Below are positions 1-64,000 of a DNA stretch of 64,000 bases, piece after piece (the first letter of the stretch is position 1; each line of letters begins with the position of its first letter). The notes beneath the pieces are model-generated. The model ran no database searches, had not been told where the DNA came from, and saw only the letters and a list, made by a program, of their open reading frames with translations. Both the position numbers and the translations under genes were made by a program. The stretch is from Paenibacillus donghaensis (GTDB taxonomy: Bacteria > Bacillota > Bacilli > Paenibacillales > Paenibacillaceae). The stretch spans positions 3,038,001-3,102,000 of the forward strand of contig NZ_CP021780.1 of NCBI RefSeq assembly GCF_002192415.1. The letters are read 5' to 3'.

Positions 1-284
1 GCCTTATCAAAAGGAGCGGGAGTATTGCTAGGAGAGGACGATAATCCGTTACCCAACATATTGGGCACAATGATAAAATATCGATTGGGATCTAGTGCCT
101 TGTTCTCTCCAATTAACCATTCATTATCTGTGTGAAGACCAGCAAACCAAGTCGGATATACAATAACATTGTTCTTTGCGGCATTCAAGGTTCCGTAGGT
201 CTTATAAGCAATAAATGCTTGAGGGAGTTGCTGACCCGATTGAAGCAATATATCTCCAAGGGGATATGTTTCATAATCGTTCAT
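1..284 (-). CDS. MetX-like alpha/beta-hydrolase, N-terminal part (runs off the window)
   Basis: An open frame on the minus strand starts at the ATG at 284 and is still open at position 1 (94 complete codons visible). A GAAGGAG ribosome binding site lies at 294-300 of the plus strand numbering, well spaced from the start. The protein begins MNDYETYPLGDILLQSGQ and contains AYKTYGTLNAAKNNVIVYP and IVPNMLGNGLSSSPS. This pattern, a request-for-thioester-like beta-strand region followed by NxLGxxxGSSSP, is the N-terminal signature of the homoserine O-acetyltransferase/alpha-beta-hydrolase superfamily. The nucleophile region lies outside the window, so an acetyltransferase cannot be told from a plain hydrolase. 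It is divergent from the LysR gene at 414, which may regulate it. Confidence 0.8.
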   Translation of the reverse strand, partial: MNDYETYPLGDILLQSGQQLPQAFIAYKTYGTLNAAKNNVIVYPTWFAGLHTDNEWLIGENKALDPNRYFIIVPNMLGNGLSSSPSNTPAPFDK

Positions 285-413
285 TGATGGATGCTCCTTC
301 ACAATAAAATTAGTAATCACTTGTTTTCACTCTACAATACACATATCATCAAATCAACGAAACGTTTTTGAATATTACATTCAATTATTTTGAACGAAGA
401 AGGTGCTAGATTA

Positions 414-1319
414 ATGGAAATACGCCAACTTAAAACGTTTTGTACTCTTGCTTCTACATGCAGCTTTAGTCGAACTGCTGAACTATTGAGCTATGTACCA
501 TCTACCATAACCATGCAAATCAAATCCTTGGAAGAAGAGCTGGGCGTGAAATTGCTAGATCGATTAGGCAAGAATGTCGTGTTAACGGATGCCGGCCAAC
601 AATTTTTGCCGTATGCCACTAAAATTTTAAACGATGTAGAAGAAGCGAAGTGCGTATCTAGTCAGCACGGAGAAACGACGGGAACCGTTATTATAGGGGC
701 AGACGAAGTTCTTTGCGCATACCTTCTTCCCTCCTTGTTTAGACGTTTTCGTGAAGACTTTCCAGGCGTTCGTCTTTTGTTTCGTCCCTTGTCCGGCCAA
801 GAGCTTAGACATAGTCTAAGAGAAGGGCTTGCAGATGTCATTTTTGTATTGGATGAATTCGTTGGAGCCAAAGACCTTCATTCAGAGTTTTTGAAAGATG
901 AGCTATTTCGAATGGTGGTATCTCCGGATCATCTGCTGGCATCTCGTTCCTCATTGATTATTGATGACTTTCACAGACAGCATTTTTTGTTGACCGAAAA
1001 GAACTGTTCTTATCGCAGTCATTTTCACCAGTCCCTATTGAAAAAAGGCGCCGATGCTTTGACAGAACTGGAGTTTCATAGCGTAGAGGCAATTAAACAA
1101 TGTGCTGTGGCTGGTCTTGGGATCGCCCTGTTGCCTGATATGGCCTTGAAGGAAGAGTTGAGAGAGGGGAGGCTGGTTGCTTTACCATGGGATTTATCTG
1201 ATTTATCATTTTCGGCACAAATGCTCTGGCATCATGAGAAATGGATTTCTCCATCAATGGCGGCCTTCATTCATACAGCAAAGAGTGAGTTAAAAATAGA
1301 AGAAGTATCTGGCCCATAA
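414..1319 (+). CDS. LysR-family transcriptional regulator
   Basis: A 301-residue LysR-type regulator. Residues 1-60 form the winged helix-turn-helix (MEIRQLKTFCTLASTCSFSR, then AELLSYVPSTITMQIKSLEE), and residues about 88-295 form the type 2 periplasmic-binding-fold effector domain. The frame is open further upstream to a TTG at 390, but the ATG at 414 has a GAAGGTG site about 9 bases upstream and gives the standard LysR N-terminus. The gene is divergent from the MetX-like hydrolase, with 129 bases of AT-rich DNA between the two starts. That is the classic arrangement for a LysR regulator of its neighbour. The effector is unknown. Confidence 0.93.
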   Translation: MEIRQLKTFCTLASTCSFSRTAELLSYVPSTITMQIKSLEEELGVKLLDRLGKNVVLTDAGQQFLPYATKILNDVEEAKCVSSQHGETTGTVIIGADEVLCAYLLPSLFRRFREDFPGVRLLFRPLSGQELRHSLREGLADVIFVLDEFVGAKDLHSEFLKDELFRMVVSPDHLLASRSSLIIDDFHRQHFLLTEKNCSYRSHFHQSLLKKGADALTELEFHSVEAIKQCAVAGLGIALLPDMALKEELREGRLVALPWDLSDLSFSAQMLWHHEKWISPSMAAFIHTAKSELKIEEVSGP

Positions 1320-1342
1320 GAGGAACAATTCCAAAGCAGTCA

Positions 1343-1948
1343 TTGCGTCAACTGAAAGTGATACGAAAACCAATTGAACTCATTAGGGAAAATAAGAAAG
1401 CCTTCATTCTGATGAATGCAGTCTTTTACGGACTGTTCCTTCTCAGTATGCTTGTTACTTGTTTTTTCCCCGAGTTGCAGGTAAAGGCGATTGATAGTGC
1501 CAATCAACAACTTTCATCCCCTTGGCTGGAATCAACGGCGGTATCCGCTTATACTAGCGGCAATATATTATTGGCTAGTTTATTAACATTTCTTGTTAAT
1601 TTAATACTTGGTACAATCCTGACTATGACAGGACCATCACTTGTTATACCATTTATCGGTCTCTTTATGGGGTTATATCGTGCAATTTTTTGGGGTATGG
1701 CGTTTGCACCGCTTGAATATCAAGCTATGTTGATTCCGCATTATCTGACATTACTAATTGAAGGGCAGGCCTACGTTTTTGTCATGCTCGCAATTTATCT
1801 ACAAGGGAAATCATTTTTATTTCCTAAAAGCATCGGTATCAAATCTTGCTGGAGCGGGTATAAACACGGATTTATTCAGACCGCATGGCTCTATGTTCCG
1901 ATAGTGGTTCTTTTGTTGGTCGGGGTATTTACGAAGCCTGGGAATTGA
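1343..1948 (+). CDS. SpoIIM/DUF95-like integral membrane protein
   Basis: A roughly 200-residue polytopic membrane protein with about five hydrophobic segments (near residues 22-44, 74-98, 100-120, 130-152 and 182-198). The topology and the LILGTILTMTGPSLVIPF and HYLTLLIEGQAYVF segments resemble the stage II sporulation protein M/DUF95 family. No catalytic motif is visible. The start is uncertain: TTG at 1343 has no close ribosome binding site, while an in-frame ATT at 1328 lies just after AAGAGGAACA. The gap to the upstream LysR gene is only about 25 bases, so the two may be cotranscribed. The family call is by pattern only. Confidence 0.6.
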   Translation: MRQLKVIRKPIELIRENKKAFILMNAVFYGLFLLSMLVTCFFPELQVKAIDSANQQLSSPWLESTAVSAYTSGNILLASLLTFLVNLILGTILTMTGPSLVIPFIGLFMGLYRAIFWGMAFAPLEYQAMLIPHYLTLLIEGQAYVFVMLAIYLQGKSFLFPKSIGIKSCWSGYKHGFIQTAWLYVPIVVLLLVGVFTKPGN

Positions 1949-2201
1949 TTGTACTCGCACCACTTCTTGAATAGTTTCAGTTAAGAAGGGATGAATATAA
2001 TATAGGACAGACTCGGACGTTGTCTCCCTGCTGGTGGAGGATTTGTGTTCAACTATGCTAAAATGAGGGTAGCTCATGAGAGATTCTCCTTGTATGAATG
2101 TGCGGTGCAGGAACCTTCGTACTAGACGGATCGGGCCATGGGCCCTTTGTTTATTTATTTCCAGTAGGTGACCCATGGACAATGATATGTAGGAGGGAAA
2201 C

Positions 2202-2801
2202 ATGGCAAGAAGAAGATTACCGGCCGATGAATCTAAAGCATTCATTTTATCCAATGCCCATACATTATTTATAAAGAAGGGCTATAAAGGAACCACAATG
2301 GACGATCTATGTGAATTAACTCAATTAAGTAAAGGTAATATATATCATCACTTTAGAAATAAGGAGGATATTTTCCTTCAGCTTCTCGAAACTTATGTTG
2401 GGCGACTGTCGCTCAGATGGCTTAGTACTGAATATCAATCTCTGTCTCCATCCGAACAGCTTATAGCGCTGGCAGATCAGTTTGGAAGAGAATGTGAAAA
2501 CCCTTTGCTTACGGTAGCTGAAGAATACTTTAAGATGCTAACAGATGATTCGTCCGCTTTATCGAAGGTATCAGAAAGTGTGGAGCTAATACCGAATGCC
2601 ATAAAGGAAGCTGTGAAGAGAGGCATTGATCAGCAATCCTTCAAAGGAACGGATACCGAGTCATTGAGCTTTGCAGTATTGTCCATGTTAGTAGGCGCAA
2701 CCCAGCTTTGCTTAGCCATGCCTGATTTAAGCAGTGATGAATATGCATCCGTACATGTAAATGCTATCCAACTTCTGTTATCAGGTATATCTACCGAATA
2801 A
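2202..2801 (+). CDS. TetR/AcrR-family transcriptional regulator
   Basis: A 199-residue TetR regulator. Residues 10-60 are the helix-turn-helix (KGYKGTTMDDLCELTQLSKG, then NIYHHFRNKEDIF), which matches the TetR_N consensus closely. The C-terminal ligand-binding half (about 75-199) is divergent, so the inducer cannot be inferred. The start is fixed by an AGGAGGG site just upstream of the ATG. No obvious target operon adjoins it: the downstream 390 bases are non-coding and the next gene is an alpha/alpha-barrel protein. Confidence 0.9.
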   Translation: MARRRLPADESKAFILSNAHTLFIKKGYKGTTMDDLCELTQLSKGNIYHHFRNKEDIFLQLLETYVGRLSLRWLSTEYQSLSPSEQLIALADQFGRECENPLLTVAEEYFKMLTDDSSALSKVSESVELIPNAIKEAVKRGIDQQSFKGTDTESLSFAVLSMLVGATQLCLAMPDLSSDEYASVHVNAIQLLLSGISTE

Positions 2802-3197
2802 CGCTTGGGATCGTTCAGCTCTAGAAAGTAAGTAAATATTATTCGCAATAAATGGAATAGGCGGCTGACGGAACCATGGGCCAACTTCTCGTACGGGACG
2901 ACGGAATAGCAACCGCATCTTCTGAAGGGTGTCAGGTATTAGTGAGAACCGGAGCCAATCAAATCCGGATTTATGTGAAATAGAGCTGAAATGACATGGA
3001 TTGGGCGTTCAAGCGGAAAGAAAACCTCCGCACTTGGGCGCTCTTTCTTTTGGGCTGGACGGTCTGGAAGCAGGAAGACGCGCTTATAGATCCCTCTTTA
3101 GCAATCTGTGTTCCCTTGTATTTTAATGGAAGTCTCTTTAATATAGTAATAAAGATAGCATAGTATTCATACCTATTTTGCTAAAAGGAGATTGTTC
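2802..3197. other. Gene-poor stretch with a possible C-terminal gene remnant and a hairpin
   Basis: No full gene is visible. An open frame at 2876-2983 on the plus strand encodes MGQLLVRDDGIATASSEGCQ followed by VLVRTGANQIRIYVK. It has beta-strand character like the last residues of a larger enzyme, but no ribosome binding site, and reads as a truncated remnant of unknown origin. Around 3009-3042 there is an imperfect hairpin (CAAG/CGGA arms against TCCG/CTTG) followed by a T-rich stretch, possibly a weak terminator. An AAAGGAG site at 3184-3190 belongs to the next gene. Confidence 0.35.
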
Positions 3198-4127
3198 ATG
3201 AAGCTGCTGCTGGAGGATTACGAGGTTATAAGGCGCTGGATCTACCACAATGCCCGCCCGCTGGATCTGGCGAGATGGAAGTTTCACTTTGAAAATGGCG
3301 GAATATCACCTGTGCTGGAATCTTTGACAGCTTATCAGAATGAAGATGGCGGTTTCGGCCATGCCTTGGAGGCGGATGCGTGGAATCCGAATTCCACCCC
3401 TATCCAGACGGCAACCGCTGTGGAGAGACTGCTGGAATTGGAATTTGAGGATGCTGAACATTCAATTGTGCAGGGCATCCTGAAATATCTGGACAGCGGT
3501 GTGGACATGGAAGACCGGACGTGGAACAATGTCGTAGCCTCCAACAACGATTATCCCCACGCACCCTGGTGGCATACGAGTTCGGACAGCACTGCACGCA
3601 GCTTCTATAACCCGACAGCAATATTGGCTGGGTTCATCCTGAAGTTTACTGCCAGGGATAGTGCATTATTTGAACGCGGAGTGGACATCGCACGGGGACT
3701 GGCGGAGTTTTTCCTGCGGGATCCGGAACTTGAAATGCACCCGCTGAAATGTGTTGCCACTCTGCTGAAATGCATCGCTTGGGCGGATCTGCAGGAGCAG
3801 TTCCCTTACTCTTCGCTGCAGGAGGCAGTCCAGGTGCAAAGCGCACGGCTGATTGCCCGGGATGCTGCAGAATGGAGCGGATACAGTTGCAGACCGTCCG
3901 CTTTTATTAAGTCACCGCAAAGCCCCGGATATGCAGATCAAGCAGGATTGATGCAGCAAGAGCTGGATTATCTGCTGGAGACCAGAAATCCCGAAGGGAT
4001 CTGGAATCTGACCTGGAGCTGGGCGGGGTATGAGCGGGAGTATGCGATCAGCGAGAACTGGTGGAAGGCACATATCGCCATTGAGAATTTGCTGCTGCTG
4101 CAGGTCTTTGGGCGGTTAGCTACATAG
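3198..4127 (+). CDS. Alpha/alpha-toroid (prenyltransferase/squalene-cyclase-like) protein of unknown function
   Basis: A 309-residue soluble protein without a signal peptide. It starts at the ATG at 3198, seven bases after AAAGGAG; an in-frame TTG at 3192 is too close to that site. The motif YQNEDGGFGHALEAD near residues 45-60 matches the QxxDGGF turn of squalene-hopene-cyclase and prenyltransferase alpha/alpha barrels, and tryptophan-rich helices recur (NDYPHAPWWHTSSDSTARSF, SWAGYEREYAISENWWKAH). There is no DxDD cyclase motif, so terpene cyclisation is not supported. The substrate is unknown and no operon partner is visible. Confidence 0.7.
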   Translation: MKLLLEDYEVIRRWIYHNARPLDLARWKFHFENGGISPVLESLTAYQNEDGGFGHALEADAWNPNSTPIQTATAVERLLELEFEDAEHSIVQGILKYLDSGVDMEDRTWNNVVASNNDYPHAPWWHTSSDSTARSFYNPTAILAGFILKFTARDSALFERGVDIARGLAEFFLRDPELEMHPLKCVATLLKCIAWADLQEQFPYSSLQEAVQVQSARLIARDAAEWSGYSCRPSAFIKSPQSPGYADQAGLMQQELDYLLETRNPEGIWNLTWSWAGYEREYAISENWWKAHIAIENLLLLQVFGRLAT

Positions 4128-4447
4128 GGAGAACGATTTAAGTGTTAAAAGCACAGCCAAGCCCAAGCCATGATAGAATACCGGGAGACGGTCGTGTGAG
4201 TGTGTCCCAGGCCAGGACGCTAACCTGGCGGCCGTTCGGATGCAAATACAGGGATTGAATATAATACGGAGCCGTTATACTCATGATGCCCAGGCAATTC
4301 GTACTGAAGTATGACAATAGGGGAAATGGAGATTATAGATATCTATTTAGAATACATTCACTGTTTGAATATCCGGATTTAAGTCAGCAGAGAGCATCAT
4401 CAAGCAATATAATCTGAGCGCGTTCGCTTTGGACTGTGGTTAATGGA
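4128..4447. other. Non-coding stretch
   Basis: I see no convincing gene or RNA between the alpha/alpha-toroid gene and the promoter of the TetR regulon. Short interrupted frames and a small CCAGG/CCTGG inverted repeat near 4210-4228 are present, but nothing could be identified. Confidence 0.5.
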
Positions 4448-4497
4448 TTGACAAAACACCGTGTCATCTTTATATTTAGAATGAACGTTCGATTTAA
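4448..4497 (+). promoter_or_regulatory. SigA-type promoter with overlapping palindromic TetR operator
   Basis: TTGACA at 4448-4453 and TATATT at 4471-4476 are separated by exactly 17 bases, a near-consensus vegetative promoter. Directly overlapping and following the -10 box is the element TTTAGAATGAACGTTCG... at 4475-4497, centred on the perfect palindrome GAACGTTC (4483-4490). The same element recurs at 5155-5177 upstream of the next gene. A repressor bound here would block open complex formation, so I infer autorepression of the TetR gene at 4533. Confidence 0.8.
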
Positions 4498-4532
4498 CAT
4501 TTCCTCAAGATTCTATAAGGGGGTGACTTTAC

Positions 4533-5111
4533 ATGTTTGAAGGATATAATAAAGTTCAAAAAACGGTTTTAGAAACAACACTGCAAATTATTATGAAAAA
4601 AGAGTTGCAGTCAACTTCAATGTCTCTAATTTCTAAAAAATCTGGCATATCAACGGGTAATATATATTATTATTTTAAGAGTAAAGAAGATATTATTAAT
4701 GAGCTTTACAAGGCTGTTACGAAGGAATGCAGTGATTATGTGTTAAATAATTTCTATGATCCTACCTCCATTCAGGAACGTTTTTATCGTGCATGGGAGA
4801 ATTTCATTAAGTTCTATAAAGAGCATCCAGATGCCTCTCAATTTATTCAAAGATATTCTTCGTCACCTTACATTTATCAATCAACTAAAGATGAAGTAAC
4901 TAAGGATAGCTGGTGCGGGCCTTTGGAGATCCTTTATGCTGAAGCGATCAAGCAGAATTTTTTCACTGAATTTGATCCACACTTGATGGTTCAGTTGAAC
5001 TACGGCTCGGTTGTTTTTTTCCTAAAAGAACATCTGAATGAAGAATTGAGCGATGATATGATTAAAGTATTGATTAGCTTTTGCTGGAAATCGGTATCCA
5101 AAGGAAAATAG
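4533..5111 (+). CDS. TetR/AcrR-family repressor of the adjacent oxidoreductase operon
   Basis: A 192-residue TetR regulator. The N-terminal helix-turn-helix (about residues 10-58) contains SLISKKSGISTGNIYYYFKS followed by KEDIINELY. The rest is a helical ligand-binding domain ending ISFCWKSVSKGK. A GGGGGTGA site precedes the ATG. Its own promoter and the downstream operon share the GAACGTTC palindrome, which strongly suggests it represses both. The gene and its targets are lower in GC than the carbohydrate loci, possibly a sign of acquisition as a unit. The inducing compound is unknown, presumably a substrate of the downstream flavin oxidoreductase. Confidence 0.92.
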   Translation: MFEGYNKVQKTVLETTLQIIMKKELQSTSMSLISKKSGISTGNIYYYFKSKEDIINELYKAVTKECSDYVLNNFYDPTSIQERFYRAWENFIKFYKEHPDASQFIQRYSSSPYIYQSTKDEVTKDSWCGPLEILYAEAIKQNFFTEFDPHLMVQLNYGSVVFFLKEHLNEELSDDMIKVLISFCWKSVSKGK

Positions 5112-5118
5112 CTTCAAA

Positions 5119-5147
5119 TAACCGGTACTCGGACCGGTTACTTTTTT
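5119..5147 (+). terminator. Rho-independent terminator after the TetR gene
   Basis: The arms TAACCGG (5119-5125) and CCGGTTA (5134-5140) flank an 8-base loop and are followed by CTTTTTT. This separates the TetR transcript from the oxidoreductase operon, which must therefore have its own promoter or rely on readthrough. Confidence 0.85.
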
Positions 5148-5154
5148 ACACAAC

Positions 5155-5177
5155 TTTAGAGTGAACGTTCGATTTAA
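5155..5177 (+). promoter_or_regulatory. Second copy of the TetR operator
   Basis: The 23-base element at 5155-5177 differs from the one at 4475-4497 only at one position (TTTAGAG instead of TTTAGAA before TGAACGTTCGATTTAA). It lies between the terminator and the AGGAGGA ribosome binding site of the gene at 5200. I see no confident -35/-10 pair around it; TTTACA at 5145-5150 could serve as a -35. Confidence 0.75.
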
Positions 5178-5199
5178 ATTTAGAAATTAGGAGGAAAAT

Positions 5200-6150
5200 A
5201 TGGAGAAATTCAGATCGCATAATGGTTTTGCACGATCATTTAAAGAGAACAAATTAACAATAGGATTGCAAATTCCAATAGAAAATTATTCAGAGATGCC
5301 TAAGATGGATTTGGAAGAGCAAATGAGACTCGCAAAAAAAGCAGAAGAGATGGAATTTGCCTCCTTGTGGGTTAGGGATTCGCCACTGCGTGATCCCTCA
5401 TTTGGAGACGCTGGTCTAATTTATGATCCTTGGATATTTCTCGGATATTTGACAGCTCATACGCAAAGGATAGCATTAGGTACATCCAGTATTGTAACAA
5501 CCTATCGACATCCGCTTCACTTGGCAAAGTCGGCAGCATCTATGGATAAAATGTCCCAAGAACGCTTTTTGTTTGGTGTTGCAACAGGTGATCGTCCTAT
5601 TGAATTTCCTGCTTTTAAAGTGAATCGAGAAGAAAGAGCTGCGTTATTCAGAGAGACTATCGATGTCGTAAAAAAAGTTTGGAGAGAACCGTTCCCTAAA
5701 ATTCAAACAATAAGAGTAGATATGAATTATGGAGATATTATTCCAAAACCAACATTATCAGATATCCCTGTCTTTGGTACAGGTTTTTCGGGCCAATCAA
5801 TTGAGTGGCTAGCCAGAAATACGGATGGGTGGCTTTTCTATCCTCAAATTCCAGATCGTCAACGTGAACTAATTAAACAATGGCGTCTGACAGCAGGAGA
5901 ATTTAAGCCTTTTATCCAACCATTTGGGATCGTTCTTTCTGAAGATCCGAATGAGGTACCACTTGCACTGTCACCATCGGGATTCAAAACAGGATATAAA
6001 TTTTTGATTGAATATTTTTATTCTTTGCAAGAAGCCGGAATTAATCATGTTCCCCTGGCTCTGAAATTCGGCTACCGACCTGTAGAGGAAGTCATACAAG
6101 AGATAGGAGAGTTTGTGGTTCCACATTTTAAATGCACTCATGAAGAATAA
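5200..6150 (+). CDS. LLM-class flavin-dependent oxidoreductase (luciferase-like, BA3436-type)
   Basis: A 316-residue luciferase-like monooxygenase fold. It carries the family hallmarks LWVRDSPLRDPSFGD, DPWIFLGYLTAHTQRIALGT, HPLHLAKSAASMD and FLFGVATGDRPIEFPAF, which match the TIGR03571-type luciferase-like oxidoreductases. Members are expected to use reduced FMN or F420 with oxygen on an unknown small molecule. The length is typical and the TIM barrel appears complete. An AGGAGGA site precedes the ATG. It is first in an operon with the tandem EthD protein (44 to 124 bases on, depending on start) and a TIM-barrel isomerase, under the duplicated TetR operator. Confidence 0.9.
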   Translation: MEKFRSHNGFARSFKENKLTIGLQIPIENYSEMPKMDLEEQMRLAKKAEEMEFASLWVRDSPLRDPSFGDAGLIYDPWIFLGYLTAHTQRIALGTSSIVTTYRHPLHLAKSAASMDKMSQERFLFGVATGDRPIEFPAFKVNREERAALFRETIDVVKKVWREPFPKIQTIRVDMNYGDIIPKPTLSDIPVFGTGFSGQSIEWLARNTDGWLFYPQIPDRQRELIKQWRLTAGEFKPFIQPFGIVLSEDPNEVPLALSPSGFKTGYKFLIEYFYSLQEAGINHVPLALKFGYRPVEEVIQEIGEFVVPHFKCTHEE

Positions 6151-6274
6151 TTTATGAAAAGCATTGAAACTGTCACATTTGTTTGGGAGGTGATTGAAGT
6201 ACACACATCTTGCAGCAACACATGTCGATCAATATCTGTTATTCATTAAAATCATAAGAAAGAAGGAAAACACT

Positions 6275-7012
6275 ATGTTTAAAATAATTGCTTTAGTTAA
6301 ACGCAAGTCCGGAATGTCATTGCAGGAGTTTATCGATTATTATGAATCAACACATGCGAAGTTGGGAGAGAAATATTATAGTACATGTGCAGAACGCTAT
6401 GCTAGAAGATATCTACATCTAATGGCACCAGTTACGGAACCGCAATCGGGAGGTGCCGAGTCCGAATTTGATGTAGTAACCGAGCTATGGTTTACAGACA
6501 GGCAGATCTTCGAAAAAGTGATGGCTGAGCATCCTGAGGCCTTGGTTGAAATCGCTGAGGATGAGGAAAATTTCCAAGAGCGATCTAAAACACAGATGTT
6601 CACAGTTGAAGAACACGATTCTGAATGTGGGGATAGGTCGTTACCTTATTTTAAAGTGCTGGCTATGGTTAAACGCAAGTCTGGAATGTCGTTGCAGGAG
6701 TTTATCAATTATTACGAATCTAAACACGCTAAGCTGGGTGAGGAATTCTTTGGTACAAACGCAGCACGCTATGCTAGAAGATACTTGCATCCAATGATAC
6801 CAGATATTGAACCACAAACAGGCATTATCGAAGCAACATTTGATGTACTGACTGAACTATGGTTTAAGGATAGCGAATCCTTCGAGAAAGCACTGGCTGA
6901 ACACCCGGACTCGGCAACAAGAATCGCTAAAGATGAAGAAAACTTCCAAGACCGATCTAAGACTCAAATGTTCATACTTGAAGAATACGAATCAAAAGTA
7001 GGGCCCTCCTAA
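6275..7012 (+). CDS. Tandem-duplicated EthD-like (dimeric alpha-beta barrel) protein
   Basis: A 245-residue protein made of two near-identical halves. Each starts with a copy of the segment KRKSGMSLQEFI(D/N)YYES and contains ARRYLH, FDV(V/L)TELWF, and DEENFQ(E/D)RSKTQMF. Copy 1 spans about residues 1-118 and copy 2 about 126-240. Each half resembles the EthD/dimeric alpha-beta barrel (ferredoxin-like) family, which normally acts as a homodimer; the fusion would supply both halves in one chain. The ATG at 6275 has an AGAAGGA site upstream; an upstream in-frame TTG at 6194 adds 27 unrelated residues and is less likely. EthD-type proteins often assist oxidative degradation, which fits the neighbouring luciferase-like enzyme. 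Confidence 0.85.
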   Translation: MFKIIALVKRKSGMSLQEFIDYYESTHAKLGEKYYSTCAERYARRYLHLMAPVTEPQSGGAESEFDVVTELWFTDRQIFEKVMAEHPEALVEIAEDEENFQERSKTQMFTVEEHDSECGDRSLPYFKVLAMVKRKSGMSLQEFINYYESKHAKLGEEFFGTNAARYARRYLHPMIPDIEPQTGIIEATFDVLTELWFKDSESFEKALAEHPDSATRIAKDEENFQDRSKTQMFILEEYESKVGPS

Positions 7013-7048
7013 TTAATGCTATTCAACTAACAAAACCAGGGGGACCCT

Positions 7049-7855
7049 ATGAGTAAAAAAGTATCTATAATGGTTCCAGACTTTATAAATCCTATCGGTA
7101 ATAAATATGAAACTGATATTCAATATAAAATGCTAAGAGCGGTCGGGTTTGATGGATTTGAAGTAGCTTTATGGTCAGATGAGGATTTTATTGCGATCGA
7201 GAATTATAGCCGTATGAACGATAAATACGAACTGGATTTTTCAGCTGTAGTTACGGTGGCGGATTTGGCTTTGGGATTCGATCACCCGCAAAATGAACGA
7301 ATACTTCATTTGCTAGAGTCCATTGATAACGGTTGTATAGTTAAAATTCCTATTCAACGAGTAGCCCCTGGTGTGGCACCATCTAATCCGAAGGGTGATG
7401 CGATTGCGATAAATTGGCTAAACAAAGCTTTGGAAATTGCTGAAAGACGGAATATTACTATTTTATTATATGCACATATTGGTCATTGGATAGAACGTCA
7501 TGAAGATGCAGCGAGACTCTGCCATAAAATCATTCACCCCAACTTGGGGCTCGTATTTAATGTCATCCATTGGTTTGCAGTTTCCGGTATGAATTTATCG
7601 CAAACCTTACAAGACATAGCACCTTATTTAAAGCAAGTAAGTCTTACTGGGACACGTAAATCTCCATATGGAACCTGGGGAGTTGCCACATTTGAACCTT
7701 TGTATGAAGGTGAACTAGACCTATTGCTCCTTCTTAGTGAAGTAAAAAAAGTTGGATTTAGAGGAATGTATAATGTCATGTTATGGGGCTGGAGCGGGGA
7801 TATAATATCAAAATTAGAACGCTCTATACTGATACTACAAGATAATGAAAAATGA
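7049..7855 (+). CDS. Sugar phosphate isomerase/epimerase-like TIM-barrel protein
   Basis: A 268-residue protein of the xylose isomerase-like TIM barrel superfamily (AP endonuclease 2 fold). Recognisable strands include RAVGFDGFEVALWSDEDFI near the N-terminus, ALEIAERRNITILLYAH, and NLGLVFNVIHWFAVSG. Several residues that usually bind the divalent metal (Glu/His in strands 4-8) look replaced or shifted, so isomerase activity is not assured. A GGGGGA-type ribosome binding site precedes the ATG. It is the last gene of the TetR-controlled operon, and a hairpin and strong terminator follow. The substrate is unknown. Confidence 0.8.
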   Translation: MSKKVSIMVPDFINPIGNKYETDIQYKMLRAVGFDGFEVALWSDEDFIAIENYSRMNDKYELDFSAVVTVADLALGFDHPQNERILHLLESIDNGCIVKIPIQRVAPGVAPSNPKGDAIAINWLNKALEIAERRNITILLYAHIGHWIERHEDAARLCHKIIHPNLGLVFNVIHWFAVSGMNLSQTLQDIAPYLKQVSLTGTRKSPYGTWGVATFEPLYEGELDLLLLLSEVKKVGFRGMYNVMLWGWSGDIISKLERSILILQDNEK

Positions 7856-7927
7856 TTACTGCTGCTAAATAACTTTGGAAAAACCTCTGGGTTTACTGAT
7901 GAATTTCTAAGGGTGCTAACATGTCGA

Positions 7928-7946
7928 GGGACAAGAACATGGTCCC
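7928..7946 (+). repeat. 3'-UTR hairpin with AAGAAC loop, copy 1
   Basis: GGGAC (7928-7932) and GTCCC (7942-7946) pair around the 9-base loop AAGAACATG. It lies 73 bases after the stop of the isomerase gene and upstream of the terminator at 8006. Related hairpins with the same loop start occur at 33471-33489 and, on the other strand, at 33527-33544. Confidence 0.5.
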
Positions 7947-8005
7947 ATTGAAAGTCGCTAGCCAATGATTTATGCAATGAAAATTCAAAAAGAAATGCAA
8001 AGTTA

Positions 8006-8046
8006 AAAAGACGATCTTCATATATTGAAGATCAGTCTTTTATATT
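8006..8046 (+). terminator. Rho-independent terminator of the TetR-controlled operon
   Basis: The arms AAAGAC-g-ATCTTCA and TGAAGAT-ca-GTCTTT pair around TATAT, followed by TTTATATTTAT. It ends the operon that starts at 5200. Confidence 0.8.
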
Positions 8047-8066
8047 TATAGGACAAGCATATTACT

Positions 8067-8231
8067 CTGGGAGGAGCCAATCCGGTCATAGCCGTGCGTT
8101 ATCAGATACTCATCGGCTTCTCTTTCACGTCATCCGCTGCCATTACAAGTATACTGCTTAGCGTACTCATTTACCGGCTGTTCTTCACTAACGGCCTACG
8201 TCTGCAGCTGCCGGGAACCGACAAATATTAG
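8067..8231 (+). pseudogene. C-terminal remnant of a FetB-type (UPF0014) ABC permease
   Basis: An open frame without a start encodes GGANPVIAVRYQILIGFSFT, then SSAAITSILLSVLIYRLFFT, ending LPGTDKY and a TAG at 8229-8231. The order G(G/A)xxPxxAVRYQI, hydrophobic helix, YRxFFT is the characteristic C-terminus of the FetB/YbbM iron-export permease family. Only about 55 of the roughly 250 residues remain, and the frame is closed by a TAG at 8049. No fetA partner is present. It is a relic left between the operon terminator and the converging ger operon. Confidence 0.6.
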
Positions 8232-8274
8232 CTCATGAGCTTAGCGGATATTCACCTTAGAATGTTGGGAATCT

Positions 8275-9414
8275 CTACTCAAGAATGCCGGTATCTACAA
8301 TTTTAACCTCCACTTTAGGATGGAATTGTACTTTACGATAATCCTTAGACCAATTTTTCTCCTTCCAGACATTGTGATGATAAGCAATAAGCTTTCTCCC
8401 AACACCAAAAATATCACAGTTAGCCTTTTGGACTTCTTCCACAACCGATTCGGCTTCCTTTGTGAGAATTTCCGAAAGTGCTTGATTAATTTTTTGAAGA
8501 TCTTTCTCTTTTAACGAACGCTCTCCGGGAAACTCTTCTACGATGGCTTGAAGTTTTAACTCCAAATTGACTTCAACACTTTCGTCAGCAGAAACCGATA
8601 CCTTGAATTTGCGTTTCACTTTTTTTAAACCTACATTAATGGTAATGTACTCCTGTATATTGTCCGGATAGCCCAGAACAATTTTCTTTGTGAATCGCGC
8701 ATTTTTTCCCTTTTGCCCCTTCAGTAGGACTAGTAATATTGACTGATCTGGGTTCAGCATCCCGCTATAATACTGATCATTAAAAAGGGCCAATCCTTTC
8801 GTGATAATCTCGTTGCTTTCTATAGCTATATAGGGAAGAGCAAAGTCCTGCCCAGGATCCTTCAGGAATCGGAACACGGTATCTAACGTTTCTTTTGGAA
8901 ATACACTCATTTCCTCAAGACTTACAATCTTTTGTGTAATGAATTCGCCAATCTTTAATTCCCCAACCATTTTTTGTTCAAGAATGTCGGAGGCATTTCC
9001 TTCCGCAATAATTACCCTAACGTTGGATGTCGGGTTGGTTGGATCCCTGAAGTTCACATCCAAATTAGAGTAAAGGCCATGCTCGGCCACTGACTTTCCA
9101 AATAATTGAAAACCATTTTTAAGAAATCTTATGTTTCCCCTCACTCGATTACGCATCTCATTGCTGGCACTACGTAGGTTATGTCCATAACTCGTATGAA
9201 TTTCGCTCGTAGTAGCTTTTTGCTCAATATCAGGTGGAATGATTAATTCCACAGTTTCTTTTATCATTCCATTTTCACTTAGATCAAACCCCACACTGTA
9301 GGCCAGATGCAAGTCTTTCAAATATTCCCGGTCCCAGCATCCGGTGAGGCTGAGGGGGAAAAGAATAATCAACACCGACAGTGCAAACGTTCCTAATTTC
9401 ACGCGCCATCTCAT
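8275..9414 (-). CDS. gerC: Ger(x)C-family spore germination lipoprotein
   Basis: A 379-residue lipoprotein, third gene of a gerABC operon. The start is the ATG at 9414, which overlaps the stop of the B subunit gene (ATGA). The N-terminus MRWRVKLGTFALSVLIILFP followed by LSLTGC is a lipoprotein signal peptide, and CWDREYLKDLHLAYSVGFDL is the standard GerC mature start. The C-terminal domain (about residues 200-375) has the GerAC fold with LGYPDNIQEYITINVGLKK and ILTKEAESVVEEVQK. The frame upstream of 9414 is open through the B gene and should not be counted. It works with the A and B subunits as a germinant receptor in the spore inner membrane. The substrate is unknown. Confidence 0.93.
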   Translation of the reverse strand: MRWRVKLGTFALSVLIILFPLSLTGCWDREYLKDLHLAYSVGFDLSENGMIKETVELIIPPDIEQKATTSEIHTSYGHNLRSASNEMRNRVRGNIRFLKNGFQLFGKSVAEHGLYSNLDVNFRDPTNPTSNVRVIIAEGNASDILEQKMVGELKIGEFITQKIVSLEEMSVFPKETLDTVFRFLKDPGQDFALPYIAIESNEIITKGLALFNDQYYSGMLNPDQSILLVLLKGQKGKNARFTKKIVLGYPDNIQEYITINVGLKKVKRKFKVSVSADESVEVNLELKLQAIVEEFPGERSLKEKDLQKINQALSEILTKEAESVVEEVQKANCDIFGVGRKLIAYHHNVWKEKNWSKDYRKVQFHPKVEVKIVDTGILE

Positions 9415-10505
9415 GCAAGGCCACTTCCTTTTCTCTTTATAAATAGAGAAATGATTAACATTACCAGCGGGAGTCCACCAATAAAGAGATAGGCAGCATA
9501 TGTAGAGGCTGTATCCAGTAGATGAATGCCAACAGAAGTGACTGGCGCAAGCGCGATTATAAATGTAATGATTTTCACAAACGGAGTAAAATTTCGATGG
9601 CTTTTCCGTCTCAATAAAACACTGAACCCCATGGACGCTGCATAGCAATAGCTTACGATAGAACATACAAGGGTTATGGTCCAGATCGGCAAAAACAAGA
9701 TATCTGCACGGTCTATAATGAAAAAGCTTAGAGATTTCATTAAGTAAATGACCGGTTCGGGAATCATTTTGATTTGCTCGGAGTTAAAGAACATCAGACA
9801 GGTAGAGACCACGAAGAAATAGAACAGAGTCACAAACAAGTTAGAGAGACTGACCGTTATCAATTTTTGTTTATCTGTACCTTCAGACAGCGGGTAGATG
9901 ATCAGCATTAATTCGAAACCATACATAGATATGGTTGTTTCCTTTGCTCCTTTTACGATATTCCAGAAACCTTTTTCCAATAGCGGTAACATATTTTCTA
10001 GATGGGCTTGAGTTAATCCATAGATGATAAATAAAAACAGTGGAATAAAAAGCATGGAAGCTAGCGTATAAAATCTTGCCAATACTGTCAGCTTTTCTCT
10101 TGCGAGATAGAGAGTCATGATAGAAAAAAGAGCTAGTACAGCCCATCTTGGCGTAGTTTGCAGCATCCATCTCCGGAGCACCTCAACGGCACTAAGCATA
10201 ATATTGGAGCCAAGCAGAATAAAGTAACCGATGTACAGAATAATCAATAGACTGCCAATAATCGGGCCTCCAAGTTTTATGCAAATACCGAATAGGTTAA
10301 GACCGGGGAATTTCTTCAGCAGGACCCACAGGAGAATGATGACAAGTTGGGTAATAACCCCTGCAACTAAAACAGAAAGTCCACCTCCACCTTTGGCAGT
10401 TTCGTTAAGTTTGTTAGGAAGAGACAGAATACCAACACCGATTTGGGCTTGAATAATAAAAAGGAAGAGTTGTCCCCTTGTGATCTTTTTTTCTTTTTGA
10501 GCCAC
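9411..10505 (-). CDS. gerB: GerB-family spore germination permease (endospore germinant receptor subunit B)
   Basis: A 364-residue protein with about ten transmembrane segments, of the GerAB/amino acid-polyamine-organocation superfamily. The N-terminus KKITRGQLFLFIIQAQIGVG, then ILSLPNK, carries the family's unwound helix 1 glycine-rich segment, and GFELMLIIYPLSEG is typical of helix 6. It overlaps the C subunit gene by four bases and lies 36 bases after the A subunit gene, so the three are one operon. The B subunit is the likely germinant-binding component of the receptor. Confidence 0.93.
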   Translation of the reverse strand: MAQKEKKITRGQLFLFIIQAQIGVGILSLPNKLNETAKGGGGLSVLVAGVITQLVIILLWVLLKKFPGLNLFGICIKLGGPIIGSLLIILYIGYFILLGSNIMLSAVEVLRRWMLQTTPRWAVLALFSIMTLYLAREKLTVLARFYTLASMLFIPLFLFIIYGLTQAHLENMLPLLEKGFWNIVKGAKETTISMYGFELMLIIYPLSEGTDKQKLITVSLSNLFVTLFYFFVVSTCLMFFNSEQIKMIPEPVIYLMKSLSFFIIDRADILFLPIWTITLVCSIVSYCYAASMGFSVLLRRKSHRNFTPFVKIITFIIALAPVTSVGIHLLDTASTYAAYLFIGGLPLVMLIISLFIKRKGSGLA

Positions 10506-10541
10506 CGTATCAACTCCTGTAAGTACTGTGTAGATTAATGA

Positions 10542-11966
10542 TCATTTATTCGTTTTTGGGTTGCTTGTACTCTTTCGGATGGACCAAATTGGAAAGCGTA
10601 CGAAGGTATCCTTCAGGCCTTGAAAATTTAACGGACTTAATGGTCTAAGGTAGGGTTGCCCAAAAGATTCTAGCTTGCACAAATGTATGAAAATGAGTGT
10701 TAACCCAAATGATATCCCAATATATCCGAATAATGAGGCAGCAATCATCAATGGAAACCGCATAAACCGGATAGCAGAGCTCATTTCGTTGGAAGGGATA
10801 AGAAAAGATGCAATGGCAGTCAACGCTACAACAATGATCATCGAATAAGAAACCAGTCCTGCCTTAACAATTGCATCCCCGATAACCAACCCCCCAACAA
10901 TCCCAATAGTCTGACCTACACGGTTGGGCAGACGAAGTCCTGCTTCCCGCAACAGTTCGAATATAAGTTCAAGCAGCATCGCTTCAATCAGCGGAGGAAA
11001 AGGGACCCGGGTCAATAAACCTTGAATCGAAAAGAACAATTGCAAGGGAAGGACATTGGAGTGGAAAGAAACAGTGGCAATGTAGAGCGCTGGCAACTGA
11101 AATGCTGTTACAAAGCCGATCAGACGGATAAACCGGACAAAAGAAGCGATCATCCATCGATTGTTATAGTCATCCGGTGTCTGATAAAAGCTGAAGAAGC
11201 TCGCCGGCAAAATCAAAGCTGTAGGGTCCCCATCCAGCAGTAGGGCGACATATCCGTCCAGTAAATAGGATGAGGTATGGTCCGGACGCTCCGTATTGAT
11301 TAGTTGTGGAAATATGGAGAAGGAGTTATCCTCCGTCAATTCCTGAATAAAGCCAGTGGTGATTACCCAATCGAGCGAAATCTTCTTTATTCTTGATTCT
11401 ACAATCTTTATCAATTCAGGTTTGGCGATATTCTCCATATATACCATGCCTACCTGTTTGGGGGCGAATTTTCCAAGTGTGAAGTAGCGGACAATAAGGT
11501 TTGGGGATGCTATTTGTTTCCGAATCAGGTATAAGTTAACCTTCATCTGTTCAATAAAACCGTTATGAGGTCCCCGAATAACCCCTTCATTCTCAGGTTC
11601 GCTAATGCTTCGTTCGTATTTGGCAGGAGTGAAGAGGACATAAAATTCAGACGTTCCTTCTAAAAAATAAAGACAGCTTCCTTCAAGAAGCCCCTGAATA
11701 CCTTGGTTTAGTTCTGTTTCCAAACTGAAACTAAGTGTTGTGAACAGCTCAGGAAGGTCTTTGTCCTGATTACGGCTAAAAGGAACAATCACATTTCGTT
11801 CAATCAAATCTGTATCAGTGAGAGACTCCAGATAAATGACCATTCCTTCCTTTCCGTGAAAGGATAAGCATCTTTTTTTGAGGTCACTTGTATAGAACAG
11901 TGCGGCTTCGATGTAATCGGAATTTTGATCTACAGAAGGAAATGAGGTCTGAGTTTGGTTAGTCAT
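10542..11966 (-). CDS. gerA: GerA-family spore germination protein (germinant receptor subunit A)
   Basis: A 474-residue GerA/SpoVAF family protein and the first gene of the operon. Residues 1-240 are a cytoplasmic hydrophilic domain, and the C-terminal half contains about five membrane segments, including AFQLPALYIATVSFHSNVLP, LPNRVGQTIGIVGGLVIGDA and MSSAIRFMRFPLMIAASLFG, all strongly conserved family blocks. An AAAGGTGA site precedes the ATG. Expression in the forespore (SigG) is expected for the family, but I could not identify a clear SigG promoter. A 7-bp inverted repeat GTTCCCG/CGGGAAC lies upstream (12005-12041). Confidence 0.95.
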   Translation of the reverse strand: MTNQTQTSFPSVDQNSDYIEAALFYTSDLKKRCLSFHGKEGMVIYLESLTDTDLIERNVIVPFSRNQDKDLPELFTTLSFSLETELNQGIQGLLEGSCLYFLEGTSEFYVLFTPAKYERSISEPENEGVIRGPHNGFIEQMKVNLYLIRKQIASPNLIVRYFTLGKFAPKQVGMVYMENIAKPELIKIVESRIKKISLDWVITTGFIQELTEDNSFSIFPQLINTERPDHTSSYLLDGYVALLLDGDPTALILPASFFSFYQTPDDYNNRWMIASFVRFIRLIGFVTAFQLPALYIATVSFHSNVLPLQLFFSIQGLLTRVPFPPLIEAMLLELIFELLREAGLRLPNRVGQTIGIVGGLVIGDAIVKAGLVSYSMIIVVALTAIASFLIPSNEMSSAIRFMRFPLMIAASLFGYIGISFGLTLIFIHLCKLESFGQPYLRPLSPLNFQGLKDTFVRFPIWSIRKSTSNPKTNK

Positions 11967-12126
11967 TATAAGGCGCTCACCTTTCGATTAGTTTTGCTGT
12001 TAACGTTCCCGAATGATTTGCAGAATATTCCTGACGGGAACTTTAATGTGTGATAGAAATGAGATAAGAGTTCTGAAGCGGAGCGAAAATGAGCAAATCA
12101 TCGACCGCTTAAGAACAAAACCAAAG

Positions 12127-12160
12127 AATGCGCCTTCATTCGTGAAGAGGGGGCATTTTG
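12127..12160. terminator. Terminator-like hairpin in the ger/riboswitch intergenic region
   Basis: AATGCgCCTTCA pairs with TGAAGagGGgGCATT around TTCG, followed by TTGGGCTTCTTTT. No gene reads into it from the plus strand, so its purpose is unclear; it may belong to a lost gene or a short transcript. Confidence 0.4.
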
Positions 12161-12249
12161 GGCTTCTTTTGCCATCCGCAACGTTTTACATTAAATGGCC
12201 ACAGGCGTAAGATTCAATCAATAACCGAATGTAATATAACTGTTCTCAA

Positions 12250-12427
12250 ATGGCTGAATTCCGATAGTGGGAACGGGGGAACCAATGGTGATTGCGGCTT
12301 TCGCTCTGATGCTGCCGCTCACTTGGGGTGAATCCTTGCTGCGTGCTGAGAAGCCGATCTGGCAAGGTAGGGCAATCTCGCTGCCCGAATCCGTCAGCTA
12401 ACCCCGTAAGCCTCGAAGAGAGAGGAT
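12250..12427 (+). promoter_or_regulatory. c-di-AMP riboswitch (ydaO/yuaA family)
   Basis: The conserved blocks of the ydaO-yuaA riboswitch appear in order: GGCTGAATTCCGATAG, GGGGGAACCAAT, a variable hairpin (GCGGC...GCCGC), GGGGTGAATCC, a second variable arm, GGTAGGGCAATC...GCCCGAATCCGTCAGC, TAACCCCGTAAGC, and a final GAGAGAGGA. This is a nearly complete match to the RNA that binds two c-di-AMP molecules. It sits in the leader of the NfeD-flotillin operon and is followed within about 20 bases by an intrinsic terminator. High c-di-AMP should therefore favour termination, as in other members; the gene-off direction is inferred from the family. Confidence 0.93.
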
Positions 12428-12448
12428 GAGCGCCATGATCGATTAACC

Positions 12449-12485
12449 GACCACGGAGAGCCCTGACGCTTCTGTGGTCTTTTTG
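12449..12485 (+). terminator. Expression-platform terminator of the c-di-AMP riboswitch
   Basis: GACCAC (12449-12454) pairs with GTGGTC (12474-12479) and is followed directly by TTTTT. The position, just 3' of the aptamer and about 130 bases before the coding region, is what a transcription-terminating riboswitch needs. Confidence 0.85.
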
Positions 12486-12612
12486 CTGCGCATGCAGAAA
12501 GAAAAGTTGGTCTGTATGAAGGACTAGAAATCTCATAACAACGAAAATCAGAGACATTAGGCACTATCTAAAATGCTTTAAAGGGGGGATTGTTATCGTT
12601 ACTGTATTTATC

Positions 12613-13131
12613 GTGTGTTTCTGGGTTGGATTAATGCTTCTCCTCAGCGGCGGATTTCATGGGCATGGCCTGGCGGGTCATCTGCATGTGGGAGGTGGCG
12701 ATGCTGGTGGTCCGGGCTTTGTGCCCATACTCCCTCTAATGGTGTTTGTCGCGGTCTGGGGTGGCACTGGTTATGTGCTTACCCGGTTCAGCGGTATGAA
12801 TATGCTTGCAGTGGTGCTGATCTGCACCGTGGTTGCCTTGCTTCTGGGTTGTCTGATGTATGTGGTGCTGGCCCGGGTGATGACTCGGTATGATAGTAGC
12901 ATGAATAAAATGGATTATGAGCAGGCGGGACAACTCGGGTACATCAGCATTTCTGCAATGGATGGAGCTGTTGGAGAAATGAAATATGTGCTGCATGGAA
13001 CGATGCGTTCCATTGGAGTGCGGGCAGAAACCGGCCAGCAGCTCGTGAGGGGCGACAGGGTGATTATTCTAAAGGTGGATAAAGGAATGGCGGCAGTAAC
13101 CCTCTTCGAGAGGAAAATCGACCAATTATAA
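12613..13131 (+). CDS. NfeD/YuaF-like membrane protein, flotillin partner
   Basis: A roughly 172-residue membrane protein. There are three hydrophobic helices (near residues 1-14, 34-57 and 64-88), then a soluble beta-barrel OB-fold domain (about 110-172) with QLGYISISAMDGAVGEMKYV and GQQLVRGDRVIILKVDKGMA. That layout is the short NfeD family, which is usually encoded beside flotillin, as here. The start is uncertain: GTG at 12613 is 24 bases from the strong GGGGGG site at 12583-12588, and the frame is open upstream, so a rare ATC at 12595 or ATT at 12589 would fit better and complete the first helix. Expression should be governed by the c-di-AMP riboswitch. Confidence 0.85.
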   Translation: MCFWVGLMLLLSGGFHGHGLAGHLHVGGGDAGGPGFVPILPLMVFVAVWGGTGYVLTRFSGMNMLAVVLICTVVALLLGCLMYVVLARVMTRYDSSMNKMDYEQAGQLGYISISAMDGAVGEMKYVLHGTMRSIGVRAETGQQLVRGDRVIILKVDKGMAAVTLFERKIDQL

Positions 13132-13153
13132 ATAACGGGGAGTGTCGAACCGA

Positions 13154-14575
13154 ATGGTTATTCTTTATTTAATCTCGGCAATTGTTGTTGTTATCCTGCT
13201 GGCTTTGTTCAGTATTGTGAACGCTTATAAAAAGGTTCCGCCCAATCAGGCGATGATTGTGTACGGCCTCGGCGGAAAAAGAGTGGTTCAGGGCGGCGGG
13301 ACGTTCGTCATCCCCGGCTTCCAGAACAATAAGACCATCTCCATGATGCTGATGAGCTTCGATGTCATCCCTGCGCAGGCGATGTTCTCCCGGCAGGGCA
13401 TCAAGCTCAACCTAGAGGCGGTAGCTCAGATTAAGATTAAAAGCGATCCTACCGCTATTCTGACTGCCAGTGAGCAGTTTATCGACAGGCCGGAAGAAGA
13501 CCGCGAGACGATTATCCTGCATTCGGTGGAAGGCCATTTGCGCGGCTTGATCGGACAATTAACAGTGGAATCCATTCTAAAGACACCTGACGAAATCAAC
13601 AGCAAGATGCGGGAGACCTGCTCGGAAGACCTCGACAAGATGGGGCTTGAGGTGGTCAGCTTCACCATTAAGAAAATTACTGATGACAAAAGGTATATCG
13701 ACAATATGGGGGTTCCGGAAATTGAGCGCATCCGACGCGATGCCAGCATCGCCAAGGCGGAAGCGGAACGCGACATTCAGATCAAACAAGCCGAGGCAGA
13801 GAAAGAATCCTCCATTGCCAAAGCCAATGCGCATCAGGCCACCATTGAAGCGGGAACCGCTGCTCGGGCCAAGGAATCTCTGTTCGAGAAGGATTTGAAC
13901 ATTAAGCAGGCGGACTTCAAGCTGGAGACTGAAGTGAAAAAAGCACAAGCGGATCTTGCGTACGAATTGCAGCAGAACAAAATCAAGCAGTCGCTGGTTA
14001 CCGAACAGGTCAAGATCACGCAGATGGAAGCGGAGGCCAACCGGACCGTCCGGGAAATCGAAGTTGAGCTGAGACAGAAGGAGTTGGAGGCAACGGTGAT
14101 CAAGCCTGCTGAGGCGGAGAACCAGGCTACGATCATGAGAGCGGAAGCAGCCAAGCAGCGGCAAATTCTTGAGGCGGAAGCAGAGGCGGCCACAATTACC
14201 AATCGGGGGCTAGCAATAGCGGAAGCAGAACTGGCGAAGGGGAAAGCCAACGCGGAAATTGTTCAACTGGCCGGTGCGGCGGAAGCGGGGGCACTGGAGA
14301 AGAAAGCTGAAGCGTACAAACAGTTCACGCAAGCCGCACTTATAGTGGAATTCTTGAAGGTTCTGCCAGAGCTGGCTGACAAAATCGCTTCCCCGCTGGC
14401 CAAGGTCGATAAGATTACAGTGATATCCCAGGATGGAGCTTCATCCGGCGTGAACAAAATTACCGGCGATATCGCCAAAATCATGGCCCAAGTTCCTGAA
14501 TTGGCACAGACGCTTACCGGTATGAACGTGACAGAGGCTCTCAGCGGACTGCTCGGCCGGGATAAAGAGCAATAA
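13154..14575 (+). CDS. floT: Flotillin-like protein
   Basis: A 473-residue SPFH/flotillin. It has an N-terminal membrane hairpin or helix (residues 1-27), the SPFH domain (about 28-205, with NAYKKVPPNQAMIVYGLGGK and GGGTFVIPGFQ), a long alanine/glutamate-rich coiled coil (about 205-345, repeats such as KAEAERDIQIKQAEAEKESS), and a C-terminal oligomerisation region. It organises functional membrane microdomains. The ATG at 13154 is preferred because GGGGAG lies 11 bases upstream; a GTG at 13142 overlaps that site. It is directly downstream of the NfeD-like gene, an arrangement like B. subtilis yuaF-floT. The riboswitch leader suggests control by c-di-AMP. Confidence 0.93.
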   Translation: MVILYLISAIVVVILLALFSIVNAYKKVPPNQAMIVYGLGGKRVVQGGGTFVIPGFQNNKTISMMLMSFDVIPAQAMFSRQGIKLNLEAVAQIKIKSDPTAILTASEQFIDRPEEDRETIILHSVEGHLRGLIGQLTVESILKTPDEINSKMRETCSEDLDKMGLEVVSFTIKKITDDKRYIDNMGVPEIERIRRDASIAKAEAERDIQIKQAEAEKESSIAKANAHQATIEAGTAARAKESLFEKDLNIKQADFKLETEVKKAQADLAYELQQNKIKQSLVTEQVKITQMEAEANRTVREIEVELRQKELEATVIKPAEAENQATIMRAEAAKQRQILEAEAEAATITNRGLAIAEAELAKGKANAEIVQLAGAAEAGALEKKAEAYKQFTQAALIVEFLKVLPELADKIASPLAKVDKITVISQDGASSGVNKITGDIAKIMAQVPELAQTLTGMNVTEALSGLLGRDKEQ

Positions 14576-14602
14576 TTCTATAGCTTCGTAAACTTAGTAT
14601 AG

Positions 14603-14634
14603 AAGGGATCTGAATATCAAATAGCTGATCCCTT
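14603..14634 (+). terminator. Weak terminator-like inverted repeat after the flotillin gene
   Basis: AAGGGATC (14603-14610) and GATCCCTT (14627-14634) form a perfect 8-bp stem 27 bases after the flotillin stop. There is no T-run, so termination is uncertain; it may instead stabilise the transcript end. Confidence 0.4.
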
Positions 14635-14769
14635 ATAAGAACTAAAGAGAAGCTGGATTTTGAATTTCTTGCATAAGCACCGCTCTATTATGGAAAACTT
14701 CTGTAGTGCGAATAAACAGCATGATTCCATTTTTGGAGACTTATTTTGATTTCCTAGGAGGTTAACATT

Positions 14770-14958
14770 ATGACAAATCAGGATCCGCAGGAGCTTCTTA
14801 AGCGTAAACACGAGCTGGATGAGCAAAAAAGGCAGTTCACAAATTTTTCCCGAAGTGTTTGCGGCCATGGTGAGTTAGAAGCAGGCCAGGAATTCAGTAA
14901 TGACCGTCTGCCTGACGATCAAAACCGTATGAAATCTGTTGAGAATAAACGTGATTGA
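14770..14958 (+). CDS. Small hydrophilic protein of unknown function
   Basis: A 62-residue protein with an excellent start: TAGGAGGT lies 8 bases before the ATG. It is rich in charged residues (MTNQDPQELLKRKHELDEQK, then RQFTNFSRSVCG) with a helical first half and no membrane segment. I do not recognise the family. A strong terminator follows 18 bases after the stop. It lies about 190 bases downstream of the flotillin gene and could be the end of the same transcript or a separate unit. Confidence 0.7.
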   Translation: MTNQDPQELLKRKHELDEQKRQFTNFSRSVCGHGELEAGQEFSNDRLPDDQNRMKSVENKRD

Positions 14959-14976
14959 ACTTAAGAAAGCTATAAA

Positions 14977-15011
14977 AATAAGCCGATCCTTTACTGGATC
15001 GGCTTATTTTG
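14977..15011 (+). terminator. Strong rho-independent terminator
   Basis: AATAAGCCGATCC and GGATCGGCTTATT form a 13-bp perfect stem around TTTACT, followed by TTTG. It closes the small-protein transcript and isolates carbohydrate locus 1. Confidence 0.9.
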
Positions 15012-15128
15012 TACCCCTGAGAGGGGGCTTGTTTTATAATGGTGAACTCGAATCTTCTATAAATACAACCAATGCTCCCCAAAGGAATTCAGAAAAAAAT
15101 TGCTGTAGCCCTCCCACATTTTAATTTA

Positions 15129-15189
15129 TTACAAAATTCATTTAAGGGAGTACATTTTCTTATTTGCTCCGGTAGGTATAATGAAGGAC
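15129..15189 (+). promoter_or_regulatory. Locus 1 regulatory/promoter module, copy A
   Basis: The stretch from TTACAAAA through ATTTAAG, AGTACATTTT, CTCCGG and GGTATAATGA to GGAC is shared in the same order and spacing with 22458-22518. It contains a good -10 (TATAAT at 15178-15183) but no recognisable -35 at 17 bases, which fits an activator-dependent promoter. The obvious candidate activator is the AraC-type response regulator at 18921. Confidence 0.7.
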
Positions 15190-15231
15190 AGGACATGAGA
15201 GCTCCTTAATACAGCCGGAGGGATGAGAGAA

Positions 15232-16182
15232 ATGAAAGCGGTTTTAGACAGTAAACGAAACCATATCGGAATAAAAAGAAGAAACACTTTTTGGCTCAGG
15301 ATAAAAAGAGATGCCATCCTGTACGCCCTTTTGCTGCTGCCTCTGTCGTATATTGCCATTTTTAAATATGCTCCCATCTATGGATTGATTATGGCATTCC
15401 AGGATTACAACATTTTTGAAGGAATAAGGGGTAGCGAGTGGGTTGGACTGGATGTGTTCCGGTTTATTTTCCAGCAGGACAGCTTCTATCGTGCACTGAA
15501 GAATACGCTGGTCCTGAATGTTCTGGATTTGATCGCGGGATTCCCGGCGCCTATTCTGCTGGCGATTCTGCTCAATGAAGTGAGACAGGCAAAATTCAAG
15601 AAATTGACCCAGACCGTGCTTTATCTGCCTCACTTTATGTCCTGGGTTATTATTGGGGGTATCGTATACCTGATGTTCTCCAATAGCGGTATGGTCAATA
15701 ATTTCATGGCTAGCCTTGGTTTAGAGAAAATCGAGTTTCTGTCGCAGAAAACACCTTGGTTGATCACTTATATCTCCGTTGGCGTATGGCAGAATGTCGG
15801 ATGGGGGACCATCATTTATCTGGCAGCCATTACCGGAATCAATAAGGAATTGTATGAGGCCTCCGATATGGACGGCTGTACCAGGCTTCGTAAAATGTGG
15901 CATATTACACTGCCCAGCATTAAGCCAACCATCAATATTTTGCTGATTCTCCAAATTGGCAGGATGGTTTCCATCGGGTTCGATCGTCCCTTCGTGATGG
16001 GGAATTCACTGGTTAGCGAATACTCCGATGTTATCAGTACCTTCGTGTACAGAGTTGGTATTAGTTCGGGAGATTTCTCCCAGGCAACAGCGGTAGGATT
16101 GTTCCAATCCGTGGTTGGCCTGACCCTGCTGGTTTCCGCTAACTATATCGCGAAGAAATTAGGTGAGGATGGGATATGGTGA
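15232..16182 (+). CDS. ABC sugar transporter permease (LplB-type)
   Basis: A 316-residue permease of the CUT1 family, LplB branch, with six membrane segments and the cytoplasmic EAA loop ELYEASDMDGCTRLRKMWHI. The motif GWGTIIYLAAITGINKELYE is typical of importers of plant oligosaccharides in Paenibacillus. The ATG at 15232 is 9 bases after GGAGGG; an ATG at 15223 is too close. It begins MKAVLDSK, the first four residues being shared with the GH43 leader at 22557. It overlaps the second permease gene by 7 bases. The dedicated ATPase is absent, as usual for this subfamily, which uses a shared MsmX-like ATPase encoded elsewhere. Confidence 0.93.
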   Translation: MKAVLDSKRNHIGIKRRNTFWLRIKRDAILYALLLLPLSYIAIFKYAPIYGLIMAFQDYNIFEGIRGSEWVGLDVFRFIFQQDSFYRALKNTLVLNVLDLIAGFPAPILLAILLNEVRQAKFKKLTQTVLYLPHFMSWVIIGGIVYLMFSNSGMVNNFMASLGLEKIEFLSQKTPWLITYISVGVWQNVGWGTIIYLAAITGINKELYEASDMDGCTRLRKMWHITLPSIKPTINILLILQIGRMVSIGFDRPFVMGNSLVSEYSDVISTFVYRVGISSGDFSQATAVGLFQSVVGLTLLVSANYIAKKLGEDGIW

Positions 16183-17072
16183 GGATGGCGAACACTATGC
16201 GCAAAAAGAAAAAAATGAGTGTAGCGGATATTGCGATAATTGCATTTATTGTGGCCTTGTCCTTCACATGTATTGTTCCGTTCCTGTACATGATAGCGCT
16301 TTCCTTCAGCTCTAACGAAGCGATTGTTTCCCAAAAAGTAGGACTGTGGCCGGTAGGCTTCACAACAGAAACGTACAAAACCATCTTGAGCGATGTGGAT
16401 ATGCTTTATACGCTTGGATACAGTATTGTGCTTACGATTTTCTACACCATCGTATGTATGTTCCTGACCATTTGCGCAGCGTATCCGTTAACGAAGAAGC
16501 GGCTGTGGGGAAGAAACTTTATTTTGTCAGCCTTGGTCTTCACCATGTATTTCAGCGGCGGTTTGATTCCCTCCTATATTCTGGTTAAAAACCTGGGGAT
16601 GATGAATACGGTGTGGAGTTTGGTTCTGCCGGGCGCCATGAGCGTGTTTAACTTGATTATCCTGAAGACCTTCTTCACTTCTCTTCCGGAGAGTCTGGAG
16701 GAATCGGCTGCTATTGACGGATGTTCGGATCTAGGTGTTCTCATCAAGATTGTGCTTCCCCTCTCGTTGCCTTCGATTGCCACATTAAGCCTCTTCTATT
16801 CGGTGGACAGATGGAACGGATTCCAGGATGCACTGTTCTACATTACGAAAAAGGAACTGTATCCTATGCAGTTGAAGCTGTACCAGATCATTTCGGCCAA
16901 TCAGCAGCTGGATAGCCAACAAGGAGGAGAAGGAAGTATCGGCTCCTACATTGTGCCTGAGTCACTGAAAGCGGCCAGCGTTATGTTTACAACCATCCCG
17001 ATTTTGTTGATCTATCCCAAACTGCAGAAGTATTTCGTAGATGGTGTGATGACCGGAGCTATCAAGGGCTGA
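16176..17072 (+). CDS. ABC sugar transporter permease (YtcP-type)
   Basis: A 298-residue second permease of the CUT1 importer, with six membrane segments and the EAA loop SLEESAAIDGCSDLGVLIKI. The C-terminus KYFVDGVMTGAIKG is the standard ending of this branch. It overlaps the LplB-type gene by 7 bases, implying translational coupling. The two permeases form the membrane channel for the lipoprotein encoded next. Confidence 0.93.
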   Translation: MVRMANTMRKKKKMSVADIAIIAFIVALSFTCIVPFLYMIALSFSSNEAIVSQKVGLWPVGFTTETYKTILSDVDMLYTLGYSIVLTIFYTIVCMFLTICAAYPLTKKRLWGRNFILSALVFTMYFSGGLIPSYILVKNLGMMNTVWSLVLPGAMSVFNLIILKTFFTSLPESLEESAAIDGCSDLGVLIKIVLPLSLPSIATLSLFYSVDRWNGFQDALFYITKKELYPMQLKLYQIISANQQLDSQQGGEGSIGSYIVPESLKAASVMFTTIPILLIYPKLQKYFVDGVMTGAIKG

Positions 17073-17117
17073 TGGTAAAACATATTAGAATGAAGGGAGG
17101 GATTCCCGGGCTGGTGG

Positions 17118-17192
17118 ATGATGGATGTAAAGATGCAAGGGATTTACAGCGTGGACGATTTCAATAAATACGGGCATGAAAGGGTGGTTTAA
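17118..17192 (+). other. Short ORF, possible gene-start remnant
   Basis: MMDVKMQGIYSVDDFNKYGH followed by ERVV and TAA is encoded between the permease and lipoprotein genes, overlapping the latter's ribosome binding site region. It resembles the opening of a larger enzyme more than a random frame, but it is too short to identify. It may be what is left after a deletion that fused two operon parts. Confidence 0.2.
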
Positions 17193-17193
17193 A

Positions 17194-18795
17194 GTGAATA
17201 TGGGCATGAAGAAGATATCAGCAGTTCTGTTTAGTACAGCGCTTCTGGCCAGTGTTGCGGCAGGCTGTGGAGGTAATGACAAGAAGAGTGGAGAGACGGC
17301 ATCACCGGCGGCGTCAACCGCTGCATCAGCATCACCTTCTGATCCTCCTGTAACCTTGACTGTGGAAGTGTTTGACAGAGGTGTTCAGGGGCAGCCGGAC
17401 TTGAACAACAACACGTGGACCAAATACGTCAATGAAAAATTCGGCAAGCCCAATAACGCCATTGTAGAATATGTTTCTGTACCCCGCTCCCAGGAAGTAG
17501 ACAAGCTGAATGTATTAATGGCTGCCAACCAGGCTCCTGATATTTCCTTCACCTACGACGGTACTTTAGTAACCCGCTACGCCAAAAGCAATGGCCTCTA
17601 TACACTGGATGAATTGCTCGAGAACCAAGGCCAGCAATTGAAGTCTTACCTGGGCGAGAAAGTTCTTTCCTATGGGAAATATGATGGTAAACAAGTCTCC
17701 ATCCCGGGCAAGCGGACTCTGATTGCCTGGAACGGTATGTTTATCCGCAAGGATTGGCTGGATAGTCTGGGAATGCCTGTTCCGACTAACCGGGATGAAT
17801 TGTATGCAACGCTGGTTGCCTTCCGCGACAAGAACCCCGGTGATGTAAACGGTGTCATTCCGTGGGCAACAGCGGCAGCCGGCATGAACTACACCTTCGG
17901 TAACCTGGTACAATCCTTCTGGGGTGCGATGTCGGAGGAGGAATTCATTACCACCACCAACTGGTTGAAGCCAGGCCACAAGGATGCTTTCAAATGGCTG
18001 AACAAGCTGTATAATGAAAAGCTGATCAGCCCCGATTTTGCTCTGGACAAAACAACCAAGCAAGCGGATGCCGATGTGAGCAACGGCAAGGTAGGCTTCT
18101 ACGCTGCCAACTGGGATTATCCGCTGTTGCAAAAAATTCGTGATCCGCTGCTGCAAAATGCGCCGGGTGCCAACTTTGTTCCTGTAGATACCTTCAAGAA
18201 CTATGAGGGAAAATACCTGAAAGAGGTATACAATGAGAACGGGCTTTTCTCCTTTATCCCGAAAAGCAGTAAGAATGCGGAGCTAGCCATGAAGTATCTG
18301 AACTGGATGGCTGACCCGGAAGTGCTGTTCTTCCTGCAGTTCGGCGAAGAAGGCCTCAACCACAAGTTGGTAGACGGCATCCCCCAAGGGATTGCGCAAA
18401 CCGGCAAAAATATGCAAATGAGCAATCTGAATCTGGATTATACTCTGGTTGTAAACGGCGCAGAGCTGGGCGAAACCGAAAAGAATGTCAGAACGTATGC
18501 AGCAGCTTTAGCAGCCGGAGACCAGAACTATGAGAAACTGGCTATCGATTCATACAAGATCAATACGACAGACGGCTATACCAGCTTCTACTATGGCGTC
18601 CCGAACGAAGCTAATATCAAGTACGGCAAAACGTTGGGTGACATGAACAAGCAAATGATTGACAGGCTGGTCGTTGCCAAGCCGGCAGAGTTCGACGCTT
18701 TGTATGACAAGCTGGTGAAGGAATATATGGACGCCGGCGGTCAGGCTGTTCAAGATGAGAATGTGAAGAATTACAGAGAAGTCAAAGCCAACTAA
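17194..18795 (+). CDS. Extracellular sugar-binding lipoprotein of the ABC importer
   Basis: A 533-residue solute-binding protein. The signal peptide ends in the lipobox ASVAAGC, followed by a Ser/Ala/Thr-rich linker (about 25 residues) and a large two-domain binding fold typical of LplA-type proteins. The start is taken as the GTG at 17194, six bases after AGGGTGG; ATG at 17200 or the upstream ATG at 17176 are alternatives that keep the same lipobox. It captures oligosaccharides released by the secreted GH43 and GH115 enzymes for import through the two permeases. A terminator lies just after the gene. Confidence 0.92.
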   Translation: MNMGMKKISAVLFSTALLASVAAGCGGNDKKSGETASPAASTAASASPSDPPVTLTVEVFDRGVQGQPDLNNNTWTKYVNEKFGKPNNAIVEYVSVPRSQEVDKLNVLMAANQAPDISFTYDGTLVTRYAKSNGLYTLDELLENQGQQLKSYLGEKVLSYGKYDGKQVSIPGKRTLIAWNGMFIRKDWLDSLGMPVPTNRDELYATLVAFRDKNPGDVNGVIPWATAAAGMNYTFGNLVQSFWGAMSEEEFITTTNWLKPGHKDAFKWLNKLYNEKLISPDFALDKTTKQADADVSNGKVGFYAANWDYPLLQKIRDPLLQNAPGANFVPVDTFKNYEGKYLKEVYNENGLFSFIPKSSKNAELAMKYLNWMADPEVLFFLQFGEEGLNHKLVDGIPQGIAQTGKNMQMSNLNLDYTLVVNGAELGETEKNVRTYAAALAAGDQNYEKLAIDSYKINTTDGYTSFYYGVPNEANIKYGKTLGDMNKQMIDRLVVAKPAEFDALYDKLVKEYMDAGGQAVQDENVKNYREVKAN

Positions 18796-18809
18796 AAGTA
18801 ATTCATTGT

Positions 18810-18855
18810 ATTCGGATAAGCCACTTATTGTTCTTCACAGTGGTTTATCCGAATT
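18810..18855 (+). terminator. Intrinsic terminator between the importer and regulator genes
   Basis: ATTCGGATAAgCCAC and GTGGtTTATCCGAAT form a 15-bp stem with one mismatch around a 16-base loop, followed by TTCGTTTG. It likely limits readthrough so that the importer mRNA is more abundant than that of the two-component system. Confidence 0.75.
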
Positions 18856-18920
18856 TCGTTTGCTATTTTCGAACAGTGTTTCTATTATTCGGAGGAATCC
18901 ATATGTTCAGGAGGATACCC

Positions 18921-20363
18921 ATGTACAAGGTCATAATTGTAGATGATGAGTCGTGGGCGATTAGAGGAATCCGCAACGCCTTTGACTGGGATAAGTATGG
19001 TTTTGAAATCATAGGACAATTTACAAGCGCTTACAAAGCGTGGGATGCCATAAGAGCACAGGAACCGGACTTAGTGTTTACTGATATCCGGATGCCGGAC
19101 ATTTCCGGACTGGATTTGATGAAGCGGGCCAAAGCACAAGGGTTGAACGTTGAGTTTGTCATCGTCAGCGGATATGCAGAATTTGAATACGCCCAGGAAG
19201 CGCTGCGTTACGGCGCACTGGATTATTTCCTGAAGCCTTTGGATGTTGATATGGCTGATCAGTTCATTGCGAGGCTCGCCATGCACTTCTCCCGGAGAAG
19301 CGCTGCACGCAATCATCTCCTTCTTGATGCGCTGACCTCAGCGGATCAGGACGAGATAAAGCGCTTCCTTCCGCTCTCCGATTGCGCGGCTGTATGCTAT
19401 TACCAGGTGCTTGCTATCTATTTCGAGGGGGACAACAAGGATTTCATACAGCTGCTGTCTTTGGAGGGAAGGCCTGTTAATGCTGTGGAAGTTGAAGCCG
19501 GAACCAGAAAAATGCTGGTTGTGCTGATGACGGAGCATAGGGCTTGTTTGGAGGGGAGTTGGGATGAATTGCTTCTGAATAAGACTGGCATCCATGTTGT
19601 GGGCATTAGCAGCATCTCCAGCCAGCTTAAGCATATGAGCAAGCTGATTAAAGAAGCAGACCTGTCCGCCTCCCGGGTTTTTCTGGAGGAAGCTGCAGGT
19701 GCCGTTCACTACGAGCCGAAGCTTCAGCTGGTGAAACCATGTATCGATGGGCTCTATAGTCTCATTCAGGAGAATCAATTTGACAACATGGATGTGTACA
19801 TCAAAGGGCTGCAGGAATACTTTAGGAATCATCATCTGGGCATGTGTGAGGTTGTCTACTTGTGGAATCAGGCAGTCGGGATACTTGTAAACGCATATTC
19901 CGAGGAACTCAAAGATATGGAACTGGAATTTCTGAATTATTCCGAGATCAAGGAACGATTTGAACACTTTGAATCTATGTGCAGCTTTTTACATGACGTC
20001 CTCACCTCCATTAGGCATGGGAACAGCCGCTCCTTGCAGGAAGGGGATATCTTGTCCTGCTTCAACCGGATGATCGCCTATATCGACCGGCACTTTGAGC
20101 AGAAATTGTATTTGAAGGATTTGTCCGTCCAATTCTTCATCAATCAGGTGTATTGCTGTCAATTATTCAAAAAAAATCTGGGCAAAACCTTCTCCGAATA
20201 TGTGTCGGAGCTCAGGATCAAGAAAGCCCGTGAGCTTCTGAAGCAAACGGACCTATCCATTGAGAAAATTGCCATTAAGTCCGGGTATGTAGATTATTAT
20301 TATTTCAATAAAGTTTTCAAGAAGCATTGCGGGATGACGCCCACCAAATTCAGAAAAAGTTAA
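18921..20363 (+). CDS. AraC-type response regulator (YesN family)
   Basis: A 480-residue response regulator. The receiver domain (1-120) has the acidic pair D8/D9, phospho-acceptor D55 in LVFTDIRMPD, and K105 in DYFLKPLDVD. The middle is a helical linker, and the last 100 residues are an AraC DNA-binding domain with two helix-turn-helix motifs (KLYLKDLSVQFFINQVYCCQ; IEKIAIKSGYVDYYYFNKVF). The ATG at 18921 follows AGGAGGAT and gives the usual MYKVIIVDDE start; an ATG at 18903 also has a GGAGGA site. It pairs with the sensor kinase gene 20 bases downstream and is the likely activator of the two promoter modules at 15129 and 22458. Confidence 0.93.
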   Translation: MYKVIIVDDESWAIRGIRNAFDWDKYGFEIIGQFTSAYKAWDAIRAQEPDLVFTDIRMPDISGLDLMKRAKAQGLNVEFVIVSGYAEFEYAQEALRYGALDYFLKPLDVDMADQFIARLAMHFSRRSAARNHLLLDALTSADQDEIKRFLPLSDCAAVCYYQVLAIYFEGDNKDFIQLLSLEGRPVNAVEVEAGTRKMLVVLMTEHRACLEGSWDELLLNKTGIHVVGISSISSQLKHMSKLIKEADLSASRVFLEEAAGAVHYEPKLQLVKPCIDGLYSLIQENQFDNMDVYIKGLQEYFRNHHLGMCEVVYLWNQAVGILVNAYSEELKDMELEFLNYSEIKERFEHFESMCSFLHDVLTSIRHGNSRSLQEGDILSCFNRMIAYIDRHFEQKLYLKDLSVQFFINQVYCCQLFKKNLGKTFSEYVSELRIKKARELLKQTDLSIEKIAIKSGYVDYYYFNKVFKKHCGMTPTKFRKS

Positions 20364-20383
20364 TATGAACGGAGCGGCGGGCC

Positions 20384-22213
20384 ATGAAGACCAGTAAAGT
20401 GAAATTGAAACATCAAATATGGCTTATCTTTTTTTTCTCTATCGTTATATTCACAGTCATGGAATTTTATTTCTTCTATAGTTTCTCTAATTTAACCCAG
20501 AAGAGGGCTGCCACTTACGGTAACCAGATGATTGAGCAAACACGCCGCAAGATTGATTCTGTATTTAATGATATCAGGGTCAGCACCAGCATTGCGGTCA
20601 ATAGCAAACTGATTCAGGAATTTTCCGTAGTGAATGATGATTACAAAAGGGCGTTTGATAGTGGTCCATATGCACTGGATCTCATGGAATATATGAGATC
20701 CTTTAATTCGTATGTGAACGGAATTGTAATTAATGACATCCAGGGAAGGCGGCTTTACAGTCTGGAGTCCGCAAGCGGCGATATTTTTTACCTCAATCGT
20801 TATGAAAGCTTTATTCAGAAGTATAAGGATGATCCTTCGCTTCGGGATCAGGGAATGTTCACCACGATTTTAAAAGACGACAGAACAGAAACGGAACAGT
20901 TTTTTTATATCGCACCGATTGTGGAGGCTATCGGAGGAATCTATTTCTCCCAAATTACGGGTTACTGCACAGTGATGGTCAATATGGAAAAGATGCAGGG
21001 GCTGGTGGAAAATACGGAATTAACGTCCAACTCCACCTTGTACATTCTGAATAGCCGGGATGAGGTGATTGCATCCACGAATTCCAATGCCCGGGGAACG
21101 TTGTTCAGAGATGTTCTGTCTATGGATAAGGACAACTTGCTTAACGGCGTAAAAGCAACCATCGACGGGGAGGATATTCTCGTCCAGGTCAAGGGCTTGG
21201 AGCAAGCAGACGGGTGGCGGATCGTTAGTATGATTCCGGTGCATGAACTGACTGCGGACATGACCCCCATGCGGAAGGTCAGCATTATCGTGGGGATTGG
21301 CATTATTCTAACCATGATCATAACTGGCAGTTTTTTCATGAACAATCTGATGCGTCCGTTGATGGGACTTGTTATGGATATGAAGAGGGTGGGGAGGCGG
21401 GATATGGGCTTCCGCATTAAAGTCCGGTTTACCAATGAGGTAGGCTTGCTGGCCCGCGACATTAACCGGATGATGGATGAGATGGAGGAAATGGCCAGAG
21501 ATATGTTCAATACCCAGGCCAGATTATATGAATCCGAGCTGAGCCAGAAGCAGGCGGAGTTTTCCGCCCTGCAAAGCCAGATCAATCCCCATTTCCTCTA
21601 TAATACGCTGAATTGTATCAGCAGCATCGGATTGGAATACGGAAGCAGGGAGATTGCGCAAATTACGTTTTGCATGTCTAAAATCTTCCGTTACAGCATC
21701 AAAAAGGATGATCTTGTACAGATCAGGGAAGAAGTTGACTGTATTCAGGCTTATATGAAGATTATCTTAATCCGGTACGAGAATAAATTCTCCATGGAGC
21801 TTGATGTGGAGGACAGGCTGATGGATATGAAAACGCCCAAGATGATCCTCCAGCCCATTGTGGAGAATTCCGTCTACCACGGGCTGGAGCGGATGGACCA
21901 AGGGGGGCGCCTCCTGGTTACCGGGAGCATGGATGCGCATGGGGATGTATGCTTCTGTATTACAGATACAGGGAGGGGAATGGAGCCGGAGGAGCTGGCC
22001 GCCCTCCAGTTCAAGCTGGGCATGGAGTACCCGGAGCGCGCAGCAGACGGTCAACCGGCAAAAGGCATTGGGCTAACCAATATCCATAACAGGCTCCGGC
22101 TACTGTTCGGAGAGGGCTACGGGATCACCATAGAAAGCCGGTTCGGCCATGGGACAACAGTGACCGTGAAGATTCCGCAGCTGTTAAACGACCGCAAACT
22201 TTTGGAAGAGTAG
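20384..22213 (+). CDS. Sensor histidine kinase (YesM family)
   Basis: A 609-residue membrane sensor. Transmembrane helix 1 is at about 13-32, an extracellular Cache-like sensing domain at 33-298, helix 2 at about 299-320, and HAMP at 321-375. The His_kinase domain has the phospho-acceptor H403 in QSQINPHFLYNTLNCISSIG. The HATPase domain has the N box ILQPIVENSVYHGLE, and G boxes DTGRGM and GIGLTNIHNRL. It should sense an extracellular glycan breakdown product and phosphorylate the AraC response regulator encoded immediately upstream. Confidence 0.94.
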   Translation: MKTSKVKLKHQIWLIFFFSIVIFTVMEFYFFYSFSNLTQKRAATYGNQMIEQTRRKIDSVFNDIRVSTSIAVNSKLIQEFSVVNDDYKRAFDSGPYALDLMEYMRSFNSYVNGIVINDIQGRRLYSLESASGDIFYLNRYESFIQKYKDDPSLRDQGMFTTILKDDRTETEQFFYIAPIVEAIGGIYFSQITGYCTVMVNMEKMQGLVENTELTSNSTLYILNSRDEVIASTNSNARGTLFRDVLSMDKDNLLNGVKATIDGEDILVQVKGLEQADGWRIVSMIPVHELTADMTPMRKVSIIVGIGIILTMIITGSFFMNNLMRPLMGLVMDMKRVGRRDMGFRIKVRFTNEVGLLARDINRMMDEMEEMARDMFNTQARLYESELSQKQAEFSALQSQINPHFLYNTLNCISSIGLEYGSREIAQITFCMSKIFRYSIKKDDLVQIREEVDCIQAYMKIILIRYENKFSMELDVEDRLMDMKTPKMILQPIVENSVYHGLERMDQGGRLLVTGSMDAHGDVCFCITDTGRGMEPEELAALQFKLGMEYPERAADGQPAKGIGLTNIHNRLRLLFGEGYGITIESRFGHGTTVTVKIPQLLNDRKLLEE

Positions 22214-22257
22214 CAGGAAATTTATTTTGTATTATATAAAAGAAGGGAATGTGAGCT

Positions 22258-22356
22258 ATGACTTCATCCATCCTGCGGACAGAATATCCCCGTCCGCAAT
22301 TCGTAAAGGTTCCGTTGGAACAAATAAGACAAATCGTTGCCGGGAAGCTAATATAG
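22258..22356 (+). pseudogene. Remnant of a GH2-type glycoside hydrolase N-terminus
   Basis: A 32-codon frame with a ribosome binding site encodes MTSSILRTEYPRPQFVK followed by VPLEQIRQIVAGKLI and TAG. The first 17 residues match the N-terminus of GH2 beta-galactosidase/glucuronidase-like proteins, where RxEYPRPQF is followed by a WxxLNGxW motif. Here that motif is missing and unrelated residues follow directly. I infer a large internal deletion that left only the two ends of the gene. A terminator follows at 22370. Confidence 0.45.
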
Positions 22357-22369
22357 GGAAATTAGAATT

Positions 22370-22406
22370 GGGACACATCCTTTAATTGGGGATTGTGTCC
22401 TTTTTG
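22370..22406 (+). terminator. Rho-independent terminator after the two-component system
   Basis: GGACACA (22371-22377) pairs with TGTGTCC (22394-22400), followed by TTTTTG. Confidence 0.85.
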
Positions 22407-22457
22407 TTTCCTGCTATTAACAGTCAATGAAACGTCAGGGCGCCTTTTCTTAAACGG

Positions 22458-22518
22458 TTACAAAAACAATTTAAGATAGTACATTTTTTTAATTTTCTCC
22501 GGAAGGTAGAATGAGGAC
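22458..22518 (+). promoter_or_regulatory. Locus 1 regulatory/promoter module, copy B
   Basis: This copy matches 15129-15189 in the blocks TTACAAAA, ATTTAAG, TAGTACATTTT, TTCTCCGG, AGGTAGAATGA and GGAC, with single-base shifts that cancel out. The -10 is TAGAAT. The similarity resumes at the first codons of the downstream frame (ATGAAAGCGGTTTTA at 22557, identical to 15232). A cre-like sequence (TTAAACGGTTACA) overlaps its 5' edge, so carbon catabolite control is possible. Confidence 0.65.
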
Positions 22519-22592
22519 GCTGACCAGAAAAATCAATACAAGAAGGAGATGAAAAAATGAAAGCGGTTTTATCTGTCGAGGGAGGACTGCAA

Positions 22593-25500
22593 ATGCTCAG
22601 GAAAAGATTCAGATATCTGCTGCTTTGTCTCGCGGTGCTGCTGATGCTGCCGCAATGGAGTGGAGCGGCGGCTGCGGCAGAGTCGACGCCAGATACGCCA
22701 TATTCGGCATCGGTGCAGGGGGGGAAGAACGTGTCGGATTTCTACAATGTTATCATGCAGGCAGGAGCTGATCCATGGGTTTATAAGCACACGGACGGCT
22801 ATTATTACAACGTATTTGTCAACGCCAGCGGCATCATGGTCCGCAGAGCGAAGACCATCACCGGCATTGATGCGGGCGAGAGGAGCCTAGCCTGGACACC
22901 GGTTAAGGGTACCCTGTACAGTTCCAATGTTTGGGCGCCAGAAATGCACTATCTCAAAGATACCGACGGAGAGTACAAATGGTATATTTACTTCGCGGCT
23001 GACAACGGAACCAACGCAAACCACCGCATGTACGTGCTGGAGAACGCCAGTGATGATCCGATGACCGGAACCTGGGAGTTCAAAGGAAAGATTACCGATT
23101 CCACCGACCGTTGGGCGATCGACGGCACGGTGCTGACTGTAAATGAGGAACACTATTTCATCTGGTCCGGCTGGGAGGAAACAGACGGTAGCTTCCAAAA
23201 TTTATATATTGCAAAGATGAGCAATCCACGGACCATCAGTTCGGAACGGGTATTGATTTCGACGCCTGACCAGATTTGGGAAACGTCTCCGGGCAGAATC
23301 AATGAAGGCCCCCAAGTCACTATAAAGGGCGAAACCATCAATCTGGTCTATTCCGCCAACGGAAGCTGGACAGACAGTTACTGCCTTGGGCTGATCACCG
23401 CCAAGATTGGCAACGATTTGATGAATCCCAGCTCCTGGGTAAAACAGGACAAGCCGATCTTCTCCAGCGCCAATGGCGTTTACGGCCCGGGCCACCACAG
23501 CATCGTCACGTCTCCTGACGGCACGGAGGATTGGATCATCTACCATGCCGCCCGCTGGCCGGGATCAGGATGGACCCGCAATGTCCGCACGCAGAAATTC
23601 ACCTGGAACGAAAACAATACGCCGAACCTGGGAGAACCCGTAGATCCGAACAGACCGATTGTGAGGCCTTCGGGCGAGCCGGTTCGGAAGCGCTATGAAG
23701 CGGAAAACGCGTTGCTGGTGAAAGATCCTAGTGGCGAAACTTCTCCCGGTGTCTGGCGGGAAAGTACCGCTTCCGGCGGGATGAAGATCGCAAACATCAA
23801 GAGCGCCAATGATTATGCCCAGTTTACAGTAACCGTGCCGGAGGCGGGATTCTATGTGCTGTCCGTGCGCAATGCCAACGGCTCATCCAATGCGGCGGAT
23901 GCCTCCCATTTCTTGTCGGTCAACGGCAGTTCCGGCGCCAATTTGAACATCGTCTATTCCGGCTCGAATCGTTGGGGAACCTCCACGGCGAAAGTCTATC
24001 TTAAGCAAGGCGACAACATCATCCGCTTCTCGAAGGGTAACAACCTTGCCGAAATCGACAGTATGGATATATTCCAGCTTGATACGTCGGAAATTTTATT
24101 CGAATCTCCGGGGTACACGCTGGGGTTGGGTGAAACCCGCAGTTTGCCCCTGTATACGGTAACAGGCACTACCTATACCGCTGTTAACACAGGAGTTTAC
24201 TTCAGTTCTTCCGACACGAAGGTCGCCGTTATTGACGGAGGGGTTAGGGTTAAGGCTGTCGAGGCGGGTAGTACCACAATCACCGCGACATATAACGGGA
24301 AAATGACCACGGCCACGGTTACCGTTGCTGCTGAGCCTAAATCTGTGCAGTCCGTTGTCATCAGCGGATTGGACAACATCCTGACTAGCGGGCAGACAAG
24401 CCGGCCATTGCAGGTAACAGCACGCTATAACAATTATGAAGTCCAGAATGTGACAGATGATGCTCAGTATACCAGCAGCGATCCCGGGGTGGCCAGGATT
24501 GATTCTGATTCGGTCAGCCAATCGGTATATGCGATTAAACCGGGCAAAGCTCTTATTACAGCCGAATACAACGGCAAGAAAGCGACACTCAACTTGACTG
24601 TAATTGCAGCTTCTGACGCGATTCAGGTTGTTTCATTAGTGAAGACTCCTTCTGGAGTGACTCCTAAGCTGCCCAGCGTTGTTGATGTTGTCTACAATAG
24701 CGAGTCGAAGAAGGCAGAGGTCGTCAGCTGGGAGCTGGTGGGACTTGACTTCAGCTCTCTTGGCACTGTTCAGGTGCCCGTTACCCTGAAACTGGGTGAC
24801 CGTGATATTTCTTCTACCGTTGCCGTAGAAGTTGTCCCGGGGTGGGGACTTGATGAGATTGTGAATCAACTCCGCAACAAGCTAGTCAATTTCTCCTATC
24901 CTTTGGGCGATGGGTTGGGCAACTATAGTCAATCCAAATATGATGCCTTCGTGGCCGAGGTGGACAAGGCGGAGGAGATGGCCGTAAACGCTGATCTGAG
25001 CGAAGAACAGTTTGACGAGGAACTGGATAAGCTTGCCGGGGCGGAAGCCGCTCTGTTAGGTTCGCTTAACAGCATACAGGATGGCGTGATCTATAACGCT
25101 TACCGGGATTTCTCCGGCGATACGGCGGGCAAATACCCTTACGGCATTGCCACCGAAGATCTGACCAATGGCGCTACCGCCACTGTGCAGGAAGAAGACG
25201 GAAATAAATTCCTGCGACTGACCACAACTGCTACTTCGGGCAAGGTAAACCTGTTCCTGCCGTATGCTGGCGAGGTAAAGGCTGAGTCGGATCAGCGCAT
25301 CGTCATCGAATATCGTGTCAGATTAAACAGCAGCTTCCAGTACGCCAATGGCGCCATGGTGAGAACTGACAGCGGTACTGGCAATTATTCCATGGTCACG
25401 GCTTTTGATACGGGTAAAATTGTCGTGCAGAATGGAGCATCCAGTAAGATTAAAGTTAAAGACTTCGATTTCAATACATGGTACAAAATCAAAATGGTGG

Positions 25501-25760
25501 CTAACTGGGACGCCAAGACTTATACCGTCTATATAAACGATGATCCTGTTCCGGTGGCCACTAACTTCATCTTCCGCCATACAGGCGGCAGCAAGCTGAC
25601 CGGACAGCGGTTCGGCATCGACGGCTACGCCAACGCCTCCATCGACTTCGACGATTTCAAAGTCATGGTTACCGGAGGATCGAAAGTTGCAACTGAGGGG
25701 CTGGAAACAAGCAACGAAACAGCGGCAGACGCCAAGGATGGGCGCATCACTGGCATGTAA
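22593..25760 (+). CDS. Secreted multimodular GH43 glycoside hydrolase
   Basis: A 1055-residue secreted enzyme. Signal peptide MLRKRFRYLLLCLAVLLMLP... to about residue 30. GH43 five-bladed propeller (about 40-360) has the conserved blocks ADPWVYKHTDGYYYN, SSNVWAPEMHYL, RWAIDGTVLTVN, INEGPQV and GPGHHSIV, carrying the family's Asp/Glu residues. It is followed by a CBM35/CBM6-like domain (RYEAENALL..., 365-490), two or three bacterial Ig-like domains (500-750), a helical FIVAR-like spacer (765-825) and a LamG-like C-terminal module (830-1025). A strong GAGGGAGGA site precedes the ATG at 22593. The frame also extends to an ATG at 22557 with its own AAGGAG site. Probable activity is arabinofuranosidase or xylosidase on plant arabinoxylan. 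Confidence 0.92.
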   Translation: MLRKRFRYLLLCLAVLLMLPQWSGAAAAAESTPDTPYSASVQGGKNVSDFYNVIMQAGADPWVYKHTDGYYYNVFVNASGIMVRRAKTITGIDAGERSLAWTPVKGTLYSSNVWAPEMHYLKDTDGEYKWYIYFAADNGTNANHRMYVLENASDDPMTGTWEFKGKITDSTDRWAIDGTVLTVNEEHYFIWSGWEETDGSFQNLYIAKMSNPRTISSERVLISTPDQIWETSPGRINEGPQVTIKGETINLVYSANGSWTDSYCLGLITAKIGNDLMNPSSWVKQDKPIFSSANGVYGPGHHSIVTSPDGTEDWIIYHAARWPGSGWTRNVRTQKFTWNENNTPNLGEPVDPNRPIVRPSGEPVRKRYEAENALLVKDPSGETSPGVWRESTASGGMKIANIKSANDYAQFTVTVPEAGFYVLSVRNANGSSNAADASHFLSVNGSSGANLNIVYSGSNRWGTSTAKVYLKQGDNIIRFSKGNNLAEIDSMDIFQLDTSEILFESPGYTLGLGETRSLPLYTVTGTTYTAVNTGVYFSSSDTKVAVIDGGVRVKAVEAGSTTITATYNGKMTTATVTVAAEPKSVQSVVISGLDNILTSGQTSRPLQVTARYNNYEVQNVTDDAQYTSSDPGVARIDSDSVSQSVYAIKPGKALITAEYNGKKATLNLTVIAASDAIQVVSLVKTPSGVTPKLPSVVDVVYNSESKKAEVVSWELVGLDFSSLGTVQVPVTLKLGDRDISSTVAVEVVPGWGLDEIVNQLRNKLVNFSYPLGDGLGNYSQSKYDAFVAEVDKAEEMAVNADLSEEQFDEELDKLAGAEAALLGSLNSIQDGVIYNAYRDFSGDTAGKYPYGIATEDLTNGATATVQEEDGNKFLRLTTTATSGKVNLFLPYAGEVKAESDQRIVIEYRVRLNSSFQYANGAMVRTDSGTGNYSMVTAFDTGKIVVQNGASSKIKVKDFDFNTWYKIKMVANWDAKTYTVYINDDPVPVATNFIFRHTGGSKLTGQRFGIDGYANASIDFDDFKVMVTGGSKVATEGLETSNETAADAKDGRITGM

Positions 25761-25794
25761 GCGGAAACACAAACAAAAAATGAGGTGAGCTAAA

Positions 25795-28700
25795 GTGATC
25801 AGATATACAAGACGTATGATTGCAGTGATGATCACGATCGCACTTTTTGTCGGGATGATGCCCGCCTATGCAGCCAGTAATCCATCCTCTGAGGACGGAG
25901 GAATGGTTTCGGAAGCGGGGAAAGTTGGCGATTTCCCTCTAGCGGCTAACGGAACGGCAGCGGCCATCTGGGTTGACGTCGCGGAGAAAGCGCCGGTCAG
26001 ACGAGTGGTGAAGGACTTGAAGGAGGACATCAAGCGAGTCACCAATCTGGATGCCAATGTGAGTAGCGCGGCCGCCCTGCCCCCAGGTCCCGTCGTGATC
26101 GTGGGCACACTGGCTGGCAGCGCTCAAATTAAGGCGCTGGTCACCGAAGGGAAAATCACCGCAAATGAGGTAAACGCTATTAAAGATGAATGGGAAGCCT
26201 ACTTAATCAAGGTGGTGGACGAAAACACCCTGGTCATCACAGGCTCGGATTCTCGCGGAGCCATCTTTGGCGTATACGAGCTCTCGGAACGAATGGGTGT
26301 AGATCCTTGGTATTTTTTCGCTGACGCAGCAATCAAAAGCAGGAATGCGGTCTATGTAACGGCCAATACTTCAGTCACTGACATGCCCGATGTGCGGTAC
26401 CGCGGTGTTTTCCTCAATGATGAGGAGAAGCTCAGCCGCTGGGCAAAGGATGTATTCAAAGACCCGGAAACGATGGGTCCGCAAACCTATGCCAAAATCT
26501 TCGAGCTCATTTTGCGGCTGAAGGGCAACTACATCTGGGCGGCTATGCATGTCAATTCGATTAACAATGTACCGGGCAATATTGATCTGGTGCAGGAATA
26601 CGGCATCGTGCTGGGCTCCAGTCACCCCGATATGCTCCTGCGGACGAACACCCACGAGTGGGATGAGTGGAAAAAGAACTATGTCGTACAGAAGGGTGTT
26701 AATCCCGACACGATTCAATATGACTACACTGTAAGCAAGGAGGCTGTGCTCCAGTACTGGCGGGAAAGCATCGAACGCCATAAAGACACCGATGCGCAAT
26801 GGACACTGGGTATGCGGGGGATACATGATGAGGCTTTCAATGTGAAGAATCTCATGGAACCTGCCTATAATTACTTGGGCGGTGATCTGGAGGAGCGGAA
26901 AGCTGCCCTTATGAATGAGATCATCCGGGAGCAGCAGAATCTGCTTCAGGAGATACTGGGCCAGGATAAATATGAGAATTCCTTCCAGGCATTTATCCCG
27001 TACAAGGAAGTCCTGCCTATCTATAATCACCCCAAATTTGATCTGCCCGAGAATGTGACAGTGATCTGGTGCGACGATAATCACGGAATCATGCGGAGGG
27101 TACCTGATGCTGCAGAACGTGCACGCGAAGGCGGACACGGGTTATACTATCACGTTTCCTACTGGGCTCCTGTCGACCAAAGCTATATGTGGCTCAATTC
27201 GATCCCCCTTGCCTTGATGGGTGAGGAGCTCAGCAAGTCTTGGGATCATCATATTCGGAAGTCCTGGATACTGAATGTGGGCGATATCAAGCCGCAGGAA
27301 GCCGAGATGACCTTCTTTATCCGTTACGGATGGGACGTAGAGAAGTACAAGAACCAGGCGGATCAATTTCTGAAAGACTGGACTTCTGAACATTTCGGCA
27401 GCCAGTATAGCGACGAGGCAGCTGATATTCTCACTACTTTCTACCAGCACACCAACGTTCGCAAGCTTGAGCATATGAAGGTTGACCTGTTCAACCAGAC
27501 TCACTATGGAGATGAGAGTTCCAAGCGGGTGGCGGTATATCAGGATTTGTTCAACCGCACCGCCGCTATCTATCATGCACTGCCTGAGGCGCAGAAGCTG
27601 AGCTTCTATGAACTGGTGCAGTCCAAAATTAACTGGGCGTATTATGTCAATAAAGCCTACTATTATGCGGATAGAAGCAATCTGGCTTTCGATCAGGGCA
27701 GGATGGCTTCCGCCGATGCGTTTCTCAAGCTTTCGCAGGAGGCTGACCTGGCCAAGAAAGCGGAAATTGCGCGTTACAGTACGATGGCAGATGGCAAATG
27801 GAAGGGATTCATTGATCCCGAGAATGCGTCGCCTCCCGTCATTAATCAGCTTCCCCCCGGCACGCCGGCGCTGGTGCTGGGAGAACCGTCCATGGGCGTG
27901 GTCGTGCAAGGCGAGAAAATGCCCCAGGAGAACTCCAGGGTGGTCTTCTCCCCTTACAACCAGGATGGTAAATTCATCCAAGTCTTCAACAAAGGAGCCA
28001 GCAGCATCAACTGGACTGCCGCCGCCGATCAGCCTTGGGTACAGCTCTCCGCCGCGGCAGGAACCGTCAGCGACGAGACCCGTCTCTGGGTTACGATTGA
28101 TCAGATGGAAGCCCACAAAGGCGCAACCGCAGCGATTACGATTACCGATACTGCAGCCAACACGAACAAGACCATTCAGGTGGCGATTGAGAATCCGGCA
28201 ATGGCCCTGTCCGCAATCCAGGGCTACGCAGAGGCTGACGGCTATGTTTCGATTGAAGCCGAGCATTACAGCCGCTTGAACACGAACAGCGATAAGACCT
28301 GGCAAATCGTCCATGACCTGGGTCGTGCTTTTGGCGGTGATGTAGTGCGTGCTTTTGCTCCTGACCTGAGCGCCGTGGATGAGACTGCGATCACCTCGGC
28401 TGCCCCCAGCCTGGAGTATGACATCAACCTGACCTCCGCAGGCCAGTTCCCGTTGGAGATATACCGGATTCCCACGCTCAATTCCAAGGGGAAGGTACGC
28501 TTTGCCGTATCCGTGGACAACGAAACCCCGATTGTCGTGGAATCCGCCGCGGCCGATGAGGGGCAAGGCACCATCTGGGTGAGCAACATCTTCCATATGA
28601 TCGAGAAGCATGTGGTGAATATGCCCGCTCTGTCAGCTGGAAAACACACCGTCAAGCTGTGGATGGTGGATAGCTATATTATGATTGACAAGATGGTGCT

Positions 28701-31275
28701 GTACACCGGTCCGGAGGGTGTCATTCCCACCGAGCTTGGCCCTGACGAGAGTTACCACCATGAATACAATACTAAGTTCAGCCCTGGCATCGATCTTCTG
28801 CCCTGGACCTCAACAGTAGCTGAACCGATTAACATCCCGGCTGGCTGGGGAGGGGGAGCTGTTGTTGAAGCGGATGGAAAGGTAAGCGTTGAGGCCGAGT
28901 ACGCCATGGAACATGTGCTTGATTCCGAAAGCCAGATTACGTCTGACATGAAGGCGTACACCCTTTCCAAGCGGGATAAGGCTGCCCAGGTGGCAGGGAA
29001 GATTCCCAATGCCTGGCGCCTTACTCAATCGGACACCGGCATGGCCATGCGCCTTCCCGATCTGGGCGGACAGTGGTCAGAGAATGCCGAATTCCCTGTA
29101 TATAGTCCGGAATTAACATACAAAATCAATTTTAGCAACACGGGTACGTATAATGTCTGGGTCCGCTGGCGGTATGTGGACAACGCTTCCGACTCTATTC
29201 GCGGCGGTTTGGATGGCAGTCTCGGCAACTTCTCGACAGATGTTTTTTTTAGCAATAATTTGGATGAGAAATGGCACTGGAAAAACGTGGGCAAGGTTAA
29301 CGTCGCCACAGCGGACGAGCATTCCTTCAGCCTGTGGATGCGCGAGGACGGTCTGTATGTAGATCGCATCTACCTGACGAAGAGCGGCGAGACCCCAACC
29401 GACGCCCTCTGGAACCCCTCCCTCCGGGCGGGGAGCACTGCGGGACTGAGGCTCCAGGCAGCCGTGAACGCGAAGCGCGCCGGGATGTCCGGGACCTCTT
29501 ATCCATTAGGTGATGCTCTCGGTCATTACCGTCAGGCTGCCTATGACTCCTTGATGAGTGCGCTGAACGCAGCGGATGCCTTGGCCAAGAGCGGAAGGGC
29601 TACAGAGCAGCAAGCTGACGAAGCCCTGAATGCCATTACTGCCGCCGAAACAGCTCTGGCCCATTCTCTCGTCCTTACACGGGATGGCATGACCTATAAT
29701 GCCTTCAGAGATTTCTCTGGTGATAAGGCGGGCAAATATCCTTACGGCTTTAACGTCGAAGGGATGACCAATGGCGCTACGGCCACTGTGCAAAAGGAGG
29801 GTGGGAATCAATTCCTGCGTCTGACCACAACCTCTACTGCCGGCAAGGCCGATCTGTTTCTGCCGTATGCAGGCGAGGTAAAGGCTGCTTCGAATCAGCG
29901 TATCGTCATCGAATACCGCGCCAGATTCAACGGCAACTTCCAGTATGCCAATGGCGCCATGGTGAGAAACGACAGCGGTACTAACAATTATTCCATGGTA
30001 ACTGCCTTTGAAAATGCAAGTGGAGTGCATCAGATCAAAGTGCATAAGGGCACATCCAATGCAGATAAGGTCAGCGTCAAAGCGTTTAATTACAATCAAT
30101 GGCACACATTTAAGATGGTGGGCAACTGGGACGCCCGGACTTATACCGTCTATATGGACAATGATCCTGTTCCGGTAGCCGCTGACTTCAGCTTCCGCAA
30201 CACAGGCGGCAGCAAGCTGACTGGCCAGCGGTTCGGACTGGATAACATGCCGGGCGGCTCAATCGACTACGACGACTTTAAGGTTAGCATCATAAATCCT
30301 GCCAAGCCGGAGACGCCTAATGATATTACTGGCGTTACTCCTGTTTCCCTTCCGCCTGTAGCTCTCGGCACGGATAAAGCAGTCGTGTTGAACAGTCTAC
30401 CGAATAAGGTGGGGGTTACACTTGGTAGTGGTGACAAAGCTAAACTGAATGTGACCTGGGATAACGAGACCTATGACGCATCGAAGTCTGGTGAATACAT
30501 TTTTACAGGAACGATCACCCTGACAGGCACAATAACCAACACCAATGATCACAAAGCTGCTGCCAAAGTGACAGTAGCCCGGATCAAGATCGCCACTGTT
30601 GGTGACAGCATTACCTTTGGCTCTGATTCGGCAGGTCCCATTAAGCCCGAGGACAAATACCCCGCCAAGCTGCAAAGCCTGTTGGGTGGAAATTATGAGG
30701 TGGCGAACTTTGGTGTAAGCGGTGCCTCCATGCTGAATAAGGGAACCGATACCGGTGGCGCCAAGAAGGGCTATGTGCACCAGGGAAAATATATGGAGAG
30801 CAAGGCATTCCAGCCCGATGTTGTTATCATTATGCTGGGAACCAATGACTCTAAGGTGCTGAACTGGCATCCGTACAAAGCAGAGTATGTGGATGATGCT
30901 CTGGCGCTCATCCAGAGCTACCGTGATTTGGACACCCATCCCGTTGTATACCTGGCTACATCGCCTACAGTCGTACCAGGGTCTAATCGATATGGCATCC
31001 AGGCCGATGTGTTGCATAACGAGATTGTTCCGCTCCAAAAGCAGATTGCACGGATTGCGGACAGTAGTTTTATTGACGTACACGATGCAACGAAGAATGC
31101 AACACTGGATCAGTTCCCGGATTATGTACACGGCAATGCCGCTGGCTACACCTGGATTGCCAATGCCATTCACGCCGGCATTACTGCTGATCCGGAACCT
31201 AAGGCGCCTCGGATTACCCAGGTTCATCCAGTAGCGATGAAGTCGCCTTCCGGACAGACACCCAAGTCGTTGTAG
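25795..31275 (+). CDS. Secreted GH115 alpha-glucuronidase fused to an SGNH/GDSL esterase
   Basis: A very large secreted enzyme (1826 residues, GTG start after GAGGTGA). Signal peptide 1-27. The GH115 catalytic part (about 30-690) has YRGVFLNDEEKLSRWAKDVF, LRLKGNYIWAAMHVNS, TLGMRGIHDEAF and VTVIWCDDNHGIMRRVP, followed by a beta-sandwich (700-800) and the GH115 C-terminal domain (815-985). Next come a CBM-like module (1015-1200), a FIVAR-like helical spacer (1205-1285), a LamG-like module nearly identical to that of the preceding GH43 protein (1290-1500) and an Ig-like domain (1515-1590). An SGNH hydrolase follows (about 1596-1800; GDSITFG, LGTNDSK, DYVHGNAAGY). GH115 removes (methyl)glucuronate from xylan; the esterase would remove acetyl groups. 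A frameshift truncates a further LamG-like copy at the C-terminus. Confidence 0.92.
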   Translation: MIRYTRRMIAVMITIALFVGMMPAYAASNPSSEDGGMVSEAGKVGDFPLAANGTAAAIWVDVAEKAPVRRVVKDLKEDIKRVTNLDANVSSAAALPPGPVVIVGTLAGSAQIKALVTEGKITANEVNAIKDEWEAYLIKVVDENTLVITGSDSRGAIFGVYELSERMGVDPWYFFADAAIKSRNAVYVTANTSVTDMPDVRYRGVFLNDEEKLSRWAKDVFKDPETMGPQTYAKIFELILRLKGNYIWAAMHVNSINNVPGNIDLVQEYGIVLGSSHPDMLLRTNTHEWDEWKKNYVVQKGVNPDTIQYDYTVSKEAVLQYWRESIERHKDTDAQWTLGMRGIHDEAFNVKNLMEPAYNYLGGDLEERKAALMNEIIREQQNLLQEILGQDKYENSFQAFIPYKEVLPIYNHPKFDLPENVTVIWCDDNHGIMRRVPDAAERAREGGHGLYYHVSYWAPVDQSYMWLNSIPLALMGEELSKSWDHHIRKSWILNVGDIKPQEAEMTFFIRYGWDVEKYKNQADQFLKDWTSEHFGSQYSDEAADILTTFYQHTNVRKLEHMKVDLFNQTHYGDESSKRVAVYQDLFNRTAAIYHALPEAQKLSFYELVQSKINWAYYVNKAYYYADRSNLAFDQGRMASADAFLKLSQEADLAKKAEIARYSTMADGKWKGFIDPENASPPVINQLPPGTPALVLGEPSMGVVVQGEKMPQENSRVVFSPYNQDGKFIQVFNKGASSINWTAAADQPWVQLSAAAGTVSDETRLWVTIDQMEAHKGATAAITITDTAANTNKTIQVAIENPAMALSAIQGYAEADGYVSIEAEHYSRLNTNSDKTWQIVHDLGRAFGGDVVRAFAPDLSAVDETAITSAAPSLEYDINLTSAGQFPLEIYRIPTLNSKGKVRFAVSVDNETPIVVESAAADEGQGTIWVSNIFHMIEKHVVNMPALSAGKHTVKLWMVDSYIMIDKMVLYTGPEGVIPTELGPDESYHHEYNTKFSPGIDLLPWTSTVAEPINIPAGWGGGAVVEADGKVSVEAEYAMEHVLDSESQITSDMKAYTLSKRDKAAQVAGKIPNAWRLTQSDTGMAMRLPDLGGQWSENAEFPVYSPELTYKINFSNTGTYNVWVRWRYVDNASDSIRGGLDGSLGNFSTDVFFSNNLDEKWHWKNVGKVNVATADEHSFSLWMREDGLYVDRIYLTKSGETPTDALWNPSLRAGSTAGLRLQAAVNAKRAGMSGTSYPLGDALGHYRQAAYDSLMSALNAADALAKSGRATEQQADEALNAITAAETALAHSLVLTRDGMTYNAFRDFSGDKAGKYPYGFNVEGMTNGATATVQKEGGNQFLRLTTTSTAGKADLFLPYAGEVKAASNQRIVIEYRARFNGNFQYANGAMVRNDSGTNNYSMVTAFENASGVHQIKVHKGTSNADKVSVKAFNYNQWHTFKMVGNWDARTYTVYMDNDPVPVAADFSFRNTGGSKLTGQRFGLDNMPGGSIDYDDFKVSIINPAKPETPNDITGVTPVSLPPVALGTDKAVVLNSLPNKVGVTLGSGDKAKLNVTWDNETYDASKSGEYIFTGTITLTGTITNTNDHKAAAKVTVARIKIATVGDSITFGSDSAGPIKPEDKYPAKLQSLLGGNYEVANFGVSGASMLNKGTDTGGAKKGYVHQGKYMESKAFQPDVVIIMLGTNDSKVLNWHPYKAEYVDDALALIQSYRDLDTHPVVYLATSPTVVPGSNRYGIQADVLHNEIVPLQKQIARIADSSFIDVHDATKNATLDQFPDYVHGNAAGYTWIANAIHAGITADPEPKAPRITQVHPVAMKSPSGQTPKSL

Positions 31276-31609
31276 AGTATTCCGCACGCTTTCAAACGGG
31301 ACTTCAGTATGCGAATGCTTTCCAGCCGAAGAACCAAGCAGGTGCCTACGCTACGATACTTGGTATCCTTTCAAAATCATTGCTGATATGGATGCGCAGA
31401 CTTACAGCGTCTATATGGGGGATGAGATCATTGCGGAGAACTTTGCATTCCGTACGGAGGGCAGTACTGTACTAACGGGACATGTCTTCGGCATCGACGG
31501 CTTCCCCAATGGGCAAGTGGATTTCGATAATATCCAAGTCAAGATTGCATCGGTGGCGGAAAAAGCCGAACAGGATGCGCCCCGAGGGGCTTGGGCACCA
31601 AAAGATTAG
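31263..31609 (+). pseudogene. Broken third copy of the LamG-like C-terminal module
   Basis: Beyond the stop at 31275, two other frames continue the module: QVVVEYSARFQTGLQYANAF (from 31263) and DTWYPFKIIADMDAQTYSVY through VLTGHVFGIDGFPNGQVDFD (31355-31609). These match IVIEYRARFNGNFQYANGAM and TYTVYMDNDPVPV...FDDFKV of the intact copies in the GH43 and GH115 proteins. At least one frameshift and an internal deletion (about 40 residues) have destroyed it. Originally the GH115 protein was about 100 residues longer. Confidence 0.75.
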
Positions 31610-31677
31610 ATTCATTACAGGGACTGTCACCGCTATGATCGGTATTATAAACCTGCGGGAACTATGGAGGGATGGAT

Positions 31678-33390
31678 ATGTCAAATCCGACATATGAAAA
31701 ATTTGAGCCATTAAGAAATGCGAAACTTGTTTTGGGGTATCTGACATCCATGGTGGATGAAAAGGCGGACAACCTTCCGTATTGGCTTGTGCTGCCTCAT
31801 AAAAAGCCTGCTGAAGCCGCTCACTGCCGGGTAGACGATGCGGAGCTGGTTGGCTCCTGGTATGAAGCCATTGACGCCGTCCGAAAAATGCTGAAGACGG
31901 AAGAAGGCGCCCCGGTTCAGTTATCCTTTTACCGCCATCTCATGAAGTCTTGGGGAGAGCATGGGCTGCGCTTTCATGAGCCATACCCCTGGACCCATAC
32001 GAATCACAGCTCCTTTCACGAAATGGGCTATATCCTTCCGGCGCTGAACAGGATGCTGGAGAACAATCCCGGGGATCAGGAGCCGGAGAAGAGGGCTTCT
32101 GAGCTTGTAAGAGGGCTCCGTTCACTTGTAATCGAAAGAAAGGTCAGAACCTTCTGGTCAGGAGATTATGAGGAAAAGGAGCCGGTTTATGAATTCCCCA
32201 ATGATGTGTATTTGAAAGACGGCGGGTTCGATCTGTCAAGGCACACCGGGCGGGGGGAGCAGGGGATCCGCAATGCCATTGTGCTTCACTCCCTGGTGCG
32301 CAGATATGAAATCGCCGGAGACGAGGTTGCGCTTGATTTGGCTATTGGCATTGCCAACCACCTCTTGGGACCCTCGCGCTATTTTAATTTCAAAATGGAG
32401 TTTTTCGGCCATGTCCATTCGGCAGGTTGGGTTGCCTCTGGACTCGTCCGGCTTGGCCGCATCACCGGCAGCCAACGGTACATTGCCGCAGGCAAAGGGA
32501 TATATGACTATATCCGTTCCCTGTCCTCCTCCTTCGGCTGGGTGCCCGAATATGCCCAGTGGCATCCGCTGCATGAGGAGCACTGTGAAACCTGCTGCAT
32601 TAAAGATATGATCGAATGCGCTAATGAATTGATTCTGGCCGGGTACGAGGAATATTGGGAGGATATGACCCTGTTTGCACGGAACCAGCTGGTGGAAAAT
32701 CAGTTGAAGGTGTCTTCCTATGTAGTTACAGACAATACCCGGCCTGACGGAGAGGGGGTTAGCTACAGGGAGATTGACAAGAGAATGATTGGCGGCTTCA
32801 CCGGAGGCTCCCTCGTCAATTCCATTTCGTTGTCCAAGTTCCGCTCCATTGCGGGCTGCTGCGTCGGCATGGCTCCGGTGGCCCTGGAAATGGTATGGAA
32901 CCGGTCGGTGGAATTCCGCGATGAGATGGTTCTCGTCAATATCCCCGTTGATAAGGAAACTGAGGAAGCCACGGTGAGCATGAATTATCCCGATACAGGT
33001 TATATTTCCATCACGCCCAAGCGGCGGTGTGACGTTGCAGTACGGGCTTACGACTGGATGGGTCAGGATCTGGGCGGGAGGATTAATGGAATAACCTGCG
33101 TACCCTCAAGGGAGGGCAATCTGGTAGTGTTCCGCAATGTAGCAGCAGGGGATATTGTGGAGCTGGAGCATCCTTTGGAGACGGCGGTGGTGAAAGAAAC
33201 GGTGCGGGGCGAGGAATATTCGGTATCATGGAGAGGCTGTGATGTCATCGATATTTTTCCGCGCGGAGAGCACTTGAGACTATACCAGCGGAATTTACAC
33301 ATCCCGAAATACTATCCATCCGCGGAAGATGTTCATTTCACCGGGGCCGTCAATTATGGTCCTACCCAGCAGGCGCAGGGGAAAAAGTAA
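31678..33390 (+). CDS. GH127-like (DUF1680) glycoside hydrolase
   Basis: A 570-residue cytoplasmic (alpha/alpha)6-barrel enzyme with no signal peptide. The start ATG at 31678 follows ATGGAGGG; an ATG at 31672 is too close. The segment EEHCETCCIKDMIECANELI and the later SIAGCCVGMAPVALEM reproduce the Glu-x-Cys and Cys-Cys pattern that binds zinc and supplies the catalytic cysteine in GH127 beta-L-arabinofuranosidases. Sequence outside these sites is divergent, so it may belong to a sister family with a different sugar specificity. It is the last gene of the GH43-GH115 unit and would process imported arabinose-bearing oligosaccharides. Confidence 0.8.
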   Translation: MSNPTYEKFEPLRNAKLVLGYLTSMVDEKADNLPYWLVLPHKKPAEAAHCRVDDAELVGSWYEAIDAVRKMLKTEEGAPVQLSFYRHLMKSWGEHGLRFHEPYPWTHTNHSSFHEMGYILPALNRMLENNPGDQEPEKRASELVRGLRSLVIERKVRTFWSGDYEEKEPVYEFPNDVYLKDGGFDLSRHTGRGEQGIRNAIVLHSLVRRYEIAGDEVALDLAIGIANHLLGPSRYFNFKMEFFGHVHSAGWVASGLVRLGRITGSQRYIAAGKGIYDYIRSLSSSFGWVPEYAQWHPLHEEHCETCCIKDMIECANELILAGYEEYWEDMTLFARNQLVENQLKVSSYVVTDNTRPDGEGVSYREIDKRMIGGFTGGSLVNSISLSKFRSIAGCCVGMAPVALEMVWNRSVEFRDEMVLVNIPVDKETEEATVSMNYPDTGYISITPKRRCDVAVRAYDWMGQDLGGRINGITCVPSREGNLVVFRNVAAGDIVELEHPLETAVVKETVRGEEYSVSWRGCDVIDIFPRGEHLRLYQRNLHIPKYYPSAEDVHFTGAVNYGPTQQAQGKK

Positions 33391-33410
33391 CGGCAGACAC
33401 AGACATAAGC

Positions 33411-33458
33411 AGAAACCGCAACCCGCAAAAGCAATTTTGCGGGTTGCGGTTTCTTAGC
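33411..33458 (+). terminator. Strong terminator with a 20-bp perfect stem
   Basis: AGAAACCGCAACCCGCAAAA pairs perfectly with its complement around GCAA; the 3' arm ends in TTTCT. It ends carbohydrate locus 1. Confidence 0.9.
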
Positions 33459-33470
33459 TCCGGTCGTCTA

Positions 33471-33489
33471 AGGACAAGAACATAGTCCT
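33471..33489 (+). repeat. 3'-UTR hairpin with AAGAAC loop, copy 2
   Basis: AGGACAAGAACATAGTCCT: a 5-bp stem AGGAC/GTCCT around the 9-base loop AAGAACATA. It follows the GH127-like gene and its terminator. The flanking ATTG is also shared with copy 1 at 7928. Confidence 0.5.
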
Positions 33490-33496
33490 ATTGGAA

Positions 33497-33520
33497 CCTG
33501 CGCCTGGCGCGGGTTTTCTA
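33497..33520 (+). terminator. Second terminator downstream of the hairpin
   Basis: CCTGCG and CGCGGG pair around CCTGG (one G-U pair), followed by TTTTCTATTTT. Together with copy 2 of the AAGAAC hairpin it looks like a small terminated unit. Confidence 0.7.
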
Positions 33521-33526
33521 TTTTAA

Positions 33527-33544
33527 GGGATCAAGTTCTTATCC
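33527..33544 (-). repeat. 3'-UTR hairpin with AAGAAC loop, copy 3 (minus strand)
   Basis: On the minus strand the sequence reads GGATAAGAACTTGATCCC: GGAT and ATCC pair around the 9-base loop AAGAACTTG. It lies 22 bases beyond the stop codon of the quinone-reductase-like gene, so it too is in a 3'-untranslated region. Confidence 0.4.
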
Positions 33545-33566
33545 TTTGCTCGGGACGAGAACTAGC

Positions 33567-34145
33567 TTACTGTTCCTTGGCATAATTCAACCCTAAGTGA
33601 TGAGCTTGGTTAAGCAGCATCTCATAATGCTCGGGATTGGAATCTAAAGTCTCGTATAAAAATTCAACCTTGGAATTGGAAACACCGCAATAATCTGCAA
33701 TGCCCACATTGAGCAGATGAGTAATCATTTCATCATAGTTACGCTTTTTCATCTGTTCTTTCGAAACGCCTGCCAAACCAATCCACAAAGCATGCTGATG
33801 ATGAAGCTGGTTCGTACCGTATGCAAACCCGTTGTTCCATACACGGTCAATATAACCTTTTAGCATGGCTGGCAAATGCCACCACCAGACCGGAAAAATA
33901 AATGCCAAGGCATCATGCTCCTTCATTCGCTTAATTTCCCTTTCCACCTCAGGTGAAAAGGATTGCTCCTCAACTGACAAGTCAGGTTCATCTACTCCTT
34001 TTAAAACAGGGTCAAAGCCTATCCCGTGTAAATCCAATATCTCATAGTCGTGGCCAGCTTCGGCAAGACCTTGTGCGAAACGATCGGCAACCTTAAAGGT
34101 CAGGGAATCTTTTCTCGGGTGCGAAACAACGATTAATACGCTCAT
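33567..34145 (-). CDS. NAD(P)H-dependent flavodoxin-fold oxidoreductase (quinone reductase-like)
   Basis: A 192-residue flavodoxin-like NAD(P)H dehydrogenase. The N-terminal SVLIVVSHPRKDSLTF carries the phosphate-binding loop with SHPR, and FIFPVWWWHLPAMLKGYIDR and FAYG are the conserved FMN and substrate blocks of the MdaB/NQO/KefF family. Such enzymes reduce quinones or nitro compounds by two electrons. It is divergent from an HxlR-type regulator, the usual arrangement for electrophile-responsive reductases. Confidence 0.92.
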   Translation of the reverse strand: MSVLIVVSHPRKDSLTFKVADRFAQGLAEAGHDYEILDLHGIGFDPVLKGVDEPDLSVEEQSFSPEVEREIKRMKEHDALAFIFPVWWWHLPAMLKGYIDRVWNNGFAYGTNQLHHQHALWIGLAGVSKEQMKKRNYDEMITHLLNVGIADYCGVSNSKVEFLYETLDSNPEHYEMLLNQAHHLGLNYAKEQ

Positions 34146-34205
34146 GCTTGTATCTTCACTACCTTTCTGAAAGTTAACTTGTAGCCATGATCAATGGCTG
34201 ATGCT

Positions 34206-34246
34206 ATTATAAACAGTAATGAATTAATCTGGAAGTACGCACTTTC
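34206..34246 (-). promoter_or_regulatory. Promoter of the reductase gene with an upstream palindrome
   Basis: On the minus strand a -10 TATAAT (plus positions 34206-34211) is preceded at 17 bases by a weak -35 (TTCCAG), which overlaps the imperfect palindrome GGAAGTACGCACTTTC (plus 34231-34246). I infer that this is the operator of the divergent HxlR regulator. A separate 10-bp inverted repeat TTAGGAACAT (34273-34282)/ATGTTCCTAA (34347-34356) flanks the regulator's own upstream region. Confidence 0.5.
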
Positions 34247-34389
34247 AAGTTCTATAGGATGATATAGGTGCCTTAGGAACATGGAAGTGCCCTACATAGA
34301 TGAACTAGAAACTTACCTCAAGAGCCGACTGAAGGGAATGAATACTATGTTCCTAACAAAAACACAGCCTTTTAACGGAGGAATAAGAG

Positions 34390-34761
34390 ATGACTGAAAA
34401 GAGGGAAAATAGCGTTCAAAAAAAGTATAAAGTTGGAGTAGAGGCAGCACTAGAAGTAATGGGGGGGAAATGGAAGCCTTTAATCATCTATCATTTGATG
34501 ACTGGACGGAAACGGACGTCTGAGCTTCGACGGTTAATGACTGGTATTACTCAAAAAATGCTGACCACTCAACTAAGAGGCCTGGAAAAGGATGAGATTG
34601 TTACACGAAAGGTTTATACAGAGATCCCACCTAAAGTGGAGTATGAGTTAACGGCGTACGGCTGGGGACTAAAACCCGCGCTAGACCATTTATGCTATTG
34701 GGGAGAAGAACACCTGGAAAAGGTTCATGGGGAAAAATCCAAGGTTTTGGAAGAGTTTTAA
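34390..34761 (+). CDS. HxlR-family winged-helix regulator
   Basis: A 123-residue HxlR/DUF24 regulator. The core MGGKWKPLIIYHLMTGRKRT, SELRRLMTGITQKMLTTQLR and PPKVEYELTAYG is diagnostic. The family usually senses quinones, aldehydes or diamide through a conserved N-terminal cysteine. Here the N-terminus (MTEKRENSVQKKYKVGVEAA) has no cysteine and the only Cys is near the C-terminus (HLCYWGEE), so thiol sensing by the usual Cys is not supported. It is divergent from the flavodoxin-fold reductase, its likely target. An AACGGAGGA site precedes the ATG. Confidence 0.92.
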   Translation: MTEKRENSVQKKYKVGVEAALEVMGGKWKPLIIYHLMTGRKRTSELRRLMTGITQKMLTTQLRGLEKDEIVTRKVYTEIPPKVEYELTAYGWGLKPALDHLCYWGEEHLEKVHGEKSKVLEEF

Positions 34762-34792
34762 GGCTGTTGCCATATTAAAAAAGAAAGGTACG

Positions 34793-34838
34793 GAAATAAA
34801 AAACCACTTACGCTCGGAAATCCCAAGCTTAAGTGGTT
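34793..34838 (-). terminator. Terminator of the nitronate monooxygenase gene
   Basis: AACCACTTA (34802-34810) and TAAGTGGTT (34830-34838) pair; read on the minus strand, the stem is followed by TTTTTTATTT. It sits between two convergent genes and may also stop the HxlR transcript. Confidence 0.8.
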
Positions 34839-34866
34839 AATCGTGCTTTTATATCTTATAACAACC

Positions 34867-35832
34867 TTAAGTTGTCGGGTTCAATGCCCCTTGATACTCA
34901 TTCATTAAATTGTCGATAATCTGCTGTACGGACAAAATCTCTTTAATCTCATGAACTCTGGACCCAGCAAAAACCAAACCGTTCTTAACATCTCCTCTAA
35001 GGGAAGTAAGCAGGGATTCCATTGTACAGAAGCGATGTGAACAAACCTTTAGACAATCATAGCATTTGACTATCTTTAATTTGGCATCATCACTGATCCG
35101 GTCCGTAAATTCATTCCGAATCGCTCTACCTTCTAGACCCACTGTAGACTTGATGAGGACAGTATCTCCTTGCTGAGCATCTACATACTTTTGCTTGAAG
35201 GCTAAGGGAGCATCACACTCATGGCTAGCCACAAAACGGGTACCCATTTGAACACCAGATGCGCCAATCCGAAGGGCTTTTGCGATATCATCCCCTGTCA
35301 GAATCCCACCCGCAGCAATAACCGGAATCGAAACGGCCTCTAAGACTTCAGGAAGGATATCAAACATGGATCTGTCTGTACCTAAATGGCCCCCAGCTTC
35401 GAACCCTTCCACAACGACTGCGGAGGCACCAAGTCTTTCGGAAATTCTGGCTAATTTGGCGGATGAAACAATAGTTACTACAGGAGTACCATATTCTTTA
35501 CCCCAAGCATAAATATCTCTAGAAATTCCGGCTCCGGAAATAATAAAGTCAACCTTTTCTTCCAAAGCAACCTTCATTTTTTCGGCAAAGTCCTTCACTG
35601 CGAATAGTACGTTCACACCGATATAGCCAATCCCTTTAGAGAGTTCTCTTGTTGTGCGAATATGCTTTCTCAGCTCTTCAGTAGTGATCCCTGTACCAGA
35701 GATGGTGCCGATCCCGCCTGCATTGGCTACAGCAGCGGCTAGTCCACTTAAGGATATGCCTACGCCCATTCCACCTTGAATAACAGGAACTCTGGATTTA
35801 ATATGTCCGAATTGGATGGTTGGAAGTTTCAA
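34867..35832 (-). CDS. Nitronate monooxygenase/2-nitropropane dioxygenase-like FMN enzyme
   Basis: A 321-residue TIM-barrel flavoprotein. It has VPVIQGGMGVGISLSGLAAA, VDFIISGAGISRD, VVVEGFEAGGHLGTDRSMFD, IPVIAAGGILTGDDIAKALR and IGASGVQMGTRFVAS, the complete signature of the NMO family (FabK relatives). The C-terminal YDCLKVCSHRFCTMESLLTS shows a clustered-cysteine segment typical of one NMO subgroup. It oxidises nitronates to carbonyl compounds. It converges on the HxlR gene and follows the truncated CBM96 gene in the minus direction. Confidence 0.92.
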   Translation of the reverse strand: MKLPTIQFGHIKSRVPVIQGGMGVGISLSGLAAAVANAGGIGTISGTGITTEELRKHIRTTRELSKGIGYIGVNVLFAVKDFAEKMKVALEEKVDFIISGAGISRDIYAWGKEYGTPVVTIVSSAKLARISERLGASAVVVEGFEAGGHLGTDRSMFDILPEVLEAVSIPVIAAGGILTGDDIAKALRIGASGVQMGTRFVASHECDAPLAFKQKYVDAQQGDTVLIKSTVGLEGRAIRNEFTDRISDDAKLKIVKCYDCLKVCSHRFCTMESLLTSLRGDVKNGLVFAGSRVHEIKEILSVQQIIDNLMNEYQGALNPTT

Positions 35833-35936
35833 TTACACACCTCTTTCACAAGTTGTAGACATTATAAAAACTCCTCTGGAGTAATTAGCTATAACGTAAC
35901 ACAGTTAAGTCTTTCCCGATGTGACTGTGAGCATGC

Positions 35937-36515
35937 TCAAACTATGTTAAATATCATGTCTTTCAACTTAGAAGCGGCGGTGTTATCCCGTTTGAACACA
36001 AGCGAAAGCTTCTTGTCTCCGTCCATTTCCGAGAGCACTGTGTTACTCAGATCGATCGGGATCATCGTTCCGCTGCCGCCGCTAGCCACACACGAATGGC
36101 CCCCGCAAGCTTCATCGATCAGATGCTCACCCGTAGAATCTCCCGGCAGACTGCTATAAGTCACTGTGCTTTCAGACCAATCATCATATACACTGCGGAA
36201 CACTGTAAAGTTAGCCGAGTTCGTGTTGGTCTTGTACAGCTTAAGCGTGGCATTAGTAATGGGATCTGTAATGCCGGACAGATCGAACTTCATCAGAAAT
36301 TGTCTGCCGGCTCCCAAGATCAACGTCCCTGACGCATAGTTTGTATTGACATTTACATTGTGAACGCTTGCATCATCCGTCGGACTAAGCCTGACGATCA
36401 CTGTGCTTGGCGATGATTGTTCATCGGCATGAACAGGAGAGACTATCCCCGTCAAGAGACCGACGATCATGCTTATGATCAGGATATACGAAATGTGTTG
36501 TTTACATAATTTCAT
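35937..36515 (-). CDS. Secreted CBM96/DNRLRE-domain protein, apparently truncated
   Basis: A 192-residue protein with a signal peptide (MKLCKQHISYILIISMIVGL to about residue 30) and one beta-sandwich domain. The segments DDASVHNVNVNTNYASGTLI, FLMKFDLSGITDPITNATLK, and VYDDWSESTVTYSSLPG are the hallmark of the DNRLRE/CBM96 family, usually found at the end of large secreted polysaccharide lyases. Here the protein ends abruptly (SKLKDMIFNIV) before the last strands, with no catalytic domain. I infer a 3'-truncated relic. GGAGGT lies 10 bases before the ATG. It is divergent from carbohydrate locus 2. Confidence 0.75.
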   Translation of the reverse strand: MKLCKQHISYILIISMIVGLLTGIVSPVHADEQSSPSTVIVRLSPTDDASVHNVNVNTNYASGTLILGAGRQFLMKFDLSGITDPITNATLKLYKTNTNSANFTVFRSVYDDWSESTVTYSSLPGDSTGEHLIDEACGGHSCVASGGSGTMIPIDLSNTVLSEMDGDKKLSLVFKRDNTAASKLKDMIFNIV

Positions 36516-36811
36516 GTTGCGGCATACCTCCAAGTAGGAAAAGTAAGAATTCGTCACTACGTTGTTATTCGTAACAGATTTTATATTGCCAATACAGATT
36601 CACCTCCTTATGAAAAAGTAGCATAAACGCAAGTGCAGTTTTTTAAGGAGGATATGCGGGTTTCTTAAGAAAAGGAAATTTTGAACCTATCAGGAAGCAT
36701 GAAGTTCAATATTGAGGTAATCGTTACGATTTGGTGCTATTCATTCTCCATAACATCTGTCATCCTTTTCAGGAAATCAACTTGATAACCTATAGAAAAG
36801 GCGGGAAAGAG

Positions 36812-39800
36812 ATGGCTATCGAAGTATCAGAGAACAGGAAGAAGCTTCAAGCCTTGCTGGAGCGGGCTGAAGACTTAATAGAAGCAAGAAGCCGCTACTA
36901 CACGAACGGGTCCAAGCTGGCTTTGTACGACATGATGCAAGCAGCGGATCAAGCGTTAAATGACGGGAACGGTTTGCCTTTCAAGCGGAACCGCGAGTTT
37001 TACATCCCGCGCGGGGAAGAGGAAGTGCTGTTTGCGACCAGGCGGTTTACGATGGTCCCTCCCTTTGCGGAAGAGGGCAGCGTGTATACCCGCTATGGAC
37101 TGGAGCCGGCACTGGAGTGGTTTGAGCAGCAGGATATGTTCCATGGAGGCAAGGAGCTGCTTCCGTCCAAAGCAGAACTGGCGCTGGAAAAAGCGAATGA
37201 GCTACTGAAGGGGGCCATACCCGGAACACAAGTCGGCTGTTACGGGGAAGAAGCAGTCTGTAAGCTTAAAATTTCTGTAAGGATGCTGGAACAGGGCATT
37301 AATAACTTCCGTTCAGAGGAATCCGGTGAAGAGCTTGCACTTGCCATTGTGGATTGCTTTAACCAGGTCCGCGAATGCCGGCACTCCCGCGTGCTCCGCA
37401 TGGATGTGGAGCCGGCATCTTCTCTTTATTTGCCGGAGCAGGGACTGGAGCAGGTTAAAGGTGTAATCGCATCCGATCGCCTTGTCCGGACCCAGTACGA
37501 ACAGATTGCTTCCATTGCTGGGCATTTCAGCATAGACGACCTGAAGGATGCTGCGGCCATGATCATCGGCAAGGAAGCGGATTACAGTGAGCTGAACCGC
37601 CGTTTCTATCTATGGAGCTCTACAGACAAAATCGTGAATTTCCAGGCACCGGAGAATGCAGTAACCGCAACGATTTCCTTCGTGCTGCCAGCACAAGAGA
37701 ACGAGCAAGACGGTTTGGGGCATGTATGGATCGACAATCTGGAAATTTTGTCGGCAAGCGGGGGAAGCCTGGAAATCCGCAATCCCGGGTTCGATGAAGG
37801 CACCGGGAGACCCAGCTGCTGGCTGCCGGAAGTCCGCAAGGGGAATCCCGTCATGCTGTGGGAGAGCCGATATCCTTACTGCGGCGGCGGTGACCGGAAA
37901 CGCTTGGAGACGGCCAACCCTTCATCACAGGCAACACCTCGTTACAAGGACGGTGTTGCCAAGCATTCGCTGTATCTCTGCAATCCAGGCCGTGAGGATG
38001 AGGGAGCCTGGACTTACAGTGAGCAATTCAAGATAGAAGGCGGAGCCCGCTACACATTAACCTTCAATGCCAAGCTTGACGGCAAGCTGAAGCAAGGGCT
38101 GAAGACGGTCATTACGTATTATGACGAATCGGGGAACCCGGCAGGGGGATACGAATACTTGTTCAACCGGAAATCCTCACTTCCCGGAGGCCGCTTCCAG
38201 TTGGCTATGCAATGCGACGCCATCCAGTACGCCATCACCGCTGAGCTGGATTACGCCCGAAAGGTCAAATATGCCCTTCTGTATATTCTTCACGACTTCT
38301 GCCAGGGCGCAGAGCATTGGATGGTCAGTAATCTCCGCCCGGAAGGAAGTGACAGCTACGGCGCAGTTCAAGGCGGAAGGCTGCTTAGCAGCGCGGCCGT
38401 CAGCTACTCTTTGATTAAGCAAGCGGGAGTGTTTTCAAGTCAGGACAAGGAAAGATTCTATGAGCTGGTTGAATATCTTCTCCGCTACATGCTGGATCTG
38501 CGGGACCGGACAGAGTGGACGCACCGGGAGGCGCAGGCAGGCTGCAGCAATTGGCAGACAGACATGTGCGCCGGCACCGGGCTGATGATGATGACGTTAA
38601 CCGATTTTCCGAACCGCCACACCTGGCTGTATAATGCGGACACTATTCTGAAGGCCCAATTAGAGCTGAATGTAAATCCGGATAACTCCTGGCCGGAATC
38701 CATTCGTTACCATCATGCGGCGCTTGAACGATTCGCCGGCTATGCCAAGGCAGCGCGTAATGTCCTGGGAGACGATTGGTTCCAAACAACCCCGCTAGCG
38801 CAAATGTTCGGATTCAGCATTGAGATGCAGACACCGGGTTACGAATACTTCGGCGGACGGATCGGCACGCCTCCCTTCGGCGATCATGCGCTCGGCGGAG
38901 GGGCGAATTCGGCAGCTTCGCGGCCTATCTGCAAGATGTTGCTGAGGTTGACCGCAAACTGGCGGACAGGATGTATCATACATGGGCCGCTGCCGGCAAG
39001 CCATTCAAGAAGCTGTGGGGGGAGGCCATCGTCCTGGAAAATATACTGGGTCAAGGGGACAGCTACGTACCGGCAACAACACTCGACCTAAGCTCGACGG
39101 ATTGCTTCCCCAATGCCGGCATTTACATTTTCCGCAACTCTTACGGAAGCCCGGGGCAAAGCTACTTTGCCATCATGTCCAGTCCCGAGCCGATCGCACA
39201 TGGACATTTGGACCAAGGCTCCTTCATTCTGTACAAAAACTCAATCCCGCTTGTGATGGATTCGGGGATTGAAGGCTATTTCGACAGCAGCACAAGCTGG
39301 CATATCAGCTCCTATTCCCACGCCTGTCTGCAGTTTGCAACCAGACAAACCGCTATGCCGGAGAATAAATCAGGCGCAATCAATCTTTCGGCGGGAACCT
39401 ACAGTCTGGAGCGGGGATGGGTGGACGTGCCGCGCAATAGCCGGGTACTGGACGTGAAGCTGAGTGAAGAGGCAGACAGTATCACGATTGAGATTAATAA
39501 TCCCGAAGAACAGGGAAAGCATATCCGGCATGTGACTTATGTTAAGCAGGCTGATCTCTATGTCATCCGGGATACGGTGGAGAATTTCACCGGTCTGGTT
39601 CAATTTAATCTTCTGGTTGCGGCACAACGTACGGAAGCCGAAGGAAGCAGACTCTTATCTGAAGGTGTATATGGTGTTGATCTCGAAACCATCTTCCTGT
39701 GTCCGGTGCAGTCGATCCAGGTGGAGAAGGGCCGATCCACTCCATTCTTCGATAGCGGCGATACGGACAAAGACGTTTCCTTGATGGACTATATCCGTGC

Positions 39801-39999
39801 CGTTGCGGATGCAAAGGACGGATTCCTTACCATTTTATATCCGAAGGAACGCGGACAGCGGAAACTCCAAGTAAAGACGGATCAGGCTGGTTCCATATCT
39901 CTGCAGGCGGGAGATCATTGCTATCGGTTAGAAATTAGCTCCGAGCGATATGGAGTCAAGCTATATCAGACTGTGCACCAAGGAGAGGGTAAACAATGA
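36812..39999 (+). pseudogene. Heparinase II/III-like protein, split by a frameshift
   Basis: One roughly 1060-residue gene is read in two frames: 36812 to about 38904, and from there to 39999. The first part has an N-terminal beta-sandwich/CBM-like region and an (alpha/alpha) toroid (WTHREAQAGCSNWQTDMCAG, TGLMMMTLTDFPNRHTW). The second has AYLQDVAEVDRKLADR, HTWAAAGKPFKKLWGE and the beta-sheet domain with PIAHGHLDQGSFILYKNSIP, the HGHxDQ motif of heparinase II/III. The two frames join if one base is restored near 38904 (GGGGCGAATTCGGC). No signal peptide is present. It is first in a two-gene unit that overlaps the next gene by four bases (ATGA). A sequencing error would give the same picture. 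Confidence 0.85.
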
Positions 40000-42900
40000 A
40001 CGTCCATATTGATTTGCTTAGCGATTGGAAGGCTGCAGGAAGCCCTTCAGAATCAGGGTACAGCCTAGACCGTAAGCTTCTTCTGGAATATCCTGTCGCA
40101 CTTGATGCCGAAGGCTGGTATCCGATCGGCTTCGAGCGGGGCCACAATGGCGCGCTGGATGCAATGGACTGGTACGGCTTAATTCTAACAATCAATACGC
40201 TAGATGCATCGACAGCGATAACTCTCCAGGCGAACTTTATCGGCCATCCGCCGGTTCAGGCCAAGGCAGGGATATCAGGTCCAGGGATCCACGAGCTGAA
40301 GGTGAAGCTGGAGGATTTCGCAATCGAGTCGGCCAAGGCCAACATCTGGCGCTTACTGCGGAGCTTTGAGCTGAAAGGCAATGCTGAGCTTCGTTCGGCG
40401 CGCCTGGTAAGAGGGGAGAAGCTGTTCGTCCAAGCGGATGTGAAGGGCAAGTCCGGCGAGGCGGGGGAAGCAGTTGTCTATAAGATGACGGTATATAACT
40501 GCACAGAGCTTCGGCAGCACGTATCTGTGAAGCAGCGTTTGGACGGCTGGGAATCGCTCCTGGCTGAAATGACTCCCGGGGAGTTCGACCTTGAACCGTA
40601 TGCAAGCAGAGAGTTGACTGCAGCCGTAAAAGTGCACGATTCGATGGTACCCGGCGGTCATGAGAACACTGTACTCCATTTTACAGCTAACGGGGATGGC
40701 GGAAGTGCCGTGCTTGTTGAACTGAAGACGCTAAGAAGTCTTGCCCATCCCTATATTTACTGGTCGAAAGAGCAGTGGGCTGAGCGCAGGATGCTTATCG
40801 ATCGCCATGAAAGCTTCATACCTGGATATCAACGGATTCTGGAAGATGCGGACTCATGGGTTGTACAACCACCTGTACCTGTTGATGAACGGGATTATTG
40901 CTACGACACTGCGGAAGAGCATTACATCATGTCTGCCGCATACGCTTATGCACTGACTGGTAATAAACGTTATGCGGAGAAGGTAGCGCAGTTCTTCCGT
41001 TATTTTATTGATAAGGATACCGGCTATCCCACAAAGAAGAAGGGCTGCAGTCAGAGTTACGTACAGGAAGGTCATTTCTTTCAGCATCTGGCTATTCCCT
41101 ATGACATCATCCATGACACAGGGGTGCTGACACCAGCAGAACATCAAGGGGTTGAGACATGTTTCCGAATGTATATGGACATCCTCGATCACCATATCCG
41201 CAGCGGGCATATGTCCAACTGGCTGTTGTCAGAAATAACAGGTGCTTTCTATTGCGCACTGGCGATTCAGGATATGGAGAGAGCGCTTCGTTTCGTATTT
41301 GGACCGGGAGGAACGATCGAGCAGCTGAAGTTCGGGCTGTTCAACGACGGCTGGTGGCATGAATGCTCTGTCAGCTACAACACCTGGGTATCGTCAATGT
41401 ATATCCATACGGCGCATGCGCTTTTACCGTTCGGCATTAATATTGTCCATACGCATTTTCCTGCTCCGTTTAATGACGAAGTGAGCAGCACGTTTAACGG
41501 AGAGCCTGCCGAACTCCGCTTCGGAATGTACAACAAGCGATGGGGCGGAAACCGTAAGGGCTTCGTCCGCATTAAAGATATGTTCGATGCGACAATTCCT
41601 TTTTTGGACTATAGGGGTGTGTTGTTCGGCATCAGTGATTCCGAAGAGAAGAAGCTGGAGGGTGTACATTTTGGTTCAACATACGATTTAGCCTATACCT
41701 ATTACAAGGATCCTGAATACGTCCCGGTCATACGGATGAACCATGCGGTCGATCCGGTATTCGGCCATGCACAGCTTCCTGACCATGAATCTTCCAGTGT
41801 GAAGAGCAATGCCTTCTCGGATAATGTGGGGGTTGCGATGCTGCGGAGCCAAGCTGAAGGCAGAGAGCAGAAGGAACAGATTCAGGCTGTTCTCCGTTAC
41901 GGTTCTCACGGGTATGCCCACGGTCATTTCGACAAGACAGGCTTGCTCTCCGTCATGAGATATGGCCGCAGCTTCTTCAATCCGGAGCATGTATGGTGGG
42001 GATACGGCCATTTCATGTATAAATTCTACGTACAAAACTCAATGACCAAGAATATGGTTGTCATCGACGGGAAAATGCAGATCCCTGCTGACTCCAGACG
42101 GAGCCTGTTCTATAGCGGGAGCGCCATTCAGGCAGTCGCAGTAGAGACAACAGCCCGGTGGGCGCACCCGCCCTACGGCGGGATGATCTATACTGATGGC
42201 GAGACGCTGGAGGAGCGCTGCGCGATGAATGCCAGCTCCCTGCCCCAGGCACCGGACGGTGCCCAATACGGCGAGCTGTCAGACTATACGGAGCCTGTCC
42301 GTCAGAAGCGGGTGATGGGCTTAACGGATGACTTTATCGTACTGTTCGACTACGTACAAGGGGAGAAGGAGCATGCATTCGATTGCTTGTTCCAGATTAA
42401 GGGTTTCAAGGAGCTGCAGGCAACGGAATTAACCAAGCTCAAGCATACCAGCCAATGGTGTAACAATCCGCTCTCCGATGGGCAGTTCATTACAGATTGT
42501 CATTGGTACGAGGCGAAAGGTACAAGCGTTGCCCGCTTTGAGACAATCTTCGGCGAAGGAGAAGATTTGCGGGGAACAAGAACGGCTTATAATACACCCG
42601 GGCTGCTTAAGATGGATGTGCATACAGCCTGGCCGCAGCAGACAGAACAGATTATAGGCCGGGCGGCTGAGTATCATGGAATTACAATCCCGCTGGATTA
42701 TACGGTGGAGGCTGACGGGGTTACGCTCGCGGAAGGGGGATTCGGCGCCTGGCTCCTTGGTGAAGGCAAGGTCCAACTGGAGCTGGAAGCTGACATTCAA
42801 CTATTGACTCTGCGGGTAAAAAACCATCCGATTTACACCGAGCAGAAGTACCCTATCCATACGAAGCAAGGTTTGTTCTGGGGCGAAGCGTATGTCATCA

Positions 42901-43406
42901 CTGCGGATGGGGCGAAGCTTCCGTTAAGCGAATTGTCTCCCAAATATGAGAATGTGGACAACGGCTTCGGAATTGGAAAGGATTATGAGAACGGCCGCGT
43001 AACCATCGTGGGAGAGGAATATCCGTATGCCATGCCGACAAGTCCGGTAAATCATGAGCATGAGGCTGTAATCAGCGTCAATCTGGAAGGGCTGCAGGCG
43101 GTTCGCTTCGTCGGCCTGATTGGCGCAGATGCATTCCCGGGCGAAGAAGCCCAAAGACGGATGACCTACGGGATCCAGACGCATGGCAAACTCGGACGGT
43201 TCATTACAATCGTAGAGCCTTACGAGTCGCAGCAGATGATACACTCTGTACAGGCGGCAGACCCAAATACCGTACGGGTAGAGCTGATAGACGGACGGAC
43301 ACAGGAAATTACCGTCAATGATATTGAATCCGGATACTGCTCACTGCTATTACGCGAATACCGGAACGGCATTCTGATCACCGAGGAGCTGGCGGCGGAC
43401 AAATAA
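39996..43406 (+). CDS. Large cytoplasmic heparinase II/III-like protein
   Basis: A 1136-residue protein without a signal peptide. An N-terminal beta-rich region (1-240) is followed by an (alpha/alpha) toroid (about 245-560; HYIMSAAYAYALTGNKRYAE, GHMSNWLLSEITGAFYCALA, FNDGWWHECSVSYNTWVSSM) and a beta-sandwich domain with YGSHGYAHGHFDKTGLLSVM, where HGHxDK matches the heparinase II/III motif. It is likely a polysaccharide lyase acting on a uronate-containing oligosaccharide, or a non-catalytic relative; the exact PL family cannot be assigned by eye. Translation is coupled to the upstream frameshifted paralogue by an ATGA overlap. Confidence 0.88.
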   Translation: MNVHIDLLSDWKAAGSPSESGYSLDRKLLLEYPVALDAEGWYPIGFERGHNGALDAMDWYGLILTINTLDASTAITLQANFIGHPPVQAKAGISGPGIHELKVKLEDFAIESAKANIWRLLRSFELKGNAELRSARLVRGEKLFVQADVKGKSGEAGEAVVYKMTVYNCTELRQHVSVKQRLDGWESLLAEMTPGEFDLEPYASRELTAAVKVHDSMVPGGHENTVLHFTANGDGGSAVLVELKTLRSLAHPYIYWSKEQWAERRMLIDRHESFIPGYQRILEDADSWVVQPPVPVDERDYCYDTAEEHYIMSAAYAYALTGNKRYAEKVAQFFRYFIDKDTGYPTKKKGCSQSYVQEGHFFQHLAIPYDIIHDTGVLTPAEHQGVETCFRMYMDILDHHIRSGHMSNWLLSEITGAFYCALAIQDMERALRFVFGPGGTIEQLKFGLFNDGWWHECSVSYNTWVSSMYIHTAHALLPFGINIVHTHFPAPFNDEVSSTFNGEPAELRFGMYNKRWGGNRKGFVRIKDMFDATIPFLDYRGVLFGISDSEEKKLEGVHFGSTYDLAYTYYKDPEYVPVIRMNHAVDPVFGHAQLPDHESSSVKSNAFSDNVGVAMLRSQAEGREQKEQIQAVLRYGSHGYAHGHFDKTGLLSVMRYGRSFFNPEHVWWGYGHFMYKFYVQNSMTKNMVVIDGKMQIPADSRRSLFYSGSAIQAVAVETTARWAHPPYGGMIYTDGETLEERCAMNASSLPQAPDGAQYGELSDYTEPVRQKRVMGLTDDFIVLFDYVQGEKEHAFDCLFQIKGFKELQATELTKLKHTSQWCNNPLSDGQFITDCHWYEAKGTSVARFETIFGEGEDLRGTRTAYNTPGLLKMDVHTAWPQQTEQIIGRAAEYHGITIPLDYTVEADGVTLAEGGFGAWLLGEGKVQLELEADIQLLTLRVKNHPIYTEQKYPIHTKQGLFWGEAYVITADGAKLPLSELSPKYENVDNGFGIGKDYENGRVTIVGEEYPYAMPTSPVNHEHEAVISVNLEGLQAVRFVGLIGADAFPGEEAQRRMTYGIQTHGKLGRFITIVEPYESQQMIHSVQAADPNTVRVELIDGRTQEITVNDIESGYCSLLLREYRNGILITEELAADK

Positions 43407-43412
43407 GCAGTC

Positions 43413-43446
43413 AGGCATGAAACACCCGTTTCATGCCTTTGCTTTT
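43413..43446 (+). terminator. Rho-independent terminator after the heparinase-like genes
   Basis: AGGCATGAAAC and GTTTCATGCCT pair around ACCC, followed by TTGCTTTTG. Confidence 0.85.
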
Positions 43447-43572
43447 GTTCAAATTTGTACAGTTCGCACTACCTTCTTAAACAACCTGACTAAGAACTTA
43501 AAAAAAGACATACCCTGGCAAGATATCCTTTCTTATAATTAAAGCTACCACTAAACACAACAGGAGGAGCCC

Positions 43573-45897
43573 ATGAGCACGGTACGTCATTTTTTGCTAA
43601 AGAAAAGCTTATTGATCCGGATTATTCTGTCTTATCTGTTCGTCGGCCTGCTGATCATTGCTGCGCTGACGATTGTGATTACCTCTAAAGTATCCGAAAG
43701 CTTGAAGAATGAATTAACGGTGTCAACGGACCGGTCTTTGGAGCAGTCCTACAATACGGCGAATATTCTATTAAGCTCGACCTACCAGCAATTTGCAAGC
43801 GCTTACGTTTCGGCAGACATTCAAGCCGGGTTCTACGCCAATGAATTTGATACAGGTATGATGGGGCGGATCGGGAACAAATTGACCGACCTGGCCAATA
43901 CAAATCCGCTGGTGCATTCCGTCTACCTGGTCAACACCCAGCAAGAGATGGTGTTTTCTTCACTGACTACGGTGAGGTCTTTTGATGAATTCTATGATGT
44001 GCAAATTTTGAATCTGCTCAAGAATATGGAAGCCATGCGTGACAGCATCTTTATTCCCAGGAACACGTCGTTTGTCTCGGACACAAAGCCGTTTAGCGGC
44101 AATCTGATCTCCATAGCTTATATGAGCTTGAGAGACGGAAGCGCGGTGAACGGAGCCATGATTTTGAATCTGGATCAGCAGGTTCTGCAGACCATGATGA
44201 TGAACGGCGCAGGAAATAAATCGTTCCAATCGATGATTTTGAACAAGCAGGGGGTCGTCATTTCCCATTCCGATCATTCGTTGATCAGCTCAAGTCTATC
44301 CGGTTCAAAAGCGATTCAACCGATTCTGCTATCGGAGTCCGCTCAAGGGGTCATCGAAACGGAGCTGGACGGAACAGCCCACCGCCTGTTTTATATCAAG
44401 TCCGACAGCTTGGGATGGGTATTCATCGGCGATGTGAATTACATGGCCCTTTTAAGCCAGGTAAATGAGATCAGGACCTACATCCTTTCAGTTACAGCGA
44501 TTATATTAATTATCGTATTACTGAGCGGTTCTTTCTTCACCCGCATGATCTACAGCCCCATTCACAGACTGGTCAAAAATATCGCAGCGACACCTGCTTC
44601 CGGATCCACCGTTCGGCCGGCCAGCGAATTCGCTATACTCTCAGGCGCGTTCCACTACCTGGAACGGAAGGTACAGGATTTGCAGACCAGCATGGCTGGC
44701 TATCACAATACAGAGCGGAAAGATGCGCTTCGGCTGCTTATGACGGGAGGCTGGAGCAGCGAAGAAGATATGGTGAACAGGTTATCGCGGATCGGTATTC
44801 AGCTTGGGTCTGACGGTTTCCAGGTCTGCATACTGCGGCTGGATGGATTTAACGAGCTTGCGGAAGCCTACAGCCTGAACGATCTGTCACTCCTGAAATA
44901 TGCAATTTCTAATATAGCGGGTGAATTAAGCGGGGCACATTTCCCAGCCTACAGTTTCGATGGGGAGGAAGACAGGGTCGTCATTCTTTTAGTGAAGCCC
45001 GAAGGATCAGACCCTTTGCTCCGGCTGCTTCTAACAGACATTCAAGATAATACAGAGCGTTTCCTCAAGCTCACCGTATCAGCCTCCATTGGGTCACATG
45101 CAGCCTGTCTGCGGGAAATTCCGCTGTCTTGGCAAAATGCTTACAATGCTTCAAGATACCGTATGGCGTTCGGCAGGCGCTGCCTCATCCCGGAGGATGT
45201 GGAAGAGAGCCGTAAACCCGTGCAGGGCAGCGTATCAGCTTCCATGGAAAAGCAGGTGTCGGACAGCATGAAGCTGGGGGATTCCGGGAAGACCGTCCAT
45301 GCCCTGAAGGAGTATACTGCACTGCTCCGCAAAGCTCCTTTTGATGAAATGATCATTCTGCTTAACCAGCTTTTATTTACTGTTACACGAACGTCTAAAG
45401 CTATGGCAGCGGGAGACACGGGCGGACTTAGCACCGATATCGGAACCTTGGGCCAGCAATTGTACAGATGCGAGACGCTGGAACAGGCGGAGGATTGGTT
45501 TACAGGACTTGCAGAGACGGCCATCAGCATGCGAGACAGGCAATCTTCACAGAAAAACATAATGATCGCGGAGAAGGTAAGAGGGCACATTCACCAGTCC
45601 TATACAGATCCTAATCTATCGGTAGAAATGCTGGCAGGTGTGGCGGGGCTTTCCGTCAACTATTTGAGGAAGATATTTAAGGATATCGTCTGCGTTTCCC
45701 TGAACCAGTACATCAGTGATTACCGCTTCGAGAAAGCGAAGGAGCTTCTGCTGACGACGGATTTGCCGGCTAACCGTATAGGCGAGATGGTGGGGATCGA
45801 CAACACGAAGTACTTCTACATCTCCTTTAAGAAATACAGCGGGAAAACACCGGATCATTTCCGGAAAAGCAGCGAAGAGAGCAGCGGATTCACCTAA
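43573..45897 (+). CDS. Membrane-spanning AraC-family regulator of locus 2
   Basis: A 774-residue one-component regulator. Transmembrane helix 1 is at about 14-38, an extracellular sensor domain (Cache-like) at 39-300, helix 2 at about 303-325, then a cytoplasmic linker and a C-terminal AraC DNA-binding domain (about 665-770) with LSVEMLAGVAGLSVNYLRKI and ANRIGEMVGIDNTKYFYISF. A receiver-like or GGDEF-like remnant may lie in the linker. A sugar bound outside the cell would directly change DNA binding without a kinase. It lies upstream of the locus-2 importer and should activate that operon, perhaps via the direct repeat at 45979. Confidence 0.92.
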   Translation: MSTVRHFLLKKSLLIRIILSYLFVGLLIIAALTIVITSKVSESLKNELTVSTDRSLEQSYNTANILLSSTYQQFASAYVSADIQAGFYANEFDTGMMGRIGNKLTDLANTNPLVHSVYLVNTQQEMVFSSLTTVRSFDEFYDVQILNLLKNMEAMRDSIFIPRNTSFVSDTKPFSGNLISIAYMSLRDGSAVNGAMILNLDQQVLQTMMMNGAGNKSFQSMILNKQGVVISHSDHSLISSSLSGSKAIQPILLSESAQGVIETELDGTAHRLFYIKSDSLGWVFIGDVNYMALLSQVNEIRTYILSVTAIILIIVLLSGSFFTRMIYSPIHRLVKNIAATPASGSTVRPASEFAILSGAFHYLERKVQDLQTSMAGYHNTERKDALRLLMTGGWSSEEDMVNRLSRIGIQLGSDGFQVCILRLDGFNELAEAYSLNDLSLLKYAISNIAGELSGAHFPAYSFDGEEDRVVILLVKPEGSDPLLRLLLTDIQDNTERFLKLTVSASIGSHAACLREIPLSWQNAYNASRYRMAFGRRCLIPEDVEESRKPVQGSVSASMEKQVSDSMKLGDSGKTVHALKEYTALLRKAPFDEMIILLNQLLFTVTRTSKAMAAGDTGGLSTDIGTLGQQLYRCETLEQAEDWFTGLAETAISMRDRQSSQKNIMIAEKVRGHIHQSYTDPNLSVEMLAGVAGLSVNYLRKIFKDIVCVSLNQYISDYRFEKAKELLLTTDLPANRIGEMVGIDNTKYFYISFKKYSGKTPDHFRKSSEESSGFT

Positions 45898-45913
45898 AAA
45901 AGCAGCATTACAG

Positions 45914-45946
45914 TCCCCTTGTTCCAAAGAACAAAGGGGATTTTTA
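45914..45946 (+). terminator. Rho-independent terminator after the AraC gene
   Basis: TCCCCTTGTTC pairs with GAACAAAGGGGA (one bulged A) around CAAA, followed by TTTTTATG. Confidence 0.85.
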
Positions 45947-45978
45947 TGCTCATTTCGCAGTTATTGAACGGATGATTA

Positions 45979-46021
45979 CATTTTACACCCTGTCTTTCCT
46001 GTGGAATTATGCATTTTACAC
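45979..46021 (+). promoter_or_regulatory. Direct repeat CATTTTACAC upstream of the locus-2 importer
   Basis: CATTTTACAC occurs at 45979-45988 and again at 46012-46021, a 33-base period (about three helical turns). AraC-type proteins bind direct repeats on one face of the helix, so this is a good candidate site for the regulator at 43573. Confidence 0.45.
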
Positions 46022-46100
46022 GATATTTGAGGTTTTACATGCAGGCAGACGGAGATACAGTGAACTCAAGCAACAGCAACGAATTTGAAGGAGGATTACA

Positions 46101-47078
46101 ATGAGCAATACCGCAGTGAGCCTTCCCGAGCAACCTTACCCGAAGAAGAGGAAGCAGGGGAAAATCGGGGCATTCTTTTCTGAACTGGTGAAAAACAGAT
46201 TTCTGTATCTGCTCGCTCTGCCCGCGATAATCTGGTTTTTTGTATTCGCCTACTTGCCTTTGGGAGGGATTGTGATCGCTTTCCAGGATTTTAGGGCAAT
46301 GCAGGGCATTTTCGGCAGCGAATTCGTCGGACTGAAGAACTTTCAGTTTTTCTTCCAGTCGAGCGACTGGATTAAAATCGTGACAAACACGGTGTTCCTG
46401 AATGTACTGTTTATCTTCTTTAATACACTGGCGGCCATTATTATCGCTATTATGGTCACAGAGATGAGCGGTAAATGGTTCAAGAAAATCACCCAATCCG
46501 TCATGATCTTCCCTCACTTCCTGTCCTGGACCGTTGTCGCCATGTTCGTAATGGCTTTTGTCTCGACAGACGGAGGTTTTATTAACCAAATCCTGGCCAT
46601 GTTCGGAATCGCTCCCGTCCAATTTCTGTCATCGCCGGGTTATTGGCCATTGATACTTGTACTGCTCAAGATCTGGCACGGCGCAGGCTTCGGATCAATT
46701 GTCTACATGGCCACCATCTCAGGCATTAATCCGGATATCTATGAATCGGCCTCTATAGACGGCGCGAGCAGAATCCAGAAAATCCGCTATATTACGCTGC
46801 CACTGCTGAAGCCTACGGTGATCCTGCTTACGATTCTCGCTGTCGGCGGCATCTTTAACGGAGACTTCGGCATGATCTATGCGATTATCGGCCGTAACCC
46901 GATGCTGTATCCGACGACGGATGTGATCGACACGTATCTTTTCCGGGCCATGATGGACCTTGGTGATATGAGCATGTCAGCAGCCATCGGCTTCATGCAA
47001 TCGCTGGTAGGCTTCATCCTCGTTCTGACAGTTAACTACATCGCCAAAAAAGTTGCACCTGAGTCAGCTATTTTCTAA
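46101..47078 (+). CDS. ABC sugar transporter permease (LplB-type), locus 2
   Basis: A 325-residue CUT1 permease, six membrane segments. The EAA loop is DIYESASIDGASRIQKIRYI. It has a GGAGGA site before its ATG and is the first gene of the importer operon (permease, permease, lipoprotein). No ATPase is encoded nearby, as in locus 1. Confidence 0.93.
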   Translation: MSNTAVSLPEQPYPKKRKQGKIGAFFSELVKNRFLYLLALPAIIWFFVFAYLPLGGIVIAFQDFRAMQGIFGSEFVGLKNFQFFFQSSDWIKIVTNTVFLNVLFIFFNTLAAIIIAIMVTEMSGKWFKKITQSVMIFPHFLSWTVVAMFVMAFVSTDGGFINQILAMFGIAPVQFLSSPGYWPLILVLLKIWHGAGFGSIVYMATISGINPDIYESASIDGASRIQKIRYITLPLLKPTVILLTILAVGGIFNGDFGMIYAIIGRNPMLYPTTDVIDTYLFRAMMDLGDMSMSAAIGFMQSLVGFILVLTVNYIAKKVAPESAIF

Positions 47079-47098
47079 TAAGGAAGTGAAACAGAATC

Positions 47099-47980
47099 AT
47101 GATTAAGGAAAGCTTGCCGGATCGTCTGCTAAAAGGCTTCTTCTACCTCTCTATCGGATTGTTCTCGCTGTACTGCCTGATACCGTTCTGGTCTGTCGTA
47201 GCCAGCTCGTTCACCTCGGAAGCGTCTATTGTCAAAAATGGATACATGTTCTGGCCTTCGGACTTCAGCCTGGATGCCTACAAAATGATTTTTAAGGACA
47301 ATACCATTTACCGGGCGTACGGCATTACAACCTTCGTGACCGTAGTAGGCACGATCTTGTCCATGATTTTCACAAGCGCCATGGCGTATACCCTATCGGT
47401 CAAATCCGTGAAATACCGCAATCATCTGGCTTTTTATATTTACTTTACGATGCTGTTCCATGGGGGGCTGGTCGCTTCTTATCTCTTGATCTCAAAGTAT
47501 CTGGATATGAAGGACACAATATGGGTTCTCATTATTCCCGGTATGATCAGCGCATGGAATATGTTCCTGCTCCGCAACTTCTTCGCCTCTATTGACGATT
47601 CAATCGCGGAATCCGCCAAAATCGACGGGGCTAACGATGTCTATATTCTGTTCCGGATTATTCTGCCTATTTCGCTTCCGGCTATGGCGACCATCGGCCT
47701 GTTCTACGCTTTGGGCTACTGGAACAAATGGTTTGATGCTGTTCTCTACATTAACGATAAAGATTTGTTTCCGCTCCAGTATCTGATTCAGCGCATTATG
47801 AACAATCTGGATTACATTAACCAGATCTCGGCGGATATCAGTATACCGAACTTCATCCCGCCGGCGATGACTGTCCGTCTGGCCACAACAGTCGTGACTA
47901 TCGGTCCTATCGTGTTCCTGTATCCGTTTCTGCAGAAGTATTTCGTAAAAGGTCTTATGGTAGGTGCCGTGAAGGGCTAA
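47099..47980 (+). CDS. ABC sugar transporter permease (YtcP-type), locus 2
   Basis: A 293-residue CUT1 permease with six membrane segments, EAA loop DSIAESAKIDGANDVYILFR, and the family ending KYFVKGLMVGAVKG. It lies 20 bases downstream of the LplB-type partner and forms the heterodimeric channel with it. Confidence 0.93.
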   Translation: MIKESLPDRLLKGFFYLSIGLFSLYCLIPFWSVVASSFTSEASIVKNGYMFWPSDFSLDAYKMIFKDNTIYRAYGITTFVTVVGTILSMIFTSAMAYTLSVKSVKYRNHLAFYIYFTMLFHGGLVASYLLISKYLDMKDTIWVLIIPGMISAWNMFLLRNFFASIDDSIAESAKIDGANDVYILFRIILPISLPAMATIGLFYALGYWNKWFDAVLYINDKDLFPLQYLIQRIMNNLDYINQISADISIPNFIPPAMTVRLATTVVTIGPIVFLYPFLQKYFVKGLMVGAVKG

Positions 47981-48048
47981 TTCCGCTTCCGGGCGGTTTA
48001 GTATATGTCTTAAAAATGGGGTAGAAGAAAAGGGGATGAATAAGTAAT

Positions 48049-49662
48049 ATGAAAATGAAACCTGTGGCAACTGCAATACTGTCCGTTACACTGGCCGCTT
48101 CCTTGGCCGCATGCAGCAGCAGCACGAATGAACCGGAGCAGTCCGCCCAAGACGGCAATTCCGGCTCGGCAGCACAGCCGCCTAAAGCAGTTACGCTCAA
48201 AGGCATGCTCTTTGGTGATGAGCCTAAAGATCTGCCGCTTGTACTCGAAGAGTTCGAGAAGCAAACTAAAGACACCCTGAATACGAAGCTGGATATTCAA
48301 TGGAATCCGGTCTCCGATCATAAGCAGAAGGTAAAGCTCATGATGACGGCGGGAGAAGAGGTTGATTTTGTATTCGACGCGGAGTTTCAGAATTTGCGGG
48401 AGCTGATTCCGCAAGGCGCGTATGCGCAATTGGACAAATACTTCAACAACGATGAATATCCGGGACTCAAGGCCGCATTTTCGCCTGAATTCATCGAGAT
48501 GAACAAACGGTATGACGATCATTTGTACACAATTCCTTTCACACAATACTTCTATGATATTCCGGTTGTGTACATCCGTAAGGACCTTCGTGAGAAGCTG
48601 GGCTTCAGTGAACCGATTACCAGCTACGAGGAGCTTCAGCAGTTCTACGAGAAGCTGCTTGAATCAGAGAAGAGCATCACTCCACTGGCTGTTAAGGGTA
48701 ACGGAGGTTTCCAGGAGATTTTTGCACCGGACCGGAAAGAACTGGATACTGTCCGTCCTTTGAACTTGGGAGGACTTGTCTATTATGTCCATTTAACCGA
48801 TGATCTGAAGCAGGTGCAGAATGTAGTGGCCTTTGGTGATGCGGAATCCGAATGGGCGAAGCTGCCGGCTCCTTTCAACACGATGAAATCGGCATTCCCG
48901 CAGTATGACAAATGGGCGGAGTGGAGCAAGTATCTGGAGAAGGATGTTCTCAGCCAGAAGGACCAGAAGGCCTACTTCATGTCTGGTAAAGCAGCTTCTT
49001 TCTATGGAACGATCTCATCCTATGCAGCCGACAAGAAAATGCTGCAGGAAACCCTTGCCGGCGCAGATCTGGAGTTCTTTGTCTTTAAAGAGCATATCCG
49101 CAACATGGAGCCGCAGGCGATTGCGACCAACTACAAATCCAACAATTCGGTCGCGATTCCGGTGTCCTCCAAAAATATTGACCGGACTATGAAGTTCTTC
49201 GACTGGATGTTCCAAAGCCGCGAGAACCACGATCTGTTCGAATATGGAATTCAGGGCAAGCATTGGGAGCCGGTTGGCGAGAATCAGTTGAAGCTGCTCG
49301 ATGAGTCGGATAACTACACATTCCCAGGCTATGAATTCACCTGGAATCCGAATATGATCCGCACACCTGAGGATCTGGATGAAACAGCCAAGAAATATCT
49401 CGAGTATTCTGCTAATGCGGATACGTATTACGCACCTGTACTTGCCAAGTTTGCCTTCGATACCTCCAGTGTAAAAGGTGAATTCGCTAATGTTCAATCC
49501 AAAGCAGACCCATTCATCCAGACGCTGAAAGCCGGTCAAATCAAGGATTGGGAAGCAGAATTCGTCCTAATAAACAAGGATCTGAAAGGTCTGGGACTGG
49601 ATAAAATCCGTGAAGAGATCAAATCGCAGGTTCAGGCATACCTGGATGCAGGCGGCCAATAA
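48049..49662 (+). CDS. Extracellular sugar-binding lipoprotein, locus 2
   Basis: A 537-residue solute-binding protein. Signal peptide with lipobox ASLAAC (Cys 22), then a Ser/Gly/Ala-rich linker and the binding fold (TLKGMLFGDEPKDLPLVLEE, TLNTKLDIQWNPVSDHKQKV). A close paralogue in decayed form lies at 63146-64000. It delivers oligosaccharides to the permeases at 46101 and 47099. A terminator 12 bases after the stop separates it from the enzyme genes. Confidence 0.92.
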   Translation: MKMKPVATAILSVTLAASLAACSSSTNEPEQSAQDGNSGSAAQPPKAVTLKGMLFGDEPKDLPLVLEEFEKQTKDTLNTKLDIQWNPVSDHKQKVKLMMTAGEEVDFVFDAEFQNLRELIPQGAYAQLDKYFNNDEYPGLKAAFSPEFIEMNKRYDDHLYTIPFTQYFYDIPVVYIRKDLREKLGFSEPITSYEELQQFYEKLLESEKSITPLAVKGNGGFQEIFAPDRKELDTVRPLNLGGLVYYVHLTDDLKQVQNVVAFGDAESEWAKLPAPFNTMKSAFPQYDKWAEWSKYLEKDVLSQKDQKAYFMSGKAASFYGTISSYAADKKMLQETLAGADLEFFVFKEHIRNMEPQAIATNYKSNNSVAIPVSSKNIDRTMKFFDWMFQSRENHDLFEYGIQGKHWEPVGENQLKLLDESDNYTFPGYEFTWNPNMIRTPEDLDETAKKYLEYSANADTYYAPVLAKFAFDTSSVKGEFANVQSKADPFIQTLKAGQIKDWEAEFVLINKDLKGLGLDKIREEIKSQVQAYLDAGGQ

Positions 49663-49673
49663 GTAACTGAGAT

Positions 49674-49715
49674 GAACCGGCCGGCGAAGAAATGCGCTGA
49701 CCGGTTCTTTCTTTT
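49674..49715 (+). terminator. Rho-independent terminator after the lipoprotein gene
   Basis: GAACCGG (49674-49680) pairs with CCGGTTC (49701-49707), followed by TTTCTTTTC. Enzyme genes downstream must have a separate promoter or depend on readthrough. Confidence 0.75.
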
Positions 49716-49851
49716 CACAAGGGAGCTCAATCAGGCCAAACTTCTTAAAAATGTGCATGTAATCCTATAAAAGTCGCATACCAATGCCGGAGCTTGTGCC
49801 ATAAAATGAAGACAAATCAGAATATCAATAACAGAAAGTGGGAGTTAAGGG

Positions 49852-51009
49852 ATGCTACAAGAACAAGACCGCAGTTGGATAGACTCCATCATCGGGAAAA
49901 TCACAGTCAAAATGGATACAGTCAGCGAGAAATCGCGCCATAAAATTCCCTATACAGCATTCGAAGGAAATCATGACGACAAAGCGTCACATAATGCAAG
50001 CGGTTTCGATGCAGACGGAATCTGCTGGTGGACCAACGGCTTCTGGGGCGGCATGCTGTGGCTGATGTACCACGAAACCGGAAATGAGAAGTACAAAGAG
50101 ATTGCTACTATTTCCGAAGAGTACCTCGACCGGTGCTTTCAAGATTTCTACGGGCTGCATCATGACGTAGGATTCATGTGGCTGCCTACCAGCGTAGCTA
50201 ATTATAAGGTGACCAAGAATCCGGAATCACGTAAAAGAGCACTGCATGCCGCCAACCTGTTGGCGGGACGCTTCAACCTGGCGGGCGGATTCATCCGCGC
50301 ATGGAATGACTTGGAGGATGGCGATACCCGAGGCTGGGCGATTATCGACTGTATGTTCAATATTCCGCTTCTATACTGGGCGACAGAGGAAACCGGTGAT
50401 CCGCGGTTTAAGCAAATCGCGATGCGGCATGCGGATACAGTCATGTCCACGTTCGTCCGTCCGGACGGTTCCGTGCATCACATCGTGGAGTTCGACCCGT
50501 TTAACGGCGGTGTTGTGCACACCTATGGCGGGCAAGGTTATGCAGACGGCTCCTCGTGGACAAGAGGGCAGACATGGGCGCTGTACGGTTTCATGATGAG
50601 TTATATTCATACAGGCAAAGAGGAGTATCTACAGACAGCAAAGATGATCGCACATTACTTCATTGCTAATATTCCTGAAGACGGAGTCATTCCACTAGAT
50701 TTCCGGCAGCCTGCTGAACCGAAGCTGGAAGACGACACAGCAGCTGCAATTGCCGCCTGCGGTCTAATTGAAATTGCCAAGGCTGTAGGTGACTTGGAGC
50801 GTGAGCTGTATCTGAACGCGGCGCTCAAGCTGCTCCGGGCGCTGGATGAGAGATCTGACTGGTCAGAGGCAAGCGACTGCATCCTCCAAAAAGGTTCGGA
50901 GTCTTATCACAAGCCACGCAATAAGCATCATCACCCGATCATTTACGGAGATTTCTATTTCATGGAAGCGGTGTTCAAGCTGAAGGGAAATGACTTGTAT
51001 CTGTGGTAG
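49852..51009 (+). CDS. GH88 unsaturated glucuronyl hydrolase
   Basis: A 385-residue cytoplasmic (alpha/alpha)6-barrel enzyme. The blocks WWTNGFWGGMLWLMYHETGN, HHDVGFMWLPTS, GWAIIDCMFNIPLLYWATEE, TYGGQGYADGSSWTRGQTWA and LEDDTAAAIAACGL match GH88. The two catalytic Asp residues are recognisable in HDVGFMW and IIDCMFN. The enzyme removes the 4,5-unsaturated uronic acid that polysaccharide lyases leave at the non-reducing end, so it pairs naturally with the two heparinase-like proteins of this locus. It starts an enzyme operon; the next gene follows 26 bases after the stop. Confidence 0.92.
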   Translation: MLQEQDRSWIDSIIGKITVKMDTVSEKSRHKIPYTAFEGNHDDKASHNASGFDADGICWWTNGFWGGMLWLMYHETGNEKYKEIATISEEYLDRCFQDFYGLHHDVGFMWLPTSVANYKVTKNPESRKRALHAANLLAGRFNLAGGFIRAWNDLEDGDTRGWAIIDCMFNIPLLYWATEETGDPRFKQIAMRHADTVMSTFVRPDGSVHHIVEFDPFNGGVVHTYGGQGYADGSSWTRGQTWALYGFMMSYIHTGKEEYLQTAKMIAHYFIANIPEDGVIPLDFRQPAEPKLEDDTAAAIAACGLIEIAKAVGDLERELYLNAALKLLRALDERSDWSEASDCILQKGSESYHKPRNKHHHPIIYGDFYFMEAVFKLKGNDLYLW

Positions 51010-51035
51010 GGAATGGAAAGCGAGGATATCATTCA

Positions 51036-52661
51036 ATGAGCAATAAAATTATTAATCCGGTATTGAGAGGCTTTAATCCCGATCCTTCTATTGTAAGAGT
51101 AGAGGACGACTATTATATTGCAACTTCCACTTTTGAGTGGTTCCCGGGCGTGCAGATTCATCATTCCAGGGATTTGATTCATTGGCAGTTACTCACGCAT
51201 CCGCTTAACACCGTGGCTCAACTGGATCTCAGAGGAGTCGGCGCTTCCCAGGGAATCTGGGCACCCTGCCTGACCTATGATAACAGTATCTATTATCTGG
51301 TATACACAGTCGTCAATTCATTCTATGTCAAAATGTACGATACGCCCAACTACCTCGTAACCGCAACAGATATTCGCGGAGAATGGTCGGAGCCCGTGTA
51401 TTTGAACAGCTACGGGTTCGATCCCTCCTTGTTTCACGACGATGACGGCCGCAAATACATCGTCAGTATGGTGACAGATCACCGGGTAAACAAGCGGTAC
51501 AGAGGCCATCTGGTGATCCAGGAGTATTCCGTGGACGAACAGGTGATGATCGGGGAACCCGTTACGATTTATGCCAGCAACGACACTTATCTGGAAGGGC
51601 CGCATATTTACAAGCGTAACGGCTATTATTATTTGTTCGCGGCGGATACAGGCACAGGTGAAGGGCATGGACAGAGCATTCTGAGATCCAGAAATCTATT
51701 AGGTCCATATGAAGCCTATAAAGGCAACTCGATGATGACCTCCAGAGACAACCCGGAGCTGCTGCTGCAGAAGGCAGGGCATGGCGATTTGGTCGAGACG
51801 CAGAACGGTGAGTGGTATATGGCGCACTTATGCGGCCGGGCACTTGAGAACCGTACAGAAAAAGGTGACCGTAAGTATACTCTAGGGCGTGAAACAGCGC
51901 TGCAGAAAATGGAGTGGACGGAGGACGGCTGGCTGAGACTTGCTAATGGCACCACATTGCCGGACATAGAGGTAGACGCACCTGATCTGCCGCTGCATCC
52001 TTTCCCGGTAAGGCCGGCGAGAGATGATTTTAATGGCGACAAGCTCGATATTCACTTCCAGTCGTTACGGATTCCGCTTGACCATACATTCTACTCCCTG
52101 ACTGAGCGGGCCGGATTTCTGCGGCTTTACGGCAGAGAAGGCCTGGGTTCGAAATACCGGCAAAGCCTGGTCGCAAGAAGGTGGCAAGAACATGCTTTTA
52201 CCGCCAGTACATGCCTGGAATTTGATCCGGCAAGCTACAAGCAGATGGCTGGACTTATCCTGCTCTATGACACACAGAATTATTACTACCTGCATGTGAC
52301 GCATCACGAGGATTTGGGACGCTGCATCAGCATTGTATGTGCCGTCAACAACAACAACTCTGAACCCATCGGATATATTGCGCTGCCGGATGAGACGGAG
52401 CAAATTTGGCTGCGCGCAAAAGTTGATCATGATAAACTCCAGTTTGCTTACTCCGTAAACGGGGAAGACAGATTCATTACTATCGGCCCGGTACTGGACG
52501 CCAGTACGTTGTCTGATGAGGCTTGCCAGGAAGGCTGGTTCACCGGGTCATTCGTCGGTATCTGCTGCCAGGATTTAACCGGCTTCCGTAAGCCTGCCGA
52601 CTTTGATTATTTTGAGTACTACAACAGGGACCCAAAGGGAGCAGTGGCGGACTATGCGTGA
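51036..52661 (+). CDS. GH43 family beta-xylosidase-like enzyme, cytoplasmic
   Basis: A 541-residue protein without a signal peptide. The catalytic beta-propeller starts with NPVLRGFNPDPSIVRVEDDY and YIATSTFEWFPGVQIHHSRD, the GH43 beta-xylosidase (XynB) signature, with GIWAPCLTY, FDPSLFHDDDG and YLEGPHIYKRNGYYYLF carrying the acidic residues. A C-terminal beta-sandwich (about 330-535) is the GH43 C2 domain. The ATG at 51036 follows AGCGAGGA; a GTG at 51003 inside the previous gene is unlikely. It overlaps the GH28 gene by 8 bases. It would hydrolyse imported xylo- or arabino-oligosaccharides. Confidence 0.93.
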   Translation: MSNKIINPVLRGFNPDPSIVRVEDDYYIATSTFEWFPGVQIHHSRDLIHWQLLTHPLNTVAQLDLRGVGASQGIWAPCLTYDNSIYYLVYTVVNSFYVKMYDTPNYLVTATDIRGEWSEPVYLNSYGFDPSLFHDDDGRKYIVSMVTDHRVNKRYRGHLVIQEYSVDEQVMIGEPVTIYASNDTYLEGPHIYKRNGYYYLFAADTGTGEGHGQSILRSRNLLGPYEAYKGNSMMTSRDNPELLLQKAGHGDLVETQNGEWYMAHLCGRALENRTEKGDRKYTLGRETALQKMEWTEDGWLRLANGTTLPDIEVDAPDLPLHPFPVRPARDDFNGDKLDIHFQSLRIPLDHTFYSLTERAGFLRLYGREGLGSKYRQSLVARRWQEHAFTASTCLEFDPASYKQMAGLILLYDTQNYYYLHVTHHEDLGRCISIVCAVNNNNSEPIGYIALPDETEQIWLRAKVDHDKLQFAYSVNGEDRFITIGPVLDASTLSDEACQEGWFTGSFVGICCQDLTGFRKPADFDYFEYYNRDPKGAVADYA

Positions 52662-54009
52662 TGAATTCGATGTGAAGCAGTACGGCGCGATGAGCGACGG
52701 CATTACGGTGGATACAATCGCAATCCAGAAAGCCATAGATGCTTGCCATAGTGCAGGCGGGGGTTATGTGGTGCTGGCCGGCGGCACGTTCGTCTCTGGC
52801 ACGATTGTCTTGAAATCGAATGTATACTTACAGGTGAATCCTTCTGCGGTGCTGCTTGCGAGTCCGGATATTAACGACTTTGTGGACGGGACGCACTACA
52901 ACCGATATACCAATGAGAAGGATATGGACAGATGTTTTATTTATGCCGAGGATGCCACGAACATAGGTATTATCGGTCAAGGCGAGATCAACGGCAACGC
53001 CGAGCAATTTCCGAACGAAGGCAGCATTTACCGGCCGATGATGATGCGCTTTTTACGCAGCAGCAACATTCACGTCAAAGGACTCAGACTCTATAACTCG
53101 ACTGCGTGGACGACGGCTTTTCTGGACAGCGAGAATATATGGTGCGAGGATCTCGATATCCGCAACGACCAAAAATACAACGGCGACGGGCTGGATTATG
53201 ACGGCTGCAGGAATGTGTTCATCTCAAACTGCAAAATCCTCGGGACTGATGATAACCTCTGTCTGCAGGCCAGCAGCAAGGAATACCCGATGAGAAATGT
53301 GCATATTTCAAACTGCCATTTCACCTCTATTTGTGCCGGCATCCGGATTGGTCTTAAATCCGTAGGCGACATTTCGAACGTCACCATTCATAACAGCACC
53401 TTTGAGAATGTGTGGCGCGAAGGCATCAAGATTGAATGTACCGAAGGCGGGAGCATCACCGACATCGTAGCCTCGGGACTTGTTATGCGAAATGTAACAC
53501 GACCGATTTTTATTCTGCTGAACAACCGCTTGGATTTCATCGGTTCCTCTATAGGTCTTGAAGTCATGCCTGAGATCGGTATCATGGAGCGAATTATACT
53601 GTCCGATATTATCGCAACCGATGACGAAGAGATGTACAATACCCATTACCGGTTCACCGATGATATCATGGGCTCGCCTTCCTTCAACGGGATACGGGTC
53701 GATGCCTGCGAGAGTCACCCGATCCGCGATTTGACGCTGAAGAATATTATCTATACCTCTGCCGGCGGTGTGAGAAAAGAGGATATTCCTGCGGAATACC
53801 CGATGGTGTGGGACATGCGGTTTGATCATCCGGAACACGTATCGGAAAATTATTATCCGTCCTGGAGCCGGACGAGCTTCATGGATATCAGAAATGTTGA
53901 ACGGCTCGTGGTGGATGGGGTAAGGTTCCATTCGCTGAGAGAGGATACAAGGGAATCTTACATTATAGACAATTGCAAAACTCTTAAAACGGATGTCTTG
54001 GAATATTAA
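52654..54009 (+). CDS. GH28 polygalacturonase-like beta-helix enzyme, cytoplasmic
   Basis: A 451-residue right-handed beta-helix protein without a signal peptide. The N-terminus FDVKQYGAMSDGITVDTIAI, QKAIDACHSAGGGYVVLAGG is the classic pectin-lyase-fold start. NGDGLDYDGCRN and ILGTDDNLCLQ supply acidic catalytic-region residues, but the GHG motif of standard polygalacturonases is replaced by CAGIRIGLKS, and the RIK motif by GIKIECTEGG. It may cleave a decorated or modified galacturonide rather than plain polygalacturonate. The ATG at 52654 overlaps the preceding GH43 gene, indicating translational coupling. Confidence 0.87.
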   Translation: MRDEFDVKQYGAMSDGITVDTIAIQKAIDACHSAGGGYVVLAGGTFVSGTIVLKSNVYLQVNPSAVLLASPDINDFVDGTHYNRYTNEKDMDRCFIYAEDATNIGIIGQGEINGNAEQFPNEGSIYRPMMMRFLRSSNIHVKGLRLYNSTAWTTAFLDSENIWCEDLDIRNDQKYNGDGLDYDGCRNVFISNCKILGTDDNLCLQASSKEYPMRNVHISNCHFTSICAGIRIGLKSVGDISNVTIHNSTFENVWREGIKIECTEGGSITDIVASGLVMRNVTRPIFILLNNRLDFIGSSIGLEVMPEIGIMERIILSDIIATDDEEMYNTHYRFTDDIMGSPSFNGIRVDACESHPIRDLTLKNIIYTSAGGVRKEDIPAEYPMVWDMRFDHPEHVSENYYPSWSRTSFMDIRNVERLVVDGVRFHSLREDTRESYIIDNCKTLKTDVLEY

Positions 54010-54066
54010 TTTGTGCGGTGTTGTGCAGTTCAACAAGGTTAAGGTATGATTGAAAAGAGTGTATAG

Positions 54067-54103
54067 AACAAGACCGCTCTTACTGAAGGCGGTCTTGTTT
54101 ACG
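54067..54103 (+). terminator. Rho-independent terminator of the locus 2 enzyme operon
   Basis: AACAAGACCGC (54067-54077) and GCGGTCTTGTT (54089-54099) form an 11-bp perfect stem with a T-rich 3' side. Confidence 0.85.
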
Positions 54104-54203
54104 TAGCTTTACGCGTCTTACAACACCGGAAAATCCGGTAACTGTGAAATTATGTGCCATTGATTTAGAATTTTGAGAGGACAGTGTATATGTTCAACAC
54201 GGA

Positions 54204-54512
54204 ATGGCTGAGAAGTTAAAATTACTGGGTGACAAGACCAGACTCACAATTATGGGACTGTTAAAGGATAGAGAATAGTGTGTTTGTGATTTAGTGGATA
54301 TACTAAATATGTCTCAACCCAGTGTGAGCCAACATTTAAGAAAATTAAAGGTACAAGGACTGGTTAAAGAAACAAAATGCGCACAATGGGTATATTACGC
54401 TTTAGATATCGAAGAGGATTCCTATATTCAGACCATATTGAATGCACTACCAGATACGGAATCACAATTATTTTTATTGAAGGGCAAATATACACCATGT
54501 GATTGTAAGTGA
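54204..54512 (+). pseudogene. arsR: ArsR-family repressor with an in-frame TAG (copy 1)
   Basis: Read from the ATG at 54204, the frame gives MAEKLKLLGDKTRLTIMGLL, KDRE, then TAG at 54276-54278, and continues CVCDLVDILNMSQPSVSQHL, RKLKVQGLVKETKCAQWVYY to a TGA at 54512. The TAG stands exactly where the paralogue has Tyr in KQEYCVCELV, so a single C-to-G change made it. The Cys-x-Cys metal-binding motif follows the stop. A second ATG further up (54190) is out of frame. The gene is probably dead unless the amber codon is suppressed. Confidence 0.85.
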
Positions 54513-54546
54513 AAAAGTAAGGTTATGCATTATATTCGCACCTGTT

Positions 54547-54570
54547 TATATAAGCACATGCTTATATAAT
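54547..54570 (+). promoter_or_regulatory. ArsR operator overlapping a -10 box
   Basis: TATATAAGCA-CA-TGCTTATATA (54547-54568) is a perfect 10-bp palindrome with a 2-base centre and overlaps TATAAT at 54565-54570. Such AT-rich dyads around the -10 are the standard binding site of ArsR/SmtB repressors. It lies directly upstream of the second arsR. Confidence 0.8.
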
Positions 54571-54591
54571 GATGAAAGAGGAGGACGAACG

Positions 54592-54945
54592 ATGAGCTTT
54601 GATTTGGATGAGTTGGATGAAGTATCGCAGACCTTGAAGCTTTTAGGCGATAAAACCAGGCTGACGATGATGAAGCTTCTGGTGAAGCAAGAATACTGCG
54701 TATGTGAGCTCGTTGAAATTTCCAAGACGAGTCAGCCATCCGTAAGCTAGCATTTGCGGAAACTAAAAGATGCAGGCCTAGTAAAAGAAAACAGGAAAGG
54801 CCAATGGATTTATTACTCGGCTAATCCAAACAGTATGCAGCATGAATTGATTCAGAATCTGATTGCCTTCGTTCCTTCACAAGATCATGAATTAGAAGAA
54901 CTTGATAAAAAAGGCTTAAGGATTCATGTGATTAATTGGAGGTAG
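54592..54945 (+). pseudogene. arsR: ArsR-family repressor with an in-frame TAG (copy 2)
   Basis: A GAGGAGG site precedes the ATG at 54592. The frame gives SFDLDELDEVSQTLKLLGDK, TRLTMMKLLVKQEYCVCELV, EISKTSQPSVS, then TAG at 54748-54750, and continues HLRKLKDAGLVKENRKGQWI to TAG at 54943-54945. The stop replaces the Gln of the invariant SVSQHLRKLK motif of the recognition helix; CAG to TAG is a single transition. The ATG and operator are otherwise perfect. Without readthrough the product lacks its DNA-binding helix. Confidence 0.87.
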
Positions 54946-54951
54946 GCGGAT

Positions 54952-55731
54952 TGGCTTCGGTGCTATTAGCAAGTTTCATATTTGTAGTTACCTTCACTGG
55001 CCTTTGTTGCAATCATCCTAATCTCGTTGATCCTCGATAAAATTGGATTCTTCGAATGGGCTGCCCTACATATGGCCAGAGCTGCCAGCGGGAATGGAAC
55101 CCGGATGTTTATCTATATCACCATTCTTGGTGCGATAGTTGCCGCGTTCTTCGCTAACGACGGAGCTGCGCTCATTTTAACACCGATTGTGCTGGCTATG
55201 GTTCGTGCGCTGAATTTTGATGAGAAGAAGGTCTTTCCATTCATCATTGCCAGCGGGTTCATTGCCGATACTACATCATTGCCGCTGGTTGTAAGCAATC
55301 TGGTGAATATCGTATCGGCTGACTTTTTCGGGCTTACCTTTATGGAATATGCCGGTCGGATGTTAATGCCTACCTTCTTTTCCTTAGGGGCAAGTATTCT
55401 CGTGCTCTATCTCTTCTTCCGTAAAAGTATTCCAAGAAACTTTGATAGCTCCCAGCTGAAAAAACCTGAGATTGATGCACTGGCCATTGATGCTACGCAT
55501 ACCTCGGGACTGATTAAGAAAGCTTTGATTTATGCGAATGTCATCGGTTCTGACTTAGGACCGAAGATTACACCGATCGGTTCAATGGCTACCTTGCTGT
55601 GGCTGCATGTGCTTTCCACCAAAGGTGTGAAAATATCCTGGGGAACGTATTTTAAAACAGGCATTATTTTGACGATCCCTACGCTGTTTATCACACTGCT
55701 TGGCCTATATATAACACTGACCCTATTTTAA
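54952..55731 (+). pseudogene. arsB: ArsB-type arsenite efflux permease with large deletions
   Basis: An ArsB normally has about 430 residues; here a continuous frame from 55027 has 234. It has [78 protein letters not shown], then jumps from SSQLKKPE directly to [20 protein letters not shown] and [20 protein letters not shown]. About 160 internal residues are missing. Upstream, a separate frame ([14 protein letters not shown] from the TTG at 54952) is the original N-terminus, broken by a further deletion/frameshift near 54995. The transport core cannot be functional. Confidence 0.85.
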
Positions 55732-55752
55732 ACTCAAAGGAGATTACGACTC

Positions 55753-56172
55753 ATGGATAAGAAAAACATTTACTTTTTGTGCACAGGAAACTCCTGCCGG
55801 AGCCAGATGGCCGAAGGCTGGGCCAAGAAATACTTGAGCGATGAATGGAATGTATACAGTGCCGGCATAGAAGCTCACGGTCTGAATCCGAAAGCCGTTC
55901 AGGCGATGAGCGAGGCAGGAATTGATATCTCAGGTCAAACTTCGGATATTATTGATCCGCAGCTGCTTAATAACGCTGACCTCGTGATTACATTGTGTGG
56001 AGATGCAGCAGATAAATGCCCAATTACTCCGCCTAAAGTGAAACGTGAACATTGGGGATTTGATGATCCGGCGAAAGCGCAAGGAACAGATGAAGAAAAA
56101 TGGGCTGTCTTCCAGCGGGTTCGTGATCAAGTGGGCGGGCGCATCAAACAATTTGCTGAAACTGGACAATAA
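55753..56172 (+). CDS. arsC: Arsenate reductase, thioredoxin-coupled type
   Basis: A 139-residue protein of the low-molecular-weight phosphatase-like ArsC family. The catalytic loop [16 protein letters not shown] (Cys 10, Cys 15, Arg 16) and the two resolving cysteines in [10 protein letters not shown] (about 82 and 89) are all present. [15 protein letters not shown] is also typical. It reduces arsenate to arsenite with thioredoxin. It is the only intact gene of the ars cluster. Without ArsB in this locus, arsenite export would rely on another pump. An AAAGGAGA site precedes the ATG. Confidence 0.95.
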
Positions 56173-56298
56173 CAAGTGGAAACGGCTGCGCCGGTGTATC
56201 TCTATTAACGAACAATAAAATTCCCTTAACTGGAAGCCATTCTTTAGATTGTGTTATTCTGTCTAATAGTGAACTCAATTTAGAGAGCGGGATGTTAC

Positions 56299-56976
56299 TT
56301 GAAAAGAAACGTATTATATATCGAAGATAATGAGAAAATAGGCAGTTGGGTAAAAGAAGAATTGGAACAGCGAGGATTTTCAGTTCAGTGGCTGCTTTCT
56401 GGTGATGGAGCCGAAAAAGAAGTAAATCAGTATGAAATCGTTATTTTGGATATCATGTTACCCGGTTTAGACGGATTTACTGTGGGAAAACGATTAAAAA
56501 GGGCAGCTCCTGCTGTTCCTATTTTGCTGTTAACTGCTCGAACATCGATAGATGATAAGGTAGAAGGTTTACAATTTGCTGATGACTATTTAACGAAACC
56601 ATTCCATACGGATGAATTAGTTGCAAGATTAGAAGTATTAATCCGTCGAAGCGGCGGGACACATTCTGAACGCATTTCATTAGGAAATTATATTGAAGTA
56701 GATCCAGAAGCCCAAATGGTAATTGACACACGTACCGGAGAAGAAATTATATTGACAGGGAAACAACATCAAATTTTAATGTACTTCCTACGCCACCCTA
56801 GTCAAGTTTTACCAAAAGAACAAATTTATGAAGCCATTTGGGAAGAAACCTATATAACTGGTGATAAAACATTAATGGTGCATATCCATCGATTGCGTCA
56901 AAAGCTGGAACGTCATCCAGATTCCCCGGAGATTATTGAAACGCTGAAGGGAATAGGCTATCGGGTGAAGCTATGA
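56299..56976 (+). CDS. OmpR-family response regulator
   Basis: A 225-residue response regulator. Receiver domain with D10 and phospho-acceptor D51 (VILDIMLPGLDGF), K100 in DDYLTKPFHTDEL, then a winged-helix domain (about 130-224) with GEEIILTGKQHQILMYFLRH, MVHIHRLRQKLE and GIGYRVKL. The usual LGADDYL segment lacks a residue (QFADDYL). TTG start after GAGCGGG. It is coupled to the kinase gene by a 4-base overlap and probably regulates the ABC exporter that follows. Confidence 0.94.
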   Translation: MKRNVLYIEDNEKIGSWVKEELEQRGFSVQWLLSGDGAEKEVNQYEIVILDIMLPGLDGFTVGKRLKRAAPAVPILLLTARTSIDDKVEGLQFADDYLTKPFHTDELVARLEVLIRRSGGTHSERISLGNYIEVDPEAQMVIDTRTGEEIILTGKQHQILMYFLRHPSQVLPKEQIYEAIWEETYITGDKTLMVHIHRLRQKLERHPDSPEIIETLKGIGYRVKL

Positions 56977-57983
56977 AGCAGACTAGATCATTATTTGGCC
57001 GTTTTCTAAAAGTGCATTTTCTGTTTATCTTTTTTCCTCCAATTGTGTTTTTTTTCTTCTCTGCGTTTTTTGAGTTTTCGGGTATCAATGAAGAAGATCT
57101 GAATACGTTAAATCTATTTTACGTTACACTGCTTTTGTTTAGTTTTATTATGATTGCATTTGTTGTAATATCTTGGCTGTTCTTCTTGAGGCTTCGTAAA
57201 CGTCTCACCCGCTTACAGGAAGTCATGTCATTTTCAGCTAATCATAATTCATTTCCTAAACCCATATCTGTTCAAAGTGATCGTATGGATGAAATAGACC
57301 AGTTAGGAAGTTCTTTTAATTGGATGATTCAGCAGCTTGAAGACAGTCGCAAGCGAGCATATGAAGAGGAATTGTTACGACATCGACTCATTGCGAATTT
57401 ATCTCACGACTTACGAACGCCACTAACCATTTTGAGAGGACATGTCACCAGATTAAATAAAGAATCATTAAGTTCAGAAGGGCAAAACTCATTAACAGAG
57501 ATGAACCATACGATTACAAGAGTCGGAGATCTAATGGATGATTTACTTTCCTATACATTGCTTACATCAGGGAAACATCCTTTTGGGCCCACTTCAACAG
57601 ATATTGGACGTTTAGTAAGAGCATCTGTTGCTGCGTGGTATCCTGTATTTGAAGAACAAGAAATTCAGATCGATGTTGATTTACCGACAGAGAAGACTTT
57701 TTATTGGGAAGCAGATCCTAAATGGATGACACGGATTCTGGATAATTTATTTCAGAATATTCTTCGCCACGCAGCAGAGGGGAAATATGTAAACATTGTA
57801 GTTGATGTAGAAAAAGAACAGATCATTGTTGCAGACAGAGGTCCGGGGATGGATAACTCTTCCAATGAGCGTGGGGCGGGGATAGGTTTATCGACTTCAA
57901 ATTATATGTTGAATAAAATGAAGCTGAAAGCTGACTTTACATCAAATGAAAACGGCACAAGAGTAGCTATTGGTAGAGCTTAA
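56973..57983 (+). CDS. Sensor histidine kinase (intramembrane-sensing type)
   Basis: A 336-residue kinase with two membrane helices (about 14-36 and 48-72) separated by only about 12 residues, so no extracellular sensor domain. HAMP-like segment about 72-125, then H145 in IANLSHDLRTPLTILRGHVT, N box LDNLFQNILRHA, and G boxes DRGPGMD and GAGIGLS. This compact layout is typical of kinases that detect cell-envelope stress or peptide antibiotics together with an ABC transporter, which fits the downstream genes. Confidence 0.94.
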   Translation: MKQTRSLFGRFLKVHFLFIFFPPIVFFFFSAFFEFSGINEEDLNTLNLFYVTLLLFSFIMIAFVVISWLFFLRLRKRLTRLQEVMSFSANHNSFPKPISVQSDRMDEIDQLGSSFNWMIQQLEDSRKRAYEEELLRHRLIANLSHDLRTPLTILRGHVTRLNKESLSSEGQNSLTEMNHTITRVGDLMDDLLSYTLLTSGKHPFGPTSTDIGRLVRASVAAWYPVFEEQEIQIDVDLPTEKTFYWEADPKWMTRILDNLFQNILRHAAEGKYVNIVVDVEKEQIIVADRGPGMDNSSNERGAGIGLSTSNYMLNKMKLKADFTSNENGTRVAIGRA

Positions 57984-58075
57984 CCTAAAGTTAACCCAGA
58001 AGTAAACAGCAGGATAACCGAGATGTAACTTTGCTTCTTTATAATTAGAACCATAACAGAAAGGAAGTGTTATGG

Positions 58076-58789
58076 TTGCTTACTATTAATAACTTAGTCA
58101 AACATCGCGGAACTGGGGAAATCTTATCAGGTATCAGTTTTAAAGCAAGACCTGGTAGAGTAACTGGTTTTTTAGGTCCAAATGGGGCAGGTAAAAGTTC
58201 TACACTTCGCATCCTGCTTGGATTAGATCGTGCCACCTCAGGGAGTGCACTAATCAATGGAAAGCCATTCGCAGAATTACATAATCCTCTAGCAACAGTA
58301 GGTGCCGCACTTGATGGATTTGGAGCTCATCGTATGCGAACAGGACGGGCACACTTGCGTTGGATTGCCCGTGCCGCAGGATTGTCTAACTCACGTGTCG
58401 AGGAAGTTCTGGAAATAGTAGGTCTTACTAATGCAGCCGGGAAAAGAGTTGGGAAGTATTCTCTTGGTATGGGGAGAAGACTTGGAATAGCAGCTGCGCT
58501 ACTTGGTGATCCCGAAATATTGGTTTTAGATGAACCCGTAAACGGGCTAGACCCGGAAGGAATTCGGTGGATTCGGACATTTCTGCGTGAACGTGCTGAG
58601 TCTGGAAACACGGTGTTACTATCCAGTCATCTAATGGGAGAGCTTGCAGAGACGGTTGATGATGTGGTGATTATTAAGCATGGAACAATCGTTGCAGATG
58701 GAACATTGGAAGTAGTAATAGGTAACCATTCCACGCTGGAGAAGGCCTTTTTTGCCCTGACATCTGAACATGCAGGTGATGGTGTATGA
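58076..58789 (+). CDS. ABC transporter ATP-binding protein
   Basis: An ATPase of about 237 residues. Walker A GPNGAGKSS, signature segment YSLGMGRRLGIAAALLGDP and Walker B ILVLDEPVNGLDPEGIRWI are present; H-loop in LLSSHL. Blocks such as RTGRAHLRWIARAAGLSNSR and YSLGMGRRLGIA resemble drug-export ABC-2 ATPases common in Actinobacteria. The start is uncertain: TTG at 58076 is eight bases after AAGGAAG, and a GTG at 58067 is closer. It drives the two permeases encoded next, with overlapping starts. Confidence 0.93.
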   Translation: MLTINNLVKHRGTGEILSGISFKARPGRVTGFLGPNGAGKSSTLRILLGLDRATSGSALINGKPFAELHNPLATVGAALDGFGAHRMRTGRAHLRWIARAAGLSNSRVEEVLEIVGLTNAAGKRVGKYSLGMGRRLGIAAALLGDPEILVLDEPVNGLDPEGIRWIRTFLRERAESGNTVLLSSHLMGELAETVDDVVIIKHGTIVADGTLEVVIGNHSTLEKAFFALTSEHAGDGV

Positions 58790-59571
58790 GAGCATTCCAC
58801 GCGGAGCTATCTAAATTGTTCTCCCTGCCGGGCATTTGGCTTGCCTTCCTTATTGGAGTATTTGCCCCAGCAGTCATTGCTGCCTTGGACAGTATAGCAC
58901 AAAAGGAAGAGATTATAGCTGGAGTTAGCACACGGCTATCGGAAGTTGGCTATATCGGATTAGCTCTTGGTGTACAAGGTGTCATTATTCTTGGTGTGCT
59001 TGCTGTTAGCAGTGAGTATTTAACAGAGAGCAGTGAATCTGGTGGAGGACAACAGATTACAACAAGTTTAACTGTTGTTTCATCCCGGCTTCATTTTTTG
59101 CTGGCAAAAGCAGGTGCGGTGACAGTGATCAGCATCCTGCTTTGTATGGTTGCTATTATAACAACTGTGTCAGCAACGCATCTTATTCTTGGTGAATATA
59201 CCCCTGCATTGGAATGGTCTAGACTTATCGGTGCAGTGTGTTACTGGACATTCACTGCTCTTTTAGCACTTGGGATTACTGTTCTAACTAAGAATAGCAT
59301 CATCCCGCTTGCTGTGCTCATGATAAATTCATCCGTTGTATCATTTAGTGTCCTGCTTTATAGGGTTACAAAGTTGGCGTTTTACTTACCAGATAGGGCT
59401 GGCTTTGAAATGTTTATGTTTACGAGCGACAGATATCACACCCCGCTTACAGGCAGTTTATTCGATAGATATCACACCCCGTTCACAGGGGGGTTAGTCA
59501 TGTTTACCTGGGTAGCCGTTATTTTCATTGTTGCAGCTATTGTATTTCATAGGAGGGACGTTGCAGCATGA
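58786..59571 (+). CDS. ABC-2 type transporter permease
   Basis: A 261-residue membrane protein with about six helices, overlapping the ATPase gene by four bases (ATGA). It begins MRAFHAELSKLFSLPGIWLA, the usual start of this permease type. Near the C-terminus, a 36-base tandem repeat (59428-59499) inserts a second copy of DRYHTPLTGSLF-like residues between two membrane helices, in the extracytoplasmic loop. It forms the exporter with the next permease and the ATPase. Confidence 0.9.
   Translation: MRAFHAELSKLFSLPGIWLAFLIGVFAPAVIAALDSIAQKEEIIAGVSTRLSEVGYIGLALGVQGVIILGVLAVSSEYLTESSESGGGQQITTSLTVVSSRLHFLLAKAGAVTVISILLCMVAIITTVSATHLILGEYTPALEWSRLIGAVCYWTFTALLALGITVLTKNSIIPLAVLMINSSVVSFSVLLYRVTKLAFYLPDRAGFEMFMFTSDRYHTPLTGSLFDRYHTPFTGGLVMFTWVAVIFIVAAIVFHRRDVAA
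59428..59499 (+). repeat. 36-base in-frame tandem duplication in the ABC permease gene
   Basis: The unit GAYAGATATCACACCCCG... occurs at 59428-59463 and 59464-59499 with a few differences, encoding SDRYHTPLTGSLF and FDRYHTPFTGGLV. Both copies are in frame, so the protein gains 12 residues. Confidence 0.85.
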
Positions 59572-60326
59572 GTGTCTCATCTAGTAGAAAGATAACACCA
59601 ATCCTTGGTGCTGAACTGGATAAATTAGTTACATTACCATGGATATGGATCACTCTTATGGGGACATTCATGCTTAATTTAGTTTTAGCCGCAGCTTATA
59701 CTTCTGTTGGTCTACAAGGGGCAGCAGGAACGCAAAATATACTGAATATAGGACTTGCTTCTATGGGGTATCTTCAAGCAGGGTTCATTATTCTTGGTAT
59801 CTTAGCTACTTGTTCGGAGTATACGGGTGGACAGATTCGAACTACTTTAACTGTGATACCTTGGCGCGGGTTTCAATTATCCGCGAAGCACTTGGCAATG
59901 GCCATTATAACCATTCCTGCGGCGTTTATTATTACTGCATCAGGTGTACTATATACTTTTATCATGATGAAAGACACAGCAGTAGTGATTGAAATAGACG
60001 CAATAATAGAATCATTAGCAGGTGCAACAGGCTATCTAACATTAACCACACTTCTCAGTGCAGCTATAGGTGGTTTACTAAGACGGACCACTCCTGCTTT
60101 AGTGATACTACTGGGTTATTATTTCATTGTCAGTCCATTGACGAGAGATTTTCTACCTAGTATTAGAATTTATTTTCCGGATACGGCAGGACATTATATG
60201 TATATGCCGCCTTCCTCTGATGAAATAAATGGCCTTACACCAGTGCAAGGGACATGTATATTAATGTTATGGACACTGATCTTTATTACAGTAGCTATTG
60301 TATTTTACCGTAAACGAGATGCCTAA
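59568..60326 (+). CDS. ABC-2 type transporter permease
   Basis: A 252-residue membrane protein with about six helices, overlapping the previous gene by four bases. It starts MSVSSSRKITPILGAELDKL and contains ATCSEYTGGQIRTTLTVIPW, the conserved loop of this permease class, also seen in the preceding gene as SEYLTESSESGGGQQITTSL. It is likely the second half-channel of the exporter regulated by the two-component system at 56299. Confidence 0.9.
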   Translation: MSVSSSRKITPILGAELDKLVTLPWIWITLMGTFMLNLVLAAAYTSVGLQGAAGTQNILNIGLASMGYLQAGFIILGILATCSEYTGGQIRTTLTVIPWRGFQLSAKHLAMAIITIPAAFIITASGVLYTFIMMKDTAVVIEIDAIIESLAGATGYLTLTTLLSAAIGGLLRRTTPALVILLGYYFIVSPLTRDFLPSIRIYFPDTAGHYMYMPPSSDEINGLTPVQGTCILMLWTLIFITVAIVFYRKRDA

Positions 60327-60371
60327 GTTTAGGTTTCGTTATTTTGTCATAATAAGGTAATTAATTCACCC

Positions 60372-60504
60372 CAGTAACTTCCATCGATGAATCCCACGGG
60401 ATGTTCTTGAGAAAATCTCTATACGTATCGTCAACGAATTGAAAACGTAAACCAGTATTGTATGACATTACTTCCAACCACCAGCAACGATTGAGTGGGA
60501 ATAG
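60372..60504 (+). pseudogene. guaA: Degraded 3' end of guaA (GMP synthase)
   Basis: Reading with small frame corrections gives IPRDVLEKISIRIVNELK, then NVN-SIVYDITS-PPATIEWE and TAG at 60502-60504. This is the unmistakable C-terminus of GMP synthase (…RIVNE…VYDITSKPPATIEWE). At least three single- or double-base deletions break the frame, for example in GTATGACATT where GTATATGACATT is expected. The rest of guaA is absent. A matching terminator follows at 60517. Confidence 0.8.
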
Positions 60505-60516
60505 CTTAGGAACAAA

Positions 60517-60566
60517 AATACTCTCTTTTATCTGCTTGTATAGCAAATAAAAGAGAGTATTTATTA
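60517..60566 (+). terminator. Terminator after the guaA remnant
   Basis: AATACTCTCTTTTAT (60517-60531) and ATAAAAGAGAGTATT (60547-60561) form a 15-bp perfect stem followed by TATTATATT. It is probably the original guaA terminator carried along with the remnant. Confidence 0.75.
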
Positions 60567-60811
60567 TATTGGATAAGTAAAGTAGTACTCGAAGTATTTA
60601 ATTTGTAATTCCAAAGCTAGTATTAGTTATATATTTCGGTTCATTGCTATGCAGGACATGAGAAGGGTTTCACAGGTTTGGCTGTCATGATAACGTTCTT
60701 TCTGTGCCTGTTCATACTCCGTTCATATTGCCGTCACGAAGGGGACATCTTGGTTGATTACACTTTGAATATGTCGCTAGCGCGGCTCTACAGATATAAG
60801 GACAGGAGAAG

Positions 60812-61801
60812 ATGAACGTGACAGGAACGGTGGAAATCAAGGAAGGGAACAGAATCCGCAAAAAGCAGAAACTATGGTTGAAAATAATAGGAGGTCTTCT
60901 CGGAGCGCTTGTGCTGTTCATGGGCATCTTGTTTATCGTTAATGTGATCAGTAACGGGGTCGAGAAAAAGAAAATCGAACCGTACGGCCAGTATGTCAAT
61001 GTGGATGGTAAAAAAATGAATGTGTTTATTCAAGGCAGCGGCGAACAGACAATCGTCCTTCTTCCTGGACAAGGAACTCCTTCGCCAGTGCTTGATTTCA
61101 AATTGCTGATCGATGAATTGTCTCCAGAATACAAAGTCGTAGCGATTGAGCCGTTCGGATACGGGTTGAGCGACGAAACTGAGAAGGCAAGAACAACAGA
61201 GAATATCGTCAGTGAAGTTCACGAAGCTGTGCAGCAGTTGGGTATTGACCGTTACGTTCTTATGGGACATTCCATCACTGGACTATACGGAGTGTCCTAC
61301 GTGAACAGCTACCCGGATGAGGTTCTTGCTTTTGTCGGCATCGACAGCAGTGTTCCGAATCAGCCCGGCATGGATGTCAAATTGCCTCTGAAATCCATGC
61401 AGTTTCTGCAAAAATCAGGTCTGATGAGATTGCTCCAAAAGGTGAGCGAAGATCCATATGAGTCACTTGCCTTCGATGAGTATACTAAAGAACAAATGCG
61501 TCTCATTTCGAATCAAGTCGCGACCAATCCAACAATGATGGATGAGCTCAGACATCTCGGTACCAATTTCAAAAATGGAGAACAACTTACCTACCCTAAC
61601 GATTTGCCGGTGCTTCTCTTCGTCCAGTCGAATAACGAGAACAATGAGCAGTGGGTTCCGCTGCATGAGGCACAAGTCAAACAATCGGCACAGGGAAAAA
61701 TGATCCCGATGGAAGGCTCACATTACCTGCATCATACGAAATTCAAAGAAATCGCCGGGGCATTCAAAGCATACATGAAGCAAACACAACCATTCAGATA
61801 A
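60812..61801 (+). CDS. Membrane-anchored alpha/beta-hydrolase, tandem copy 1
   Basis: A 329-residue protein with one N-terminal membrane helix (about 22-48), then an extracytoplasmic alpha/beta-hydrolase domain. Nucleophile elbow GHSITG; oxyanion region LLPGQGTPSP; a C-terminal His in EGSHYLHH. The Asp of the triad is probably in VGIDSSVP or later. The role is unknown. The next gene is a close paralogue starting 18 bases after its stop, a tandem duplication. Confidence 0.9.
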   Translation: MNVTGTVEIKEGNRIRKKQKLWLKIIGGLLGALVLFMGILFIVNVISNGVEKKKIEPYGQYVNVDGKKMNVFIQGSGEQTIVLLPGQGTPSPVLDFKLLIDELSPEYKVVAIEPFGYGLSDETEKARTTENIVSEVHEAVQQLGIDRYVLMGHSITGLYGVSYVNSYPDEVLAFVGIDSSVPNQPGMDVKLPLKSMQFLQKSGLMRLLQKVSEDPYESLAFDEYTKEQMRLISNQVATNPTMMDELRHLGTNFKNGEQLTYPNDLPVLLFVQSNNENNEQWVPLHEAQVKQSAQGKMIPMEGSHYLHHTKFKEIAGAFKAYMKQTQPFR

Positions 61802-61819
61802 TAAGAGGAGCGAGAGAGT

Positions 61820-62812
61820 TTGACACAACCAGCAGTAGAGGAAGTAAGGAAGCGTTCAATAGTAAAAAGAGTGCTGCATATTTCATTAAAAGTAATCGCC
61901 GCAGTGGTTATAGCTATTCTACTTTTTATCGCCATCGTGTTTACCGTAAAGAAAATCAGCAGTCATTCAGAACAAAAAAGAATGGAACAATATGGTCAGC
62001 TTGTGTCTGTAGATGGTAAGCATATGAATGTTTTCATCCAAGGCAAAGGCGAAGAAACCGTAGTGCTTCTTCCCGGTTATGGAACAGCGGCGCCTGCACT
62101 TGATTTTAAGCCACTCCTATCAGAGTTAAGCCCTTATTATAAAGTCGTCGTGATCGAACCTTTTGGTTACGGATTGAGCGATCAATCCCGGAAGGAGCGT
62201 AGTTCAGCTAACATTGTAAGTGAAATTCATGAAGCGTTACAAAGTCTCCGGATCGATCGTTACATCCTTATTGCTCACTCCATTTCCGGGCTCTATAGTC
62301 TGGATTATGTGAACCAATATCCAAATGAAGTGAAAGCCTTTATCGGGCTGGACAGCAGTGTTCCGTCACTAAGCGAACAGAAAATTGATTCGTCTGATAT
62401 AGAACCGCTTAAATGGTTCCGCAACCTGGGCTTCGCCCGGTTACAATTGAAACTGAGTGCTGACCCTTATGAAGGACTGCCCTATGATGAAGCGGCTAAA
62501 GAACAATTGGACATCTTGATACGCAAAAACATGTATAATACAACTCAATTAAATGAGGCAGTGAGCATGTATTCCAACTTTAAAGCAGCAGAAAAGCTTA
62601 CTTTTCCTGCCAATTTACCTGTCCTTTTCTTTGTTCAGGCGAATCACCCTGCGACGGACCGATGGATTCCGGAACATGAGAAGCAGATCCAGAACTCTGT
62701 GCATGGAGAAATGGTCTTATTGGACGCGGGACATTATCTGTATCGTTCCCATCCAAAAGAAATCTCTGAAAAAATAAGGGATTTTACGGGAGGAATAAAC
62801 TCAACAGATTAA
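61820..62812 (+). CDS. Membrane-anchored alpha/beta-hydrolase, tandem copy 2
   Basis: A 330-residue paralogue of the preceding gene (TTG start after AGAGGAGCG), with the same membrane helix (about 20-45) and hydrolase domain. The elbow reads AHSISG instead of GHSITG: the first glycine is replaced by alanine, but the serine is kept. LLPGYGTAAP and DAGHYLYRS correspond to the oxyanion and His regions. The two may be cotranscribed and differ in substrate. Confidence 0.9.
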   Translation: MTQPAVEEVRKRSIVKRVLHISLKVIAAVVIAILLFIAIVFTVKKISSHSEQKRMEQYGQLVSVDGKHMNVFIQGKGEETVVLLPGYGTAAPALDFKPLLSELSPYYKVVVIEPFGYGLSDQSRKERSSANIVSEIHEALQSLRIDRYILIAHSISGLYSLDYVNQYPNEVKAFIGLDSSVPSLSEQKIDSSDIEPLKWFRNLGFARLQLKLSADPYEGLPYDEAAKEQLDILIRKNMYNTTQLNEAVSMYSNFKAAEKLTFPANLPVLFFVQANHPATDRWIPEHEKQIQNSVHGEMVLLDAGHYLYRSHPKEISEKIRDFTGGINSTD

Positions 62813-62830
62813 CAGTCTGGTACCATCATA

Positions 62831-62855
62831 AATCGCGCGCTGCGCGATTTTTTTT
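62831..62855 (+). terminator. Rho-independent terminator after the hydrolase pair
   Basis: AATCGCGC and GCGCGATT pair around GCT, followed by a run of eight T. Confidence 0.9.
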
Positions 62856-62975
62856 GCGTTGCAGTTACTCTCTTTTACGAACAAATGGAGGCGAAAAATG
62901 ATCTTTTCTGAAAAATGTGCATTGGATTGAAATGAACTGTAAGTTAGCGTAAGGGGATGGGAGGCTTATTAAGCA

Positions 62976-63146
62976 ATGCATCCATTTCATCCTATTGGTA
63001 GACAACCGGAGAAAATGCCTGCATTGGTCTGGCAGTCACAACATTTGAACCTGACTGAACTTAATATTCCGGTAATTATACGTGCTACGGATGTCAAAGT
63101 GAAAATCGAAATGACAGGAATCTGCGGAACGGATCTGGCAGTCATA
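62976..63146 (+). pseudogene. N-terminal fragment of a zinc-dependent alcohol dehydrogenase
   Basis: The frame encodes MPALVWQSQHLNLTELNIPV (from the inner ATG at 63015), IIRATDVKVKIEMTGICGTD, LAVI. The GICGTD motif holds the catalytic zinc cysteine of medium-chain alcohol dehydrogenases. After about 44 residues the homology stops, and the DNA switches to a solute-binding-protein frame. Only the first tenth of the gene is left. Confidence 0.7.
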
Positions 63147-64000
63147 TTGGTGAGATGGTCGGGATTGCGAACACAAACACTGGGAATGCGGCCTCACCAG
63201 AAGCTAGTGCTAATTCGGGTAAGTCAGCTAAGCTGGACCCCGTTACCTTAAAAATGATGCTGTTCGGAGATAAACCGGTTGATTTAGACAAGGTGCTTGC
63301 AGAATTCGAAACAAGAACAAAAGATACCTTGAATACGAAGCTGAATATTGAGTTTAACTCGGCCGATGACCACAAGCAGAAGCTGAAGCTGAAAATGTCG
63401 GCGGGTGAAGAAGTGGATACTGTGTTTGATGCCAGCTGGATGAATCTATACCAGAATGTCAGCCAGGGTTTATACCAGCCGCTTGATGAATATTTTAATA
63501 ATGATGCTTACCCTGGACTGAAAGCAGCTTTCTCTGAGGACTTTCTGAATTCCAATAAGATCGACGGTCACATTTATGCCGTTCCGTTCACCCAATACTA
63601 CTATGATATTGAAGCAGTACTGATCCGCAAGGATCTGCGCGAGAAATACGGTCTGCAGCCGGTTCCAAGCTACGATGACCTCGAAGCTTACCTGAAAAAA
63701 GTACAGGAAAATGACCCCAAGATGATCCCTCTGGCACTGAAGGGCGACCACGGTTTCTTCAAACTCTTTGCGGGTGAGGATAAGCTTCCCTTGATCCGCG
63801 GCGGGGCAATTCCGGGAGTTGGAGATAACGGAGTAAACGGAGCCGGGGGCAATTGGATTGTAGGACTGTCCGAAGACGGAAAGACCCTGAACAATGTAGT
63901 CACCTACGGCGATGATGAAGCAGAATTTGCGAGCCTGGGCAGCACTGCACCGTATAACACTTCAGCCATTGATCGACAATCTCTTCAAGACGGGCTACTT
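63146..64000 (+). pseudogene. Decayed sugar-binding-protein gene lacking its signal peptide
   Basis: The frame IGEMVGIANTNTGNAASPEA continues into SAKLDPVTLKMMLFGDKPVD, FETRTKDTLNTKLNIEFNSA, DHKQKLKLKMSAGEEVDTVF and DEYFNNDAYPGLKAAFSEDF, closely matching the locus-2 lipoprotein at 48049. The lipoprotein signal peptide is missing: the gene is joined directly to the alcohol dehydrogenase fragment. Near 63965 the reading frame shifts again, since LIDNLFKTGY is found in another frame. The gene runs off the window end. Confidence 0.75.

Follow-up and report, generated by a model that had tools for sequence, protein, structure and literature searches.

The locus and its genes

The window analysed here is a stretch of 64,000 nucleotides of the Paenibacillus donghaensis genome, and it carries on its plus strand a leader followed by two genes, one for a YuaF/NfeD2-like membrane protein (most likely 12595–13131) and one for a flotillin (13154–14575, with the start ATG at 13154 and an in-frame GTG at 13142 as an alternative). 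The leader contains a sigma-A-like promoter (12185–12213; TTTACA-17 nt-TAAGAT), the aptamer of a c-di-AMP riboswitch of the ydaO/yuaA class (RF00379; 12242–12427), an intrinsic terminator (12449–12484), a conserved AATCTCATAACAACG element (12529–12543) and the Shine-Dalgarno sequence of the NfeD-like gene (AAAGGGGGG; 12580–12588). The first-pass annotation of this DNA had described the same arrangement within 12250–13131; these limits are too narrow, since the flotillin gene lying outside them belongs to the finding. Divergent from the leader, spore germination genes occupy 8275–11966 of the minus strand (a GerA domain is encoded in 10542–11966, and the two other genes were assigned by reading). 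Downstream, 15223–20363 holds an ABC transporter permease (15223–16182, by Pfam), followed by genes read as a second permease, a lipoprotein-like binding protein and an AraC-type response regulator.

The aptamer matched the RF00379 model over its full length (positions 1–134) with 99.3 bits (E 2.4e-22), the gathering cut-off being 38 bits, and it was the sole gathering-level match that Rfam gave in the 64 kb of the window. It lies 5′ of genes on the same strand, with a promoter upstream and with a terminator as expression platform: a hairpin at 12449–12479 (GACCAC...GTGGTC, −17.6 kcal/mol) followed by U5. A ydaO/yuaA riboswitch with its terminator before these genes is what had been read from the letters alone, and the poor covariance score that would have spoken against that reading was not obtained. 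By its class, the RNA would be expected to bind c-di-AMP.

The flotillin combines the SPFH/Band_7 domain (PF01145, 96 bits against a cut-off of 23.6) with the Flot domain (PF15975, 39 bits against 27), and matches PDB chains named Flotillin-1 and Flotillin-2 over nearly the full length. It reached 329.9 of the 700 bits required by the NCBIfam FloT equivalog (NF058507) and is not filed as FloT. The genome also carries a canonical NfeD-flotillin operon, at 881 kb, whose flotillin is 38% identical to that of the window. No RF00379 match was found in the stretch taken around this canonical operon (L070), nor in the 2.7–2.8 kb on the upstream side of the canonical flotillin gene in any of 20 genomes, out of the 67 of the genus that have no intact window-type flotillin.

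The assignment of the NfeD-like protein comes from its C-terminal domain, which resembles that of YuaF (PDB 2k14): a profile built from 18 relatives, leaving out the canonical paralogue, matched 2k14 at E 1.5e-6, and one of 25 relatives including it at E 1.1e-9. A single-sequence search of the PDB gave no NfeD match, and hmmscan of the window protein against Pfam matched no NfeD model. Precomputed tags assigned PF25842 to 35 of 44 relatives, a few of them being named Membrane protein NfeD2 N-terminal. The AlphaFold model was too poor to use (mean pLDDT 57, with the C-terminal part below 50), and Foldseek with this model gave no match at E ≤ 0.001.

Conservation and origin of the leader

Conservation within the genus was followed in a sample of 100 genomes, the window's own included. 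RF00379 sites occur in all 100, among the matches listed, and a window-type flotillin in 33, the other 32 being 93–98% identical to that of the window. Across the family (394 genomes), a search at E ≤ 1e-100 gave such a flotillin in 33 genomes, none of them outside this genus. The riboswitch stands upstream of the operon in 31 of the 33 (the window, 19 of the 20 loci of one set and 11 more, loci that were too short having been refetched complete); the lack of conservation in relatives that, by the first-pass annotation, would have spoken against its proposal was not seen. One of the remaining two genomes (G080) has lost the aptamer core and kept promoter, tail and terminator; the other (G088) has lost both aptamer and terminator, and its promoter is kept close to the gene. 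The terminator is thus present in 32 of the 33 orthologous leaders.

From the end of the aptamer to just inside the gene, 21 of the 30 leaders measured have 144–193 nt and nine have 345–2241 nt. Hundreds of bases have been inserted between terminator and gene in L055, L056, L074, L075, L076 and L077, several of these insertions containing repeats, and one long spacer (L071; G045, L077) places more than 2 kb with transposase-like reading frames, identified by reading, between riboswitch and gene. Two further loci of the genus are unusual: G044 (L078) retains only a fragment of a window-type flotillin, 80% identical over about 110 residues and with one stop, in a stretch without riboswitch, and G002 has a second RF00379 site after the flotillin gene and before a KimA-like permease (L080, 3582–3768 of the reverse complement).

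The promoter, TTTAC(A/T)-17-TAAGAT, stands ahead of the riboswitch site in all 33 orthologous leaders, both deletion genomes included, and the homologous promoter in G442 and G478, of another family, reads TTTACA-17-TATTAT. Judged from its position, transcription would start at about 12219–12221. A consensus scan of 11500–15500 found one promoter-like site, against 5.4 expected in shuffles, and is not significant by itself. The element after the terminator reads T(A/T)TAACAAC in 31 of the 33 leaders and CATAACAAC in the window's own and in L049; two matches to the pattern AWTCNYATAACAACR were found in the 8.5 Mb genome.

This TATAACAAC-type element raises the possibility that the riboswitch is real, yet that a second promoter near the element drives most nfeD-flotillin transcription and leaves c-di-AMP with a minor effect. 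The element is conserved in the genus, survives the deletion of the leader in G088 and is kept where insertions alter its distance to terminator and gene. We nevertheless consider a dominant second promoter unlikely. No −35/−10 pair, and in particular no −35 partner of the element, is conserved 3′ of the terminator in 21 aligned leaders; L054 has nearly everything between terminator and element deleted; the promoter scan gave no site between terminator and gene; the element was not seen in the leaders of G442 and G478; and the upstream promoter is retained throughout. An independent promoter 3′ of the terminator was rejected as the main driver for want of a conserved −35. The bypass of the riboswitch by such a promoter, which the first-pass annotation had named as a way for its proposal to fail, did not materialise: the recognisable promoter stands before the riboswitch site, even in G088. 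A pairing of TATAACAAC with the start region was also dropped, as by eye it is not conserved.

The operon also exists in other lineages. An order-wide search of 392 genomes, whose query was a protein of the g42/g50 group itself, found relatives 65–74% identical to each other in genera g42 and g50 of family f6. RF00379 was absent from the 1.5 kb before the flotillin gene at all 28 main-copy loci of g42 and from the operon of G505 (g50), and where RF00379 was listed genome-wide (11 genomes), the eight g42 genomes besides G478 had no site near the operon. The operon therefore works without a riboswitch. Two operons do have the leader, one being a second copy in G478 and the other that of G442 (genus g44), and in both of them promoter, aptamer, tail and terminator are conserved; the flotillin of G442 (L216) is split over two reading frames behind a complete leader. 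Because the parts of the leader outside the aptamer are shared as well, the resemblance suggests common descent with losses, or transfer, more readily than independent capture. In a flotillin tree built from 22 of the 33 flotillins of genus g1 and 14 of the 28 g42 main flotillins, the G442 and G478 copies group with each other next to G505, separate both from the g42 main copies and from the genus of the window; the tree, whose bootstrap is not settled, needs four changes of riboswitch state and fits an ancestral leader with losses and transfer alike.

Since g42 main copies run the operon with no such leader, and the aptamer has been lost in 2 of the 33 genomes of the genus, the leader could be imagined as a relic that terminates constitutively or no longer binds its ligand, the operon being expressed otherwise. 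A relic would be very hard to reconcile with an aptamer core that is nearly invariant in 21 aligned leaders while variable stems and surroundings differ, and with complete matches that still score 91.7–100.3 bits in the genus, and we regard this reading as quite improbable.

Proposed switching and probable translation start

We propose an antiterminator in which UAGGGC-AA-UCUC (12368–12379), which forms the 5′ strand and the loop of a hairpin in the aptamer, would pair with GAGA-GCCCUG (12456–12465), which overlaps the 5′ arm and loop of the terminator. The first strand reads GGGCAATCTC in 28 and GGGCTATCTC in 3 of the 31 intact aptamers, and the second GAGAGCCC in 28 and GGAAGCCC in 3 of 31; three leaders with an A-to-U change in the loop have a shortened arm and keep the pairing. 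At the second strand, GATAGCCC was seen only in one of the 32 terminators, that of the leader without an aptamer core. By reading, G442 and G478 have one mismatch in this pairing. Covariation is thin, nearly all columns being invariant among 23 distinct sequences. A complement scan of the window leader ranked UAGGGC/GCCCUG second; the terminator arm has its longest unbroken complement at 12296–12302, which was not chosen because its stem varies between leaders.

The computed antiterminator duplex has −8.6 kcal/mol in 28 of the 31 intact leaders and −7.2 to −8.0 kcal/mol in the other three. When forced in folding before the 3′ arm of the terminator exists, the antiterminator lies 1.3–1.9 kcal/mol above the minimum, and with the complete terminator it is about 10 kcal/mol worse (−74.8 versus −84.9), values from a program that is blind to the ligand-bound fold. 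As a model, a kinetic choice between the two structures would fit these energies.

The leader is most likely an ordinary transcriptional OFF switch, a direction that follows from relatives in which RNAs of the ydaO class were shown to terminate with c-di-AMP; in the available text on a Dehalobacter tandem riboswitch, for example, c-di-AMP causes termination (PMC9337991). Polymerase would start about 22 nt 5′ of the aptamer. At high c-di-AMP the aptamer would be folded, its hairpin would hold UAGGGC-AA-UCUC, and the GACCAC/GUGGUC terminator would form and switch the operon off. At low c-di-AMP, as under potassium limitation or osmotic stress, UAGGGC-AA-UCUC would instead pair with GAGA-GCCCUG of the terminator 5′ arm, so that transcription reads through. 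The opposite direction, in which c-di-AMP favours read-through and more flotillin is made at high turgor or potassium, is barely credible, as ydaO-class RNAs of similar anatomy terminate with c-di-AMP in the material seen of two reports (PMC6488665; PMC9337991).

After read-through, translation of the NfeD-like gene would probably begin at AUC. The first-pass annotation was right that the gene is there; its start is most likely ATC 12595 and not the listed GTG 12613. Of the 33 genomes of the genus, 32 read ATC at this position and one reads ATA, and in the leaders a Shine-Dalgarno-like purine run lies a few nucleotides before it. GTG 12613, six codons further on, is GTG in 22 of the 33 and absent in 11, and was rejected as a universal start. 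Between the upstream stop and the ATC there is no in-frame ATG, GTG or TTG in 18 of the 33; the other 15 have at least one, none of them shared. In L074 an in-frame stop lies six codons upstream of the ATC, and the next ATG, GTG or TTG 25 codons downstream.

Constancy of the codon is not by itself proof of an AUC start, because two inner isoleucine codons of the gene are equally invariant (ATT in 33 of 33). What favours it is the Shine-Dalgarno spacing, the lack of alternative starts and the position at which relatives have ATG. Among the g42 main copies, the equivalent codon and the one after it read ATG ATG in 25 of 28, TTG ATG in 2 and ATG ATC in 1; by reading, an ATG lies two codons upstream of this position in G442 and G478, and G442 also has one at the position itself. 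Taken together, initiation at AUC is in our judgement very probable for the genus of the window. Database entries of the gene are very uneven in length (109 to 202 residues); some come from short contigs, but one 111-residue entry is on a 5.27 Mb contig. If true, such a fixed non-canonical start codon would be rare, and it would give rise to misannotation. The bacterial gene infC has an AUU start codon, and the NfeD-like gene would resemble it in conserving a near-cognate start, with the differences that its codon is AUC and that it shows no sign of initiation-factor feedback. With AUC as its start, the NfeD-like protein would probably be made in small amounts compared with flotillin; for an rny fusion of B. 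subtilis, expression was much lower with an AUC start mutation, according to the part of the report available (PMC10303841).

A flotillin operon as probable riboswitch target

Sequence and comparison between genomes establish the aptamer, the terminator, the position of the promoter, the gene order, their conservation and the lack of a shared canonical start. From these we are confident, short of certainty, that premature termination at an ordinary ydaO/yuaA c-di-AMP riboswitch controls the operon, which joins a YuaF/NfeD2-like gene to that of a second, lineage-restricted flotillin. To say that c-di-AMP would thereby determine how abundant membrane microdomains are in cells is to extrapolate from this reading. 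If true, membrane-domain scaffolding would join the processes switched directly by c-di-AMP, which in the portions seen of the literature are mainly transport, osmotic and wall functions. The genome without aptamer and terminator, the genome with the gutted aptamer and the riboswitch-free sister genus would serve as natural controls.

Control of the scaffold may even have two steps, a tentative idea that we hold with some reserve: c-di-AMP would gate transcription of nfeD-flotillin alongside potassium uptake and wall hydrolases, and the lineage-specific AUC would throttle the NfeD-like protein against flotillin, possibly in an IF3-sensitive manner. If so, the messenger that governs turgor would also govern membrane organisation.

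The own genome has six RF00379 sites. The five others precede, as read from translations only, a KimA-like permease, an RpfB/YabE-like protein and three NlpC/P60-like hydrolases, which are the classical kinds of target. In the available text of two papers, targets of the class comprise transporters thought to be osmoregulatory, amino acid and K+ transport, and wall remodelling (PMC3766115; PMC7266159). RNA-seq of P. riograndensis SBR5 confirmed 11 of 98 predicted RNA motifs, and the sole ydaO-yuaA among them precedes a wall hydrolase, in the portion of the paper available (PMC5670726). A study of c-di-AMP and membrane microdomains of S. aureus under statins does not contain the word riboswitch in its main text (PMC13385884). 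The first-pass annotation did not count flotillin membrane microdomains among the known targets, and such a target appears to be unreported: none was found for flotillin or NfeD in the literature searched, mostly below full-text depth, and a prior listing in target surveys (Nelson 2013, Block 2010) is possible. The RNA belongs to a known class, and its target is of an apparently new kind.

Among known switches, the leader most resembles that of kdpFABC in B. thuringiensis, an OFF switch by experiment, with an aptamer from +28 and a terminator 143 nt before the gene in the text available (PMC6488665). Both have a full, high-scoring aptamer with the terminator directly after it, a promoter before it and a gene about 110–145 nt past the terminator. 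Unlike the known ydaO/yuaA systems, the leader of the window has an NfeD-flotillin operon as its target. In B. subtilis, the corresponding operon has the order yuaF-yuaG(floT)-yuaI, and the window shares with it a YuaF/NfeD2-like gene directly before a flotillin gene. Unlike FloT, however, the flotillin of the window is a second paralogue that stays under the NCBIfam FloT cut-off. In the part of the report available, yuaF, floT and floA of B. subtilis rise in outgrowing spores at high salt in a sigma-W-dependent manner (PMC5052260), and this induction by salt fits an osmotic role. Control of the yuaF operon by sigma-W distinguishes it from the operon of the window, in which, if our reading is true, an RNA takes the role that sigma-W has for the flotillin of B. 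subtilis.
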